This document shows positions 1 to 64,000 of a stretch of DNA of 64,000 bases, piece by piece. Each line of letters opens with the position of its first letter. The first letter of the stretch is position 1. Source of the stretch: Diphasiastrum complanatum (Eukaryota; Streptophyta; Lycopodiopsida; Lycopodiales; Lycopodiaceae); assembly GCA_029204225.1 (NCBI GenBank), contig CM055109.1, positions 3,810,733 to 3,874,732 of the forward strand. The letters run 5' to 3'. The position numbers and the translations under genes were made by a program. Below the pieces are notes generated by a model, which worked only from the letters and a program-made list of their open reading frames with translations, did no database searches and was not told the origin of the DNA.

Positions 1-964
1 TCGCATTGCCAAAATAAGCATGTATCCACATTTAGGATACTCTTGTATGCTTTTGCCTTAAGGCTTGCCCCTTCCATGAGGAATGGAGACAACATACCAA
101 GAGCTCATGTTAGGAATTTGGCAAGTCTAGTGAAGCAGCAATCATGCACATTGGTGATCCATCTGAATGATTCCTTGTGGGCTTTGTAAGTACATAGTAA
201 ATACAACAAAGAGTCGTTTCCCAAGAAGATCTCAGGTAAAAATTGGTTAGTTTTTCCATTACATATGTGACAGTTTCCGTAACTGAGTTTTCTTGATCAT
301 TAGGAAAGGGGCTAAATTCTGGACTATTGAGTCTTTCCAGGGCAAGTTTTCATACAAAAAATTTACACATAAAACTAGGGTTGTGTTGCGCCTTGTCCAA
401 ATGTGCCTTGTCAATGCCATTGATGTAGAGAAAGTTTGTGAGCCATTGTTTTTCATTTTTAGCAATTTGTATTTTTGCATTTGTGTCCTTATTGCCATGT
501 AGCCAACTTCGTTTTTTGATATATTCTAGGGCAATGTTTTTTAAAAAAATAGCATGCTTTTTTATCGTTTCTTCATCCAAGTGTTTATGCGTAGGCAAGA
601 GTTTCATTAATTTGAACCATCCATCATAAAGTTCAAAAGCAACTTCATTAACATTATTCTTTCTCAAAGTAATATGATTGAGACAATTTTCTAAAGATTT
701 GTATAAAATAGGGCTTTTTAACAATATTGCTATTTGTAGAAACGACATGCCCAAATTTTTCAGCAACAAAATTCTTGAATCTATTAAGAGATAAACACTT
801 GCATGCACGAAAGTTTTTATGTCAAAATCACAGAAAACATCAGAGGAAAAATACCAAACACTCTTGACACTTGGTAGGTAAGTCCAACTGAACGTAATAT
901 CATGAAAGAGTTCATCTACAACACCAAATAGTCTGAATAAAACATGAGCGCAAAAAGTCTTCAC
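1..964 (-). pseudogene. Penelope-like reverse transcriptase, N-terminal part (decayed)
   Basis: The minus strand carries an open stretch (964 to 350) that runs on, after stops and frame changes, to the window edge. Near its end it reads a DKA..HNPSFMC block followed by a KLALERL block. The same order occurs in the better copy at 50333-51745, and DNA identity between the two is plain at 1-250 versus 51300-51560. In Penelope-like elements this region precedes the RT catalytic core; that core lies outside the window on the left. The open stretch begins at 964 and has no clear Kozak start. It is a dead fragment. Confidence 0.6.
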
Positions 965-2500
965 ATAGATAGCTTCAAAAACTCTATTACGTTAACATAA
1001 ATGTAAAAAAGAGCTCCTTGAGTCACTGCTAGTAGTCAATTGAAGACGTCTTGTCGCCAAGAGACTGACTTCTCTCCTTTCCCCATCCTGCACATCGATT
1101 AGTCCCAGTAAAAATTTAGCCTCTTGATAGGTAAGTCGCTCTTTGTACTACTTTGTCCTTCCTTTCCAGTGAACCGTCTTTGCTTTCATGTCCCTGACCC
1201 TGATACAATTGAGTTTGGATTGTTGAGATTGAAATTGCATGTTCTTTTGCTTGTGCTTTGAAAGTATTTATCTTGGAGTGTGGAAAAGCTTGGTTGTTTC
1301 AGAAGGCGTTCTATCTCATGTATGTTTTTAGCATCTCCCAGGTGTGCTAAGAGTTTGGCAGAAGAATCTTTGGCAAGCTCAATAGCGGCATCAGTCATAT
1401 ATTGTCAGATGAAAAGAAAGGTAAGGTGTGCTTTAACCACATCTCTGGCGGGTTTGTGTAGCCACATGAAGAAAGCGTTCATTTGGTTTTGGAGAGAAGC
1501 ACCAGGGAAGCACTTGCCTAGGTTTTTCATCATGTACCAAATGGCGTGGTCAAATCAAATAATGGATGAATTATTTTTGCATTTGTCACCACATCTACAC
1601 TTGAAGAAAGGTCATTTCCAGTTTCAGATTCTGGCTTGGTGAAGGTTCATTCTATTGAAGCCAGTTTCAAAGTGTCCTCTGATTCTGGTCCAGGTTTGCT
1701 TAGAAGGGCCACGAGAAGGCTCAAATATGTTTATGCGAATAACAGTATTAAAAGCCACCAGAGTTTTAAGAGAGGGATTTTTGTGTAAAGTAGCTAACTT
1801 ACAAGCATGTATTTCTTTTTTAGTGAGATGTGACATCAAGATCCAAAGGTCGATATGCACATGAGCAAGAAAGTTATCTGTAGGTAGGCTCCAGAGCTTA
1901 TAGGCAGTAAAGTCAGATTTAAATTCAATGATTTTGCTAGGTACAAAGAGGATTTGAAAGTTTTTGGATTGGCAAAATTCATACGAAGATTGATCTCCAA
2001 TATCACATATATCTTGAGAAAATAATTCAAGCTGGAAAGCGCTATCCTCATCAAGATCATCTAAAAAGGCCAAAGGGTGTGGTGATAGAGGTACATCAAG
2101 GGTGGTAGGTGAATATCAACAGTAGAATTACCATTTTCATTCTCAAGGCAAGCAAAGACTTTTCTCATATGTCAATTGAAAAATCTTTCTTCTTCCTCAA
2201 AACTTTTGACAAATTCATTAAGCCTGCCATAAAGATTTTCAACCAAACTCAAAGTATCCTTCTTTTTAACAAACTCCAGATAGATCTTGACCCAATCTTG
2301 ACCCAGTCCAAAGTCTCCAAAAGATCAGTCAAACACAAAACTTTATCCTCAGGTCCAGTAGAAGAACAAGTAGCCCTATCAGTGCCAGTAATAAAAGAAA
2401 GCATCATTATGGCCTTTTTCATACAACATATAAGCATTTGAATAAAATGGTTAGGTGGAGGAAGAGGCTCCCCATAATCCAAAAGAGCAGCATCTTGAAA
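965..2500 (-). other. Decayed minus-strand sequence upstream of the Penelope-like fragment
   Basis: Several short open stretches lie on the minus strand (1398-1186, 2073-1624, 2482-2249), separated by stops. They lead into the Penelope-like fragment in the right orientation, so they may be its N-terminal extension. I recognise no domain in them and see no GIY-YIG motif. Treat this as non-functional. Confidence 0.3.
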
Positions 2501-2614
2501 CCATCTTGTGGACTAAAACATGAAAACAGACCTTTGTTAGTTTATGAACCAGATAAAAGGTAAGGGTCTAGTACCATCCCAACCAAGGACTAGTCAGAGT
2601 TACATCACAAGGAT

Positions 2615-3058
<444 letters not shown>

Positions 3059-4025
3059 TTTTTAGCGATAGGCCAAGCCCTGCCATTACCATATCAGGGC
3101 GAGATGCTGATCAATTTTTGGGCATTGGTCCATATTAGTTTGTTTTATTTTGTGCAAAAGTATGAATAGTTTTCACCGTATATATTATTTATCGCTAAAA
3201 GATATGGTGCGGACACATGTGCAGGTGTTAGAGCATCTTGTTTTCTAGTCGTATCTCACCATGCTCTGATATGACAACTGAATGGGTATTATTCTGTAGA
3301 AGCCATGATTGAATATTGTTGTTTTGAATGAACTTGCATTTATCAAAATCCCATATTCAACCTATGGTATTTCCGACCTTGTTTTGGATAGGTTGTATAT
3401 TACCGGTGAGGTCTCCGTGGTTTTTACAAGGTATCAGGGCAGATCCATGCCATTATAATTCTTTTTGTAAGAACCGTTTATCTTATGCAAATCCACGCTG
3501 TCCAAGATATAAGAATGTTTTTAGCGATAGGCCAAGCCCTGCCATTATCATATCAGGGCGAGATGCTGATCAATTTTTGGGCATTGGTCCATATCAGTTT
3601 GTTTTATTTTGTGCAAAAGAATAAATATTTTCACCGTATATATTATTTATTGCTAAAATATATGGTGCGAACATGTGTGCAGGTGTTAGAGAAAATCCAT
3701 GCCATGCTAACCCTAGTGACTACGGTTTTGAAAAATATGTCACGCACGATTGTCCATACTCCTGAGCAAATCCATGCTTTCCAGTCGTATCTCACCATGC
3801 TCTGATATGACAACTAAATGGACAATATTTTGTAGAAGCCATTTTGAATGAACTTGCGTTTATCACCATATTCAACTTGTGGTATTTGCGACCTTGTTTT
3901 GGATAGGTTGTATATTACCGGTGAGGTCTCCGTGGTTTTTACAAGGTATCAAGGCGAATCCATGCCATTCTAATCCTTTTTTAAGAACCGGTTATCTTAC
4001 GCAAATCCATGTTGTCCAAGATATA
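3059..4025. repeat. Imperfect tandem duplication, two units of about 0.46-0.5 kb
   Basis: The block that begins TTTTTAGCGATAGGCCAAG at 3059 recurs at 3518. The block GACCTTGTTTTGGATAGG at 3375 recurs at 3890. The order within the units is the same and small indels account for the changing offset (459 to 515 bp). Each unit contains ACAAGGTATCA, which faintly resembles a retrotransposon primer-binding site, but no LTR or coding sequence goes with it. Confidence 0.85.
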
Positions 4026-4449
4026 ATAAAAACCTTTTAATAGGACAACACTTATGTCATTATTATCAAAGTGTTAAACTGGTTACGAGTTGTAGAAGCT
4101 ATGTAGGTAAGAAAAGACATTTTTGAGCATCGAAAGTCACAACAAGCCAAAGAGAATTAAATAAATCTCTATACCAAGAAGCTTCTCCTCTTTTGAGCGT
4201 AAGTGGCATATGCACAAACTGAATTTTGTTTTGAGACATCGTATCTGGATGATTGCAGATTTATTATCTTGTGAGGATGCCATGTTAATCCTTCGAGTGC
4301 TTCTTGCTTTCTTAAGAATCAAATAATTTATAATGTTATTGTCAAAAAAGATAATTCCATTCTTGTTAAAAACGGAAATCAGTATGTCAAAAATAGCCTT
4401 TCATCAATTGCTATATTAATTAGGAGCAAAGGTTTATGTATATATACCT
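4026..4449. other. Non-coding, AT-rich
   Basis: No ORF with recognisable similarity. The sequence runs into the copia D remnant. Confidence 0.4.
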
Positions 4450-5405
4450 ATGCAGACGCTTATAGAATTATGGTTTGAAACCAAACCTAACCAAAAAAGA
4501 CTGTTGTAGTAATAATCGATGCTACACGAAGCACATGTTGCTGCTGCAGAAGATCTGGACATTCATCAGATGGACTTGCAGACAACATTCCTCCACAGAT
4601 ACATACAAGAAGACATATTCATTTATCAACCAAAAGGTTACGTCAAGACAAAGAGCATTTGGTATGTAAATTGCATAATGCATTACATGGTCTTAAGCAA
4701 GCTCCCAGGGCCTGGTATGACAATATCAGTCACTTCTTGTTGCAGCATAATTTTACATGTTGCTCCGCAGACTCTACTGTATATCTCAAGCGTAAAGGGT
4801 CAAGCTATATTATAATAGCATTATACGTTGATGATTTTTTAAATATCAACAATTCAAATCAATTATTACAGGAAACCAAAGCTCTTCTTTCATCAGAATT
4901 TGAGATGACTGATTTAGGCCCAGTTCATTACCCTCTCGGTATGGAGATCTAATCAGCAGAGATCACGCAAGCAGAAGGATCACTATAAGCCAAAAGTCCT
5001 ATCTAACCAATGTACTCACAAATATGGCATGAAAGACTGCAAACCGATAGACACACCCATGGATCCAGGATCCAAGATGTCTAAAGACATGTGTCCCAGA
5101 ACTCAAGCAGATCAGCAAGAAATATGCAGATATCCTTATCAATCTGTCATAGGATCTATAATGTATTCTATGATCTACACACAACCTGATCTAGCATATG
5201 CGGTGAGCACATATCTTAGTATATGTTCAATCCAGGCATACAACATTGGAAGGCTCTACAAAGAGTACTGAAGTACATTCAAGCTATGAAGCACTATGCT
5301 TTGAGCTATAATGGTAATACAGAAGCTGCCTCACTTTAGTCACTAATTCAGATTCAGATTGGGCAGGAGACGTGGATACCAGGAATCCACATCAGTATAT
5401 ATTTA
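4450..5405 (+). pseudogene. Ty1/copia D reverse transcriptase and RNase H remnant
   Basis: Translated pieces in several frames follow the copia RT order. An LDIHQMDLQTTFLH segment (the usual LDVKTAFLHG motif) at about 4555-4610 is followed by LHNALHGLKQAPRAWYD near 4668, the catalytic ALYVDDF near 4825 and EMTDLGPVHYPLGMEI near 4905. The connection region (CKPIDTPMDPGSK) lies near 5040. The RNase H start (SDSDWAGDVDTR) near 5350 is cut off at about 5405 by the transposase-like sequence. Stops and frameshifts are numerous. A second copy that keeps the same downstream order lies at 51786-52560. Confidence 0.85.
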
Positions 5406-5409
5406 TTTC

Positions 5410-6509
5410 ATGTGAGAGTGGAACATTGGAATACAATGAGTCCAACAATTTATTTTTGGATATTAACAAAGTAGTGGCATACATGATTAAATATTACAAA
5501 ATATTTGAAAGAGAAGTTCAAGGAAAATTGATATTGGTTATTAAACTTGATGAGTCTAAAATTGTTAAGGGATAAAAATTGGAACGAGGAAGTATCACCT
5601 TTATGAACAAAGCATTGAACAATACTAAAAATGATGCAGATGATTCATCATTTAGTGTTCAATTAGAGAATGAAATATGGTGGTTAGCAGCATTTCAGGT
5701 ATATTTCAATTTTACTTATTATTGTATTTTATCATCTAAGTTTGCTAATGTCAATGTTCGTAACTTTGTATGTGTTTGTTACTTTTCAGGTTTTAAAAGA
5801 AGACCATGCTATCTTGTCGTGGATTTTTTCGACATCAAATTATGCGAATATTATTGAAGAGCACATGGGTGGAAACAAAATATGTGTGCCAAACTATGGC
5901 ACATTTCAAATTTTATGGCATCTTGCAGGTGATTTTAAGACACTGAAATGTATGTATAATGTTTCGCATGGGGCAAATACTAAACATCCTTGTTTGTATT
6001 GTATGAAAAATTGTAAAGACTTGAATTTGACAAGATCAGGAGTTGGTCCAACAAGAGATCGAGAGGATCCGAACTTCAGACCTGTGTTGGCAATTCCATT
6101 GATCAATGTTCACATATGCACATTGCATGCTAAGGTACGAATTATTGTAAAATTGATTTACAATCATATTTTGTATGTTTGGAATACCAAACCTGAATCG
6201 GCCTCTAAAATTGGAATTGAGAGATTAGAGCAAGTACTTTCAAAAGCAGGTTTGCACAAGGGGAATGTAAAAATAGAAAAAAGTGAAAAACTATCAGGTA
6301 AATTAGGAAACGTTCCAAACAAGCCATCTGTTGGAGGTGCAAAAGCTAGAAGGTTTTTATCCAATCACACTGGAAAGTCTTCTACCGTGACATACAATGT
6401 TTGGAAAGACGTTGTTGCAACATCAAAAGATTATGAAGATAGGGGCAACACAAGATTAAAAAAAGCTGTAGTATGGCAAAATCTCGACAATTTGATTGGC
6501 ATGTTCTGA
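5410..6509 (+). pseudogene. Transposase-like protein fragment with one intron (unclassified DNA-transposon type)
   Basis: Exon 1 (about 5410-5698) and exon 2 (5790-6509) are joined by a likely intron at 5699-5789. The intron starts GTATAT, ends TTTTCAG and sits in phase 0, so codons for ..AAFQ continue as VLKEDH... Exon 1 carries one in-frame TAA (5573-5575). Visible features are KLILVIKLDESK, then GDFKTLKCMYNVSHGANTKH with a Cys pair PCLYC just after, then INVHICTLHAKVRIIVKLI. Proteins of unclassified transposons in invertebrates show the same order: a GD..L block, a PC..C cysteine pair, then a hydrophobic H..L block. That family match is from memory and not certain. The fragment starts where copia D breaks off and stops 37 bp short of the truncated GLP copy. 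The C-terminal part is basic and ends at 6509. Confidence 0.5.
5699..5789 (+). other. Putative 91-bp phase-0 intron
   Basis: CAG|GTATAT donor, T-rich tract and TTTTCAG|G acceptor. The reading frame is open on both sides and matched in phase. Confidence 0.6.
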
Positions 6510-6546
6510 AAAGAAAAGTTATCTGAAATTGACATTGCAACACCTC

Positions 6547-6842
6547 GGGCACCTTCTCTTACCCACGAAACCAAAGACAGCGCTTGCTCCGAAGCTGTTG
6601 TTAGTTTGCGGAGGAACTGTTAAGCCATAAAAAACAAAATCATCTGTGGTGACTGCAGCTGGTTTTTTGCAAGGGTAGCCGTTGAGGTACAAATCCTTGG
6701 TAAGGTCAGCAACACAAAAGTCCATCAAAGGATCCGCATCGGCGGCATTGACGTTGAGCGGTGCTAATTGTTATAGGAGCACAACAGGGTATAGCAGGAG
6801 CCCTGCAAGGATGGTGGAGGAAATCGAGGCTTTCATTTTCAT
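6547..6842 (-). pseudogene. Truncated germin-like protein copy
   Basis: This is an inverted copy of the first 94 codons of the gene at 47197-47874. The start codon (A at 6842) and the signal peptide are recognisable. Codon 24 is TAA where the intact gene has TTA (Leu), so translation would stop inside the signal peptide. Similarity ends abruptly after the codons for FGFVG. Both metal-binding cupin boxes are therefore missing. The sequence beyond the break is unrelated. From the second in-frame ATG in the mature region (6728) an ORF runs for 69 codons across the break, and its tail is not GLP. Confidence 0.93.
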
Positions 6843-8045
6843 TTTAACTGGAATGAGCTCTGCCAGATGGAATTTGAGTGGAGAGAGAGCTTATCCGATC
6901 CGACCTAGGAAATACTTAATCGAATTGAAGTGTGTGTGTGTGTCTAAACTTTGTGTTGCCCGGCCGCTGAGCAATGAACGAGCCGAGAGAGATTGCTGCG
7001 TGATGAGCTGAGTGAATTAGTCTGGCAATGGAAAGATGTTATAGTGGTGCAGATGGATGCAGGGATGCTAGTTTCGTGCCCGTTAACAGTGGATGAGAGA
7101 CAAGAAAGCTGGCATAAGGAATGCCATTGCTGCGAAGCGGAGAGGTGGATGCAGTTTCGTGAGCGAAGCAAACACTGAGCTAGTTTGATTAGTCTTCTTT
7201 CAATGATCAGCGAGGAAACACAACGCGGGACCGGGTAGCATGCAGCGAGTTGGGGAAGGCAGTAAGAGTATTTAGTAGTGTATATCTCTCGACTGTGTGT
7301 GTGTCATTGCATTGCATGCATTCATTCAAATTTCAGGGAACACAATGTCTTCGAGAAAGAATCTCTGACCAAAAAATGTCAAATGATGTTTGTTGACTTA
7401 AAAACGGTAAACCTCGCACGTTTTTATTCTCTGGCCACCGATGCTTTAGGGCCCGAGATCGAAGGTGCATAAAGTTTTGCTGTAAGTTTTTTTGCATAAA
7501 TTTTTTTACATGCAAAAAAAAAAAAAAATCCTCCATGCATTCCACTTGACAAGGTGCATGTAAAGAAAAAAAAAGAAATCCTCCATGCATTCCACTTGAC
7601 AAGGTTGCTGAATTTCCTTTGAAAAAATTTAAAAAAATGATTTTAGATTTAACAAATATATGCAAAGAAATTATAATCCACACAATTGTACATAAATTTA
7701 ATATTGTTATGTAAAAAATTTAGGACATCATAAGTGTACATTAAATTTTATAGCTTCTCTTTATCTTTTGCTCACGATTAAGTCTTGAGATGAAGGCTAT
7801 AAGCGTGGGAGGTAGAGCACAAGACTTGAAGTGTAAAGTCCCATGCTTGGGTGGTGTAAATAATGATGTGGCTCTTGTTTTTTTTTCCTACTTGGACTTT
7901 TATGGGCATAATGCCCTGCTTTAAAAGCTGACAATCTTTAAAAATCTGTTGGATGTTAGAGGTATAATTTCCGTGAATTAGGTTTTCTAAGCACTGACTC
8001 AACAAGAGCGTAAACATAATATAACCTTGACCTAATGTCATTTTA
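6843..8045 (-). repeat. Inverted duplicate of the GLP upstream region
   Basis: Position for position this matches 46340-47196 in reverse orientation, including the CA-rich 5' leader, the ACACACACAGTCGAGAG region and the block around 7780-8041. An extra segment of about 0.35 kb (about 7440-7790) interrupts the match here. The duplicated promoter is therefore about 0.85 kb. Confidence 0.85.
7526..7605. repeat. Two direct copies of a 30-bp unit inside the insert
   Basis: The segment starting AAATCCTCCATGCATTCC occurs at 7526-7555 and 7576-7605, separated by an A-rich spacer. It lies in the stretch that the intact GLP upstream region lacks. Confidence 0.85.
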
Positions 8046-8059
8046 GAGTTTTTAGCCCC

Positions 8060-8259
8060 TAGTCTCTTATTCCTAGGAATTACAACTTGCTACTTGTGCT
8101 CATTGGGTTGGGCTTACACAAGCAGGATGCCAGTGCCTTTATACTTATTATTCTACTGTACACTGTACTATGGCAAGGCCCACTAGTTAAGGCTTGGCCA
8201 ACAGTATTTTAAGTGGTGGAACCCACTTGTTTATTATTGTGTAGGAAATACCCACAACA
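8060..8259 (-). mobile_element. Diverged LTR-like end related to the 15438 element
   Basis: Read on the minus strand it begins TGTTGTGGGTATTT at 8259, matching TGTTGGGGGTATTC at 15438. It continues with the same GGCATCCTGC..GTGTAAGCCCA..CCCAATGAGCAC series. The sequence just before it (8310-8260) matches the 3' end of the unknown ORF element (15400-15437). Confidence 0.65.
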
Positions 8260-8703
8260 GGGTCCACGGCCCAAAGTAGTGTCGCGGTCCCTCGACACTA
8301 GGCTGCACTAGGTTAGATTTATCTCCCGAATTGTAAGGTAGATTTGACATGCTAGCTTGACTTTCTTAGCCATCCAGGTATTCGTGGTACGCCATAACCT
8401 GAAGACTTTCCTCAACATTAATCTCACAAATTGAGGACAAGGCTTTGTCATTGTAAGCATTGGTGCTTGCTGGACTGGAGGCCTATTTGGGCTTGGATTC
8501 CCTGGATTTGGCCTTTGAAAAATGGTTATTCCCGGGTTTGGTGTTGGTTCGGGCTGTTACATTGTGGAACAAAGAGAGTTTGGTTGAATCTTGCTCGTTG
8601 AGGAGCAATCATTAACCTTAGTCTTCCCCTGATCATCGCACTTCTCCGTTGAAGGCTGCGCGATTGCACTTTCCCTTGGATATTGTGCTGAATTGCTTTC
8701 TTG
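8260..8703 (-). other. Degenerate 3' part of an ORF1-type element
   Basis: No long ORF. The last 50 bp before the LTR-like end match the 3' end of the long ORF element. The rest is Pro/Asn-rich when translated on the minus strand and has stops. Confidence 0.35.
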
Positions 8704-9033
8704 TCACTCTGTTGACGCTAGGCCCCTTTGTAAATCCTCACTAAGAACTTTTTGCATTGATTGCGCAAAAAGCCCTGATAGAATCTTTCGGACTTCCTCA
8801 GTTTCCAGTGTCTTGACTTCCTCGATGGTCGTTGGCTTGATGGAATCTATCATCTCTGTCTTCTGTGATGGTTTTACTTGTTTTTCTGAGGGTATCTTTG
8901 CGTACTTTGGGACTTTTGCCTTTTTGTCTTCTTCCTCACTCGTTTCATAACCCAGTGGCACTAAGATTTTTTTTTTTATAGTGCATTCGAGGTGGAACGT
9001 CACCGTAGGTGCATGTTGGTCTACATAGGGCAA
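8704..9033 (-). pseudogene. Charged gag-like fragment, family unknown
   Basis: A 109-codon minus-strand stretch, rich in Lys and Glu (SEEEDKKAKVPKYAKIPSEK), probably from a retrotransposon gag or linker. No zinc knuckle or other domain is visible. It follows the copia gag remnant directly on the same strand, with stops between them. Confidence 0.3.
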
Positions 9034-9059
9034 ATGCCTCCTGGCTATTTATGAATTTC

Positions 9060-9845
9060 TCATCGAGAAATCTCGACATGGATGATTAACTCCACATTGT
9101 GAGCACGAGGGATCAAATGTTGATGGATCTCCTTAATGTGGACATTCAGCACGACGGTGTTTTCCTCCGCATCCATAGCACCAAACTGAGTGCAGTACGC
9201 CATCGCCTCTAAGTTGATAGGCATACACCGGTAATAAATTCCTCGATTCTTACTTCTTGACTTGTGCTTGTCTTTGGTAAAGAGGGCTTTACCATCAATG
9301 TTGAGAGACAGTCTTTCCATTTTCAAGAGTTTATACTCTTGTCTTGATTCTTCAGAAATGAGTACACTTTGGAGTGCTTCCAAACTTGGTAGCTCCTCCT
9401 TAATGGCATAACTCTGAACAAGGTTGTCATATTCCTCCTTTAACCCATTAAGTATGACTTGAACAAGTTCATTTTGGTTGATGGAGTCTCCTATGCATGA
9501 CAATTTTCTATGGAGGTCTTTAACTCTCATTACATAAGCTGAAGCACTTTTATCACTTCTCTGTACACTTTGAAAAATTTGGTTTCTTAGTGTTAGAATT
9601 CTAGAAGTATTATTTGCCTCATAGATGGACTTGAGAGTATCCCAAGCATCTTTGGCATTAGTACAAGCACCAATTTCTCTTAAGATGTCATTTGAGACAT
9701 TCATTTTAATATAATGTAGAGCCATCCTAGCTCTCTTTTTGTACTTTGGAATTTATTGAGGAATTTGTGATTCTTCTTCAATACCAAGTACAATATCCAT
9801 CACATCTTGTAAAATTAAGGCAGATTCCATCCTAACCTTCAAATT
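9060..9845 (-). pseudogene. Ty1/copia gag polyprotein fragment
   Basis: The minus strand reads KVRMES at about 9840 and, after one stop, a 221-codon open frame from 9725. The open frame has the copia gag (UBN2 type) pattern: ALHYIKMNVSNDILREIG, DAWDTLKSIYE, then L..L.....YVMRVKDLHRKL and VILNGLKEEYDNLV. The end of the frame is degraded and a proper CCHC zinc knuckle is not preserved. Gag packages element RNA in cytoplasmic particles. The LTR and PBS upstream were not found. Confidence 0.85.
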
Positions 9846-10560
9846 GAGTAATTGGAGGTTGACAATCTTTCACTTGCTTCTAATAGAAAGGCACCCATTG
9901 AAGCCATAAAGAATGTTGGAAATAAAAAAAGATGGATGAAAAAATTGCTTATCTTCTCACTATAGAAACCAATCAAGGGCAAAAAACCAAATCCTATGTA
10001 AGACTAAGCAAAAAACTGTGAGATAGGTCTCACTAGTTTTGACAATCTCTCTAAAACAAGATTTGAATCATAAAAAAAGATGAAGTATGGCAAAAGTTAC
10101 GGTTCTCTGAATTTCACACGTGTGAAATACTCCAAAAAAGTCAAATTGACTCAAATACAATCTATTTGTATGAAACAATTTGCCTAGATCCTCTAAATTT
10201 TGCCTAGATCACATATAGATGAGATTGGTCAACTTCTGGGTGATTTTTGTGATCTTTCAAGCAATAAATGACATGTACTCAAGATTTGCCACAGGTCTAG
10301 GCACCCTACCTACACCTATTCAAAAGCTTATAACTTTTGATTGGCTTATCCAACTGTCATGATTCAAATTGCATCAGATTCTACCATTTTTAGCTTTCTA
10401 GTGGGCCAAATTGCATGAAATTTGGATCTAAGGTGAGAGAATCAGCAAACTTGGCAGATTTCACACGTGCCTGCACCTGAAATTCCGTACAATACCTGAT
10501 CTGGACCAATCAAAGTGGTTTGAGGCTCAAAATTACCAGAAAACTGCAAAAAGGTCCTGT
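9846..10560. other. Non-coding, possibly decayed LTR sequence
   Basis: No ORF of note. It contains a perfect 16-bp palindrome TTTCACACGTGTGAAA (10112-10127) and a half-related CACACGTG at 10462. No intact PBS or LTR boundary is visible. Confidence 0.35.
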
Positions 10561-10564
10561 TGGA

Positions 10565-11177
10565 GGAATTCTTCGTGATCCACAAAACCAATACTTCTTA
10601 TTATCCTCGTGGTAATGGGTAAGCAAAATCATCCAATAAGATCCTGTGTAGCGTACTCACGGAAACAGTTGAAGCTAGCAGATCAGATTGGGAACATAAG
10701 TTGCATGTTGCACTGTGGGCATTCAGAACAACATATAAAGGAAGCACTAATCAAACACCCTTCCAATTGGTACATGGTTAGGATGTTGTGATGTCAATAG
10801 AGTTTTTAGTTCCTTCATTAAGGATTGCCACAACACAATATCTTAGTGAGTCCAAATCTCTACAGCTACACCACGAAGCTCTGCATAAACTCTATGAAAC
10901 ACGCTTAGTAGCTGTGCATGCACGGGCAGCTGAAAAGGAAAGATGCAAAGCATGGCATGATCATAGATTGCAAAAGAAGGAATTTTCGTTCCGGAGATAT
11001 GTCCTGATGTATAAAACCAAGGCGATCAAAGAAAAATTAAAATTCACAGGTGAAGGTCCCTATCGGATCAAAGAAATTCTTAATCATGGAGCCATGAGTT
11101 TAGAAAAGTTAGATGGGACACCATTTGATACACCCATCAACGGTAGCCAGTTGCACAAGTACTGGCCACCACAGTGA
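10565..11177 (+). pseudogene. Ty3/gypsy integrase C-terminus
   Basis: The reading frame starts with a YPRGNG block and continues with ALWAFRTTYKGSTNQTPFQLV, with stops near 10619 and 10790. An intact 129-codon stretch (10788-11177) follows. It shows LHHEALHKLYETRLVAV, KAWHDHRLQKKEF, then GPYRIKEILNHGAMSLEKLDG and NGSQLHKYW, the classical integrase C-terminal series of non-chromodomain gypsy elements. The stop at 11175 is followed by a purine-rich GGTGGGGG run, likely the polypurine tract. The rest of pol is missing upstream. Confidence 0.88.
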
Positions 11178-11459
11178 GATAGATCCAGATTGGTGGGGGC
11201 ACGTTACAAAAAGCTAATCTGCTAAGCCATCACCGCTAGATCTAAAAAGATCGAGCCAAATCAAGCTAGATCCATCAAGATTCAGCCAGATCTGGCAAGA
11301 TCAGAGAAATCCATCAGAATCCAAGAAGGATCCAGATCCAAATAGGATTAAGAAGGAAGCAAATCATCAGATTGACTGAGGAATCTGTTACCAAGTATCC
11401 ATCAGAATTTCTAGAGAACTACCAACAGTCAGATCAAGCCTTGATGAAGCTGATTACCA
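11178..11459. other. Post-pol spacer, rich in GATCC/GATCA words
   Basis: Short irregular repetition of words such as AGATC, TCAGCCAGATC and GATCCATC. No coding content. It probably belongs to the gypsy 3' end. Confidence 0.4.
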
Positions 11460-12271
11460 GTTTACAAAAGTTAAAAATCAGAAAATCTCGAGATCTCATC
11501 AAAAAACACTCTAAAAGAGCACTTTTTCATGATTTTTTGAGATCCCCTGGGAGATAGCTCTTGAAACTTGGACAATCACTAGATCTGGCCCAGATGCATC
11601 CACAAAAATCTCTGTGAGAGTTCTTGATGGAGGAATCACCATTTTCTAGTGTGTGCGAGGGTTCCTAGAAGCTGAATTTTTAGAACCCTTGTAGAGCATC
11701 AAGATCAACTTACCAACCCTCGCAAGGTGCCTAAATGGAATTAGAGCAGTGAAATTAGCCTGCCTACATGGTCTGATCTTGAAAATCCAATCACAGGAAC
11801 AAGTTGTGTAAGAGATCACTTCTTGCAAGAGTTGAACCTTCGCAGACAGTCTGAACCCTCGCATAACCTTCGCATAGCAGTCAAATCACCTTCTGAACTC
11901 TCGCAGACTTCCTTGAGGTCTTAGAATTTTGTGAAGAAGGTGCCTAACAAAATTTGGGTGGAGTTGAGCAAGGGAAAGTGGATTTCACCTAATACGCACT
12001 CTAAATTCCACTATATAAGGGCTGAATTCGAGTCATTTGTCACCTTTGCTAGCAAAGCTCTGCCATAATTTACACTGAAATTACCAAGTTCTCCGTTTGC
12101 GACCAAACTTCCTACCAACTATCATCCGATCATACTGAACACTGATCTGCGCTCTGAACTACACTTCTTGTCATCCAACACTCATTATTCACAGTGTTCT
12201 GTCATTTCCACATCTTTTTCCATTTTCCACCGTTTTTCCTACTTTTTCGACCTCTAATCATCACTGCCAAC
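11460..12271 (+). promoter_or_regulatory. 5' region of the ORF1 element, with TATA box and CCTCGCA repeats
   Basis: This region recurs at 62934-63736 in the same orientation, and both copies begin TTTACAAAAGTTAAAAATC. A TATATAAG box lies at 12012-12019 (63477 in the other copy), about 255 bp before the ATG. Six variants of CCYTCGCA or its complement lie at about 11654, 11716, 11837, 11856, 11868 and 11898. Transcription presumably starts about 30 bp after the TATA box. Confidence 0.6.
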
Positions 12272-15200
12272 ATGGCCTCCTCATCCTCTGAAGACTCTGG
12301 CACCAAACAGGTGATCCAGCGTGACATCCCCGAGGCCACATAGATTTGGCCTCTACCCTTTGGCGCTTTGATCCAACCATGGCTGCAGACAGCCGACCCA
12401 CTTCTAGAGGTAATGGGTTTTTACCCGGCACTTTTCCACTCTGAGATTAACATGGGCCTTGCCCTTCACGCTTACGCCACCTGGGACGAGAAAAAGACAT
12501 GTTTCCACTTCTTGTACCAAGATAACACGTACAAGGTCAGGATTAACGCAGACTCGATGGTCACCATTGGCATTATGTCCGGTGATCGTCAACCCATCTC
12601 CCATCGCCACGCCAAAACTCTGATCAAGACTTTCATTATCCAAACTGCACCAGAAATCCCAATTTCACTAACAATGGTTACCTGATAGATGCTATCATGG
12701 AACCCGTCATTCAGACGGCTGCGGATCTGTTGAATAACTTTCTGGTTATTTCAACATTTTGCAAGGATAGAATCCAGTCTAAGCTACTGAGTTAGATAGT
12801 GGAATCCTTTCTGGAATTTCGTGGCCCCTCCGTTGTGCCATACGATTGGCATAGCTTCCTTATTCGTGAACTAACCAACTCCATCAAACCCAACACTTTG
12901 AGCATATTCCAGTAGGCCCCCTGTTGTGTAACTTTGCCTATGCACTTCTCGAGGCAAAAGTGTGCGGTTTCCAACTCTCATCCCAATTGTCTACCCTCAT
13001 GCCACATACTAACCTTTATCCACCATCTCAAGCATCCACCTCCTCCCAACCTGCAGTTATTAACACAACGGCCAGCAAACGAATGCGTGGCACTGCCTCT
13101 ACATCCACATCTCCACCTGCTACCCAAAGATGCACCTCCACTACTGCACTAACCACCCTATCAACCACCGGCACTTCTTCTTCCGTGCAATCCCCCACTC
13201 AGATCTCTATTGTCACTACCTCTCTTCTTGTTCCATCCACATCTATTTTTGTGTCCACCCCCGTTTCCTCTGTTGATACGATTCCTATATCTGTTCCATT
13301 ATCCACTACTCCGTCCATCACCATTGCATCCTCCATCACTCCTGCCACCACCGTTGCTTCCATTCCGTTCAATACTTTTGATTCCCAATTGTCTCCAGAC
13401 ACTCTGGCATGGATGCAAGTCATCAATTTTGCACCCCCACGCCAGACCCTTTCTGCTCCATCTTCATCTTCTTCCATACTCCACACCACCCTTCAGTTTC
13501 CCTCTGTTCCTCCCACCCTCTCGTTCGGACAAATTGTCCTCACCCCTCTTTCCATAGTTGCTTCTCAAACCCCACCTGCTTCGCCATAAAACATTTCCGA
13601 GGGCAACCAACCGTTGCCTGATGATGCATTTATTCAAACAATTTTTGTACCATCGCCAAATCGAGCTAATCCTACCACCCCAGATGGCATCAGGTCCAAT
13701 GAGAACCTGATAGAAGATAATGACGACGGTATTCCAAAAGTTGTCGGGGATGATACAACACAAGCCCCTATCAGTGCCAATGTATCGGTTGCTCCCACAG
13801 ATGTAACGACGGCGTACCAGACTCTGGAAAAATACATCCTAGATGCGGTAGCGGCCAAAGCCATTTTCGAAAGCCGGGTACTACACTTGGCGACGAGTAA
13901 CACACAGTTGCGAGCAGACCTCACCAAGCTGCAGCACGAACTGATTCTAATGCAACAGCATGAACAAGAAGGGCACAGGAGATTGCCAAGCTGCAACAGA
14001 AGGAGGAGGGCCTCAACAAATATATCCAAAGCCTCTTCACTGACAGAGGCCTCCACAAAGGTGCGAGAGCTTCAATCTGAAGTGTCCCAATGACTTGCTC
14101 CCATCCAGACGCAACTAAACCTTTTGGAAGCAGAGAAAACACGCCTGGGGACAGAGGTCAAAGCCCTACAAGATAAAAAGCTCGCTTGGTTAGCTCAACC
14201 TACACCAGACTCAAGGTCGCTTTCTCAATAAAAAATGAATTTTCTTCGGCATCAGGTGCAGGTTTATAGCCAAACCTTAAATAGCTACCAGGCAAAGTTC
14301 AACAAATATCGGACAAGCGCAACTCACGAGCTTGCCCAGGCCAAACAAGCCCTCAAGGCATGCCAAAAATTCATGGACACGAAGGCCTAGCCCACCCTGT
14401 GGTAATTCCACCGCCACTGATTTTTGACGCTGCATAGGCCAGTACCAACCAAGACCAAAGCCAACAGGCAGCAGGGGGATTTAACCAAGATCAAGGGTTT
14501 GAAGGCCAAGATCAGGGGCAAACAGATACGGCTGCTGAGACGCGAGACCAGGGCCAAGGCGCAAATACCAGCCAAAGCCAAGCCACATCATCCAAAGGTT
14601 CGCGCACGATATCTGCTGGCCGGGCCTTTCGAAGACCCAAGTGTGTGGAGGAGAAAATCAACGAATTCCTATCAAAGTATCCCCACGAGTCATCAAGAGG
14701 TGGCTGGCAGATATTGTTTTCAACTCAGACCATAAAGGGCAAAGAACTGCAAGCATTACCGACCCTCCAACCACAACCAGAGTGGCATCAACAGTTGTTC
14801 GAAAAAGACTCTATGGCCATCAAGGCCCTCGTGACGAGTCCACAACAATTACGGGTGAACGCGCACTTCTTGCCATGTACACGAAGATCCAAATGGGCAA
14901 AATGTGGCACCCCTCTGGACAAGATCACACTTCAGAATTTTAAGTGGCCGATCATACAGTCAGAATATGGGTGGACTGCGGATGTAGATGCCAGAAGGGC
15001 TCTCACCACGTTCGCAACCCATTATATCAATTGCCCTCATCCAACAGTCCGCGCGACAACCACTTACACCCGGAACTTAGAACTTCTAATGGGGATCGAG
15101 ACTAAATGGGACAATTTTCTCCCATCCATATTCTTTGACGTTAATAAGGCGCTACCTTCAGACAAAGTCGAAGATCAGCTGCCAATCGCTGATGTGTATT

Positions 15201-15391
15201 ACCGAGCTGCGCTTCTGGGCGATCCATGGACACGCAGATTCCAAACATGGGTGGACCAAGATTGGCTGCGAGGAATCCACAAGTCCCTTCACATGCCAAA
15301 GGACTTGAAGAAACGGGACCGCCTCAACTTTATGGAGGACATCACCACCTACCTGATCCAACAAAGACGGGCGAAAAAAACACTATACTAG
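12272..15391 (+). pseudogene. Long ORF of unknown function in a repeated element (retrotransposon ORF1-like)
   Basis: The start ATG at 12272 (GCCAACATGG) is shared with the copy at 63737. Codon 24 is TAG here and CAG in the other copy. Frames then shift several times. Regions in order: a globular N-terminal domain (12272-12900; WPLPFGALIQPWL, ALHAYATWDEKKTCFHFLYQ); a Ser/Thr/Pro-rich stretch (13020-13590); a coiled coil (13800-14200); a Gln/Asp-rich stretch (14440-14590); a conserved C-terminal domain of about 248 residues (14645-15391; WTADVDARRALTTFATHYIN, WTRRFQTWVDQDWLRGI). No protease, RT or integrase is visible. The N-terminal domain has the general shape of the extra ORF found upstream of gag in plant Tat/Athila gypsy elements. 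That comparison is inference. A host multicopy gene is the alternative. Confidence 0.55.
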
Positions 15392-15437
15392 ATCGGCAGG
15401 GTGCTGAGGGAATGGCACTACTTCAGGCCGTGGGTCC

Positions 15438-16018
15438 TGTTGGGGGTATTCCCAACAAAGTGTAAATAAATAAAATCATCCAATAAAATGTGTTGCGAGG
15501 GCATGGCATCCTGCGTGTATAAGCCCATGGCCCAATGAGCACGCAAGTGAAGTTGTAAATAAAATAAGACTTGGGCCCTTTGTAATTAAAATAAAACTTG
15601 AGGCCCAAAGTCAATTCTAAACTTAGAGTTTACTTTTTAGAGTTGGGTCCAATTTTGGACTCACATGAATCTTGTGATTTCTAATGTACTTTTTGTGGAC
15701 CCTTGGATCAAGTTGGGTCCAAGATGAATGGATAGGATCAATGTGAATATTAGCCAATAGGATTGAGGGGCAAGGGCCTTCCCCATTTTATAAAAAGGCA
15801 CCATTTGTACACTATTTTCATGCTTAATAGAGAGGAGGAGACTCTACCATTTTGAGAGCTCAAGCATCCTCAAAGCAATACATCTCAACACTAATATCCA
15901 TAATTAAGATTATATTGTTGATTTACCACAACTAACTCAAAAGTAACGCTTCTGACTCGGTTAGCTGCATTGGATTTAGAAAACGCTTACATGTCTCAGT
16001 GTGGTACCAAAACACCAC
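15438..16018 (+). mobile_element. LTR-like 3' region of the ORF1 element
   Basis: It begins TGTTGGGGGTATTCCCAACA, the form of an LTR start, 47 bp after the ORF stop. AATAAA signals lie near 15465-15490. A TATA-like TTTTATAAAAAGG lies near 15787. Copies occur in inverted orientation at 60955-61385 and in decayed form at 8060-8259. The right boundary is unclear; it may end CACCACA at 16018. Confidence 0.5.
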
Positions 16019-16039
16019 ATTTAATCTGATTCTAAATAA

Positions 16040-16560
16040 ATTCTAGGTCAATAAGCAATTCTTCAAAAGAGATATCAGGCAATCCAATAACTAGATTACC
16101 TCTTTTAAGGATTTGAAAGCTTTGAGCACTAATATGACCAAACCTTTGATGCCAAAGGTCAATTCGACTATCAACAGTGCTTACCATAGCTTGAGTAAAA
16201 GATCTCGCATTCAATTTGTAGAGTCGATTTCCGTTGACTCTAGCTCTTGTAGCAATCACTTTGTAGTGATTCTTGATGTCCTTGACGAGACATTTGTTGC
16301 TGTCAAACTCAACCTTGAGTTGTTGATCAGCCATCGTCCCAACAGATAGTAGATTGTTAGCTAAGCCAAGTACATATTGCACATTGCTTATCTGCTTTAT
16401 CTTCCCACTGGCTAACTTCACTAGTACCACTCCAACTCCTTTAACAGATAGCAATTTGCCATCAGCTTGTCCAACTTCATCACCATTGTCAATTTCCTTG
16501 AGTTCTGAAAACCACTCTTTCCTTGAAGTCATGTGCTTGAGGACTATATGAGTCCGATCC
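16040..16560 (-). pseudogene. Ty1/copia protease end and GAG-pre-integrase
   Basis: The minus-strand frame shows LLSVKGVGVVLVKLASGKIK, ISNVQYVLGLANNLLSVGTM and then DLWHQRFGHISAQSFQIL. This is the standard copia series from the protease flap side through the LLSVGQL motif to the LWH.RLGH zinc-binding pre-integrase. It is truncated at both ends. At 16560 it abuts a T-run and a plus-strand gypsy integrase. Confidence 0.88.
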
Positions 16561-16574
16561 TTTTTTTTTTGGAA

Positions 16575-17467
16575 AGTATTGGCAACGAGTACTTTTGGGG
16601 GTCGATTCAAGTTTGCAATATTTCTCGAATCAAGGAAAGACTGGAACGGATTTTCTAATTCGAAACATGATTTTGTTTCGTAAAGGAAAGGTGTGTGTAC
16701 CGGAGAATGGCACTTTAAGGGCCCAAATCTTGCATGAGTGTCGTGATAGTCCATGCATAGGACATCCGGGTATACAAAGAACACTTGACTTAGTTCGAAG
16801 GCAATTTTGGTGGCCTAAGATGAAAAGTCAGGTAGAGGCCTATGTACTTGAATGTACCAAGTTCCAGTTAAATAAAGCAGAGAGGCTAAAAGCTAGTGGC
16901 CTATTACATCCTTTAGATATTCCTACCGAAAAGTGGAAAAGTATATCTATGGATTTTGTGGTCGGGCTTCCACATATAGGGAAAGGCCACGTTTCGGTTT
17001 GGATCATTGTTGACAGGCTTACGAAGTTTTCTCAATTTATCCCAACGAAAACTACTGTTAAAACTTCAGAACTAGCTCAACTGTTTGTTGAGAAGCTTTG
17101 TTTCATCCTTCGAAAATCCAACATGTTCACCAATAAATTGATCTTTACTATCATTGACATCTACTGCATCTGAACTGGTCTATTACATCCTCAACTCTTT
17201 GAACTTCCACCAATTGAATTGAACTGTCTTCTTTTTTACGAAATGAAATTAGATCAGCTGGTGCAGATATGATTCCAGGTGTTTGCAAAAAAGAAGCAAC
17301 CATATTACTGCAGTACTTCACTGTACGGGCTGCCTTGCGATATTGTCAATGACCGTGACCCAAAATTCACTGGGAATTTTTGGCAAGCAGTATTTGAAAA
17401 GTTGGAAACAACTTTAAGTTTGAAATCTACAGATCATCCGGATGATCATAACTTTTGTTGTAGATGA
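16575..17467 (+). pseudogene. Ty3/gypsy integrase (zinc-binding and core parts)
   Basis: Frame 16595-17110 gives the H2C2 zinc-binding series (HECRDSPCIGHPGIQRTL, RRQFWWPKM, C-to-C spacing altered: LECTKFQLNK). The core start follows (EKWKSISMDFVVGLPHI, VDRLTKFSQFIPTK). About 170 bp of unrelated sequence (17110-17280) interrupts it. The core then resumes at 17310 with LYGLPCDIVNDRDPKFTGNF and degrades at 17467. The catalytic first and second Asp are visible (SMD, NDRD). The pattern fits the chromovirus side of gypsy elements. Confidence 0.87.
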
Positions 17468-17605
17468 GCTCTTGCCTTGATTCAAAGCTTGATAGATAGC
17501 CCTTGAAAATCCATTTTGATCTATTATAGATGCATCTTGTGAAACCCCACATGAATGGAGGTCATTGTAGATCTTTGCATGGTCCTCAAGTCTCAGTTTT
17601 TGACA
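17468..17605 (+). mobile_element. 3' end of a copia 5' LTR (boundary inferred)
   Basis: Non-coding sequence that ends directly before a primer-binding site. The left boundary cannot be placed. Confidence 0.4.
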
Positions 17606-17618
17606 TGGTATCAGAGCC
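17606..17618 (+). promoter_or_regulatory. Primer-binding site, initiator tRNA-Met type
   Basis: TGGTATCAGAGCC is the complement of the 3' end of plant initiator tRNA-Met, which primes minus-strand DNA synthesis in most copia and many gypsy elements. Confidence 0.85.
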
Positions 17619-18489
17619 TATGTACATTCATGCATGAAGTTTGATCTCCATGAAGCAAGATCTTGAATGAAAATTCTAAGTTTGAGAGTGCTCTTGCATC
17701 CCAATTGTCTTCTAGCTTCAAATTGGCTAATGATTGTTTGTTTTGAGTGATTTCTTGGATCATATTGAGAATTTGATGTATGGAAAGTACAAGCCACATG
17801 TGAGTTGCATCCACTTTGAAATTTTGTAGCAAACTCATCTTTGATCCATTTAGCCCAAGTAGACATTTGTTGGAAAGAGCATCAAAGTGTAGACTGAGAA
17901 GACCAAGCCCTCAAGTGTTGTTGATGTATGGATCCAATGTTTGAGGGTAGGTAGGTGTACCCACCTGGTGTTTTCTAGATCTTTATGGTTGATTTTGAGT
18001 GTTATGTCAAGAGTTAGATTCATTGGTCTTTGTGGAGTCCAATAGGGGTGATTGGATTTGAATTTGATATGGTTTGGTGAAAATTTGTTGTGCTTTGATT
18101 TTGGTGATCAAGGCAAGGCCTAATTTTCAATTGGCTAGATTTTGGTGTGATGTGATTCCTATGTTTGTGATCTAATACTGGGATATAAACTCTCTTACAT
18201 CAGAGATTCCAATCTCAAAAGCTTCGTTCGCTTTGCTCTTGCTTCTATCTTTTTACCGGAACAAGAGTACACTAATACAAATATGGGATATCTGCTGAGA
18301 GCCCTAAATGGAGAGCCTATTGCCTTCAAACAGATTGCTTTTAAGCAATTCTATAAATTAGTAAAGATTAATCAGTTTTCCAGGCTGGGTTTGCAGATGG
18401 GTATTTTGTGTATGCATGCTGGTGTGCTAACAATGCAGGAAGACATCAGGATTGCACCAGTGCTGCCAGAGCTACCAATTTCACCAATG
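17619..18489 (+). other. Retrotransposon leader and unassigned sequence
   Basis: The first 500 bp look like a copia untranslated leader (T-rich, no ORF). From 18180 the sequence changes character. A 69-codon open stretch at 18283-18492 (repeat FKQIAFKQF) has no recognisable domain. Confidence 0.35.
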
Positions 18490-19055
18490 TAGAAAAATCA
18501 GCATCTACACACAATTTGAGATGCAAACACTAATAGAACTTGATCAAAATTGAATGAAATGATTATGTACTGTTGCTGTCCGTACAAAACCAACAAGCTA
18601 CTGTATTTCACACGTGTGGATCCAAAAATAACAAATATAGATCATTCTACACATAGAATTGCAAGCAATCACCAAGATAGTGCACCAATGGATAGTAGAA
18701 CCCAAGAGAACCATGTATAAGCATGAAATGAGATAGAGAAGAGAGAAGATGACTCTCTCCACGAGTTACATCCTTTTATAGCAGGTCCAAACCCTATTTG
18801 GCCACTTGGCTTTCCCACCAAAATGCTAACCCTACCAATTTTGGGTCTAGATTCAATGTACCCAACTTAATCAAATTGAATCTACTCAAACTCGCATTCT
18901 GTCTTTCCCACACTTTCAAAAAGTGTCTATTCAAATGAAATTCAGACTAATGAACTTTGAAAAGTCAACCTCTAAGTCTAAAACAAGTTTTGGCCTCAAT
19001 ATGCCAAATATGGAAATATTGCAAAATGTGATGAAACTAGTTGAATCTTTCACAC
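18490..19055 (-). mobile_element. 3' LTR of copia A (minus strand)
   Basis: Read on the minus strand it starts TGTGAAAGATTCAAC directly after a purine tract and the RNase H stop. It contains the GGGAAAGCCAAGTGGCCAAA, AAAGGATGT.AC and GTAGATGCTGATTTTTCTAC blocks found in the plus-strand LTRs at 33446-33850 and 43491-43895. A TATA-like TTATAAAAGGATG is shared. It holds a CACACGTGTGG palindrome at 18609-18619. The far end near 18490 is not exact. Confidence 0.75.
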
Positions 19056-19636
19056 TCCCTCTTCAACTAGTTTTAGCATAGACTTTGATAATACTCCAAG
19101 TGAAGTCCTATGCTTCATGAACAAGTCTTTTCCCAATGCTTTGGTGAAGATATCAGCTACACATTCCCTTGAAGACACATGTTGAAGCTCCACCTCCTTT
19201 GCAATGACGCGCTCCCTCACAAAATGATATTGTATCTCAATATGCTTGCTCCTAGCATGAAAGATAGGATTCGATGCCATTCTTTGGGCTGATTGATTGT
19301 CAAAAAAGATGATTGGGCTCTCTGAAAAATCCAGCAAGTGAAGATCCTTGATCATCCTTTTGATCCATACCATCTCCTTTGTACAATGTGTAAGAGCTTT
19401 GTACTCGGCCTCACTAGATGACAATGAGATAGTGGCTTGTTTCTTTGACATCCATGATATAGCTCCATCACCTATGAAAATACAATAAGCACTAATAAAT
19501 TTTCTATCCATTACATCTCCAGCATAGTCCGAATCTGAAAATCCAAAAATATTAGGTGATGATCCCTCATACAATATGCCAAAATCTCGAGTTCCAATGA
19601 TGTACCTCAAAACTCGCTTTCCTAGCTTCCAATGCT
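19050..19636 (-). pseudogene. Copia A RNase H domain
   Basis: The frame starts HWKLGKRVLRYIIG at about 19636 and runs open for 186 codons from 19610 to the stop at 19050. It shows GFSDSDYAGD, SLSSSEAEYKAL, FFDNQSA and HARSKHIEIQYHFVRE, so the catalytic Asp, Glu and Asp of copia RNase H are present. It ends with ADIFTKAL and LVEEGV, as copia pol usually does just before the PPT. The domain is well preserved, but it is out of frame with the upstream pol part. Confidence 0.93.
19056..19070 (-). promoter_or_regulatory. Polypurine tract of copia A
   Basis: On the minus strand the sequence GTTGAAGAGGGAG lies immediately before the LTR start, as expected for the primer of plus-strand DNA synthesis. 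Confidence 0.7.
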
Positions 19637-20704
19637 CCTAGCATAGTTTTTGCCAATAGAACTTTGATCCATCATAAGAATGATCTTCTTCTTAAGAATA
19701 GATCTCCTTTCAATGATCATGTAATGCTCAAAATAGAAACAACCATAATTGATATAGAGAATAGTGTCCACTTGGGATGCTTCACTATTTCTTACATCAA
19801 TTTTACATGTAAAAATGTCACTAGAACATGAAGAATCAAATAGAATGTAAATGAAATGATTCCACCATGCTTCCAACTCTGAACTCTCTGGAAAAATACA
19901 GCAAACAAATAATAAATGTGAGTGATCAACTTTTGCTTGCATGTCTCCTCCTCCTTTGTCCTTTGTTGCCTTGTATCCACCATGATACTCCATGAATGAG
20001 CCTCCATCTTCATCTTGCCATAAGAAACCATCAAACCTTGGAAATCCATGAGTAGGTGAGTATATAAATGATGCAAATCCAGCACCACATGACTCTATAA
20101 ACCAAGTAGTTTGCACTAGTCCATCTTCAAGATCTACTTGACACAAGAAAATGACCATGAATTCACCAAAAATTGACAATCTCCAAGTATTGGCACCAAG
20201 TAGCTCAACACTTGAGAACTTAGCCATGGATGAGTGACATAATGAACCTCCAATAGCTTCATTTCCATCAGCAAAATCAGCCAAGAATGCTAGTACAAAT
20301 CCAACATCAAAACAATACTCACCAATGTAGCTAGTTTTACCATATCTTGACAACCTGCACACATCCACATGAAATTGCTCAAACATGAGATAGAACAAGT
20401 AAAGTAAACTTGAACAACACTTACTTGCTGCTCCTTTGACCTTACTTGAGTCTTCAATATGCTGCAAAACCAGATCCATAACACCTTTGCCAATTACCTC
20501 TCCTTTGATGCTCTTGACTAGCTCCAAATTGCCAATTTCCCTTTTGACTAGTTGAAGCGCTTTGAGATTAACCTCTTGATCTTCAACTTGACCATCAAAG
20601 TCATTGAACAAAATTTGTTTTCCAGATCCATTACTTGATTTTACAGCAAGATAACATCCATCCACTTGCATAGCTCCATGTACACAAGAAGATCCTCCAA
20701 AAGA
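19637..20704 (-). other. Foreign open sequence in place of the copia RT domain
   Basis: A normal copia pol would have about 240 residues of RT and connection here. Instead there are about 356 stop-free codons, continuous with the integrase frame, without any RT motif (no TAFLNG, YVDD or GLKQ). The deduced segment is rich in Cys, Phe, Tyr and Ser and has hydrophobic stretches (LLYLFYLMFEQFHVDVC, GFVLAFLADFAD). I do not recognise it. Possible splice signals in the same orientation (GTAAGT with G at 20423 to TGTGCAG ending at 20355; GTGAGT with G at 20322 to TTTTTCCAG ending at 19888) would suit a captured genomic gene fragment, and both spacings are multiples of three. Confidence 0.6.
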
Positions 20705-21380
20705 TGTTCCACTCTTCATAAGAGATCGATACTCAAAATCCATTGCTTGGATCCACTCCTCTTCTTTCCTTGCTTGATCTACACTTGTAGGCTCATCCAA
20801 AGAGGTTAGGAAAGCAACATAATTTCCAGAAACTACTTGATTACCCTTTTGATCATATGTGAACCTTGAAGGTACTTGTCTTTCTCTTGATGTTCTCCTT
20901 GGCTTTTGACTTGATGAAGGTCCATCATCACCACCATCCAAAGTAGGATCCTTCTCATCAACATCAATAATGTTAGATCCATCTACTTTACCATCAATCA
21001 TGTTTGAAGACACCTTTGGAATGTTTCCCTCATAAAAAATGACATCTCTACCAACAATCACTTTGTTAGTAGAAGGAATGTAAACCTTGTAGGCTTTACT
21101 CACCTCACTATATCCAACAAAAATACCTCTTCTTGAAGATGGATCCTCATTGGTCCTATCATCAAGAGTAATGTGGACATAGCATGTGCATCCAAAGGTT
21201 CTTAGAAAGTTGACACTCGGCCTCCTCTTGAATAGCATCTGAAAAGGTGTCCTTCCATCCAAAATAGCACTCGGCCACCTATTGCACAAGAAATTGGCAC
21301 ACAACAAAGCTTGATCCCAAAATGGTTTGTCAAGATTAGCACTTAACCTCATAGCTTTAGCACTTTCACATAAAGATGGG
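20705..21380 (-). pseudogene. Copia A integrase C-terminus, linker and RT start
   Basis: The frame begins inside integrase (LCESAKAMRLSANLDKPFWD, NFLCNRWPS, RTFGCTCYVH, GIFVGYSEVSKAYKVY, VIVGRDVIFYE). It passes through the acidic linker and enters the RT N-terminus (FLTSLDEPTSVDQARKEEEW, MDFEYRSLMKSGT). Copia would continue with TW.LV, but here the frame enters the foreign segment. The element is cut at 21380, where unrelated sequence starts, so gag, protease and most of integrase are missing. Confidence 0.9.
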
Positions 21381-23057
<1,677 letters not shown>

Positions 23058-23970
23058 TTGTCCTTATACCCCTCAACAAATTGGAGTGGCCGAGAGGAAA
23101 AATAGATCTCTTTGTGAGTGTGCTAAAGCTTTAAGGCCAGATGCTTCTTTACCAAAACCATTTTTGAGTGAGGCGATCACTTGTGCTAACTTCTTGTGCA
23201 ATAGATTGCCCAACCGAGAGATATTTGGATCCACATGCTTATGTACACCAATCCTTGGATACAAGGAAGAAGGATGATGTAAGTTCCATCAAAGGCATCT
23301 TTGTGGGATGTGGTGAGAATAGCAAAGGGTATAGAGTCTTCAATCCCATCACTAAAGTCATAGTGAGTAGGGATGTTATTTTTGGATGAAGGACATGCTT
23401 GTAAAGAGGATGATAATGCTACTAATCATCTTGATGTCAAAGACCATACTAGGATGGAGGAAGAGCTTCAAAGTGATCAAGGGCTTGAGGATCCACCTCA
23501 AGATCCAAGGACTCCAAGAAGATCCACAAGAGCAAGAGCCGAGCCATTGAGGCTCACTTATGATGGAAAAAGTGATCAAAGAAAAGGTACTTCATATTTT
23601 ACCTCATACATTTTCCTTACTTCAATGCTTGATGAACCAACTTCTTATGAAGATGCTTGTAAATCAAAAAGTTGGATGAATTCTATGAAGTGGAGTATGA
23701 TGCTCTCATGGAGAATCATACTTGGGAAAATCAGATCATTAGCCTTGGTACTACTTTCAATCGGAAGCTATTTCAACTTGATGTTACAAATGCCTTCCTC
23801 AATGGCTACTTGGAGGAAGAGATCTACGTGAGGCAACCAAGGGATTTGTGAGGGAGAGGGTGCAAGCCAAAGAGATCAAGCTCCAACATGTGTCTTCATC
23901 GAATTGCTTAGCTAATATATTCACTAAATCCTTGCCTAAGGATTAATTTGTTAAGCTAAGATCTTCAGAG
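23058..23970 (+). pseudogene. Copia B pol remnant, copy 1
   Basis: Integrase pieces begin at CPYTPQQ (23065) with VAERKNRSLCECAKALRPDA, carrying the catalytic Glu. A gap removes the GGITPYEALFGEKPN segment. Next come GIFVG.GENSKGYRVFNPIT in a second frame, the acidic linker, and an RT start (LTSMLDEPTSYEDACKSK). An internal deletion leads to KLFQLDVTNAFLNGYLEEEI. From about 23848 it jumps to the RNase H tail (IKLQHVSSSNCLANIFTKSL). It is a multiply deleted derivative of the copy at 37380-39585. Confidence 0.9.
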
Positions 23971-24016
23971 AGTAATTGATAAAAGTATCATAATCTCCAA
24001 AGCTATATTTGAGGAG

Positions 24017-24680
24017 TGTGAAAAATTGCCTATGTTGGCAAATCTAGCTATGTCAAATAATGTAAATTATGTACATAAGTGGGTCCCACATGTGTAAGGC
24101 CATGGATCCACGTGGAAAAACTACCATAGTGTAGGTTAGATCAAGTCTAAAGAGTAGGTCAATTTGGTAGTGATTCCTACTTTATAGGATCTAAATCTGA
24201 GATTTGTGGTGGAGATTGACCTACTAGCCACCTACTTGGCATGACTCTAGGAATGAGGCTAGGTTGGCAAATTAGGACAAGAAAGCCAAGTTAACTTCCT
24301 TGTTACATGCTAGAAATTCACCTGACTTTACAAAGGAAAAGGCTTTTCTATGTAGTAGACTCTCCATAGTAAACACTTAAAATTTTTGAGAGCTCATTGG
24401 CAAAACTCAAGTTTCTACTCTATGTACTTGATGTTTCTTGGATATAAGCAAGATCAAAGTGAGTTACACTTTGTTTTCAGTCTACAGGCCATACTATGTA
24501 CTGTTCCACACAATTGTGGGCTGTACTTTGCGTCTGATTACTGATTAAAGGTTGCTCTAAGACTTAATTGATTTATGCTAAAGTGTGTCTAGTTTGCATT
24601 GTTTTTGTGATCAATCAATCAATCACTCTTGTGAGGCATTAAATGCACTCATTCAAGGTCCAAAGTATTGTACTTTAACA
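24017..24680 (+). mobile_element. 3' LTR of copia B, copy 1
   Basis: It starts TGTGAAAAATTGCC directly after a GAGGAG purine tract and matches 39647-41030 closely apart from the solo LTR inserted there. The sequence TAGACTCTCCATAG near 24360 is the empty site for that insertion. The right end is uncertain. Confidence 0.8.
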
Positions 24681-25740
24681 TGGTAGGAAATGCCCGCTAC
24701 AAATTAATTGTTGCTCATGTTGGAGTCTAGTCTTCCTCCTACTCACCTAGCTTTGTCTTCTGAGAACTACTATCCAATGTGTATATTCCTCTCTCATAAC
24801 AACCTACAAAAATGAACTATTATTCGAGACAATTTGCAATTGTTACATGCATATTTGAACAGTCTATAGAAATACATTTAAATTTGAGACAGAGAAATAC
24901 TCCATTTTGAGTGGTACCGTGAATATGGTCGATTCAATAGATTGATTCAAATTCGATGTCGATAGTTGACATGAGTCGATAGTTGACAGTTTGATTTGAT
25001 TCGATGAAAGTTGTTAGCAACTGTGCTAACACAAAGAAAATAAAAAGAAATAAAACTGTTGATTTTCACACGTGTGGACTGTCCACTACATGTACTTGTG
25101 ATCTCCTAAGGTGTGTAGATGCACCAAGATCAAGACTAGATTGAGATTCAAGATCAATCTTGAATCCTATGGCAAAAACACACTACTACATGCATTCAAT
25201 CACTTCCAACTCTCACTCACACGTGTGGGAAGTATTCAAAAAATAATCTAAGTAAAAACAAGCTGCTCTCCTCGGGTAGAGAGAGAAAATGCATCAAGAG
25301 CTCTCGGGTAGAGAGAGAAAGCTAGAAATCCAAAAACTCACAAAATCCATGAAATCACCAAATCAATTGATTTCAAAATGAGGAGTACAATGATACTAGT
25401 AGGTCCACGAGCTACCACTATGCTTAACTATAATTGGACCACATTTTGTCACCTCTTGATCCTATTGGATCATTAATCTATGCACCTCTTAATTCTATTG
25501 GACTATATTCAAGCACACCTCAATTTCCTATTGGACCTCACAAGGTTCCACCTCTATATCCTATTGGACCTCTTGGAATTCATCAAACAAAAACTTTACA
25601 CTTGTCTACACTCTAATTAGCAAGTGTTTAGCCTCTTACTCTATTTTGGCTCAATAGTGGCATTACAAGTGGAAATGCATAATTTGCCATCTATGCCAAA
25701 TTTATTCCTATCAACATCCTACACCTAGATGCTTGATGTA
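24681..25740. other. Non-coding with LTR-like pieces
   Basis: No coding sequence. About 24900-25010 is related in inverted orientation to about 45780-45900. CACACGTGTGG palindromes occur at 25067 and 25218. A TCGGGTAGAGAGAGAAA word occurs twice near 25275 and 25305. A short Pro-Ile-Gly repeat lies at 25427-25580. Confidence 0.4.
25427..25580 (+). repeat. Imperfect tandem repeat with core CCTATTGGACC
   Basis: Four or five irregularly spaced copies of (C/T)CTATTGGA(C/T)C, which would translate to repeating P-I-G. Too irregular for a true gene. Confidence 0.5.
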
Positions 25741-26551
25741 AAAAACATAAGACCCCTATATCTAACATAGATAATCTTTTTCAATTCTTCACAAAAACTC
25801 CGTGACATGTATTTTGTAAGTCCACGCATGAGTATACGTCAATAAACTTCAACCATGGCATGTGTTTTGTCAGTCCATGAGTAGAAGCTTAAAATAATAA
25901 TAAACTTAGACTTAGAACTTAAACTTAGGAACCTTAAGCTTAGAAATATTTGTCTTAAGTTTTCCTAAATTAGAAACTTTGAAGTTCTAAATCCCAAGTT
26001 GGAAGTTCTAGAATGGCTAGAAATAAATTAGTCCCATAAGTTAGTGAATACTTATGGAAGACCCTCCTTGCCATAAAAGGAGAGGTATTTGCCATGGAAA
26101 TAACACTTTGAGATTAAGCTTTCAAATTCTCTATTTTGAGACTATCTCTCTATTTCACTTGTGTTTCCAATGGGAGGGTGCATAGCTTGAGGGAAGGTGC
26201 TCAAACCTCCTCTTGCCTCCTTCTCATCGGTTTATATTGTGGCATGCTTTATTTTGATTGATTATTAGTTAGCCACAATCTTTCATTTCCATTCCCGTTC
26301 GTTGGGAGGATTTAGTTAACTACCTTGCTAGTTGGGTAAGCCTTAGTGAGGTCCTGTTATTTGTCATTTTTAGATAGTTCATTCCGTCATGAGCACTAGT
26401 TGGGTAAGTCTTAGTGCTTTCATCATTATTTTTATTTTCGCATTTATGTTTGAATCTTGGTAGAAACTTAAAAAGTGGCGATCCTCTCTATCCTGCACCG
26501 CATTGTCAGTAGATCTAGCCAACACGCACAAAAAAAATTTACTTCCAACAT
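25741..26551 (+). mobile_element. Ty3/gypsy LTR (family G)
   Basis: The right end ..ACTTCCAACA is set by the following primer-binding site. A TATA-like CCATAAAAGGAGAGG lies near 26072. The minus-strand piece at 41040-41448 belongs to the same family. The left end (perhaps a TG near 25738) is tentative. Confidence 0.6.
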
Positions 26552-26950
26552 TGGCGTCGTTGCCGGGGAGGGTGCATAGCTTGAGGGAAGGTGCTCAGGC
26601 CTCCTCTTGCCTCCTTCTCATTGGTTTATATTGTAGCATGTGTTATTTTGATTGATTATTAGTTAGCCGCAATCTTTTATTTCCATTCCCATTGGGAAAT
26701 AATTTAGGATTCAGTTAACCACCTTGCTAGTTGGGTAAGCCTTAGTGAGGTCCTGTTATTTGTCATTTTTAGGTAGTTCATTCCGTTCTGAACACTAGTT
26801 GGGTAAGCCTTAGTGCTTTCATCATTATTTTTATTTCCGCATTTATGTTTGAATCTTGGTAGAAACTTAAAAAGTGGCGATCCTCTCTATCCTACACCGC
26901 ATTATGAGTAGATCTAGCCAACACGCACAAAAAAGATTTACTTCCAACAT
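26172..26950 (+). repeat. Direct duplication of the LTR 3' half plus PBS
   Basis: The block beginning GGGAGGGTGCATAGCTTGAG at 26172 recurs at 26566, and both copies end ..ACTTCCAACATTGGC.TCG. The offset is 394-399 bp. The second copy starts inside the first PBS, at a GGGAG shared by both sequences. Confidence 0.85.
26552..26569 (+). promoter_or_regulatory. Primer-binding site, tRNA-Asp type
   Basis: TGGCGTCGTTGCCGGGGA differs by one base from the TGGCGCCGTTGCCGGGGA site typical of plant Tat/Athila gypsy elements. A damaged second copy (TGGCATCGTTGCC) lies at 26950-26962. Confidence 0.8.
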
Positions 26951-26962
26951 TGGCATCGTTGC

Positions 26963-27807
26963 CACTTTTTTATTCTTTTTCTACCTAGCTTTTTTTTCTT
27001 TGGATTGTTGGCTTCCGTGTTTGTGTGCTTGCTTGCTTGCTTTTTATCTTCACGAGTCTTATCTCCAGGTCCTACACGAGCTGCGGAGCAACTTATCAAG
27101 CCGAGGGGAAGCAACAAAAGTGTCAACTTGGGAATTGTCTTTGGAAAGAAGTGACCCAAGTGACATTTTTCCAGCCAAACAGGTATATCAGAATTCGTTG
27201 ATCTGTCTGCAGCCATAACAGACCCTGATCTTTCATTTTATCACCTTCACGAATTTTGACCCTATCCAAATTACGAGAAAATAGCCTGATATACTATCAA
27301 AATCTCTTGTTTTCCATCCAAATCTTTGTCTTAGAATTTGCCAGCTTTCTTGAGGCTAGATCTAATCAAAATCAGTCCTCGAACAGCTTCGCAAATTCTA
27401 TCTCACAGATTTTTCTTATTTTTTGTCAAAAAGTCACCTTTTTCACCATATCTTCTCTCTGTCAGTCAAACCTCTATATCAGAATTCGCCAGCCACCCAA
27501 CGAAATCATCCTCAGTGAGAACGAATTCTCTGTACCCTCCGTGAATTCTTCCATTAAAAAACTTTTTCAAAAAATTAAAAAATCAGTATTTTGACAAACA
27601 TCACTCCCTATCAGAATTCGCGAGTACTGCAGTTCGATTTATCTGTCTCTCCACGATTTCTAAGCTTGTCCGCAAATTCTATTACAACACAAAAGTCCAA
27701 TTTTTCCAAAATTTTTCCATTCTGCAAGAAAACTGTTTTTTTACTCTTGACCATGTACAATACTACCCTGATCATCTATACTGCTACTCTACTCTTCATT
27801 CTGCATC
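26963..27807 (+). other. Gypsy G leader
   Basis: T- and C-rich leader between PBS and gag, without long conserved ORFs. The first 150 bp match 41040-41210 in inverted orientation. AGAATTCGC and related words recur (27190, 27480, 27610). Confidence 0.5.
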
Positions 27808-28700
27808 ATGTCTCGAGACTGTGCTGAATCCTCTAATTCGGCTTCTCCACGACTATAATGCAGAATTCCACGTATTGATGCACCAAAGTAAGATGGAGAA
27901 TCTGATCCAGTTAGATTTTTTCAAGACTTTAATAATGCATGTCGTTTCTATGGAGATACCTCTGAGACTGAAAAGCTTTGCCTATTCCCGATGGTACTCT
28001 ATGGAACAACCAAAGAGTGGCATCATAACCTCAAAGCTCCTGATCTTGCTTCTTGGACCACCCTCAAGGATGCTCTCATCAAGCATTTCAAACCATCCGA
28101 ACTGACTCAGAGCCCATTCATCCAAATTACCCATATCAAGATGCATCGCAGAGAGTCTATTCGAAACTACATTGAGTGCTTTAAACGTCTCAAAGTAGAA
28201 TGTGTTGATGAAAATATCACCGAACATATCGCCATAAAACTGTTCTTGGTTGGATTTTCTAAAAACATCCGCCATGAACTCAAACCAGTTGACCTCTATG
28301 ATCAATTTAAAGATGTGATGACTAATGCTATCCGTGAGGAAGAAGAAGGTTCCGACGATGACTTTGACCATCGTGAAAAGAAATCTAAGAATCTCGACCG
28401 TCCTAATCCACCGAAGTCTAACAATGTTGCCCAATCTTCTGAACTTCTGCATCAAATGGAAACCTGGCAAAAAGCTCAAGAATTTCATATGGATAAGCTC
28501 ATTGCCGATTTCCAAACCGCCATGAAACAGGTTGCTGAGAAATCTTTTCTAGCAAGAGAAAATGTCTGGTGTCCAATCTGCTCACAACATCATACTACTA
28601 ATGAGTGCCCTCAACTGCGGAACCATTTTCCAGCAGCAACCAGACCCACCATCTATCGAGCAGACTGCCTCTACCCTCCACAACAGCCTATGCCATGACC
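27808..28700 (+). pseudogene. Gypsy G gag with zinc knuckle
   Basis: The frame starts near ATG 27808, breaks once around 27870-27990, then runs open for 235 codons (27991-28698). It has the retrotransposon gag fold: EWHHNLKAPDLASWTTLKDA, then FKPSELTQSP, then MHRRESIRNYIECFKRLKVE and LFLVGFSKNIRHEL. An acidic hinge follows, and a zinc knuckle of CPIC..HHTTNEC type at about 28570-28610. A TGA at 28696 splits it from the second knuckle. Gag forms the particle that packages the RNA. Confidence 0.9.
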
Positions 28701-29300
28701 AGGGGTCTACCAACCACAACCAGCTGCACCAAATCAATACCAACCACCACATCAATAGTTTGTTGTTAACCAATCTGTCCCAAAACAAGCTGTCCATTAT
28801 CTTGATCCGAATATCATCGATCTAGCAACCTACTACATGGAAGACAATACTGAACCGCAGTACTCTACTGAAACGATTGTTAATTATACATATGATTCTA
28901 ATGCTCAAGCAGTTGATCCCAATGCCCAAGCTTACAATCCAAACCAAGCTGTCTTTGTCGTGCACCAACTCCCAACAATATGAGGATGTTTGATCTGTGC
29001 AGGTAAGCATGCTAGTATTTGCTGCCCAGATAAACTCCACTTTCCTCCAGCTTGTGAAAACTGTGGTATTGAGCATCATGTGAAGGACTGCCCATCCAAA
29101 TCCAAACCTGCTGCTCCTGTCTATTCAGTACAAGTAGAAACTTTACTAGTTGAAACTCATCCTGCATGGGTCTTGACTCGGGCAAAACCTAGTGCCAAGA
29201 CCCTACACTTGCATCCAACAAAACTTAGAAGCATGTTGTCCCTCCAAGTGAAGATTCGATACTGATAGTTTCTCCTCACCCATCTCAAGACCAACAATCT
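28701..29300 (+). pseudogene. Gypsy G gag C-terminus, second zinc knuckle
   Basis: A Gln/Asn/Tyr-rich linker with stops leads to a second knuckle, CENCGIEHHVKDCPSK, near 29055-29105. A WVLTRAK segment marks the gag-protease junction. The minus-strand relative at 31390-32260 shows the same order (CRECGYGHCYKDCP then MVVTRAQ). Confidence 0.8.
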
Positions 29301-29559
29301 TCCACATCCCATAAAGTACCTCCCAAGCCTTTTGAAAGCAAAACCCTTGAAGTTATTGAAGTCTGGGGGGATTGATTGCAAGCCAATATCACTCTTCTCT
29401 TCCATGTTCTCTGGAACATGTTGGCAAATGGAAACACCAGATTCAATCCAATGACACCACGCCCCTGATGAGTTGTCTGAAATGCCCTTACACGTAACCA
29501 ATCCACTCAACGAATGAGGCAACAACAAAATCCAAGCTACCCATCGCCAATCGCGCAAA

Positions 29560-29905
29560 GTCCTCGATGTTCTTGATGGTGGCTCCAGTGTCAATATGAT
29601 TTTCACCTCCCTCATGCTAGAATGGAATCTGAGAGACAAGCTTACCAAACCCACTTGTCAGCTTAGGATGGCTGACCAAAGTGTGGTTTGACCTACTGGT
29701 TTCCTCCGACAAGTGTTGATCAAACTCAGAGGCCTAAAGTTTTTTGTCGATCTAGTAGTCCTTGATATTTTCAATAATGCCTATTCCTATGAATTACTAC
29801 TTGGTCGCCCGTGTCAACAGGCCAACTCAAACCCGCATGCATTCATGACGAAGAGTCCTCGAACACCAATTCAGTGGTCATTATGTTAAATCTACTCAGA
29901 TGCAT
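29560..29905 (+). pseudogene. Gypsy G aspartic protease
   Basis: Across two frames the translation reads VLDGGSSVNMI (active-site D-G-G form), LMLEWNLRDKL, RMADQSVV and FFVDLVVLDI.NNAYSYELLLGRPC. This is the usual plant gypsy protease series ending in LLGRPW. No RT follows; the element breaks off at about 29905. Confidence 0.75.
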
Positions 29906-30299
29906 CTGTTAGGTCGGCAAAGGTTTCATAATGAGAGTAGCATGCTTGACAAAGATTCCTAAAGTGATAGGCTTCTGAACTCTCACCTGGGCTTCAAAAA
30001 AGATACTTTATGTGCAAACCTCAATATAGGTAAATCTGAGTTAAATGTATGATATGGCAACTTAGCAAAGAAAAGTGATTTTTTGAGTCATTTTTCATCA
30101 AAACTTGATTTTTTAAAATATTTTTTTTCATCTGATCTAATGACTTTCTAGACTTTTAATCATCATTTTTTTTTAATAATATTGTCTTTTCCAAAAAAGA
30201 ATCAACAAGTAGTGAAAAACAACAAAATCGTAAAACAACAAAAGAAAAAATGAGTAGATCTTTGATTATGCTGGTAGATCTGGCTGCCAAAACTTGCGT
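29906..30299. other. Junction region, AT-rich, no coding sequence seen
   Basis: Contains long A and T runs (30110-30250). It lies between a plus-strand gypsy broken after protease and the 3' end of a minus-strand gypsy. Confidence 0.4.
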
Positions 30300-30610
30300 A
30301 ATTAGTTGTCATTCACTGGGGTATCAAATCTTTTACTATCTAGGTGATCCAAAATAACTACTCCGTACGACAATATTTCTTTCACTTTGTATGGACCTTC
30401 ACTTGTAAATTTCAATTTACCTTTGATCAATTTGGTTTTGTATATCAAGGCTAGATCTCCTTCCTTCTAATCTTCTTATGCAAACGGTAATCATGCCATG
30501 CCTTGTGATGAGCTTTTTCTGTTGTTAGTGTATGGACTACCATCAATTTGGTTTCAGAAAGTTTATGTAAAGCCTCAAGACGTAGTTCTTTTTCAAATGG
30601 ATTAACCTTT
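30300..30610 (-). pseudogene. Gypsy integrase C-terminus (minus strand)
   Basis: Pieces read EKELRLEALHKLSETKLMVV, KAWHDYRLHKK, KGKLKFTSEGPYKVKEIL and KRFDTPVND. They align residue for residue with the plus-strand copy at 10830-11170. One or two frameshifts are present. Confidence 0.85.
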
Positions 30611-32260
30611 CATTTTCGTTTAGCTTTCTTGGCAGAAATTGTTCGAGGAGGGAATGACTTTCTAGAAGGTGAGGTCTTTCTAGAAGGTAGACTTCCTAGA
30701 AGGTGATGTCTTGCGAGAATTATGACTTGAAGAGTCATCTTTGATCTTCCCTTTCCCTTTATCCAATAAAGGTGGCACATCTTTTGGGTCAGCTGTCGAA
30801 ACTGCATCTCGTAATGAATTTTTCCATTTCAGAACTGTGTTATAGTGTTGCTTAGCTTGTTTTTCGTCATTGGTACTGTATTCTTCTCTTTTTTCAATAT
30901 AACTGCTTTTGGCAGTTTTATTGTTGGTTCATCAGGAATATTGCGAACACCAAACTTTTTAGGATCCATGTGAGTTAGAATCTACTCGTCAGTAAGTTCA
31001 AGATTTTTGTCATAAGATAAAGCATGACTGACATAAATGAGTTCATCTTCAATCAGATCTGGAATCGGATCGGTTGATATCCATGCCACATTCATTATAT
31101 TGACTGGAAATGTGATAGGCATATCCAAAGTTTGATCAGGCAAAGGAATGTCGCTCAACTCTGAATTGTCATCTCGTTGACACATATATCTTACTATACA
31201 ATTGACTGTTGCAAGAGCTTGTTTAAAACCAAGACAAACTAGTGGATCCTGCTAGATTGTTGGTTCAATATTGATTAATCTCTCTGATAATACTCCTTTC
31301 ACTTGCGGAACCAACTTAAGAAATTCTCCCAATGTAATATCCATCTTGCTAGATAGAATATTCACTATCAGTCTGTTTGTGGCACTTCATGTTCTGTCAT
31401 CTTGAAGGGTTCTTCGCGATGGTGCAATCTAGTATTAACATCTGTTTGTGGACTATGTAAATTTGATGGTGGCACAGGTGAAGAATGAACTTTGACTGTA
31501 GCTTTGGCGGCTTCCAAACCCTCCTCTTCTTGTAAATCTATAATCCACTACCTCATGTTGTTGTATTTCTTCTTCTCTGAGTTGAGATTTGAATATACCC
31601 CTGATGCGGTAGTAATATCAGTAGTTGGCACAGATTCATCATGTGTTCGATCAACAACAACTCCTTTCTGCTTCTGAGCTCGAGTAACAACCATCAATGG
31701 AGCACTTGGTTCAGTAGGCTGAAGTGCTGGTCTTTGCTTAATTCTAATCATATTCAATGGAGTAGCTACCGCGGTGATTTGGGTCTTGCTGGACAGTCCT
31801 TATAACAATGTCCATATCCGCATTCCCGACAGAATGGGATAAACTTTCCTTTATCCGGACATTCAGCAACCACATCCAAAGCATCCAGGTGCTGCTCTAG
31901 TGCATTGTCTAGATTGTTGTTGTTGTGTAGCAGCATATATAGTGTATTGCTTTGAAGGACCAATCTCTTGATCAATATTGTAATTCCATTGGTCATTAGC
32001 AATTGAAGATTCTGGCTCCATCATATTTGTAGAAGGAGCATGTTGTGCTGGTGGAGCTGGCAAAGCCAATCATTTAGAAAATCCATGGCCTTGGGCTTGG
32101 GTCTTAGCATCAAGTCCCTTCCAGTTAGTAGGTTCCCAATATTGAAGCTTGGAGTATCTTTTCTGGATAATCCGAGAATTAAACAAGGCAAAAGTTGTTT
32201 TGTGTCCAGTAGAATTGCATAGATAACAAATAGTATCCATCAGACCTATTTTCATCGCTC
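30611..32260 (-). pseudogene. Gypsy gag C-terminus and linker, internally deleted element
   Basis: From 32260 downward the minus strand shows a first knuckle (CYLCNSTGHKTT), a Gln-rich linker (YAATQQQQSRQ), a second knuckle (CRECGYGHCYKDCPARP, about 31830) and MVVTRAQKQKG. An acidic stretch (31185-30982) and a Ser/Lys-rich stretch (about 30680) follow. The integrase C-terminus comes next, with no protease, RT, RNase H or integrase core between. It is a deletion derivative that could move only in trans. Confidence 0.7.
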
Positions 32261-32269
32261 ATTTATAGT

Positions 32270-33049
32270 GTGATTCCCATCATAGATCGTATTGGAAAGA
32301 GGTGATAGCAATAATGACAAGTCGAAGGTAGTGAACGACTTGTTGAGCGCAGCGGAATGGAGCTTGCTTTCCTAATGCATGGCTACACCTATCAATATTG
32401 AACAAAACATAATGACAGAAGTCACGTTTAATCTTATAGTAACTAACTTTGAAATCGTTAGTATTACAGTGATTAGCCAGACAATGAATTATCAGACAAA
32501 AGAGATATGAGATTTATCAGCTACAAAACTATCACAGAGATGCACACATTCTGATATAGAAATAGATTGATTCAGCATGAAACAAATGATGATGAGCACA
32601 AGACAATTGCTGATAAAAATCGCATACTCTAAGCTATCTTTGAGTAACTAAAGATCTTTGTCTGAATTTGCACTTCTACTGATAAGGAGTAGGCGCTAAT
32701 AGCAAAACTTTAAATGAACTCTAAAGAACTGAGCTAGAATGCTCAAGAGGGTTCAAGCTTGAAAGCTTGAGAGAGCTACTACTTGATTGAAAATAATAGA
32801 AGTATGATCAGCTATTTATACTAAGCAAAAATGCGGCAAGTCTAATAGGACAGCTTATTAGGTCGTACATCTTAATGGCCAGTTGGCCATCTTGAAATAG
32901 CATCCACCCAATTAGTACTTTCCGAAAATTGAGTGATTTTTGAGTATTTCTACAGATTGTGTAGAAACATGCATAAAATTGCAGAGCTGGATAATGTAAT
33001 GGATGAAGATTAAAAATGATTAGTCGATAATCAGGAGAATAATCCAACA
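32270..33049 (-). mobile_element. Copia C 3' LTR (minus strand), copy 1
   Basis: On the minus strand a TTAAGGAGGAG purine tract is followed by TGTTGGATTATTCTCC, an LTR start at 33049. The block 32646-33049 recurs at 42688-43086. The distal boundary near 32270 is estimated from where gypsy gag coding begins. Confidence 0.7.
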
Positions 33050-33059
33050 CTCCTCCTTA

Positions 33060-33445
33060 ATCTGAATCCATGAATGCTTTGACCTTCAAACTTAGTTCTG
33101 CACAAGATTTCTTATGTGCATCCAAGCTTAATGCTTTAGTAAAAATATTCGTTCTCACATCTTGCATTTCGACAGTACATCAAGTCAACCTCTTTGTTGA
33201 GAACTTTGCTTCTGACATAGTGATACTTAATTTCAATGTGCTTACTCCTAGAATGAAATCTAGGTTTGGCTGATAAAGCAATGGCACTTTGATTATCACA
33301 AAATAGAATTGTCGGAGCATATTGATTTAGACTGATATCTGAAAGTAAGTTTCTCAACCATATTGCTTCCTTTGTAGCTTGAGGATGTGATATACTCTGA
33401 TTTAGTGGAAGATAGAGCTATCGAAGTAGGGTTTACATTTTGGAG
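33060..33445 (-). pseudogene. Copia C RNase H end, copy 1
   Basis: The minus strand reads SLQNVNPTSIALSSTKSE (33445-33390), then RNLLSDISLNQYAPTILFCD and HSRSKHIEIKYHYVR, the copia RNase H C-terminal half with the second catalytic Asp (CDNQSA). A frameshift follows NEYFY. The N-terminal half is missing because sequence of LTR A starts at 33446. Confidence 0.9.
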
Positions 33446-33850
33446 GGAAAGCCAAGTGGCCAAATAGGGGTTGGACCTATTATAAAAGGATGTAACTCAT
33501 GGAGAGACACATCTTCTCTCTTCTCTCTCTCATTTCATCATTATACATGGTCCTCTTTGGGTTCTACTACTCATTGGTGCACTCTCTTGATGATATCTTG
33601 CAATTCTATGTGTAGAATGATCATTTATTGCTATTTGCGGTTCCAAACGTGCGAAATACAGTAGGGTACTATAATTGTACGGACAAAAACTATATTTTAT
33701 GTTTTGGTTTATGTTTGATCAATATCTCGTTTGCATCTCATTTTGTATGTAGATGCTGATTTTTCTACATTGGCAAGATTGTTGGTTTGCTTCTTTTTGT
33801 AAAGAAAGATCAGGGACATGGATTGGATCATGAATGATCTGAAATCCTTC
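33446..33850 (+). mobile_element. Copia A 5' LTR, 5'-truncated, copy 1
   Basis: It starts within the LTR at GGGAAAGCCAAGTGGCC and contains the TATA-like TATTATAAAAGGATG at about 33478. It ends before the PBS at 33854. It matches 43491-43893 and, in inverse, the LTR at 18490-19055. Confidence 0.8.
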
Positions 33851-33853
33851 ACA

Positions 33854-33865
33854 TGGTATTAGAGC
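33854..33865 (+). promoter_or_regulatory. Primer-binding site, mutated tRNA-Met type
   Basis: TGGTATTAGAGC differs by one base from TGGTATCAGAGC. The second copy at 43896 reads TGGTATTAAAGC. Confidence 0.75.
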
Positions 33866-34451
33866 TCTTGTGTTTCAGGTTATGAAAGGATCAGCCATCT
33901 TTAGCAAGGATTTGGAGGAGTTACCAATGCTGGAGCATGCTAGATTTATTTCTACTCAAAAATCAACATTTTTGCATATGTAAAATTGATCTTTTGTAGG
34001 CCAAAACTCAATATAGGTTTATATACTTGATCAATTCCAATTTCACACTTGGTTTACTAGAATTAGCCAATTTTTGGTGAAGTAGGAAGGTCTCATTGGA
34101 GGCTACAAGATAATATATCAAGTTTTTAGAAATTGCATGTAGAATTTGAGATATTCAATTTTTTGTGATTTTGTCAAAACCCTAATTTTGATTGAATCTA
34201 TAGTTTGTGAGGTTACTAAGCTTCATTTGAGTGTGTTTCAATCTTAGGAAGTGGCAAGAATCATTAGATTGAGGGTAGATCATTGGTTGATCAAGATTTC
34301 ACTATTCTATGTGTTGATTTTCTAGAAGTGCTAGAAGAGATTTGAGAGGTTCCATATCTTTGTGATTTCTTCTTGAGTTCATTTGTTGACATTCAAGAGA
34401 GTGCTTTGTGCATTGGAACAGGTTGAAAGAAGAATATCAGGTCATTGCAAC

Positions 34452-34733
34452 ATGGCTACAAGTGGCGGATTCATGTTGGAAGGCAATGATAAGCTTACCA
34501 CAATCAACTATTCTACTTGGAAGGTGAGGATGGAGTCCTTATTGGAGATGAATGAGTTTATGGAGATTGTTGCAGGTGTGGAGGAGAGACCTCAAGCACC
34601 TCAGGATCAAGTGAGGTATGACAAGAGAGCAAAGAAGGCTCTACACATGATTAAGATGAATGTTACCAATGAACTTCTCAAGGAAGTTGGTAAGTGCACA
34701 TCATCTTTGGAGGCTTGGGAAGTTTTTGTTGCT
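34452..34733 (+). pseudogene. Copia A gag N-terminus, interrupted, copy 1
   Basis: The ATG at 34452 (GCAACATGG) starts MATSGGFMLEGNDKL, then YSTWKVRMESLLEM, QVRYDKRAKKALHMIKMNV and LKEVGKCTSSLEAWE. This is the copia gag N-terminal (DUF4219/UBN2) series. It is broken after the codon for Glu at about 34731 by an antisense gypsy gag. The copy at 44487 is not broken at that point. The 590 bp between PBS and ATG is the leader. Confidence 0.9.
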
Positions 34734-35490
34734 CTTTGCGGGTCACTGTGTGTGTATCATCAAAATTCGAGCGAAATGGATGGCATCCACAAGGGATTGT
34801 GGCTAATTTCAATGGACCTCCAACTGATACGCTTTGGGCAAGCCCAAAATAATATGCAGCTTAAGGAGAACTCCGTCAATGCAGTTAACAAACCGCGAAG
34901 TAGCTTTTTGGAAGTCTTGCAAATAGACATGCAAGGGTTTTGTCCTCATTTGCAACGTAGCAAATCGACGATAATACTCAAAATCGTCGAGGACTGGCAT
35001 AAAAACGGCCTTAAAGGCTACCTAGAAATCATCCCAAGTAGATGGGACTGTAGCACCCTCTTTAAGATCCTACCACTACGAGTACACTTTCCCACATGAG
35101 AACATAATGGCAGTGACAATCCGAGAGCTCTCTGGCTAATCGTGCATAAAAAAATGAGATACTCGTTGATCAAGCCAAGCCAAGACCACATCCTAGTGTC
35201 TATCCTTTTTCTCCCCTATGAAAACTCCGAGGTGAACATCGAGTTGAGGAGTGCCTGCCAAGATTGGGACATAGCCCTCAGCTCGGTCTCCGCCCGAGCT
35301 CATCTCGACAATCTGTTGCTGCAACAAATTCATCGCGCATGCCATTTTTTCCATATCAGTCCTCACGAGACTTGGAGCTTGGGTAACATTCGAGGGGGTG
35401 TCCATGGCAAAAGCAAAGGGTATAAAAAAACTAGAGGAAAACCGAGGAGCAACTGTGTCCAAACCGTTAAAAACTGGCAACTATAGCACA
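34734..35490 (-). pseudogene. Ty3/gypsy gag fragment inserted antisense
   Basis: On the minus strand: FAMDTPSNVTQAPSLVRTDM (about 35410), MACAMNLLQQQIVEM, then stops, then MPVLDDFEYYRRFATLQMRT, HVYLQDFQKATSRFVNCIDG and LHIILGLPKAYQLEV. This is the usual F.P..Y......L..L.......Y...F gag pattern. It is not the same family as gypsy G. Confidence 0.7.
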
Positions 35491-36491
35491 AAAGCCCAAG
35501 AAAATAAACAAACTTGAGCCAAAGCTGCACTCAAAAGCAACTTATGAAAATGGGGTGAGGGAGTGTGAACGTACACTCCTTTACCCCCTCTCCAAAGCCT
35601 CTCCCCTTCCTCCATGCAAAAAGGACAGATGGGCCCCCAAGAAAGGCCCCATTTGTCCCTTCTTGTTCCTTCTTACATGTGGGACCACCATAGAGTGCCA
35701 CATGGCCCATGGACTCCAAAGGATTATGAAAGTTAGTTAGGTCCCCTTATCCCACCTCCAACTCCTACGCACCACAGCTCTCTCCAAGACTTTGGAGATC
35801 TGCAGGTACAGAGAGGGAGGAGGAGAGAAGTATGAACAAGAAGGATAGCCCACCAAGAAAGTCTTTGATTCAATCTTTTAAGCATAAGATTATAAGCTTT
35901 TATCAACTTGAGTTTTCAAGTTTTCAACTTAAGAAATTAAACTTTGAAGTTCAATACTTGAGTTATCAAAACTTTAAGCCAATCCTTTGGTTCATGGCTT
36001 AATATTTTCATGGCTTAGATTTTATGTGGGCTGTGGGGAAGCGTACTCTTCTCCACTCCCATCAAGTCACATCACAAAAACTATGAGGAGGGGGAAGTAC
36101 AAGGTACTACATCCCCTTCCCTCCCATTAAAAAAAAAAAGCAAACAGCCTGTATCTTTTTTTAAGGAAAAAGATTTCCTTCCCCCCTCCCTCTCGCGATT
36201 GTCCACTAGACAGATTGCAAGACTACAAATACTATTTGTACTACGTGTGGGCCTGACAGAGGGACTGCTTGCGGGACAACGCTATACACTGGTCCCAAGC
36301 CCCCTCTTTTTTTTTCAATTCAAAAAAGAGATTAAAGAAGGAAGGTAAACTAGGAAAAAACCAAATCCTTTACTTTAAACAAAAATTTTAAAACGATTTA
36401 CAAACTAGAACCAAGCCATTATAAATCATTTCTTTAAAAGAAACCAAAAGTAAATATTAAAGTTACCATAAGGCTTTAAACTAACCTCTTG
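35491..36491. other. Non-coding, probably LTR and leader of the antisense gypsy
   Basis: No ORF. It includes a CCCCTCTCC-rich stretch around 35580-35640 and A or T runs. The sequence TGGGGAAGCGTACTC..CTCC is followed by inverted echoes near 36100. Boundaries not resolved. Confidence 0.35.
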
Positions 36492-36496
36492 CTTTC

Positions 36497-37293
36497 TGAC
36501 AAAATTTCAAGAATTCACACGTGTGGGGAATGTCCACAAGAGTGACTGATCTTAATTAGGCTTTGTGATTGGCACTATAACCTGATTCTAGATTTATCAA
36601 CAAAATTTAGTTCAGAAGAAATGGCTAATTCACAATCTAGCATGCTAATCAACAGAATATAATAGCAATGAATCAAAGAATGAATAAAAATACAAGATTT
36701 CAGTGTATGAGCATTAGCCTCAACACGAGTTAGAGAGAGAGAGAGCTAGAGAGATAACAAGCAATATTTGTTTAGATCCAAAATGGCATGAGATAGCTAC
36801 AAAACTTTGGTTCTTCATCATTGATTGTATGGAGAGCTACACACATATTTATGGAGATTGAGGTAGCTCGAGGTAGAACCACATCTATCCATTCCAAAAT
36901 GACATAAAGTGACATCTAGAGTCTATGTGACATTTGTCACTTGTCATGCATGAAATTCTACCAACTTTTTACAAGTGTACTAGTTCTAACTAGAAATGTC
37001 CAAATCATCATGCATGTGTCCATTAAACTTTGTGCATGCCTTGCATGTCACTATGGATCACTTACAATTAATGCATGTGAGTTGCCACGAGTTTCTACAA
37101 GCATAATCATGCTAATTCTATGTCTACAAACTATATGCAAGTTGCATTTATCAAACTAGATAATACATAACCATGTAGCTCGAGTTCTATGTAGGCCAAA
37201 CTTGGCATTTTGTATTAATGAGCTACATACTTGCATGGTACAACATTTGTAGCAAGGCAAGAAATTAATATGGATTGTTTTTCAATTTTAACA
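36497..37293. mobile_element. Solo LTR (family S) with 5-bp target-site duplication
   Basis: It starts TGACAAAATTTC and ends CAATTTTAACA, flanked on both sides by CTTTC (36492-36496 and 37294-37298). It is 797 bp and non-coding. It contains CACACGTGTGG at 36516-36526 and closely resembles 40001-40771. Confidence 0.93.
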
Positions 37294-37379
37294 CTTTCCT
37301 TATGCAAACCAGAAGCTTAAGCCTAACATCTACATGCCAACCTTCACCCAAGAAAAAACTTGAACAAAGGTTAAAACTT

Positions 37380-37920
37380 CTTATGCTAACTTCTTATTGA
37401 ATAATGGTGGTGCTAAGTACTATGTAACCTTCATTGATGATCATTCTAGATATGTTTGGATTTAACTATTGTCTTGTAAATCTTTGGTATTTTATTCATT
37501 TGTAAACCTCAAAACTCTAGTTCAAAATCAACTTAGTACCAAGATCAAGGTATTAAGAAGTGATAATGGAGGAGAGTACATCTCCAATAAGTTGTTAGAG
37601 TTTTGTAGTTCTAATGACATTAAGAGGGAGTTATCTTGTCCTTATACCCCTCAACAAAATGGAGTGGTCGAGAGGAAAAATAGATCTCTTTGTGAGTTTT
37701 CTAAAGCTTTAAGACCAGATGCTTCTCTACCAAAACCATTTTCGAGTAAGACGATCACTTGTGCTAACTTCTTATGCAATAGATTGCCCAACCGAGCCAT
37801 TGGAGGAATCACACCATATGAAGCTCTATTTGGAGAAAAGCCAAATCTCAAGGATCTAAAGATATTTGGATCCACATGCTTATGTACCCCAATCCTTGGA
37901 TACAAGGAAGAAGGATGATG
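37380..37920 (+). pseudogene. Copia B integrase, copy 2
   Basis: NGGAKYYVTFIDDHSRYVW at about 37408 carries the second Asp-rich core segment. One stop (TAA near 37464) comes next, and then a 149-codon open frame: KIKVLRSDNGGEYISNKLLE, CPYTPQQNGVVERKNRSLCE, and ITPYEALFGEKPNLKDLKIF. The catalytic Asp (SDNGG) and Glu (VERKN) are visible. The frame ends GYKEEG at 37918 by a frameshift common to all three copies. Confidence 0.92.
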
Positions 37921-38990
37921 CAAGTTCCATCAAAGGCATCTTTGTGGGATATGGTGAGAATAGCAAAGGGTATAGAGTCTTCAATCCCATCACTAAAAAA
38001 GTCATAATGAGTAGGGATGTTATTTTTCGATGAAGGACATGCTTGTAAAGAGGATGATAATGCTATTAATCATCTTGATGTCAAAGACCATACTAGGATG
38101 GAGGAGGAGCTTCAAAGTGATCAAGGGCTTGAGGATCCACCTCAAGATCCAAGGACTCCAAGAAGATCCACAAGAGCAAGGGCTGACCATTGAGGCTCAC
38201 TTATGATGGAAAAAGTGATCAAAGGGAAGGTACTTCATATTTTACCTCATACACTTTCCTTACTTCAATGCTTGATGAACCAACTTATTATGAAGATGCT
38301 TGTAAATCAAAAAGTTGGATGAATGCTATGAAGTGGAGTATGATGCTCTCATGGAGAATCATACTTGGGATCTTGTTGATCTTCCTCAAGGAAAAAAATC
38401 AGATCATTAGCCTTGGTACTACTTTCAATTGGAAGCTATTTCAACTTGATGTTACAAATGCCTTCCTCAATGGCTACTTGGAGGAAGAGATCTACATGAG
38501 GCAACCTGAGGGCTTCATCAAGGAGGAGCATGAAAAAAAAGTGTTTTTTTCGAAAAAGAGTCTGTACGAGAGCATGGTACTCTAGGATAAACCCTTTCCT
38601 TATCTCCATCAACTTTGTTTTAACTTCTTATGATCCATCATTGTACATAATATTTCATGATGGAAAGATCATTATCCTTGTATTGTATGTTGATGACATT
38701 ATTTTAAGTGGAAATGATCTAGATAGAATAAGAGATGTAAAGATTGTGTTATCTAAAGAGTTTAAAACGGTAGATCTCAGACTATTGAACTGCATTCTAT
38801 AGAATAGAAGTCATAAGAGGATTGGATTTTAGATTTATATTTCAATCTAATTTGCTACATCCCTCCTATATAGATTTGGAATGAAGAATTGTAAAGACAT
38901 TATGACTCCAATGGAGCAACATCTATTGATGGTGATGAAGCATCCTTTGAGGACATCACTTTATATAGAAGGCTTATAGGCTCCTTAATC
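37921..38990 (+). pseudogene. Copia B linker and reverse transcriptase, copy 2
   Basis: In a shifted frame IKGIFVGYGENSKGYRVF is followed by an acidic linker (DPRTPRRSTRARA). The RT then begins with LTSMLDEPTYYEDACKSKSW. The segment normally holding ARLVAKGF is deleted, joining LPQGK directly to IISLGTTFNWKLFQLDVTNA and FLNGYLEEEIYMRQPEGF. The catalytic LYVDDI lies near 38690. The TD.G...Y.LGIEV segment is damaged around 38780-38850. Confidence 0.92.
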
Positions 38991-39585
38991 TATTTGACTA
39001 TAACTAGACCTGATAGTTCTAGTGTTGGAAAATTAAGCCAATTCATGCAAAGTCCTTTGGTATCACATTGGAAAATGGCCAAAAGAGTCCTAAGATACAT
39101 CTCATCAACTAGGACTTTTGGCATATTGTACAATGGGACTGATCTTGGCTTAAGAGCCTATAGTGACTTGGATTTTGTAGGTGACAAAGTGGATCGAAAG
39201 TCTACAAGTGCATTTGCTACTTTCTTATGTGATGGACTAGTATCATGCCTTTCCAGAAAGCAAGATACAATCTCCTTATCTTCCATAGAATCCGAGTATA
39301 AGGCCTTAACACCAACATGCAAGGAGGTCTTATGGATCACGAGGCTATTGGTGGAGCTTCATGTCATGGAGGAGGAGTGCCTACCATCTATTGTGACAAA
39401 CAATCAGCCCAATCACTTGCTACTAATCCTACATTCCATGCAAGGAGCATCACATCGAGATTGCTAATCATTTTGTGAGGGAGAGGGTGCAAGCCAAAGA
39501 GATCAAGCTCCAACATGTGTCTTCATCAAATTGCTTAGCTGATATATTCACTAAATCCTTGCCTAAGGATTAATTTGTTAAGCTA
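38991..39585 (+). pseudogene. Copia B RNase H, copy 2
   Basis: A 157-codon open frame from 38994: RPDSSSVGKLSQFMQSP, HWKMAKRVLRYISSTRTFGI, AYSDLDFVGDKVDRKSTSAF, SLSSIESEYKALTPTCKEV and TNNQPN. A frameshift near 39440 moves it to the tail IKLQHVSSSNCLADIFTKSL, ending about 39585. Active-site Asp and Glu are present, but the DNQSA Asp is changed to TNNQ. Confidence 0.92.
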
Positions 39586-39646
39586 AGATCTTCAGGGAGT
39601 AATTGATAAAAGTATCATAATCTCCAAAGCTAGATTTGAGGAGGAG

Positions 39647-41030
39647 TGTGAAAAATTGCCTATGTTGGCAAATCTAGCTATGTCAAATAATATAAATTAT
39701 GTACATAAGTGGGTCCCACACATGTAAGGCCATGGAGCCACATGGAAAAAATACCGTAGTGTAGGTTAGATCAAGTCTAAAGAGTAGGTCAAATCAATTT
39801 GGTAGTGATTCCTACTTTATAGGATCTAAATCCGAGATTTGTGGTGGAGATTGACCTACTAGCCACCTACTTGGCGTGACTGTAGGAATGAGGCTAGGTT
39901 GGCAAATTAGGACAAGAAAGCCAAGTTAACTTCCTTATTACATGCTGGAAATTCACCTAACTTTACAAAGGAAAAGGCTTTTCTATGTAGTAGACTCTCC
40001 TGACAACATTTCCAGAATTCACACATGTGGCTTAATTAAGCTTTGTGATTAGCACAATAACCTGATTCTAGATTGTTTAGCAAGATCTAGTTCAGAAGAA
40101 ATGGCTTAACCACAATCTAGCATGCTAAGCATCAGATTATGATAGCAATGAATCAAAGAATGAACAAAAGTACAAGATTTTAGTGTATTAGCATGAGCTT
40201 CAACACGAGTTAGAGAGAGAAAGCTAGAGAGATAACAAGCAAAATAGTTTAGATCCAAAATGGCATGAGGTAGCTACAAAAATTTGGTTCTTCATCATTG
40301 ATTGTGAGGAGAGCTACACATATTTATGGAGTTTGAGGTAGCTTGAGGTAGAACCACATCTATCCATTCCAAAATGACAACTCAAGTGACATCTAGAGTC
40401 TATGTGACATTTGTCACTTGCCATGCATGAAATTCTACCAACTTTTTACAAGTGTACTAGCTCTAACTAACAAAGTACAAATCATCATGCATGTGTCCAT
40501 TATACTTTGTGCATGCCTTGTATGTCACTATGTATCACTTACAATTAATGCATGTGAATTGCCATGAGTTTCTACAAGCATGAATTTGCCAATTCTATGT
40601 CTACAAACTATATGCAAGTTGTATTCTTCAAACTAGACATTACATAACCATGTAGCTCGAGTTCTATGTAGGCCAAACTTGGCATTTTCCATTTATGAGC
40701 TACATACTTGCATGGTACAACATTTGTAGCAAGCCAATAAATCAATATGATTTGCTTTTCCAATTTTAACATCTCCATAGTAAACACTTAGAATGTTTGA
40801 GAGCTTATTGGCAAAACTCATGTTTCTACTCTATGTACTTGATGTTTCTTGGATCTAAGCAAGATCAAAGTGAGTTACACTCTGTTTTCAATCTACAGGC
40901 CATACTATGTACTGTTCCACACGTGTGTGGGCTGTACTTTGCGTTTGATTAATAATTAAAGGTTGCTCTAAGACTTAATTGATTTATGCTAAAGTGTGTC
41001 TAGTTTGCATTGTTTTTGTGATCAATCACA
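39647..41030 (+). mobile_element. 3' LTR of copia B, copy 2, split by a solo LTR
   Basis: It starts TGTGAAAAATTGCC after GAGGAGGAG. Segments 39647-40000 and 40777-41030 are collinear with 24017-24625. The right end is cut at about 41030 by antisense gypsy G leader sequence. Confidence 0.88.
40001..40771. mobile_element. Solo LTR (family S) nested in the copia B LTR, with 5-bp TSD
   Basis: TGACAACATTTCC to CAATTTTAACA, 771 bp, flanked by TCTCC on both sides (39996-40000 and 40772-40776). The uninserted copia B LTR at about 24360 has a single TCTCC, so the insertion and its target are both visible. It entered after the host LTR was duplicated. Confidence 0.96.
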
Positions 41031-41448
41031 AGTTGACATTCTTGCTGCTTCACCTCGGCTTGATAACTTGCTCTGCAGCTCACGTAGGGCCTAGAGATAA
41101 GACTCGTGCTATGGTTGGAAGATAAAAAGAAACCAAGCAAGCACACAAACATGGAGGCAAAAAAACCAAAGAAAAAAAAGCTAGGTAGAAAAAGCATAAA
41201 AAAGTGGCAACGACACCAATGTTGGAAGTAAATCTTGTTTGTACATGTTGGCTAGATCTACTCACAATGCGGTGTAGTATAGAGAGGATCGTCCACTTTT
41301 TAAGTTTCTACCAAGCTTCAAACAGAAATGCGAAAATAAGAATAATGATGAAAGCACTAAGGATTATCCAACTAGTGCTCAGAACGGAATGAACTATCTA
41401 AAAATGACAAATAACAGGACCTCACTAAGGCTTACCCAACTAGCAAGG
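41031..41448 (-). mobile_element. Gypsy G LTR end, PBS and leader, antisense
   Basis: The reverse complement of 41040-41448 matches 26770-27120 (LTR 3' part, PBS TTGGTGTCGTTGCC, leader). It lacks the 394-bp duplication. Confidence 0.8.
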
Positions 41449-41457
41449 TAAGCAAAG

Positions 41458-42264
41458 GTGGAGATCTCAAATGTGGAGCTATGGCACAAAAGGTTGGGCC
41501 ACCCCAACTTCAAAGCTATGGAATCCATGTGTGCAAAGGAGCTTGCACTCGGACTCCCCAAGAGCTTGGCAAAATGTGGAAAGCATTGTGAGGCTTGTAG
41601 CCTCTCAAAGGCTCATAAGCTTCCACACTCAAGATCTAACACTCCTCTTGAAATCATACATTTGGATGTACATAGCCTCTCCCAAGCATCTAATGGTGGT
41701 GCTAAGTACTATGTAACCATCAATGATGATCATTCTAGATATGTTTGGATTTACCTATTGTCTTGTAAATCTTTGGTGTTTTATTCATTTGTAAACCTCA
41801 AAACTCTAGCTAAAAATCCACTTAGTACCAAGATCAAGATATTAATAAGTGATAATGGAGGAGTGTATATCTCCAATAAGTTGATAGAGTTTTGTAGTTC
41901 TAATGACATTAAGAGGGAGTTATCTTGTCCTTATACCCCTCAACAAAATGGAGTGGCCGAGAGGAAAAATAGATCTCTTTGTGAGTGTGCTAAAGCTTTA
42001 AGGCCAGATGCTTCTCTACCAAAACCATTTTTGAGTGAGGCGATCACTTGTGCTAACTTCTTATGCAATAGATTGCCCAACCGAGCCATTGGAGGAATCA
42101 CACCATATGAAGCTCTATTTGGAGAAAAGCCAAATCTCAAGGATCTAAAGATATTTGGATCCACATGCTTATGTATACCAATCCTTGGTTACAAGGAAGA
42201 AGGATGATACAAGTTCCATCAAAGGCATCTTTGTGGGATATGGTGAGAATAGCAAAAGGTATAG
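41458..42264 (+). pseudogene. Copia B pre-integrase and integrase, copy 3
   Basis: The longest clean stretch of this family (249 codons). VELWHKRLGHPNFKAMESM (pre-integrase zinc finger, with C.....C in CGKHCEAC) is followed by IIHLDVHSLSQASNGGAKYY, NDDHSRYVWIYLL, ISDNGGVYISNKLIE, PQQNGVAERKNRSLCECAKA and ITPYEALFGEKPNLKDLKIF. The D, D, E triad is recognisable. It ends GYKEEG by the shared frameshift, then continues in the other frame to about 42270, where unrelated sequence begins. Confidence 0.94.
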
Positions 42265-42265
42265 A

Positions 42266-42656
42266 GTCTTCACATTAGGCCCCTTTTTGGACTCAAAAAG
42301 GGCCTCTTCACTAATTATAATTAGTGTTAATGACGACATGTGTACCAATAATAGAGTGACAACTGAGATGGAATGGTCCATATGACATGGCACATCCAAT
42401 GGTGTAAATCAGATTTTCAAATTCTAACTCACTTACTAACTCTCCTCTAACTCTACTTCCTCAACCCATATTAATGATGATATGACATGGCTCAAATTTG
42501 AATTTAAATGAAAATGTGACTATTTCTTTAAAGCCTTCAAACGCCGTTTTTATTAACTCAGAATGCCAAAAAATGGGGCCCAATATTGCCTTGGGCCCCC
42601 ATATTGAAAAAAAAAATTCAAAAAAAAAAGGGGGGAGGGGGGAGTGGGGTAAGACC

Positions 42657-42688
<32 letters not shown>
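42266..42688. other. Unassigned insert ending in homopolymer runs
   Basis: Begins near TTAGGCCCCTTTTTGG with a small hairpin (AGGCCCCTTTTTGG/AAAAAGGGCCT). Ends with A, G and C runs, including 30 consecutive C at 42659-42688. No ORF apart from one through the homopolymers. Confidence 0.6.
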
Positions 42689-42690
<2 letters not shown>

Positions 42691-43086
42691 CTAAAGATCT
42701 CTGTCTGAATTTGCACTTCTACTGATAAGGAGTAAGCGCTAATAGCAAAACTCTAAATGAACTCTAAAGAACTGAGCTAGAATGCTCAAGAGTGTTCAAG
42801 CTTGAAAGCTTGAGAGAGCTACTACTTGATTGAAAATAATAGAAGTATGATCAGCTAGTTATACTAAGCAAAAATGCAACAATAGGACAACTTATTAGGT
42901 CGTAGATCTTAATGGCCAGTTGGCCATCTTGAAATAGCATCCATCCAGTTAGTACTTTCTGGAAATTGAGTGATTTTTGAGTATTTATACAGACTGTGTA
43001 GAAACATGCATAAAATCGTAGAGTTGGATAATGTAGTGGATGAAGATTAAAAATGATTAGTCGATAATCAGGAGAATAATCCAACA
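42689..43086 (-). mobile_element. Copia C 3' LTR (partial), copy 2
   Basis: Matches 32646-33049. It begins at the end of the C run, so the distal half is missing. Confidence 0.8.
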
Positions 43087-43091
43087 CTCCT

Positions 43092-43490
43092 CCTTAATCT
43101 GAATCCATGAATGCTTTGGCCTTCAAACTTACTTCTGCACAAGATTTTTTATGTGCATCCAAGCTTAATGATTTAGTACAAATATTTGTTGTCATATCTT
43201 GCATTTCGACAGTATATCAAGTCAACCTCTTTGTTGATAACTTTGCTTCTGACATAGTGATACTTAATTTCAATGTGCTTACTCCTAGAATGAAATCTAG
43301 GTTTGGCTGATAAAGCAATGGCACTTTGATTCTTACAAAATAGAATTGTCGGAGCATATTGATTTAGACTGATATCTGAAAGCAAGTTTCTCAACCATAT
43401 TGCTTCCTTTGTAGCTTGAGAGGCTGTGATATATTCTGATTTAGTGGAAGATAGAGCTATCGAAGTAGGGTTTACATTTTGGAGGGAAAG
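43092..43490 (-). pseudogene. Copia C RNase H end, copy 2
   Basis: Open for 122 codons on the minus strand. LSLQNVNPTSIALSSTKSEY and TASQATKEAIWLRNLLSDIS precede ILFCKNQSAIAL (active-site Asp changed to Lys) and HSRSKHIEIKYHYVR. It is cut at 43490 at the same point as copy 1. Confidence 0.9.
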
Positions 43491-43895
43491 GGAAAGCCAA
43501 GTGGCCAAATAGGGTTTGGACCTATTATAAAAGGATGTCACTCATGGAGAGACACATCTCTCTGATCTCTCTCATTTCATCATTATACATGGTCCTCTTT
43601 GGGTTCTACTACTCATTGGTGCACTCTCTTGATAATATCTTGCAATTCTATGTGTAGAATGATCATGTATTGCTATTTTCGGTTCCACACGTGCAAAATA
43701 CAGTAGGATACTATAATGGTACGGACAAAAACTATATTTTATATTTTGGTTCATGTTTGATCAGTATCTCGTTTGCATCTCATTTTGTATGTAGATGCTG
43801 ATTTTTCTGCATTGGCAGGATTGTTGGTTTGCTCCTTTTTCTAAAGAAAGATCAGGGACATGAATTGGATCTTGAATGATCTGAAATCCTTCACA
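43491..43895 (+). mobile_element. Copia A 5' LTR, 5'-truncated, copy 2, with PBS at 43896-43907
   Basis: Collinear with 33446-33853, including the same chimeric left junction. It contains CACACGTG at 43686. The PBS has decayed to TGGTATTAAAGC. Confidence 0.8.
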
Positions 43896-44486
43896 TGGTA
43901 TTAAAGCCATTGAGTTTTAGGTTATGAAAGGATCGGCCATCTTTAGCAAGGATTTGGAGGAGTTACCAATGCTAGAGCATGCTATATTGATTTCTACCAA
44001 CATTTTTGCATATGTAGAATTGATCTTTTGTAGGTCAAAACTCAATATAGGTTTATATACTTGATCAATTCTGATTTCACACTTGGTTTACTGGAATTAG
44101 CCAATTTTTGGTGAAGTAGGAAGGTCTCATTGGAGGTTACAAGATCATATATCAAGTTTTTAGAAATTGCATGTAGAATTTGAGATATTCAATTTTTTGT
44201 GATCTTGTCAAAACCCTAATTTTGATTGAATCTCTAGTTTGTGAGGTTACTAAGCTTCATTTGAGTGTGTTTCAATCTTAGGAAGTGGCAAGAATCATTA
44301 GATTGAGGATAGATCATTGGTTGATCAAGATTTCACTATTCTATGTGTTGATTTTCTAGAAGTGCTAGAAGAGCTTTGAGAGGTTCCATATCTTTGTGAT
44401 TTCTTCTTGAGTTCATTTGTTGACATTCAAGAGAGTGCTTTGTACATTGGAACAGGTTGAAAGAAGAATATCAGGTCATTGCAACA

Positions 44487-45765
44487 TGGCTACAAGTGGT
44501 GGATTCATGTTGGAAGGCAATGATAGGCTTACCTCAATCAACTATTCTACTTGGAAGGTGAGGATGGAATCCTTATTGGAGATGAATGAGTTGATGGAGA
44601 TTGTTGCAGGTGTGGAGGAGAGACCTCAAGCACCTCAAGATCAAGTGAGGTATGACAAGAGAGCAAAGAAGGCTCTACACATGATTAAGATGAATGTTAC
44701 CAATGAGCTTCTCAAGGAAGTTGGTAAGTGCACATCATCTTTGGAGGCTTGGGAAGCTTTGAAGAAGCTTTATGAATCCAAGTCTACATCAAGAGAATGC
44801 CAACAACAAACAATCGGATCAAATGTAGTTGTAGAAACATCCCTAATTCAAGACATGGATGAAAGAGCGTTTATGATCAAAGATAAGAAAGCGCAAGTTG
44901 ATAATGCTTGGTTTCTCGATTCTGGGAGCTACTTAACATATCACCAATCATTGTGAACATTTTCAGTCATGTAGACCTTATAGTACAAAGAAATTCATTC
45001 ATCTTGGTGATGATAGTACTCACACTATCGAAGGTAAAGGCACTGTAAGATTGAGCTTCCAACTTTATCAATTTAATTTACTATCTAATATTTTGTATGT
45101 ACCTAAAATTTCAACAAATCTATTATCAGTAAACAAAATTATGGATTTAGGTTGTAGGGTATAATTTTAATATGATTAGTGTAGAATTGTTGATAGGACG
45201 AATAAGATCCTTGCACTCAAAAAGAGACATGTATACTTATATAGACTTATTTATTATTATCAAGCCTTGAATACTTCTATTTTAGTAAATAAAGCATTAC
45301 TTTGGCACTATAGACTAGGTCACTTCAATCATACGTACGTATCGAATATGTTTAGACATTTCTTAGTACTTGATCTAGATTATCTAGACAATAAAATCCT
45401 CCTCCATGTTTGTCATAGCTACATTGTTGGAAAAGCATACTAATATTCCCTTTAGATCAAGTCGTCATAAGCATGCAGCAAAAGATGTTCTAGATGTTGT
45501 TCATGCATATATATGTGGCCCAATGCAAACCTTATCTTTGGTTGGTGCAAAGCACTAACTACTTTTATCGATGAATTTTTGAGAAGAACAACTATTTATT
45601 TCAGTAAGCAGAAATTAGAGGCTTTCGACCTTTTCAAACAATTCAAGGAGCATGCAAGAACTCGAAATTGGTAAAAGAATCAAACCATTGAGGTCAAACA
45701 ATGGGAGAGAATATATCTCAACCGAATTCAAGGAGTATTGCCTTAGCAAAGCCATTGAGCTGTTG
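44487..45765 (+). pseudogene. Copia A gag-protease-integrase remnant, copy 2
   Basis: Gag starts at ATG 44487 (MATSGGFMLEGNDRL) and stays open to 44956, but the gag C-terminus with the zinc knuckle is deleted (STSRE joined to CQQQ). Protease follows: NAWFLDSGS, a 1-base frameshift, then FIHLGDDSTHTIEGKGTVRL and ILYVPKISTNLLSVNKIMDL to about 45160. Pre-integrase (LWHYRLGHFNHTYVSNM) lies at about 45300 and an integrase piece (IKPLRSNNGREYISTEFKEY) at 45670-45750. The sequence ends in a 23-bp word repeated at 46267. Confidence 0.85.
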
Positions 45766-46289
45766 GGAGGACTGTTTAGACACTCTGCTATCGACTGTCG
45801 ACTATTGACTCATTGTCGATGGACATCAACTTTGACTTGAACTCAACTTGAACTATAGAATCGACCATAATCATGGTACCACTCATAATGAAATATTTTC
45901 TTTGCCACAAATCCAACATAGACTATGTCACAGTTCAATTATGCTATTGTATGTAGATAATTATCATTGTCTGCATGCATAATTGACAGTTAATAGTGTA
46001 GAATCTACTAATCAAATTAGTCTCTTCTTGTAAACACTACCTAGTGCTAAAGACATCGTTTACAAGAACTGATTAGACAATAAATTCTATTACTTGGTGT
46101 GTGTGTGTGTGTGTAGTATATAATCAGTAGGTATCATCAGAGATAGAAAAATTGAAATCAAATTTAAATAAAAAAAATTATTTTATTTAGAATCTATCAA
46201 GAGAGAGAGAGAGAGAACGATCTAAGACAATAGAGACATTTGTATAATTTATTATTTTTATTCTTTTTGGGAGGACTGTTTAGACACTC
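45763..46289. other. Segment bracketed by 23-bp direct repeats
   Basis: TTGGGAGGACTGTTTAGACAC (plus TC) occurs at 45763-45785 and 46267-46289. Between them lie TCGAC/GTCGA-rich sequence, a (GT)n run (about 46096-46114) and a short GA run. No ORF. Confidence 0.6.
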
Positions 46290-46329
46290 CGCTGCTATTT
46301 CAAATAAAAGGGACTCAAGAGGTGAAACT

Positions 46330-47196
46330 CTCCTTACGTCAATTGTGTTGGTCAAGGTTATATTATGTTTACGCTCTTGTTGAGTCAGTGCTTAGAAAAC
46401 CTAATTCACGGAAATTATACCTCTAACATCCAACAGATTTTTAAAGATTGTCAGCTTTTAAAGCAGGGCATTATGCCCATAAAAGTCCAAGTAGGAGAAA
46501 AAAAACAAGAGCCACATCATTGTTTACACCAGCCAATTGCAAGCATGGGACTTTACACTTCAAGGCTTGTGCTCTACCTCCCACACATATAGACTTCACC
46601 TTTCATTTCCGCCGTTGTAAGGGCGGCAGCACAGCACCTTTGAGGTTTACCGTTTTGTTTTGACATTTTTTGGTGAAAGATTTTCCGAGAAAGCACATCC
46701 TTCTTTCTCCAACACATTCTGTTCCCTGAAATTTGAATGCATGCAATGCAATGACACACACACAGTCGAGAGATATACACTACTAAATACTCTTACTGCC
46801 TTCCCCAACTCGCTGCATGCTACCCGGTCCCGCGTTGTGTTTCCTCGCTGATCATTGAAAGAAGACTAATCAAACTAGCTCAGTGTTTGCTTCGCTCACG
46901 AAACTGCATCCACCTCTCCGCTTCGCAGCAATGGCATTCCTTATGCCAGCTTTCTTGTCTCTCACGAAACTAGCATCCCTGCATCCATCTGCACCACTAT
47001 AACATCTTTCCATTGCCAGACTAATTCACTCAGCTCATCACGCAGCAATCTCTCTCGGCTCGTTCATTGCTCAGCGGCCGGGCAACACAAAGTTTAGACA
47101 CACACACACTTCAATTCGATTAAGTATTTCCTAGGTCGGATCGGATAAGCTCTCTCTCCACTCAAATTCCATCTGGCAGAGCTCATTCCAGTTAAA
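46330..47196 (+). promoter_or_regulatory. Upstream region and 5' leader of the GLP gene
   Basis: Collinear with the inverted copy at 6843-8045. The 3' part (47100-47196) is a CT-rich leader (GCTCTCTCTCCACTC). TATA-like candidates are weak (CTATAACATC near 46996). A 75-codon stretch at 46365-46592 is shared by both copies but shows no domain. Confidence 0.5.
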
Positions 47197-47874
47197 ATGA
47201 AAATGAAAGCCTCGATTTCCTCCACCATCCTTGCAGGGCTCCTGCTACACCCTGTTGTGCTCCTATTACAATTAGCACCGCTCAACGTCAATGCCGCCGA
47301 TGCGGATCCTTTGATGGACTTTTGTGTTGCTGACCTTACCAAGGATTTGTACCTCAACGGCTACCCTTGCAAAAAACCTGCTGCAGTCACCACAGATGAT
47401 TTTGTTTTTTATGGCTTAACAGTTCCTCCGCAAACTAACAACAGCTTCGGAGCAAGCGCTGTCTTTGGTTTCGTGGGTAACTTTCCAGGCTTAAACTCCA
47501 TGGGAATCTCCATTGCCAGGCTTGATTTTGCAAAGGGCGGACTCATCCCGCCTCACACCCACCCCCGGGGATCCGAGATCATTTATGTTCTAGAGGGAAG
47601 TTTGTACGCAGGATTTGTCACGGCCGATAACCAACTATTTGCCAAGGTCATCAACAAGGGTGATGTGATGATCTTTCCAAGAGGCCTCATTCACTTTCAG
47701 CTCAACGTAGGAGATGGGCCTGCTCAAGCCGTGGTTTCTTTGAACAGCCAGCACGCTGGTTTCCAGCTCATTGCCAATTCCATGTTCGGCTCCAACATCA
47801 AGGATGAAGTGCTACAGAAAACATTTTTCTTGGACCAGAAGACGGTAGATCGCCTGAAAACCATTTTCTCGTAG
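47197..47874 (+). CDS. Germin-like protein, secreted Mn-binding cupin
   Basis: 225 codons, no intron. A signal peptide (residues 1-33) probably cleaves at VNA|ADADP. The germin hallmarks are all present: the Cys pair C43 and C58 for the N-terminal disulfide; cupin box 1 GLIPPHTHPRGSEIIYVLEG (115-134) with metal ligands H120, H122 and E127; KGD at 154-156; box 2 GDVMIFPRGLIHFQLN (155-170) with ligand H166. One N-glycosylation sequon lies at N81. Family members form disc-shaped hexamers in the cell wall and include superoxide dismutases, oxalate oxidases and proteins of unknown activity. The sequence does not tell which applies. Two in-frame ATGs (47197, 47203) are both possible; the first is chosen because it fits the AAAATG context and the signal peptide length. 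The length is normal and there are no breaks, so it is likely functional. Confidence 0.97.
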   Translation: MKMKASISSTILAGLLLHPVVLLLQLAPLNVNAADADPLMDFCVADLTKDLYLNGYPCKKPAAVTTDDFVFYGLTVPPQTNNSFGASAVFGFVGNFPGLNSMGISIARLDFAKGGLIPPHTHPRGSEIIYVLEGSLYAGFVTADNQLFAKVINKGDVMIFPRGLIHFQLNVGDGPAQAVVSLNSQHAGFQLIANSMFGSNIKDEVLQKTFFLDQKTVDRLKTIFS

Positions 47875-48041
47875 ACTTCATCAATCCAAGCCACCTGCAA
47901 TGCGATTATTTGTTAGTTGCTTCATAATAAGCACAATTACGGTGCAGCTGTATACTCGGACTAATTTCGAAGCACATGGATGATGGCAATTTGCTGTGTA
48001 TCCCTTTCTTTCCTCTAATGGCAGCCAGCTTCTTTTGGGTT

Positions 48042-48047
48042 AATAAA
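48042..48047 (+). terminator. Polyadenylation signal of the GLP gene
   Basis: AATAAA 168 bp after the stop codon, within T-rich sequence. Confidence 0.55.
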
Positions 48048-48199
48048 TTCCTGGCTCTGTTGTATACATTTGATTTTGTTGGTAGAATTAAGCATATTTG
48101 TCTCCATGGAATGAGTTTTTCACGCGTTAATTTGAACAAAGATAAAATTGCTCTCCCATGACTGACTTTCAAAATTAGTTTAACCCTGAGTAGATTAAC

Positions 48200-48202
<3 letters not shown>

Positions 48203-48242
<40 letters not shown>
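48203..48242. repeat. (AT)n microsatellite, 20 units
   Basis: Uninterrupted alternating A and T. Confidence 0.95.
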
Positions 48243-48244
<2 letters not shown>

Positions 48245-48406
48245 CAAGCAAGTTCTGTCTTACCCACGGATGCAACAAGGACCATGAGAATTTATCTATA
48301 CACGAATGAATGATGTGATATATTGTTTGTTGTTTATGTCATATAGAGAGCCTCATTGAACATGACATGACGTATGGACTGTTATGACTCTCCATTATAG
48401 TATATA

Positions 48407-48492
48407 ACCCAACAGGGTTGGCTCAGCTGGTTAGCTTGGCATCCAAAGTTTCTTTGGTCCCAGGTTCGAGCCTCCTCTTGGAAACCAAGAAG
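48407..48492 (+). mobile_element. tRNA-like retroinsert (SINE-type) with 14-bp TSD
   Basis: Perfect direct repeats CATTATAGTATATA flank it at 48393-48406 and 48493-48506. The 86-bp insert contains a pol III A box (TGGCTCAGCTGGTTAG) and B box (GGTTCGAGCCT) at tRNA spacing. The arms do not form a convincing modern acceptor stem, so this is a tRNA-derived element, not a tRNA gene. Confidence 0.85.
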
Positions 48493-48735
48493 CATTATAG
48501 TATATAGAATATCTCTATCCTAGGTCCACTCGTCCCGTTCTTAAACATATAATATTATGATGCTATCATTGTTCGTGGGTTGAGCATGATGCCTTAAGGG
48601 TAAATATTAAGGGAACAACCAATCCTCAAACCTCTCATAGCATTCAGCAACTAGCATCTTAAGTGAAAGTAACAATATGTGTATGATAGCATAATTGCTA
48701 CTAAGCCTAAAATATGCTTTTGCTTCGACAACTTG

Positions 48736-48738
<3 letters not shown>

Positions 48739-48818
<80 letters not shown>
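48739..48818. repeat. (CT)n then (CA)n compound microsatellite
   Basis: About 29 CT units directly followed by about 11 CA units. Confidence 0.95.
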
Positions 48819-50332
48819 ACCAATGAAATATCCTTTTACCACAAATGAAAATTTGACAACACATATTGGAGCAACATTTTGATATAGTGTTTTCATTCAA
48901 AGGCAACATCCTAAATGAATGAAGGTGTCAAACAATGTTGTCTAACTGATGGCATACACCTAGGTGCAATGGTGGCTGGGATAAGGAAAACTTGATTTGA
49001 GTTTTAAGAAGCTATAACTAGGAGATTTATTCAATCTTAGATTATCCAATCAAACCAATAAAAATTATTCTTCAAGCTGGTAAAATACAATTCAAGTTGT
49101 AAGTATGTGGGGGTTGGGGAACACAGGATTCAAGAAGCATTTTAGTGGAATACCAGAATGCACGGGATAGAGTAACCTCACAAATTAATATTCATTTTTG
49201 GAAAGTGAAGGCCCCGAAGGCCCCACCAGTATGGCATCCTGTGTATATGTGTCCAACTCGTAGTGCCATTAGCTAGGGGGAGAATTTAAACATTTTTTGC
49301 AAGTCACAATGTGAAACTTAAACTTAAAAAATTATTATAAATTTAAACTAAATTAAGCTTATAAGATTTCAAAATTTGTCTTCAAGTCAAACTTTGTATG
49401 TAACTTCGACTTTCTTAGTCCCATAAGCAAAAGTTGGTAGAGGCCCCACTCTTTTTGCCATAAGTAGAAATTCTTTTGTTTCAAAGGGCATCCTCAATAT
49501 TAATGGTCCAAGTACATAAACATATCACAAACTAAGTCAATAAGCACACATATGTATGTGCTAGAAGGAATCATAATTGCTTCAAGTGTCTTGTTAAATA
49601 TTGAAAATATTGTGACAATCAACATGTTAGTCTGATACTATTGTTGGTGAAATGGCAAAAATACATTACAAGGACTAGACTGTGAAATTCGGCACGTTCA
49701 AATTTCATGATTGGCCTATGTGTGTGCACTATAGAAGACTTTGATAATGTGCAATTAATTGTGTCTAAAAAGTTGAGTCATTTATCACAACAGGGACAAT
49801 CATAGTGTTAGAATTAAAGAGGTTTCTAAAACAGCCATGTTTGTACACTTCAACTCAATCGACAAGTACACTATGAGAATTTGATACTCAATTTATAATA
49901 GTGAAAGATAGCGTTGAAATAGAAGTCAAAACATCATGAACCATTCATACACGAGACAATCACATTTGATGAAAACGTAGACCATGTCTACGCTAGATTA
50001 TATAGATGATGAATCAAGCTTAGTTAGTCAGTAATAGATACTACAAAGTCTTCTTAAAGTAGAAAAAATCTGGAGTGGCCTAGTAAGAGGGACCTGTTGT
50101 CATACAGTCCCAATAGGAAAAATGAGGGGCAGTGGGTCCAAAAGAAGGAAAAATGTGAGGAGTGAGTACGAGGGTGCCAAGAAACCCAAGTGTGATAGAT
50201 GTCGAAGTGGCAGTATCATGTGCCATGTGTGCTGCCTTTTGAGTATGTGTCTCTCGAAGTAAGGAATCCACCAACCGTCACGCAGTTAGCAAAGTATCTC
50301 AGGGGAGTAGTTAGCACCCCTGAGATGGAGTA
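48819..50332. other. Non-coding, no recognisable element
   Basis: AT-rich with no supported ORF, LTR, PBS or repeat shared with the rest of the window. Confidence 0.5.
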
Positions 50333-51745
50333 CTAACTACCCACCAAGAGAAAATCAACATTTTTTGGTAATTTAAACATAAGTCTAGGAAACATATTGT
50401 GTATGAAGATATTCTTGGTAATATCGGACAGTTTTCCTTTCATAAAGTCGTTCCTTTGAAAAGTTGTTAAGATATTGTTCACCTCGTTCAAAAAAGTATC
50501 TTGATCGCTACAACAATACATAGCGGCAATAATCTGTGAGATGATAACTTTATATAAGTTAATAACGGGCCTATTGGATCAAGGTGTATAAACTGGAAGT
50601 CTGGAAAAGGAAGCCTCTTTCTTTTGTCAAACTTTTTTATGTGAAAACTCCCGGACTCAAGATTAAAGGTAGTAGCAATATTTAAGAAATTAACAATATT
50701 GTCCTTAACATCATCATTCTTGATGGTTAAGTATTCTAAAGGATAAATCATGTAGCGTTATCACTGGTACGAGATTGTTTTTAATCTAGAAACAACATTG
50801 CATCCGGATTGTTAACACAACATATATCGTCTATATACCGAAAGGTCTCCTTAAAAGCCCATAGATAATCCATCCTACCAAGTTTGGCGAGTCTCTTCAT
50901 AAAATGCAATTCATAAAATGACAAATACCAGTTACACCAAGTACGAGAACAACAAAACCCATGGGAATCCCACAAACATGTCTCCAAGTCTTATTCCCCA
51001 GCCTAACTATGCAGTTCTCAATCAGTGCATCATTCCATTGGCAGAGTTGCATCTTGTTAATACAAGTCCATTTCTTACTTGGTTTGCTTAACCATTTCCA
51101 TTTAATTTCACCCAAGTTAGGCTTCCAACTATAAGCAAGACTTTCATTCTTGCAGTACTTGAACGCATAAGCAATCATTCTGTGTATTACGGCTTTTAAA
51201 CCATTTGGGCCATTGAGTGGAATATTTTCATAACATTTGGAGATGTCAATAGATCACATAGAGGTGATTTTATTTGCATTCAGGTAGAATTCAGTGGATG
51301 AGTTTCCTTGCCAAAATAGGTTGGTATCCACATTTAGGATACTCCGGTAAGTATTTGCCTTAAGGCCTGCACCCTCCATAAGGAGCAGAGTCAGATTACC
51401 AAAAGCTCCTATAAGAAATGTGTCCACCTTAGAAAAGTAGCAATCATGGGCATTGGGAATCCATTTGAAAGAATCTTTATGTGCTTTAAAGGTACATAGT
51501 AAGAACATTAGCTCTTCTTTTCCTGATAGGTATTCTGGTACATTTCTTGCAAAAGTATGCTTAATAACATCCATAGCATTGTTAATAGTATTGATGCTCT
51601 TATCTGGAAAAGGGGCAAAATCCGGACTCGACAACCTTTTTAAAGCCAACTTTCTAACAAAGTAAATGAACATAAAGCAAGGATTATGTTGGGCTTCATC
51701 AACACCAATAACATATAAGTTGGTAGTCTAGTGACGTTCTCATCA
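50333..51745 (-). pseudogene. Penelope-like reverse transcriptase (decayed)
   Basis: On the minus strand, over several frames: a DEAQHNPCFM block (about 51700); VRKLALKRLSSPDFAPFPDK (51650); FKAHKDSFKWIPNAHDCYFS; then the first catalytic Asp in SIDISKCYENIPL (about 51240). RLGNKTWRHVCGIPMGF (about 50990), LAKLGRMDYLWAFKETFRYI leading into YIDDICCVNNP (about 50830), IYPLEYL (50745), FDKRKRLPFPDF (50640) and a C-terminal NDFMKG segment (50440) follow. GIPMG, YIDD, LNNP-type and KRD.F.F-type signatures in this order characterise Penelope-like elements. One stop (SM*SID) and at least three frameshifts are present. No GIY-YIG endonuclease is visible. Its left neighbour is non-coding; its 5' side abuts copia D at 51786. 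Confidence 0.75.
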
Positions 51746-51785
51746 ATGACACTTTTCAGTTTGTTTCCAGTTAAGTTCTATGATT

Positions 51786-52560
51786 CCTTAATTATCAACA
51801 ATTCAAATCAATTATTATAGGAAACCAAAGCTCTGCTTTCATCAGAATTTGAGATGACTGACTTAGGCCCAGTTCATTACCTTCTCGGTATGGAGATCAG
51901 CAGAGATCGTGCAAGCAGAAGGATCACTATAAGCCAAAAGTCGTATCTAACTAATGTACTTTGCAGATATGGCATGTAGGACTGCAAACCAATGGACACA
52001 CCCATGGATCCTGGATCCAAGCTACCTAAAGACATGTGCCTTAGAACTCAAGCAGATCAGCAAGAAATGTGTAGATATCCTTATCAATATATCATAGGAT
52101 CTATAATGTATTCTATGATCTGTACATGACCTGATCTAGCATATGCGGTGAGCACATTATCTTAGTATATGTTCAGTCCAGGCCTACGACATTGGAAGGC
52201 TCTACGAAGAGTAATGAAGTACATTCAAGCTACGAAGCACTATGCTTTGAGATATAATGGTAATACAGAAGCTGCACTCACTTCAGTGACTTATTCAGAT
52301 TCAGATTGGGTAGGAGACGTGGATACTAGGAAATCCACATCAGGATATATTTATTTCCTTGTAGGAGGACCCATTTCATAGAACAACAGAAAGTAGAAAT
52401 GCATCTCATTGTCCTCAACAGAAAAATCAGCAATGAAGGAGATGATCTGGCCCAGAAGGCTACTACAGGATCTGCAATTCTCACAAATCGGCCCATACTC
52501 CAATGCGACAATTAGAGCTGCATAACTCTATCTCTGAACCCACGAACTCAAAATAGAACT
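51786..52560 (+). pseudogene. Copia D RT and RNase H remnant, copy 2
   Basis: Collinear with 4847-5400. EMTDLGPVHYLLGMEIS (51850) and CKPMDTPMDPGSK lead to the RNase H stretch (HWKALRRVMKYIQATKHYAL, SDSDWVGDVDTRKSTSGY). Unlike copy 1 it continues past GYIYFLVGGPIS to about 52560. Its 5' part is cut off at the Penelope-like fragment. Confidence 0.85.
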
Positions 52561-52921
52561 AAGCATATAGAAGCTCAATCTCATTTCCTTAAAGAGAAGG
52601 TTTAGAACCAAGATGTTGTAGTTAAGAAAACACCTGACCGGATCAATCACCATATCACAACATCAAGTGCAACAAGACAAGACAACAGAATAGCTCACCT
52701 CAAACTGTATATTCAACTGATAAGCAAGTACAAAAATAAAGTTGCTTAAAAGCAATCAAAGGGCTCGTAAAAGAAAGACGGCCCGATAATTCTAGAACTA
52801 AGGACACGTGGTGCCGTCGAAATAAGAAAGCACTGTATAAGTCGTTCATTGCTATTTTAACTCTCTCCATCAATGATCAACGTCTCTCTTTATTTTAGAG
52901 TTTACTTTATTCATGGAACAT
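52561..52921 (-). mobile_element. Copia E 3' LTR piece (minus strand)
   Basis: On the minus strand TCATGGAGGTA is followed by TGTTCCATGAATAAAG, an LTR start at about 52921, just after an RNase H tail. The far boundary is not resolved. Confidence 0.55.
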
Positions 52922-52955
52922 ACCTCCATGATAGTATTACAAGTAAATACTTTTT

Positions 52956-53190
52956 ACATAACTAGATCTAAGCCAAGTTTGGCTCTAAAAGTCTCAAACT
53001 TTTCTTTACTTAAAGCTTTCGTAAATATACCAGCAACTTGTAACAACGTAGAACAGTGTACAATACTTATATCTTCAGATTGTAGCTTCTCACGCACAAA
53101 GTGATATTTTACCTCAATATGGTTTGTCCTTGCGTGAAAGATAGGATTCTTAGCCTTGTATTCTACTTTGATAGTTTTCGCAATTATCTG
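52956..53190 (-). pseudogene. Copia E RNase H C-terminus
   Basis: The minus strand reads KNPIFHARTNHIEVKYHFVR, EKLQSEDISIVHCSTLLQVA and GIFTKALSKEKFETFRAKLG, the end of copia pol. The preceding part is lost. Confidence 0.8.
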
Positions 53191-53453
53191 AATGGTTATC
53201 TAAGACACCTACACCGATACTCTCATCAAAAGTAGCTCTTTAATATCCGTTCTCCAAGTAATCTGAGATCCTTTAATAGGAATTTATTTTATCAGTTGGC
53301 ATCAACATCCAAGCCAACACACAGAATCAATAAATTAAAACAGAATGATAATGCATTAGACCAAGTACTAGACAATTCAGATTGCTGGAATAGGAATTCT
53401 ATGATCGTAGATAGTACAAGTCTGAATGCAGATACAAGGTGCATTCTTCTTGA

Positions 53454-54240
53454 AACAATGCTTTGATATAACAGAGAGGAAGAACAAATTATTGCGCTCT
53501 TACTTGATCACTCTATCTTACACTCTTGATTAAATTCTAATCTACTGATCTTATCATTACAATGACAGATGTACATGAGAGCAGTCGGTGATGCCTGATT
53601 AGTGGAGAGAAGAGTGGATACCCATAATTCGTGCTTTCTCCTTTACGCATCGTCGTCGCTTTGGGCCGTAACCGCCTTGCTCTGTTAGTGACCTCTAATT
53701 AAGGTTTGTACTTTACAAAATGGCATTAAGGCACCATGCTGCTAAGTCAATTTAGTTGAGAAGTCAAAGACTTCGATGTCGAGTTGCTTTGATGTCGACG
53801 AATTCGACGTCAGAGTTGCTCTTGAGAAGATGTCCATGACTTCGACGTCGGAGACGTCAAAGACTTCGATGCCGATGATGTGGATGTCAAGCTTGCTCTT
53901 GAGAAAATGTCGATGTTCTACAAGCTATGTGACATTTCAATGTATTTACATACAACAAATGAATGGATCTAGATTAGTGAAGAGATAAGAGATGGAGAGG
54001 ATAGAAATCCAACAGAAGGTACATAAAGAACATTGTCTAGATCTACTCTCTTAGATATAACAATGCTCTGATAGAACAGAGGAAGAACAAATTATTGTGC
54101 TCTTGCTTGACCACTCTATCTTACACTCTTGATTAAATTCTAATCTACTAATCTTATCATTACAATGACAGATGTACATGAGAGCAGTCGGTGATGCCTG
54201 ATTAGTGGACAGAAGAGTGGATAGCCATAATTCATGCTTT
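53454..54240 (-). repeat. Two LTR-end/PBS-like copies, minus strand
   Basis: About 185 bp at 53454-53640 recurs at 54056-54240 (offset about 602 bp). On the minus strand each ends in a decayed TATCAGAGCATTG-type primer-binding site (54060s: TCTATCAGAGCATTG). The spacer includes the GACGTC-rich tract and (AG/CT)-poor sequence. Confidence 0.6.
53765..53930. repeat. GACGTC/TTCGATG-rich short repeats
   Basis: Many overlapping variants of GACTTCGATGTCG, plus two copies of a longer word (GTTGCTCTTGAGAAGATGTC at about 53814 and GCTTGCTCTTGAGAAAATG at about 53890). Confidence 0.7.
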
Positions 54241-54771
54241 TGAATAGATTAGGTGTTGAATAGAAAGCACAGCTCCAACATAGAGAAATTTAGAAGATCT
54301 TTACCAAACTAAAGTAGTAGCATTAACTTAGATCGAATGGAGGAATGTCTTGGTAGGTGGCAATGACAACCATGAAAGGAGCAAATAATTAGGTGTCTAA
54401 GTGAGCCATGCTTCCTTTGAGTTTGAACATTCCGAATTTAGTCAGTGTCAATAGAGAAACAAAGTAATCAGAAAGCATTCGTAGTGCAATACACATAAGA
54501 AAATATAAAATCTGAATTAAGCAGTTGTGAATACAATGATCAGATCACAATCCTGTAATGGTTCACAGTAATGGCACACTGTGTGCAGTGATCTTACTTA
54601 GCTAGTTACAAGTTAAATAACTATATCTATTCCTTGAATAACTTTCACTCTATTTTAGATCTCTGATCCTATGGAGTTAGATAATTAAGACACAATGGAG
54701 TTCGCGTAGGAACTCTAATTCACTCTTCTCCACTTGTGTGTGTTTTTCACAGATTGTCTCATCATCATTTA
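54241..54771. other. Non-coding
   Basis: No ORF or motif recognised. Confidence 0.4.
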
Positions 54772-55268
54772 TGTCATGCCCATGACTGGTCTCGGGTAGC
54801 GTGCCCACGCTAGGGACCGGTAGACCGAACACCCGTAAGTTAATTGTGACTATAAGGGAATTGGGGCCCTTATGTGTACATGGTCATAATTAATGGTTGT
54901 AGGCCTAAACACTTGATGGTGGATTTGTATGGGTCTATCAGTGAGTCATTGGAGAATTGGATGACGTGGCCCAGGTAGGCTGTAGAGGTGTCCAATGACA
55001 TGTCACAGTGCACTACTAGTGGTGCATGGGCCTTGGAGGGTATAAGTATACCTATTGGGCTCTCACTAGTGTATGCTTGATAGCATGACCGGTGGCAGGA
55101 TGCTGCTGGTGTGATGCCTCATTCCTCTCTGAGTGATTGATCCATAGCTTGGGGGCTAGATCCATTCGATCTAGGTTTGGTCGGGTTGGTTTGTCCACCA
55201 TCAGGTTCCATTGTGTTGCTTGTGATTGGCATGCCTAGAATAGGATCCTTGGATTGAGGACTTTATAT
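54772..55268 (+). mobile_element. Gypsy-type LTR (family H)
   Basis: Starts TGTCATGCCCATGAC and lies directly before a PBS. A TATA-like GGTATAAGTATACC lies near 55040. The exact right end is unclear (..GGACTTTATA). Confidence 0.65.
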
Positions 55269-55281
55269 TGGTATCAGAGCC
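55269..55281 (+). promoter_or_regulatory. Primer-binding site, initiator tRNA-Met type
   Basis: TGGTATCAGAGCC, a perfect match to the usual site. Confidence 0.85.
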
Positions 55282-55393
55282 AATTCTAAGCTCGTTTAGC
55301 CATTGATTTGTGTACAAGAAAAATCTTGAATTGTGGGGATTTTTCCATTGTGTGATATGGAATCCTGACACTTTTTCAAGAATTCAGTGGAGT

Positions 55394-55474
55394 ATGCAAC
55401 AATGTGGTGAATGTGCAGATTATGCTTCCCGTAGATTTCCTTGTTTGAAGTGTAATCGGTTGTGTGGTAAGTGA
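55394..55474 (+). other. Small Cys-rich ORF after the PBS
   Basis: 26 codons with six Cys: CGEC at the start and CLKC..LC near the end. A GTAAGT donor (55467) and a TTTTCAG acceptor (ending 55527) suggest that it may be a first exon that splices onward. No family recognised. Confidence 0.3.
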
Positions 55475-55608
55475 ACTACCAGCTATACAATCGATGCGAT
55501 TTTTAGACACTTCATATTGGTTTTCAGGAAGTAAATTTCCAATTTTCAATTCATTTATGTTGTCTTTTACTTCATTAGGGACACTTTTCTGTTAGCAACG
55601 GGATCTAT

Positions 55609-56277
55609 AAGAGTGAATGATGATTTTTATGGCTTTTTGTTCATTACAGAGTGATTAAGGTGGTTTTGTTGGCTGTCTTTCGCTTTTTATTGAGCCAGTT
55701 TTGGCTTGAATCAGAGAAAAAGCAGGAAAAGAAGCACAAAAAAGACTAATCACTAGTTGAAGGTGTTGGTGGTTTTTTACTGGGTTTCCAAGGTGGTTTC
55801 TTTTGGAGTTACTAGTTCATGCTGTATTTTCCACAAACTAACGGTGTTTTGCAGGTTAGTTCAAGCCAGTAAGGCCATTCTTTGAATGATATGGATTACA
55901 GGAGCGCCTATCCTATGGTTAAGGAAAGGCAATCTACAAATCTTAGTTTTTGAGAAAATTTGGGCAGCATCTACCCTGTTTTTCAGCCATAAAAAAATCT
56001 GTGATCTGTAAACAAAATGTGCGTTTGCTTTGGTGAAAGTATTGCAACTGAAAATGCATACTATTTGCACCTATTATATGTAAGAATTGTAGTAAGAAGG
56101 GTAAATAGCTTCAAATGGAAGCTAGTACAAGTCTTGAGCTCTAATTTTTTCACAAAAGAGGATGCTTAGGCTTGTGGCAAAGCAAAGCACAGTAAACCCT
56201 CCCTAAATGCTTCTTGAATCTGCAAAACAACAGATGGAATGTAAGAAAAACTTTATGCATCAAGAAAAAATTAATTA
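55609..56277 (+). repeat. Dispersed repeat M, forward copy
   Basis: Inverted match of about 22610-23057 plus part of 22263-22610. Its second half (56044-56270) is repeated at 57646-57870. Confidence 0.8.
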
Positions 56278-58007
56278 GATTTCGGATGCATACCTTGGTT
56301 TTTCCCGCGTATTTGTTGCATTGGTTCCATTTTGCAAAATCATTGGTAAAAATTCTACGAGCAAGTTATTGTCTGTTAAACACTATGTTTTTTGTGGGCA
56401 TTGCTCGATTAGGAAAGTATACCCGTAATGATTTAATCGAACGAAAAATGTTATCAATTTTTTTCGGTTTTTTCCTATGCAAATGGATTGAATGAAATTC
56501 TAGGGAAGGGGTGGCAAATGAAAATTTACCCGACATCACTCGACCCTGATGACCCCTTGTAATATTAAACACATGGTTGCAGGTAAGGACCATGGTGTGT
56601 TGGAATTTCATCTACGCAATGAATATGAAAAATCTAATGCAAAATCTATCTAATCGGTTATTAGCCATTATGATATATAGCTTGGGCTTAAAAATGGAAA
56701 TCTTTTTTCGTGAGTAGAACCCGAAAGTTGTTGTTGATTGGATAAATTGTTGGTCGAGCCACTTTAGCTTGCACAATGTCCCAGAGTAAACAAAAGTGAA
56801 TTTCGTCGGTGCTTTGGGTCAAGCCTCAAGAGAGTGCAACCCATAGAAGTGTGACTGGGCTAAAATTCCTAGTGGAATTCCGTAAAGCTTTTTTTACAGT
56901 TAACAAAATGTGTTTTCTCCTTATTAACTACAACGGGCAACCGAGAACGGGAATTCTTGGATTTTTTTGGCCAAGGTGTCATTTTTCAAACTCGTACATG
57001 GCCAAAAACAGCCCATAAGCCTAGGATGGAAAAACTAAAATGGAACGAAAATGTTGTTTCTTGATGTACTTGAAGCCGTGGGTATACCAACATTATTTGC
57101 TAATTTGAACAAGAAAAGGCCGGTTCATTCTTCCCCATTTCTTAATCTGTCACTCAAGGCATGTATACTTTCATCCTTTTAGTAATCGTAAAGATTATGA
57201 AAAGGGGCAAAGGAATGTTTTGATTTAGTTGAAATTGGAATTTTCTAATAAATTCTTGAGAACTTCATATTCTTCTGACACTTTGATCAGGAAATGGAGG
57301 GCCTTCATGGAGGAAGAACCTGTGGTATGGGACGCAGGCAATTCCAAGATGAAGATATGAAATTAACTGGATCAGTTGACCATAGTATGGCCATAAGTCT
57401 TAGTGATGCCAAATACTATCGGTCATAAAATGGGTGTTTTGTCAGAAATTTGAGATATTGGTCATGACCCCTTTTTTTTGGATATCCCGAATTTACAAAA
57501 CCGGAAACCCAACATGCTATTTCTTTATAAAGGATATATTGGTGAATTTTTGAACACATTATTAACAAGATTTTTTGTGATTCCTTGGAAGGTAATTTTA
57601 ATTACACGTTGACCATGGACGATGTCACAGAAATGGTTAATGGAACTGAAAATGCATACTATTTGCACCTATTATATGTAAGAATTGTAGTAAGAAGGGT
57701 AAATAGCTTCAAATGGAAACTAGTACAAGTCTTGAGCTCTAATTTTTTCACAAAAGAGGATGCTTAGGCTTGTGGCAAAGCAAAGCACAGTAAAACCTCC
57801 CTAAATGCTTCTTGAATCTACAAAACAGCAGATGGAATGCAAAAAAAACTTCATGCATCAAGAAAAAATTAATTAAACTATGGTCCTGAAAAAAAAAACT
57901 ACAGATTTAGGCTCAAAACCTGTGCCCAGCTAGTGTGGCCCTCTGTTCCAAACCTACAATAGTTTTGTGGAGAGAGAAAAGCGACTTCTCCCTGCTTTCA
58001 GGCCACC

Positions 58008-58198
<191 letters not shown>

Positions 58199-58378
58199 GG
58201 TGTTCGGGCTGCTCGGGCTCTCCTCTTTCTGCAAGCAAGCAGTAGAAGGTCGATGTGGAGGGAAAAAGAAAGAGCGAACGAGGGGGGTGTCCTAGTGATC
58301 GAGCTAGTACGCCCCTCCGTTCCAAACCTGCGATAGTTCTGTGGAGAGGGAAAAGCGACTTCTCCCTGCTTTCGGGCC

Positions 58379-58485
<107 letters not shown>

Positions 58486-59805
58486 TCCATTTTGCAAAAT
58501 CATTGGTAAAAATTCTACGAGCAAGTTATTGTCTGTTAAATACTATGTTTTTTGTGGGCATCGCTCGATTAGGACAGTATACCCGTACTGATTTAATCGA
58601 ACGAAAAATGTTATCAATTTTTTTCGGTTTTTTCCTATGCAAATGGATTTAATGAAATTCTAGGGAAGGGGTGGCAAATGAAAATTTACCCAACATCACT
58701 CGACCCTGATGACCCCCTGTAATATTAAACACATGGTTGCAGGTAAGGACCATGGTGTGTTCGAATTTCATCTACGCAATGAATAGGAAAAATCTAATGC
58801 AAAATCTATCTAATCGGTTATTAGCCATTATGATATATAGTTTGGGCTTAAAAATGGAAATTTTTTTTCGGTGAGTAGAACCCGAAAGTTGTTGTTGATT
58901 GGATAAATTGTTGGTTGAGCCACTTTAGCTTGCACAATGTCCCAGAGTAAACAAAAGTGAATTTCGTCGGTGCTTTGGGTCAAGCCTCAAGAGAGTGCAA
59001 CCCATAGAAGTGTGACTGGGCTAAAATTCCTAGTGGAATTCCGTAAAGCTTTTTTTACAGTTAACAAAATGTGTTTTCGCCTTATTAACTACAACGGGCA
59101 ACCGAGAACGGGAATTCTTGGATTTTTTTGGCCAAGGTGTCATTTTCCAAACTCGTACATGGCCAGAAACAGCCCATAAGCCTAGGATGGAAAAACTAAA
59201 ATGGAACGAAAATGTTGTTTCTTGATGTACTTGAAGCCGTGGGTATACCAACACTATTTGCTAATTTGAACAAGAAAAGGCTGGTTCATTCTTCCCCATT
59301 TCTTAATCTGTCACTCAAGGCATGTATACTTTCATCCTTTTAGTAACCGTAAAGATTATGAAAAGGGGCGAAGGAATGTTTTGATTTAGTTGAAATTGGA
59401 ATTTTCTAATAAATTTCCGAGAACTTCATATTCTTTTGACACTTTGATCAGGAAATGGAGGGGCTTCATGGAGGAAGAACCTGTGGTATGGGACGCAGAC
59501 AATTCCAAGATGAAGATCTGAAATTAACTAGATCAGTTGACCATAGTATGGCCGTAAGTCTTAGTGATGCCAAATACTATCGGTCATAAAATGGGTGTTT
59601 TGTCAAAAATTTGAGATATTGGTCATGACCCCTTTTTTTGGATATCTCAAATTTACAAAACCGGAAACCCGACATGATATTTCTTTATAAAGGATATATT
59701 GGTGAATTTCTGAACACATTATTAACAAGATTTTTTGTGATTCCTTGGAAGGTAATTTTAATTACCCGTTGACTATGGACGATGTCACAGAAATGGCTAA
59801 TGGAC

Positions 59806-60314
59806 CTGTTTTCTAAAAATTGTTTTCCTTGATTAAATTCACGTAATGAGATTCCGATAAATCTTAAGTTATTCTAGATTAGAACTTAAGTGGAAATTCT
59901 AGACGTATTCTAGACTGGGACCCTAACTTTGGAATGACAATGTGTGCCATGTCTAACGAAAGGGCATTCTCGAACTTACAATCCTTTTATTGGCACCGTA
60001 TGTGAGCTGGAAAGGTCTATAACATTCCATATGGAAAAAGACTTTTTGGAACAACTCATGTGTCTTTTTAAAATTGTAATACGCTCTTATGATATGGTAT
60101 GGCCTTAGGAATCTGCAGAATTGGGATTGGTGCATCATAACTTAGATTCCAGGTTATACCTAATCCATAGGAGTGTTCATACCCCGGATGAATAACCAGA
60201 TTAGTGGAATTTTTGTATGACTGATCACCTTACCAAATCGACTATGTTTATTCAGGTATAGACCAAGTAATTATAGAGTGTTCGTTTAGGCTTTACGGTA
60301 CCAAAGTGACATTA
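59806..60314. other. Non-coding
   Basis: No supported feature. Confidence 0.4.
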
Positions 60315-60405
60315 TGAACATTCGTGATTCGAAGTTCACTGGTCGCTTTTGGTCGGCCGTATTTGCTAAACTAGAGATGCCTCTAAGTTTAAAAGTTCTT
60401 CTTAT
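60315..60405 (+). pseudogene. Ty3/gypsy integrase core scrap
   Basis: Reads NIRDSKFTGRFWSAVFAKLE, the (S/N)DRDPKFTS.FW segment, homologous to 17345-17410. Confidence 0.75.
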
Positions 60406-60954
60406 CATTGGTTGTTGCCTATGTGAGGGTGTCACGTCTTTTTATTGAAGTATAGGACAAGAATCCGATGAATTATGATTGACGAATCATAGTTCAGATT
60501 CTAGTTATACTTGATCGGTTAAAAGTTGGATTACCTGCATGATCAGAATATCAATTAAGATATCTATTCACTATAGGGTCGAAGATCTTGTGTAGTATAG
60601 CCCTCCCGCCTGTCAACAAGGGTTAGATCACTGGATAGGTACCTAACTATGCAAAGATGCTAAATTTAGTTAGTTTCCTACTTCCTCCCTAACTCTATTC
60701 ACCACTAACACTACTCTCCCTTAACTCTACTCCTCTACACTAACATTCATCATGATTTGGGTGAAGGAAAGGGATAGAAAAGGAGAGGAAGAGATAAGAG
60801 AAGAGAGAAAGAGAGAGAGATGAGATGGGGGTTAGCTCAAATGCTCAATGTCATTGCTTATGGAAAAACCTTATCTAGCATAACCAGAAAGCATGGGAAA
60901 TGAAAATAACAAGCAATCACAACAATAGCATAAGCAAGATTGATTAGCAAATAA
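60406..60954. other. Non-coding, LTR or leader-like
   Basis: Short GA-rich stretch near 60790-60830. No ORF. Confidence 0.35.
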
Positions 60955-61385
60955 AGATGCTTGAGCTCTCAAAATGGTAGAGTCTCCTCCTCTCTATTAA
61001 GCATGAAAATAGTGTACAAATGGTGCATTTTTATAAAATGGGGAAGGCCCTTGCCCCTCAACCCTATTGGCTAATATTCACATTGATTCTATCCATTCAT
61101 CTTGGACCCAACTGATCCAAGGGTCCACAAAAAGTACATTGGAAATCACAAGATCCATGTGAGTCCAAAATTGGACCCAACTCTAAAAAGTAAACTCTAA
61201 GTTTAGAATTGACTTTGGGCCTCAAGTTTTTTTAATTACAAAGGGCCCAAGTCTTTTATTTTATTTACAACTTCACTTGCGGGCTCATTGGGCCATGGGC
61301 TTATACACACAGGATGCCATGCCCTCACAACACATTTTATTGGATGATTTTATTTATTTACACTTTGTTGGGAATACCTCCAACA
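60955..61385 (-). mobile_element. LTR-like 3' region of the ORF1 element, inverted copy
   Basis: Reverse complement of 15438-15873. It begins TGTTGGAGGTATTCCCAACA at 61385 on the minus strand. It ends at the GATGCTTGAGCTCTC block. Confidence 0.75.
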
Positions 61386-61436
61386 GGACCCACGACCTGA
61401 AGTAGTGCCGGTCCCTCGGCACTCTGCCGGTTTAGT

Positions 61437-62930
61437 ATAGCGTTTTCTTCGCCCGCCTTTGTTGGATCAGGTAGGTGGTTACGTCCTCCATAAAGTTGAG
61501 GCGGTCCAGTTTCTTCAAGTCCTTGGGCATGTGAATGGACTTGTGGACTCCTCGCAGCCAATCTTGGTCCACCCATGTTTGGAATCTGCGTGTCCATGGA
61601 TCGTCCAGAAGCGCAGCTCAGTAATACACATGAGCGATTGGCAGCTGATCTTCAACTTTGTCTGAAGGTAGCGCCTTATTAATGTCAAAGAATATGGATG
61701 GGAGAAAATTGTCCCATTTAGTCTCGATCTCCATTAGATGTTCTAAGTCCCGGGCATAAGTGGTTGTCGCGCGGACTATTGGATCAGGGCAATTGATATA
61801 ATGGGTTGCGAACGCGGTGAGAGCCCTTCTGGCATCTACATCCGTAGTCCACCCATATTCTGACTGTATGATCGGTCAATTAAAATTCTGAAGTGTGATC
61901 TTGTCCAGACGGGTGTCGCATTCTGCCCATTTGGATCTTTGTGTACATGGCAAGAAGTGCGCGTTCACCTGTATTTGTTGTGGACTCGTCACGTAGGCCC
62001 TTATGGCCGTAGGGTCTCATTCGAACAACTGTTGATGCCACTCTGGTTGTGGTTGGAGGGTGGGTAATGCTTGCAGTTCTTTGCCCGTTATGGTCTGAGC
62101 TGAAAACAATATCTGTCAGCCACCTCTTGATGACTCATGGAGATACTTTGATAGAAATTTGTTGATTTTTTCCTCTACACACTTGGGTCTTCAGAAGGCC
62201 CGGCTGGCAGATATCATGCGCGAACCTTTGAATGATGTGGCTTGGCTTTGGCTGGTATCTACACCTTGGCCCTGGTCTCGCGTCTCAGCAGTCGTATCTG
62301 TTTGCCCTTGATCTTGGCCTTCAGACCCTTGATCTTGGTTAAATCCCCCTATTGCCTGCTGGCTTTGGTCTTGGCTGGTACTGGCCTGTGCAGCGTAAAA
62401 AATCGGTGGCGGTGGAATTACCATGGGGGTGGACTGGGCCTTCATGTCCATGAATTTTTGGCACACATTGAGGGCTTGCTTGGCCTGGGCAAGCTCGTGA
62501 GTTGCACTTGTCCGATATTTGTTGAACTGTGCCTGGTACCTGTTTAAGGTTTGGCTATAAACCTGCACCTAATGCCGAAAAAGATTCATTTCTGATTGAG
62601 AAAGCGGCCTTGAGTTTGGTGTAGGTTGAGCTAACCAAGCGAGCTTTTCATCTTGTAGGGCTTTGACCTTCGTCCTTAGGCACGTATTCTCTGCTTTCAA
62701 AAGGTTTAGTTGGGCTTGGATGGGAGCAAGCCATTGGGACGCTTCAGATTGAAGCTCCCACACCTTTGTGGAGGCCTCTGTCAGCACTTTGGAGAGGCTT
62801 TGGATATATTTGTTGAGGCCCTCCTCCTTCTGCTGCAGCTTGGCAATCTCCTGTGCCCTTCTTGTTCATGTTGTTGCATTAGAATCCGTTCGTGTTGCAG
62901 CTTGTTGAGGTCTGCTCGCAATTGTTGTTT
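61437..62930 (-). pseudogene. Unknown ORF1-type protein, C-terminal half, inverted copy
   Basis: Reverse complement of about 13905-15391. It keeps the coiled coil (62930-62570), a 125-codon frame with the Gln-rich segment (QTLNRYQAQFNKYRTSATHE, 62568-62191) and the C-terminal domain, with stops and frame changes. It is truncated at the 5' side at 62930, exactly where a forward copy of the element begins. Confidence 0.85.
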
Positions 62931-62933
62931 ACA

Positions 62934-64000
62934 AAAGTTAAAAATCAGAAAATCTCGAGATCTTGTCAAAAAACACTCTAAAAGAGCACTTTTTCATGAT
63001 TTTTTGAGATCCCTTGGGAGATAGCTCTTGAAACTTGGACAGTCACCAAATCTGACCCAGATGCATCCATGGAAATCTCTACGAGAGTTCTTGATGGAGG
63101 AATCCCCATTTTCTACTATGTGCGAGGGTTCTTAGAAGTTGAATTTTCAGAACCCTCGCAAAGCATCAAGATCAGCTTACCAACCCTCACAAGGAGCCTA
63201 AATGGAATCAGAGCAGTGAAATTAGCCTGCCTACATGGTCTGATCTTGAAAATCCAATCATAAGAAAAAGTTGTGCGAGAGATCGCTTCCTGCAAGAGTT
63301 GAACCCTCGCAGACAACCTGAATCCTCGCATAATCTTCGCATAGTAGTCAAATCACCCTCTGAACTCTCACAGACTTCCCTGAGTCTTAGAATTTTTGAA
63401 GAAGGTGCCTAACAAAATTTGGGTGGAGCTGAGCAAGGGAAAGTGGATTTCACCTAATACGCACTCTAAATTCCGTTATATAAGGGCTGAATTCGAGTCA
63501 TTTGTCACCTTTACTAGCGAAGCTCTGCCAAAATCTACATTGAAATTACCAAGTTTTCAGTTTGCGACCTAACTTTCTGCTAGCTATCATCCGATCATAA
63601 TGAACACCGATCTGCGTTCTGAATTACACTTCTTGTCATCCAACACTCGTTATTCACAATTTTCTGTCGTTTCCACACCTTTTTCCATTTTCCACCTTTT
63701 TTTCTACTTTTTTGACCTCTAATCATCACTGCTAACATGGCCTCCTCATCTTCTAAAGACTCTGGCACCAAACAAGTGATCCAGCGTGACATCCCCAAGG
63801 CCACACAGATTTGGCCTCTACCCTTTGACGCTTTGATCCAACCATGGCTGCAGATGCCGGCCCACTTCTAGAGGCAATGGGTTTTTACCCGGCGCTTTTC
63901 CATTCTGAGATTAACATGGGCCTCGTCCTTCACACTTACGCCACCTAGGACGAGGAAAAGACTTGTTTCCACTTCTTGTACCAAGGTACCATGTACAACG
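62934..64000 (+). pseudogene. ORF1 element, second forward copy (5' region and start of ORF)
   Basis: Collinear with 11460-12540. TATA box at 63477 and ATG at 63737 (GCTAACATGG). Codon 24 is CAG, not the stop seen in copy 1, so the ORF is open through the N-terminal WPLPFDALIQPWLQ. A 1-base shift around codon 38 then breaks the frame. It continues past the window end. Confidence 0.85.

What the first reader, a model, noticed from the sequence alone, without database searches (positions are those of the whole stretch)
19637..20704. Copia pol with its RT domain replaced by about 356 open codons of unknown origin
Integrase C-terminus and RT start run in frame into a stretch with no RT motif. RNase H resumes at 19636 with all its motifs. 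A 356-codon stop-free run is very unlikely by chance in AT-rich DNA, so the captured DNA was probably coding or had been selected in the element. Gene capture by LTR elements is known (maize Bs1, for example), but a swap that removes exactly the RT domain would be unusual. The element is truncated at 21380, so the whole structure is not visible here.
Basis: partly seen in the sequence, partly recalled or inferred. Interest (0 to 1): 0.75.

Follow-up and report, generated by a model that had tools for sequence, protein, structure and literature searches.

The report
Copia element with swapped-out reverse transcriptase
In a clubmoss genome, a jumping gene lost exactly its copying enzyme by swapping in a stretch from another, already crippled jumping gene, and the mixed element still spread to a thousand or more places, presumably by borrowing the enzyme of intact relatives.

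Summary
The window (Diphasiastrum complanatum, inferred from a shared contig length) carries a truncated Copia copy whose 1.07-kb open segment "X" stands exactly where the RT domain should be.

It is not a one-off. Complete ~6-kb elements with LTRs and target-site duplications exist, and the junctions occur at 1,818 (5', up to 2 mismatches) and 1,019 (3', up to 1) places. An RT-bearing sister (its 3' junction at 1,807 places) is 97% identical on both sides of the swap: 879 bp of RT out, 1,064 bp of X in.

No host gene matched X. X matches the 3' end of a second family, B (1,711 places): Gag-protease elements without recognisable INT, RT or RNase H; two copies read have 99.85-100% identical LTRs. 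The exchange looks like template switching between co-packaged RNAs and left RNase H out of frame.

In the chimera X behaves as cargo: A-B dN/dS is 1.13 in X (gag 0.30, protease 0.23), and a stop in X is shared by independent insertions. In B a ~660-codon tail, part of it an eroded RT, stayed open. Whether that reflects protein function or selection for an open frame alone is unsettled. New variant of a known kind.

The parts
18472..19054 (-). 3' LTR of the copy, lacking its last ~68 bp
   Evidence: 96.7% identical over 583 bp to the 5' LTR of copy L009; copies with LTR pairs have ~650-bp LTRs
19053..19637 (-). RNase H domain, uninterrupted but in another frame than integrase-X; ends at the polypurine tract (KLVEEGV codons)
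   Evidence: 195-aa frame; Copia RT-RNase H profile 223 bits on the same domain of copy L015
19639..20704 (-). Segment X, in place of the RT domain; homologous to the 3' end of the open frame of family B
   Evidence: 40 of 40 scored genome matches at 98-100%, full length or within 3 bases of it
20705..21375 (-). Integrase C-terminal part, SH3-like domain and INT-RT linker up to the last residues shared with the RT-bearing sister
   Evidence: PF25597, E 2.9e-26; sister L043 is 97% identical to copy L009 up to the junction; copy truncated at 21375

Best explanation
The segment is a piece of a second, non-autonomous Copia family (B) that replaced the RT domain of an otherwise ordinary Copia element (family A) through two template switches during reverse transcription of co-packaged RNAs. 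The chimera (A X+) keeps LTRs, primer site, polypurine tract, Gag, protease and integrase, has lost RT, and carries RNase H out of frame. It was then copied to a thousand or more places, which I infer used RT supplied in trans by RT-bearing family-A sisters. In the chimera X is passive cargo that is open because its source was open. In family B the source frame (Gag-protease followed by an eroded RT and X) was kept open over a long decay; my favoured but unproven reason is selection for an uninterrupted frame on the genomic RNA rather than for the protein. Shown: exact swap, copy numbers, shared junctions, homology to B, absence of RT, neutral-looking X in A, a transmitted stop. Inferred: template switching as the route, mobilisation in trans, and the reason B stays open.
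For: Exact swap: RT-bearing sister L043 is 97.0% identical over 428 bp up to the 5' junction and 96.9% over 225 bp from the 3' junction, with an open RT (YVDD present) between. Junction counts: X 5' junction 1,818 (up to 2 mismatches), X 3' junction 1,019 (up to 1), RT-type 3' junction 1,807 (up to 1). 9 of 20 fetched X+ copies have LTR pairs of about 650 bp, 94.0-98.5% identical; 7 of the 10 copies in which both LTR ends were located have an exact 5-bp duplication. Pfam on the frame of L009: gag, CCHC (just under its cut-off), protease barrel, pre-integrase, integrase core, SH3, no RT. X in family B: 206 of 362 columns identical, L042 vs L015. Direction B to A: in B, X runs to the polypurine tract, and the last bases of X in A are the start of that tract-proximal motif, now followed by RNase H. 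Transfer later than the family split: dS of X 0.14 against gag 0.54 and protease 1.06. Short shared words at the switch points (ACATG 5', CTA/AG 3'). X not constrained in A: shared variants 26 N: 5 S: 2 stop, like private ones 75:17:7. A stop at L009 position 6588 is shared by L010 and L022, which have different target-site duplications.
Against: The B subfamily that donated X was not found: the 14 B copies compared are 81-88% identical in DNA to X of A over the main matching blocks, and L042 lacks about 58 codons of it. Only two RT-bearing family-A sisters were read, one internally deleted, and neither was seen with its LTRs. The microhomologies are short. Mobilisation in trans was not tested. 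The neutral-X evidence within A rests on few shared variants: X vs INT P = 0.04, X vs gag+PR+INT P = 0.06. The A copies were picked for similarity in X, and L015 and L042 for long frames. In B the L035 lineage against most young copies gives dN/dS 0.25-0.4 on few changes, so protein-level constraint in B is not excluded.
Confidence: 0.8

Rival explanations
1. X encodes a functional protein (in B, perhaps also in A) that is under selection, for example as an accessory or Gag-protease tail domain.
For: Open in many B copies: by my count 23 of the 150 rows have an uninterrupted frame of 1,088 codons or more. Within B, dN/dS is 0.25-0.4 between the L035 lineage and most young copies (0.69 in X against L042). 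Shared variants are 25 N: 13 S in the tail before X and 14 N: 10 S in X.
Against: A-B dN/dS in X is 1.13 on 122 changes. A stop in X is shared by independent A insertions. No relatives in about 5.8 billion proteins other than this genome's own gene model (none for the B tail). AlphaFold gives mean pLDDT 28.9, though from 4 sequences, so it says little. The B copies were picked as best protein matches to P0001, which biases X towards few amino-acid changes.
Confidence: 0.25
2. X is a captured host gene fragment, as in maize Bs1.
For: It has no significant similarity to RT or RNase H, and its ultimate origin before family B is not shown.
Against: No protein match outside this genome for X (candidates of 196-623 aa) or for the B tail (about 366-1,163 aa, none at E <= 10). 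The donor in hand is a retrotransposon. The part of the B tail upstream of X is an eroded RT (hhalign P 2e-6, score 49.3 against at most 23.6 in 30 column-shuffled controls).
Confidence: 0.07
3. The structure is the sum of independent later deletions and insertions in single copies, or an assembly error.
For: The window copy itself is truncated at both ends.
Against: The same junctions occur at 1,019 (3') and 1,818 (5') places on many contigs, and copies with LTR pairs and target-site duplications carry the same structure.
Confidence: 0.01

Closest known systems
Wheat RLG_Quinta / RLG_Cereba pair (PMC11302176, abstract and passages seen)
   Same: A non-autonomous family that encodes Gag plus an open domain of unknown function, lacks RT and INT, is proposed to be cross-mobilised by an autonomous partner, and has exchanged parts by recombination.
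   Different: A different family from this Copia element (Gypsy by its RLG name, recalled code); no source is given there for the unknown domain in the passages seen. Family B here is the analogue, with part of its tail traceable to an eroded RT, and a piece of it then replaced the RT of another family.
Athila recombinant lineages of Arabidopsis (PMC2410132, abstract and two result sections read)
   Same: Recombination between families, among them pol-less ones, made new lineages; many non-autonomous copies keep intact frames.
   Different: In Athila the retained frames (gag, env) are known genes under purifying selection, and one recombinant gained pol; here a recombinant lost RT and gained an unrecognised frame.
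Barley BARE2 (PMC3735527, passages seen)
   Same: A Copia element defective in one essential gene that is packaged into virus-like particles and, in barley, outnumbers its partner.
   Different: BARE2 cannot express Gag; A X+ keeps gag, protease and integrase and lacks RT. Here RT-type 3' junctions are more frequent than X-type ones (1,807 vs 1,019).
Maize Bs1 (one passage in PMC7264820; further detail recalled)
   Same: An LTR element carrying foreign sequence.
   Different: Bs1 carries host gene sequences; X comes from another retrotransposon family.

Membership tests
Ty1/Copia LTR retrotransposon, non-autonomous | LTR pair, 5-bp target-site duplication, tRNA primer site, polypurine tract | tested here: met
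   LTRs ~650 bp in 9 of 20 fetched copies; exact TSD in 7 of 10 testable; TGGTATCAGAGC after the 5' LTR and a purine tract before the 3' LTR seen in 2 of 2 copies printed
Ty1/Copia LTR retrotransposon, non-autonomous | Copia order gag-protease-integrase-(RT)-RNase H | tested here: met
   Pfam domains in order in L009; RNase H downstream
Ty1/Copia LTR retrotransposon, non-autonomous | at least one enzyme missing | tested here: met
   No RT domain in the complete frame of L009; RT present in the sister L043
Ty1/Copia LTR retrotransposon, non-autonomous | mobilised in trans by an autonomous partner | not testable with these tools
   Inferred from copy number without RT and from a 97% identical RT-bearing sister
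Gene-capturing LTR element (Bs1-like) | inserted stretch derives from a host gene | tested here: not met
   Searches found no host-gene relative; the nearest source is retrotransposon family B. Absence from these databases, within the length limits of the search, is not proof.
Inter-family recombinant by template switching | two parents present, different histories for flanks and insert | tested here: met
   Flanks 97% to L043; X to B with dS 0.14 against 0.54-1.06 in gag and protease. The exact donor subfamily was not found.
Inter-family recombinant by template switching | junctions at short shared words | tested here: inconclusive
   ACATG at the 5' and CTA/AG at the 3' junction, read by eye, no statistical test
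TR-GAG class (name seen in search listing; definition recalled) | LTR element whose only coding domain is Gag | tested here: not met
   A X+ also has protease and integrase; family B also has the protease barrel domain

The most novel reading that the evidence does not exclude
Family B shows selection for an open reading frame as such: its protease is followed by some 660 codons, part of them an RT eroded below ordinary profile detection, that stay free of stops because an early stop would harm the element's RNA (for example through nonsense-mediated decay of a long 3' untranslated region), not because the protein does anything. Open domains of unknown function in other non-autonomous LTR families would then be frame-keeping stuffing, and such stuffing can move between families, as it did here.
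Probability: 0.3. Interest if true: 0.75.

Novelty: new variant of a known kind. Interest (0 to 1): 0.5.

Why it matters
It gives a high-copy natural case in which one clean domain swap turned a full Copia element into an RT-less one that still spread, with the RT-bearing sister, a relative of the donor and the exact junctions in the same genome. It also gives a way to ask why non-autonomous retrotransposons keep long open frames with no recognisable domain: three outcomes (protein function, frame-only selection, mere recency) make different predictions in data that already exist.

Tried and rejected
Host gene capture: two protein searches, no outside relative within their length limits. X as a disguised RT or RNase H: Pfam, a Copia RT-RNH profile (X -3.7 bits, shuffled maximum 6.0), pairwise and six-frame tests, profile-profile (X P 0.044, score 21.8, inside the shuffled range up to 23.3): not significant, although that best match falls at the expected place in RT. 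In one search one of 24 six-frame comparisons was low (minus-strand frame of B X vs RT, 5 of 200 shuffles), as expected from so many tests. The nucleotide alignment test was discarded: its gap costs gave inflated scores, and although X vs RT of L045 beat all 100 shuffles, so did control-like pairs (B tail vs gag/protease and vs integrase). PDB sequence search of the 612-aa frame: one irrelevant match, E 0.45. Structure of X: no confident fold, so no fold search was run. One apparent shared stop in the B tail proved to be two changes in one codon (TCA against GAA); the other stop there is real and private to L040.

Dropped before counts: of 20 fetched A copies, the 11 without a ~650-bp LTR pair were left out of the LTR figures; sites covered by fewer than 6 copies and variants private to L009 are kept apart; L040 was not used because its anchor peptide was not found.

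Full report
WHAT IS THERE. On the minus strand the window holds a Copia copy running 21375-18472, truncated at both ends and 99.4% identical to copy L009 over 2,904 bp. The integrase end runs in frame into 356 open codons without any Pfam domain. Such a run is far beyond chance. RNase H follows, uninterrupted, but in another frame, with 13 nt of overlap (the same in 7 of the 9 copies listed).

WHERE IT COMES FROM. The genome has 1.74 Gb. Its second contig has the length (83,909,787) that the database gives for the contig of the only protein hit, O6H91_02G086300 of Diphasiastrum complanatum, so I take the window to be from this clubmoss.

A FAMILY, NOT AN ACCIDENT. The segment matched at 98-100% in 40 of 40 scored candidates, full length or within 3 bases of it, of 2,953 at first look. 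I fetched 20 longer copies. Nine have LTR pairs of about 650 bp, 94.0-98.5% identical, in elements of 5.87-6.04 kb. Exact 5-bp target-site duplications were found in 7 of the 10 copies in which both ends could be located. Two of the nine (L009, L015) have a single open frame of 1,192 and 1,190 codons from gag through protease and integrase to the end of X; the other seven are broken in various places. Pfam on L009 names gag, zinc knuckle (just under its cut-off), protease barrel, pre-integrase, integrase and SH3, no RT.

THE EXACT SWAP. A pattern for an RT-type end followed by this family's RNase H start found 2,428 places. Of the four read, L043 is 97.0% identical to copy L009 over 428 bp up to '...MKNGT', then has an open RT with its YVDD motif, then is 96.9% identical over 225 bp from 'EHWKLGKR' on. 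Thus 879 bp of RT are replaced by 1,064 bp of X. L044 is a family-A relative with an internal deletion; L045 and L046 belong to further families, about 80-81% identical in the RNase H start. Junction counts: X 5' junction 1,818 (up to 2 mismatches), X 3' junction 1,019 (up to 1), RT-type 3' junction 1,807 (up to 1).

THE DONOR. The database protein P0001 is an X relative that lies at the end of a second family, B (150 rows scored, 15,727 first-look candidates; 3' end pattern 1,711 places). Two B copies read in full, both chosen for their long frames, have LTRs 99.85% and 100% identical and frames of 1,088 and 1,145 codons. Pfam sees gag, zinc knuckle and protease barrel in both, no integrase, RT or RNase H. 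X of A and of B align over 362 columns with 206 identical residues, 86% identical in DNA over 289 aligned codons. In B, X runs in frame to the polypurine tract; in A its last bases are the beginning of that tract-proximal motif, now followed by RNase H. This gives the direction B to A. The switch points share short words (ACATG; CTA/AG), as expected of template switching. X has diverged less between the families (dS 0.14) than gag (0.54) or protease (1.06).

WHAT X DOES. Between A and B, dN/dS is 1.13 in X, 0.30 in gag and 0.23 in protease. Within A, 20 copies (19 fetched and the window) compared with L009: variants shared by copies are 26 N, 5 S and 2 stops in X, like private ones (75, 17, 7), against 27 N and 18 S in integrase (X vs integrase P 0.04, X vs gag+protease+integrase P 0.06). 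X has a stop in 8 of these 20 copies; one stop is shared by four: L010, L022 and the pair L011/L014, which share so many variants that I count them as one insertion duplicated with its surroundings. L010 and L022 have different target-site duplications, so stop-bearing X elements were copied. X is therefore cargo in A. Yet the 122 A-B differences contain no stop, where about 7% of variants in X within A make one (chance 2e-4); this is weakened because L015 and L042 were chosen for long frames.

THE B TAIL. The stretch before X in B aligns with Copia RT in order and frame: pairwise score 75 against RT of L045, 0 of 1,000 shuffles as high (highest 74; one of six such tests); profile-profile P 2.1e-6, probability 89%, score 49.3 against at most 23.6 in 30 column-shuffled controls. 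A plain profile search did not detect it (0.8 and 0.6 bits, below the shuffled maximum of 5.2). So an RT seems to have eroded while the frame stayed open. X begins with a piece like the integrase-RT linker of L045 (56 bp at 77%, E 6e-7; as protein 17 of 1,000 shuffles as high) and ends like the RNase H end (11 residues, 92 of 1,000 shuffles as high), so it sits where RT-RNase H would be, but its own descent from them is not shown. Within B, dN/dS is 0.25-0.4 between the L035 lineage and most young copies on few changes (0.69 in X against L042), and 0.6-1.1 for the older copy L047. Protein constraint in B is thus neither shown nor excluded.

LITERATURE. Recombination between families, pol-less ones included, is known in Athila (PMC2410132; abstract and two sections read). 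[quoted passage not shown] abstract and passages). Template switching as a route for exchange between wheat subfamilies is mentioned in PMC9744471 (passages). BARE2 RNA is packaged though it cannot make Gag (PMC3735527; passages). My searches (listings only, except the papers named) showed no report of an RT domain exchanged in this way nor of these Diphasiastrum families; the library lacks most subscription journals.

VERDICT. A real and clean inter-family domain swap, amplified to a thousand or more places: a new variant of a known kind. The open question with most promise is why the donor family keeps a long eroded frame open.

Noticed in passing
G000:C2:27311113 and G000:C2:27312006: An X-type 5' junction is followed 893 bp later by an RT-type 3' junction on the same strand, perhaps a second-round recombinant between X+ and RT+ elements.
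   Followed up: no
G000:C3:37144057-37144936 and C3:27422851-27423758: X+ copies whose two junction patterns start 879 and 907 bp apart instead of about 1,063 (as at C1:461464-462527), so X length variants seem to exist within the chimeric family.
   Followed up: no
L035 and L036, positions 621-722: Beside a B copy lies a short piece that joins an integrase-RT linker of another subfamily ('ALMENQT') to the first 102 bp of X (95% identical), between what look like repeated terminal sequences: the swap may also exist in a second subfamily, or in a miniature derivative.
   Followed up: partly
G000:C1:25526015, 25529104, 25532193, 25535282: Four B 3' ends at a regular spacing of 3,089 bp, which looks like a tandem array of a B segment.
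   Followed up: no
window 33426-34718 and 43465-44795: Two stretches about 78% identical to the LTR and leader of this family, next to RNase H remnants that are only 42-43% identical to it: related LTRs beside a different pol.
   Followed up: no
window 37403-39657, plus strand: An older, broken Copia pol that still shows RT motifs, about 52% identical in the first part of RNase H: a decayed RT-bearing relative in the same window.
   Followed up: partly
window 22090-22260: A perfect (GA)n array of 85.5 copies about 700 bp beyond the truncated end of the element.
   Followed up: no
G000:C922:5603-6670: A small contig carries X 100% identical to the window copy; possibly an alternative haplotype or unplaced duplicate of the same locus.
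   Followed up: no
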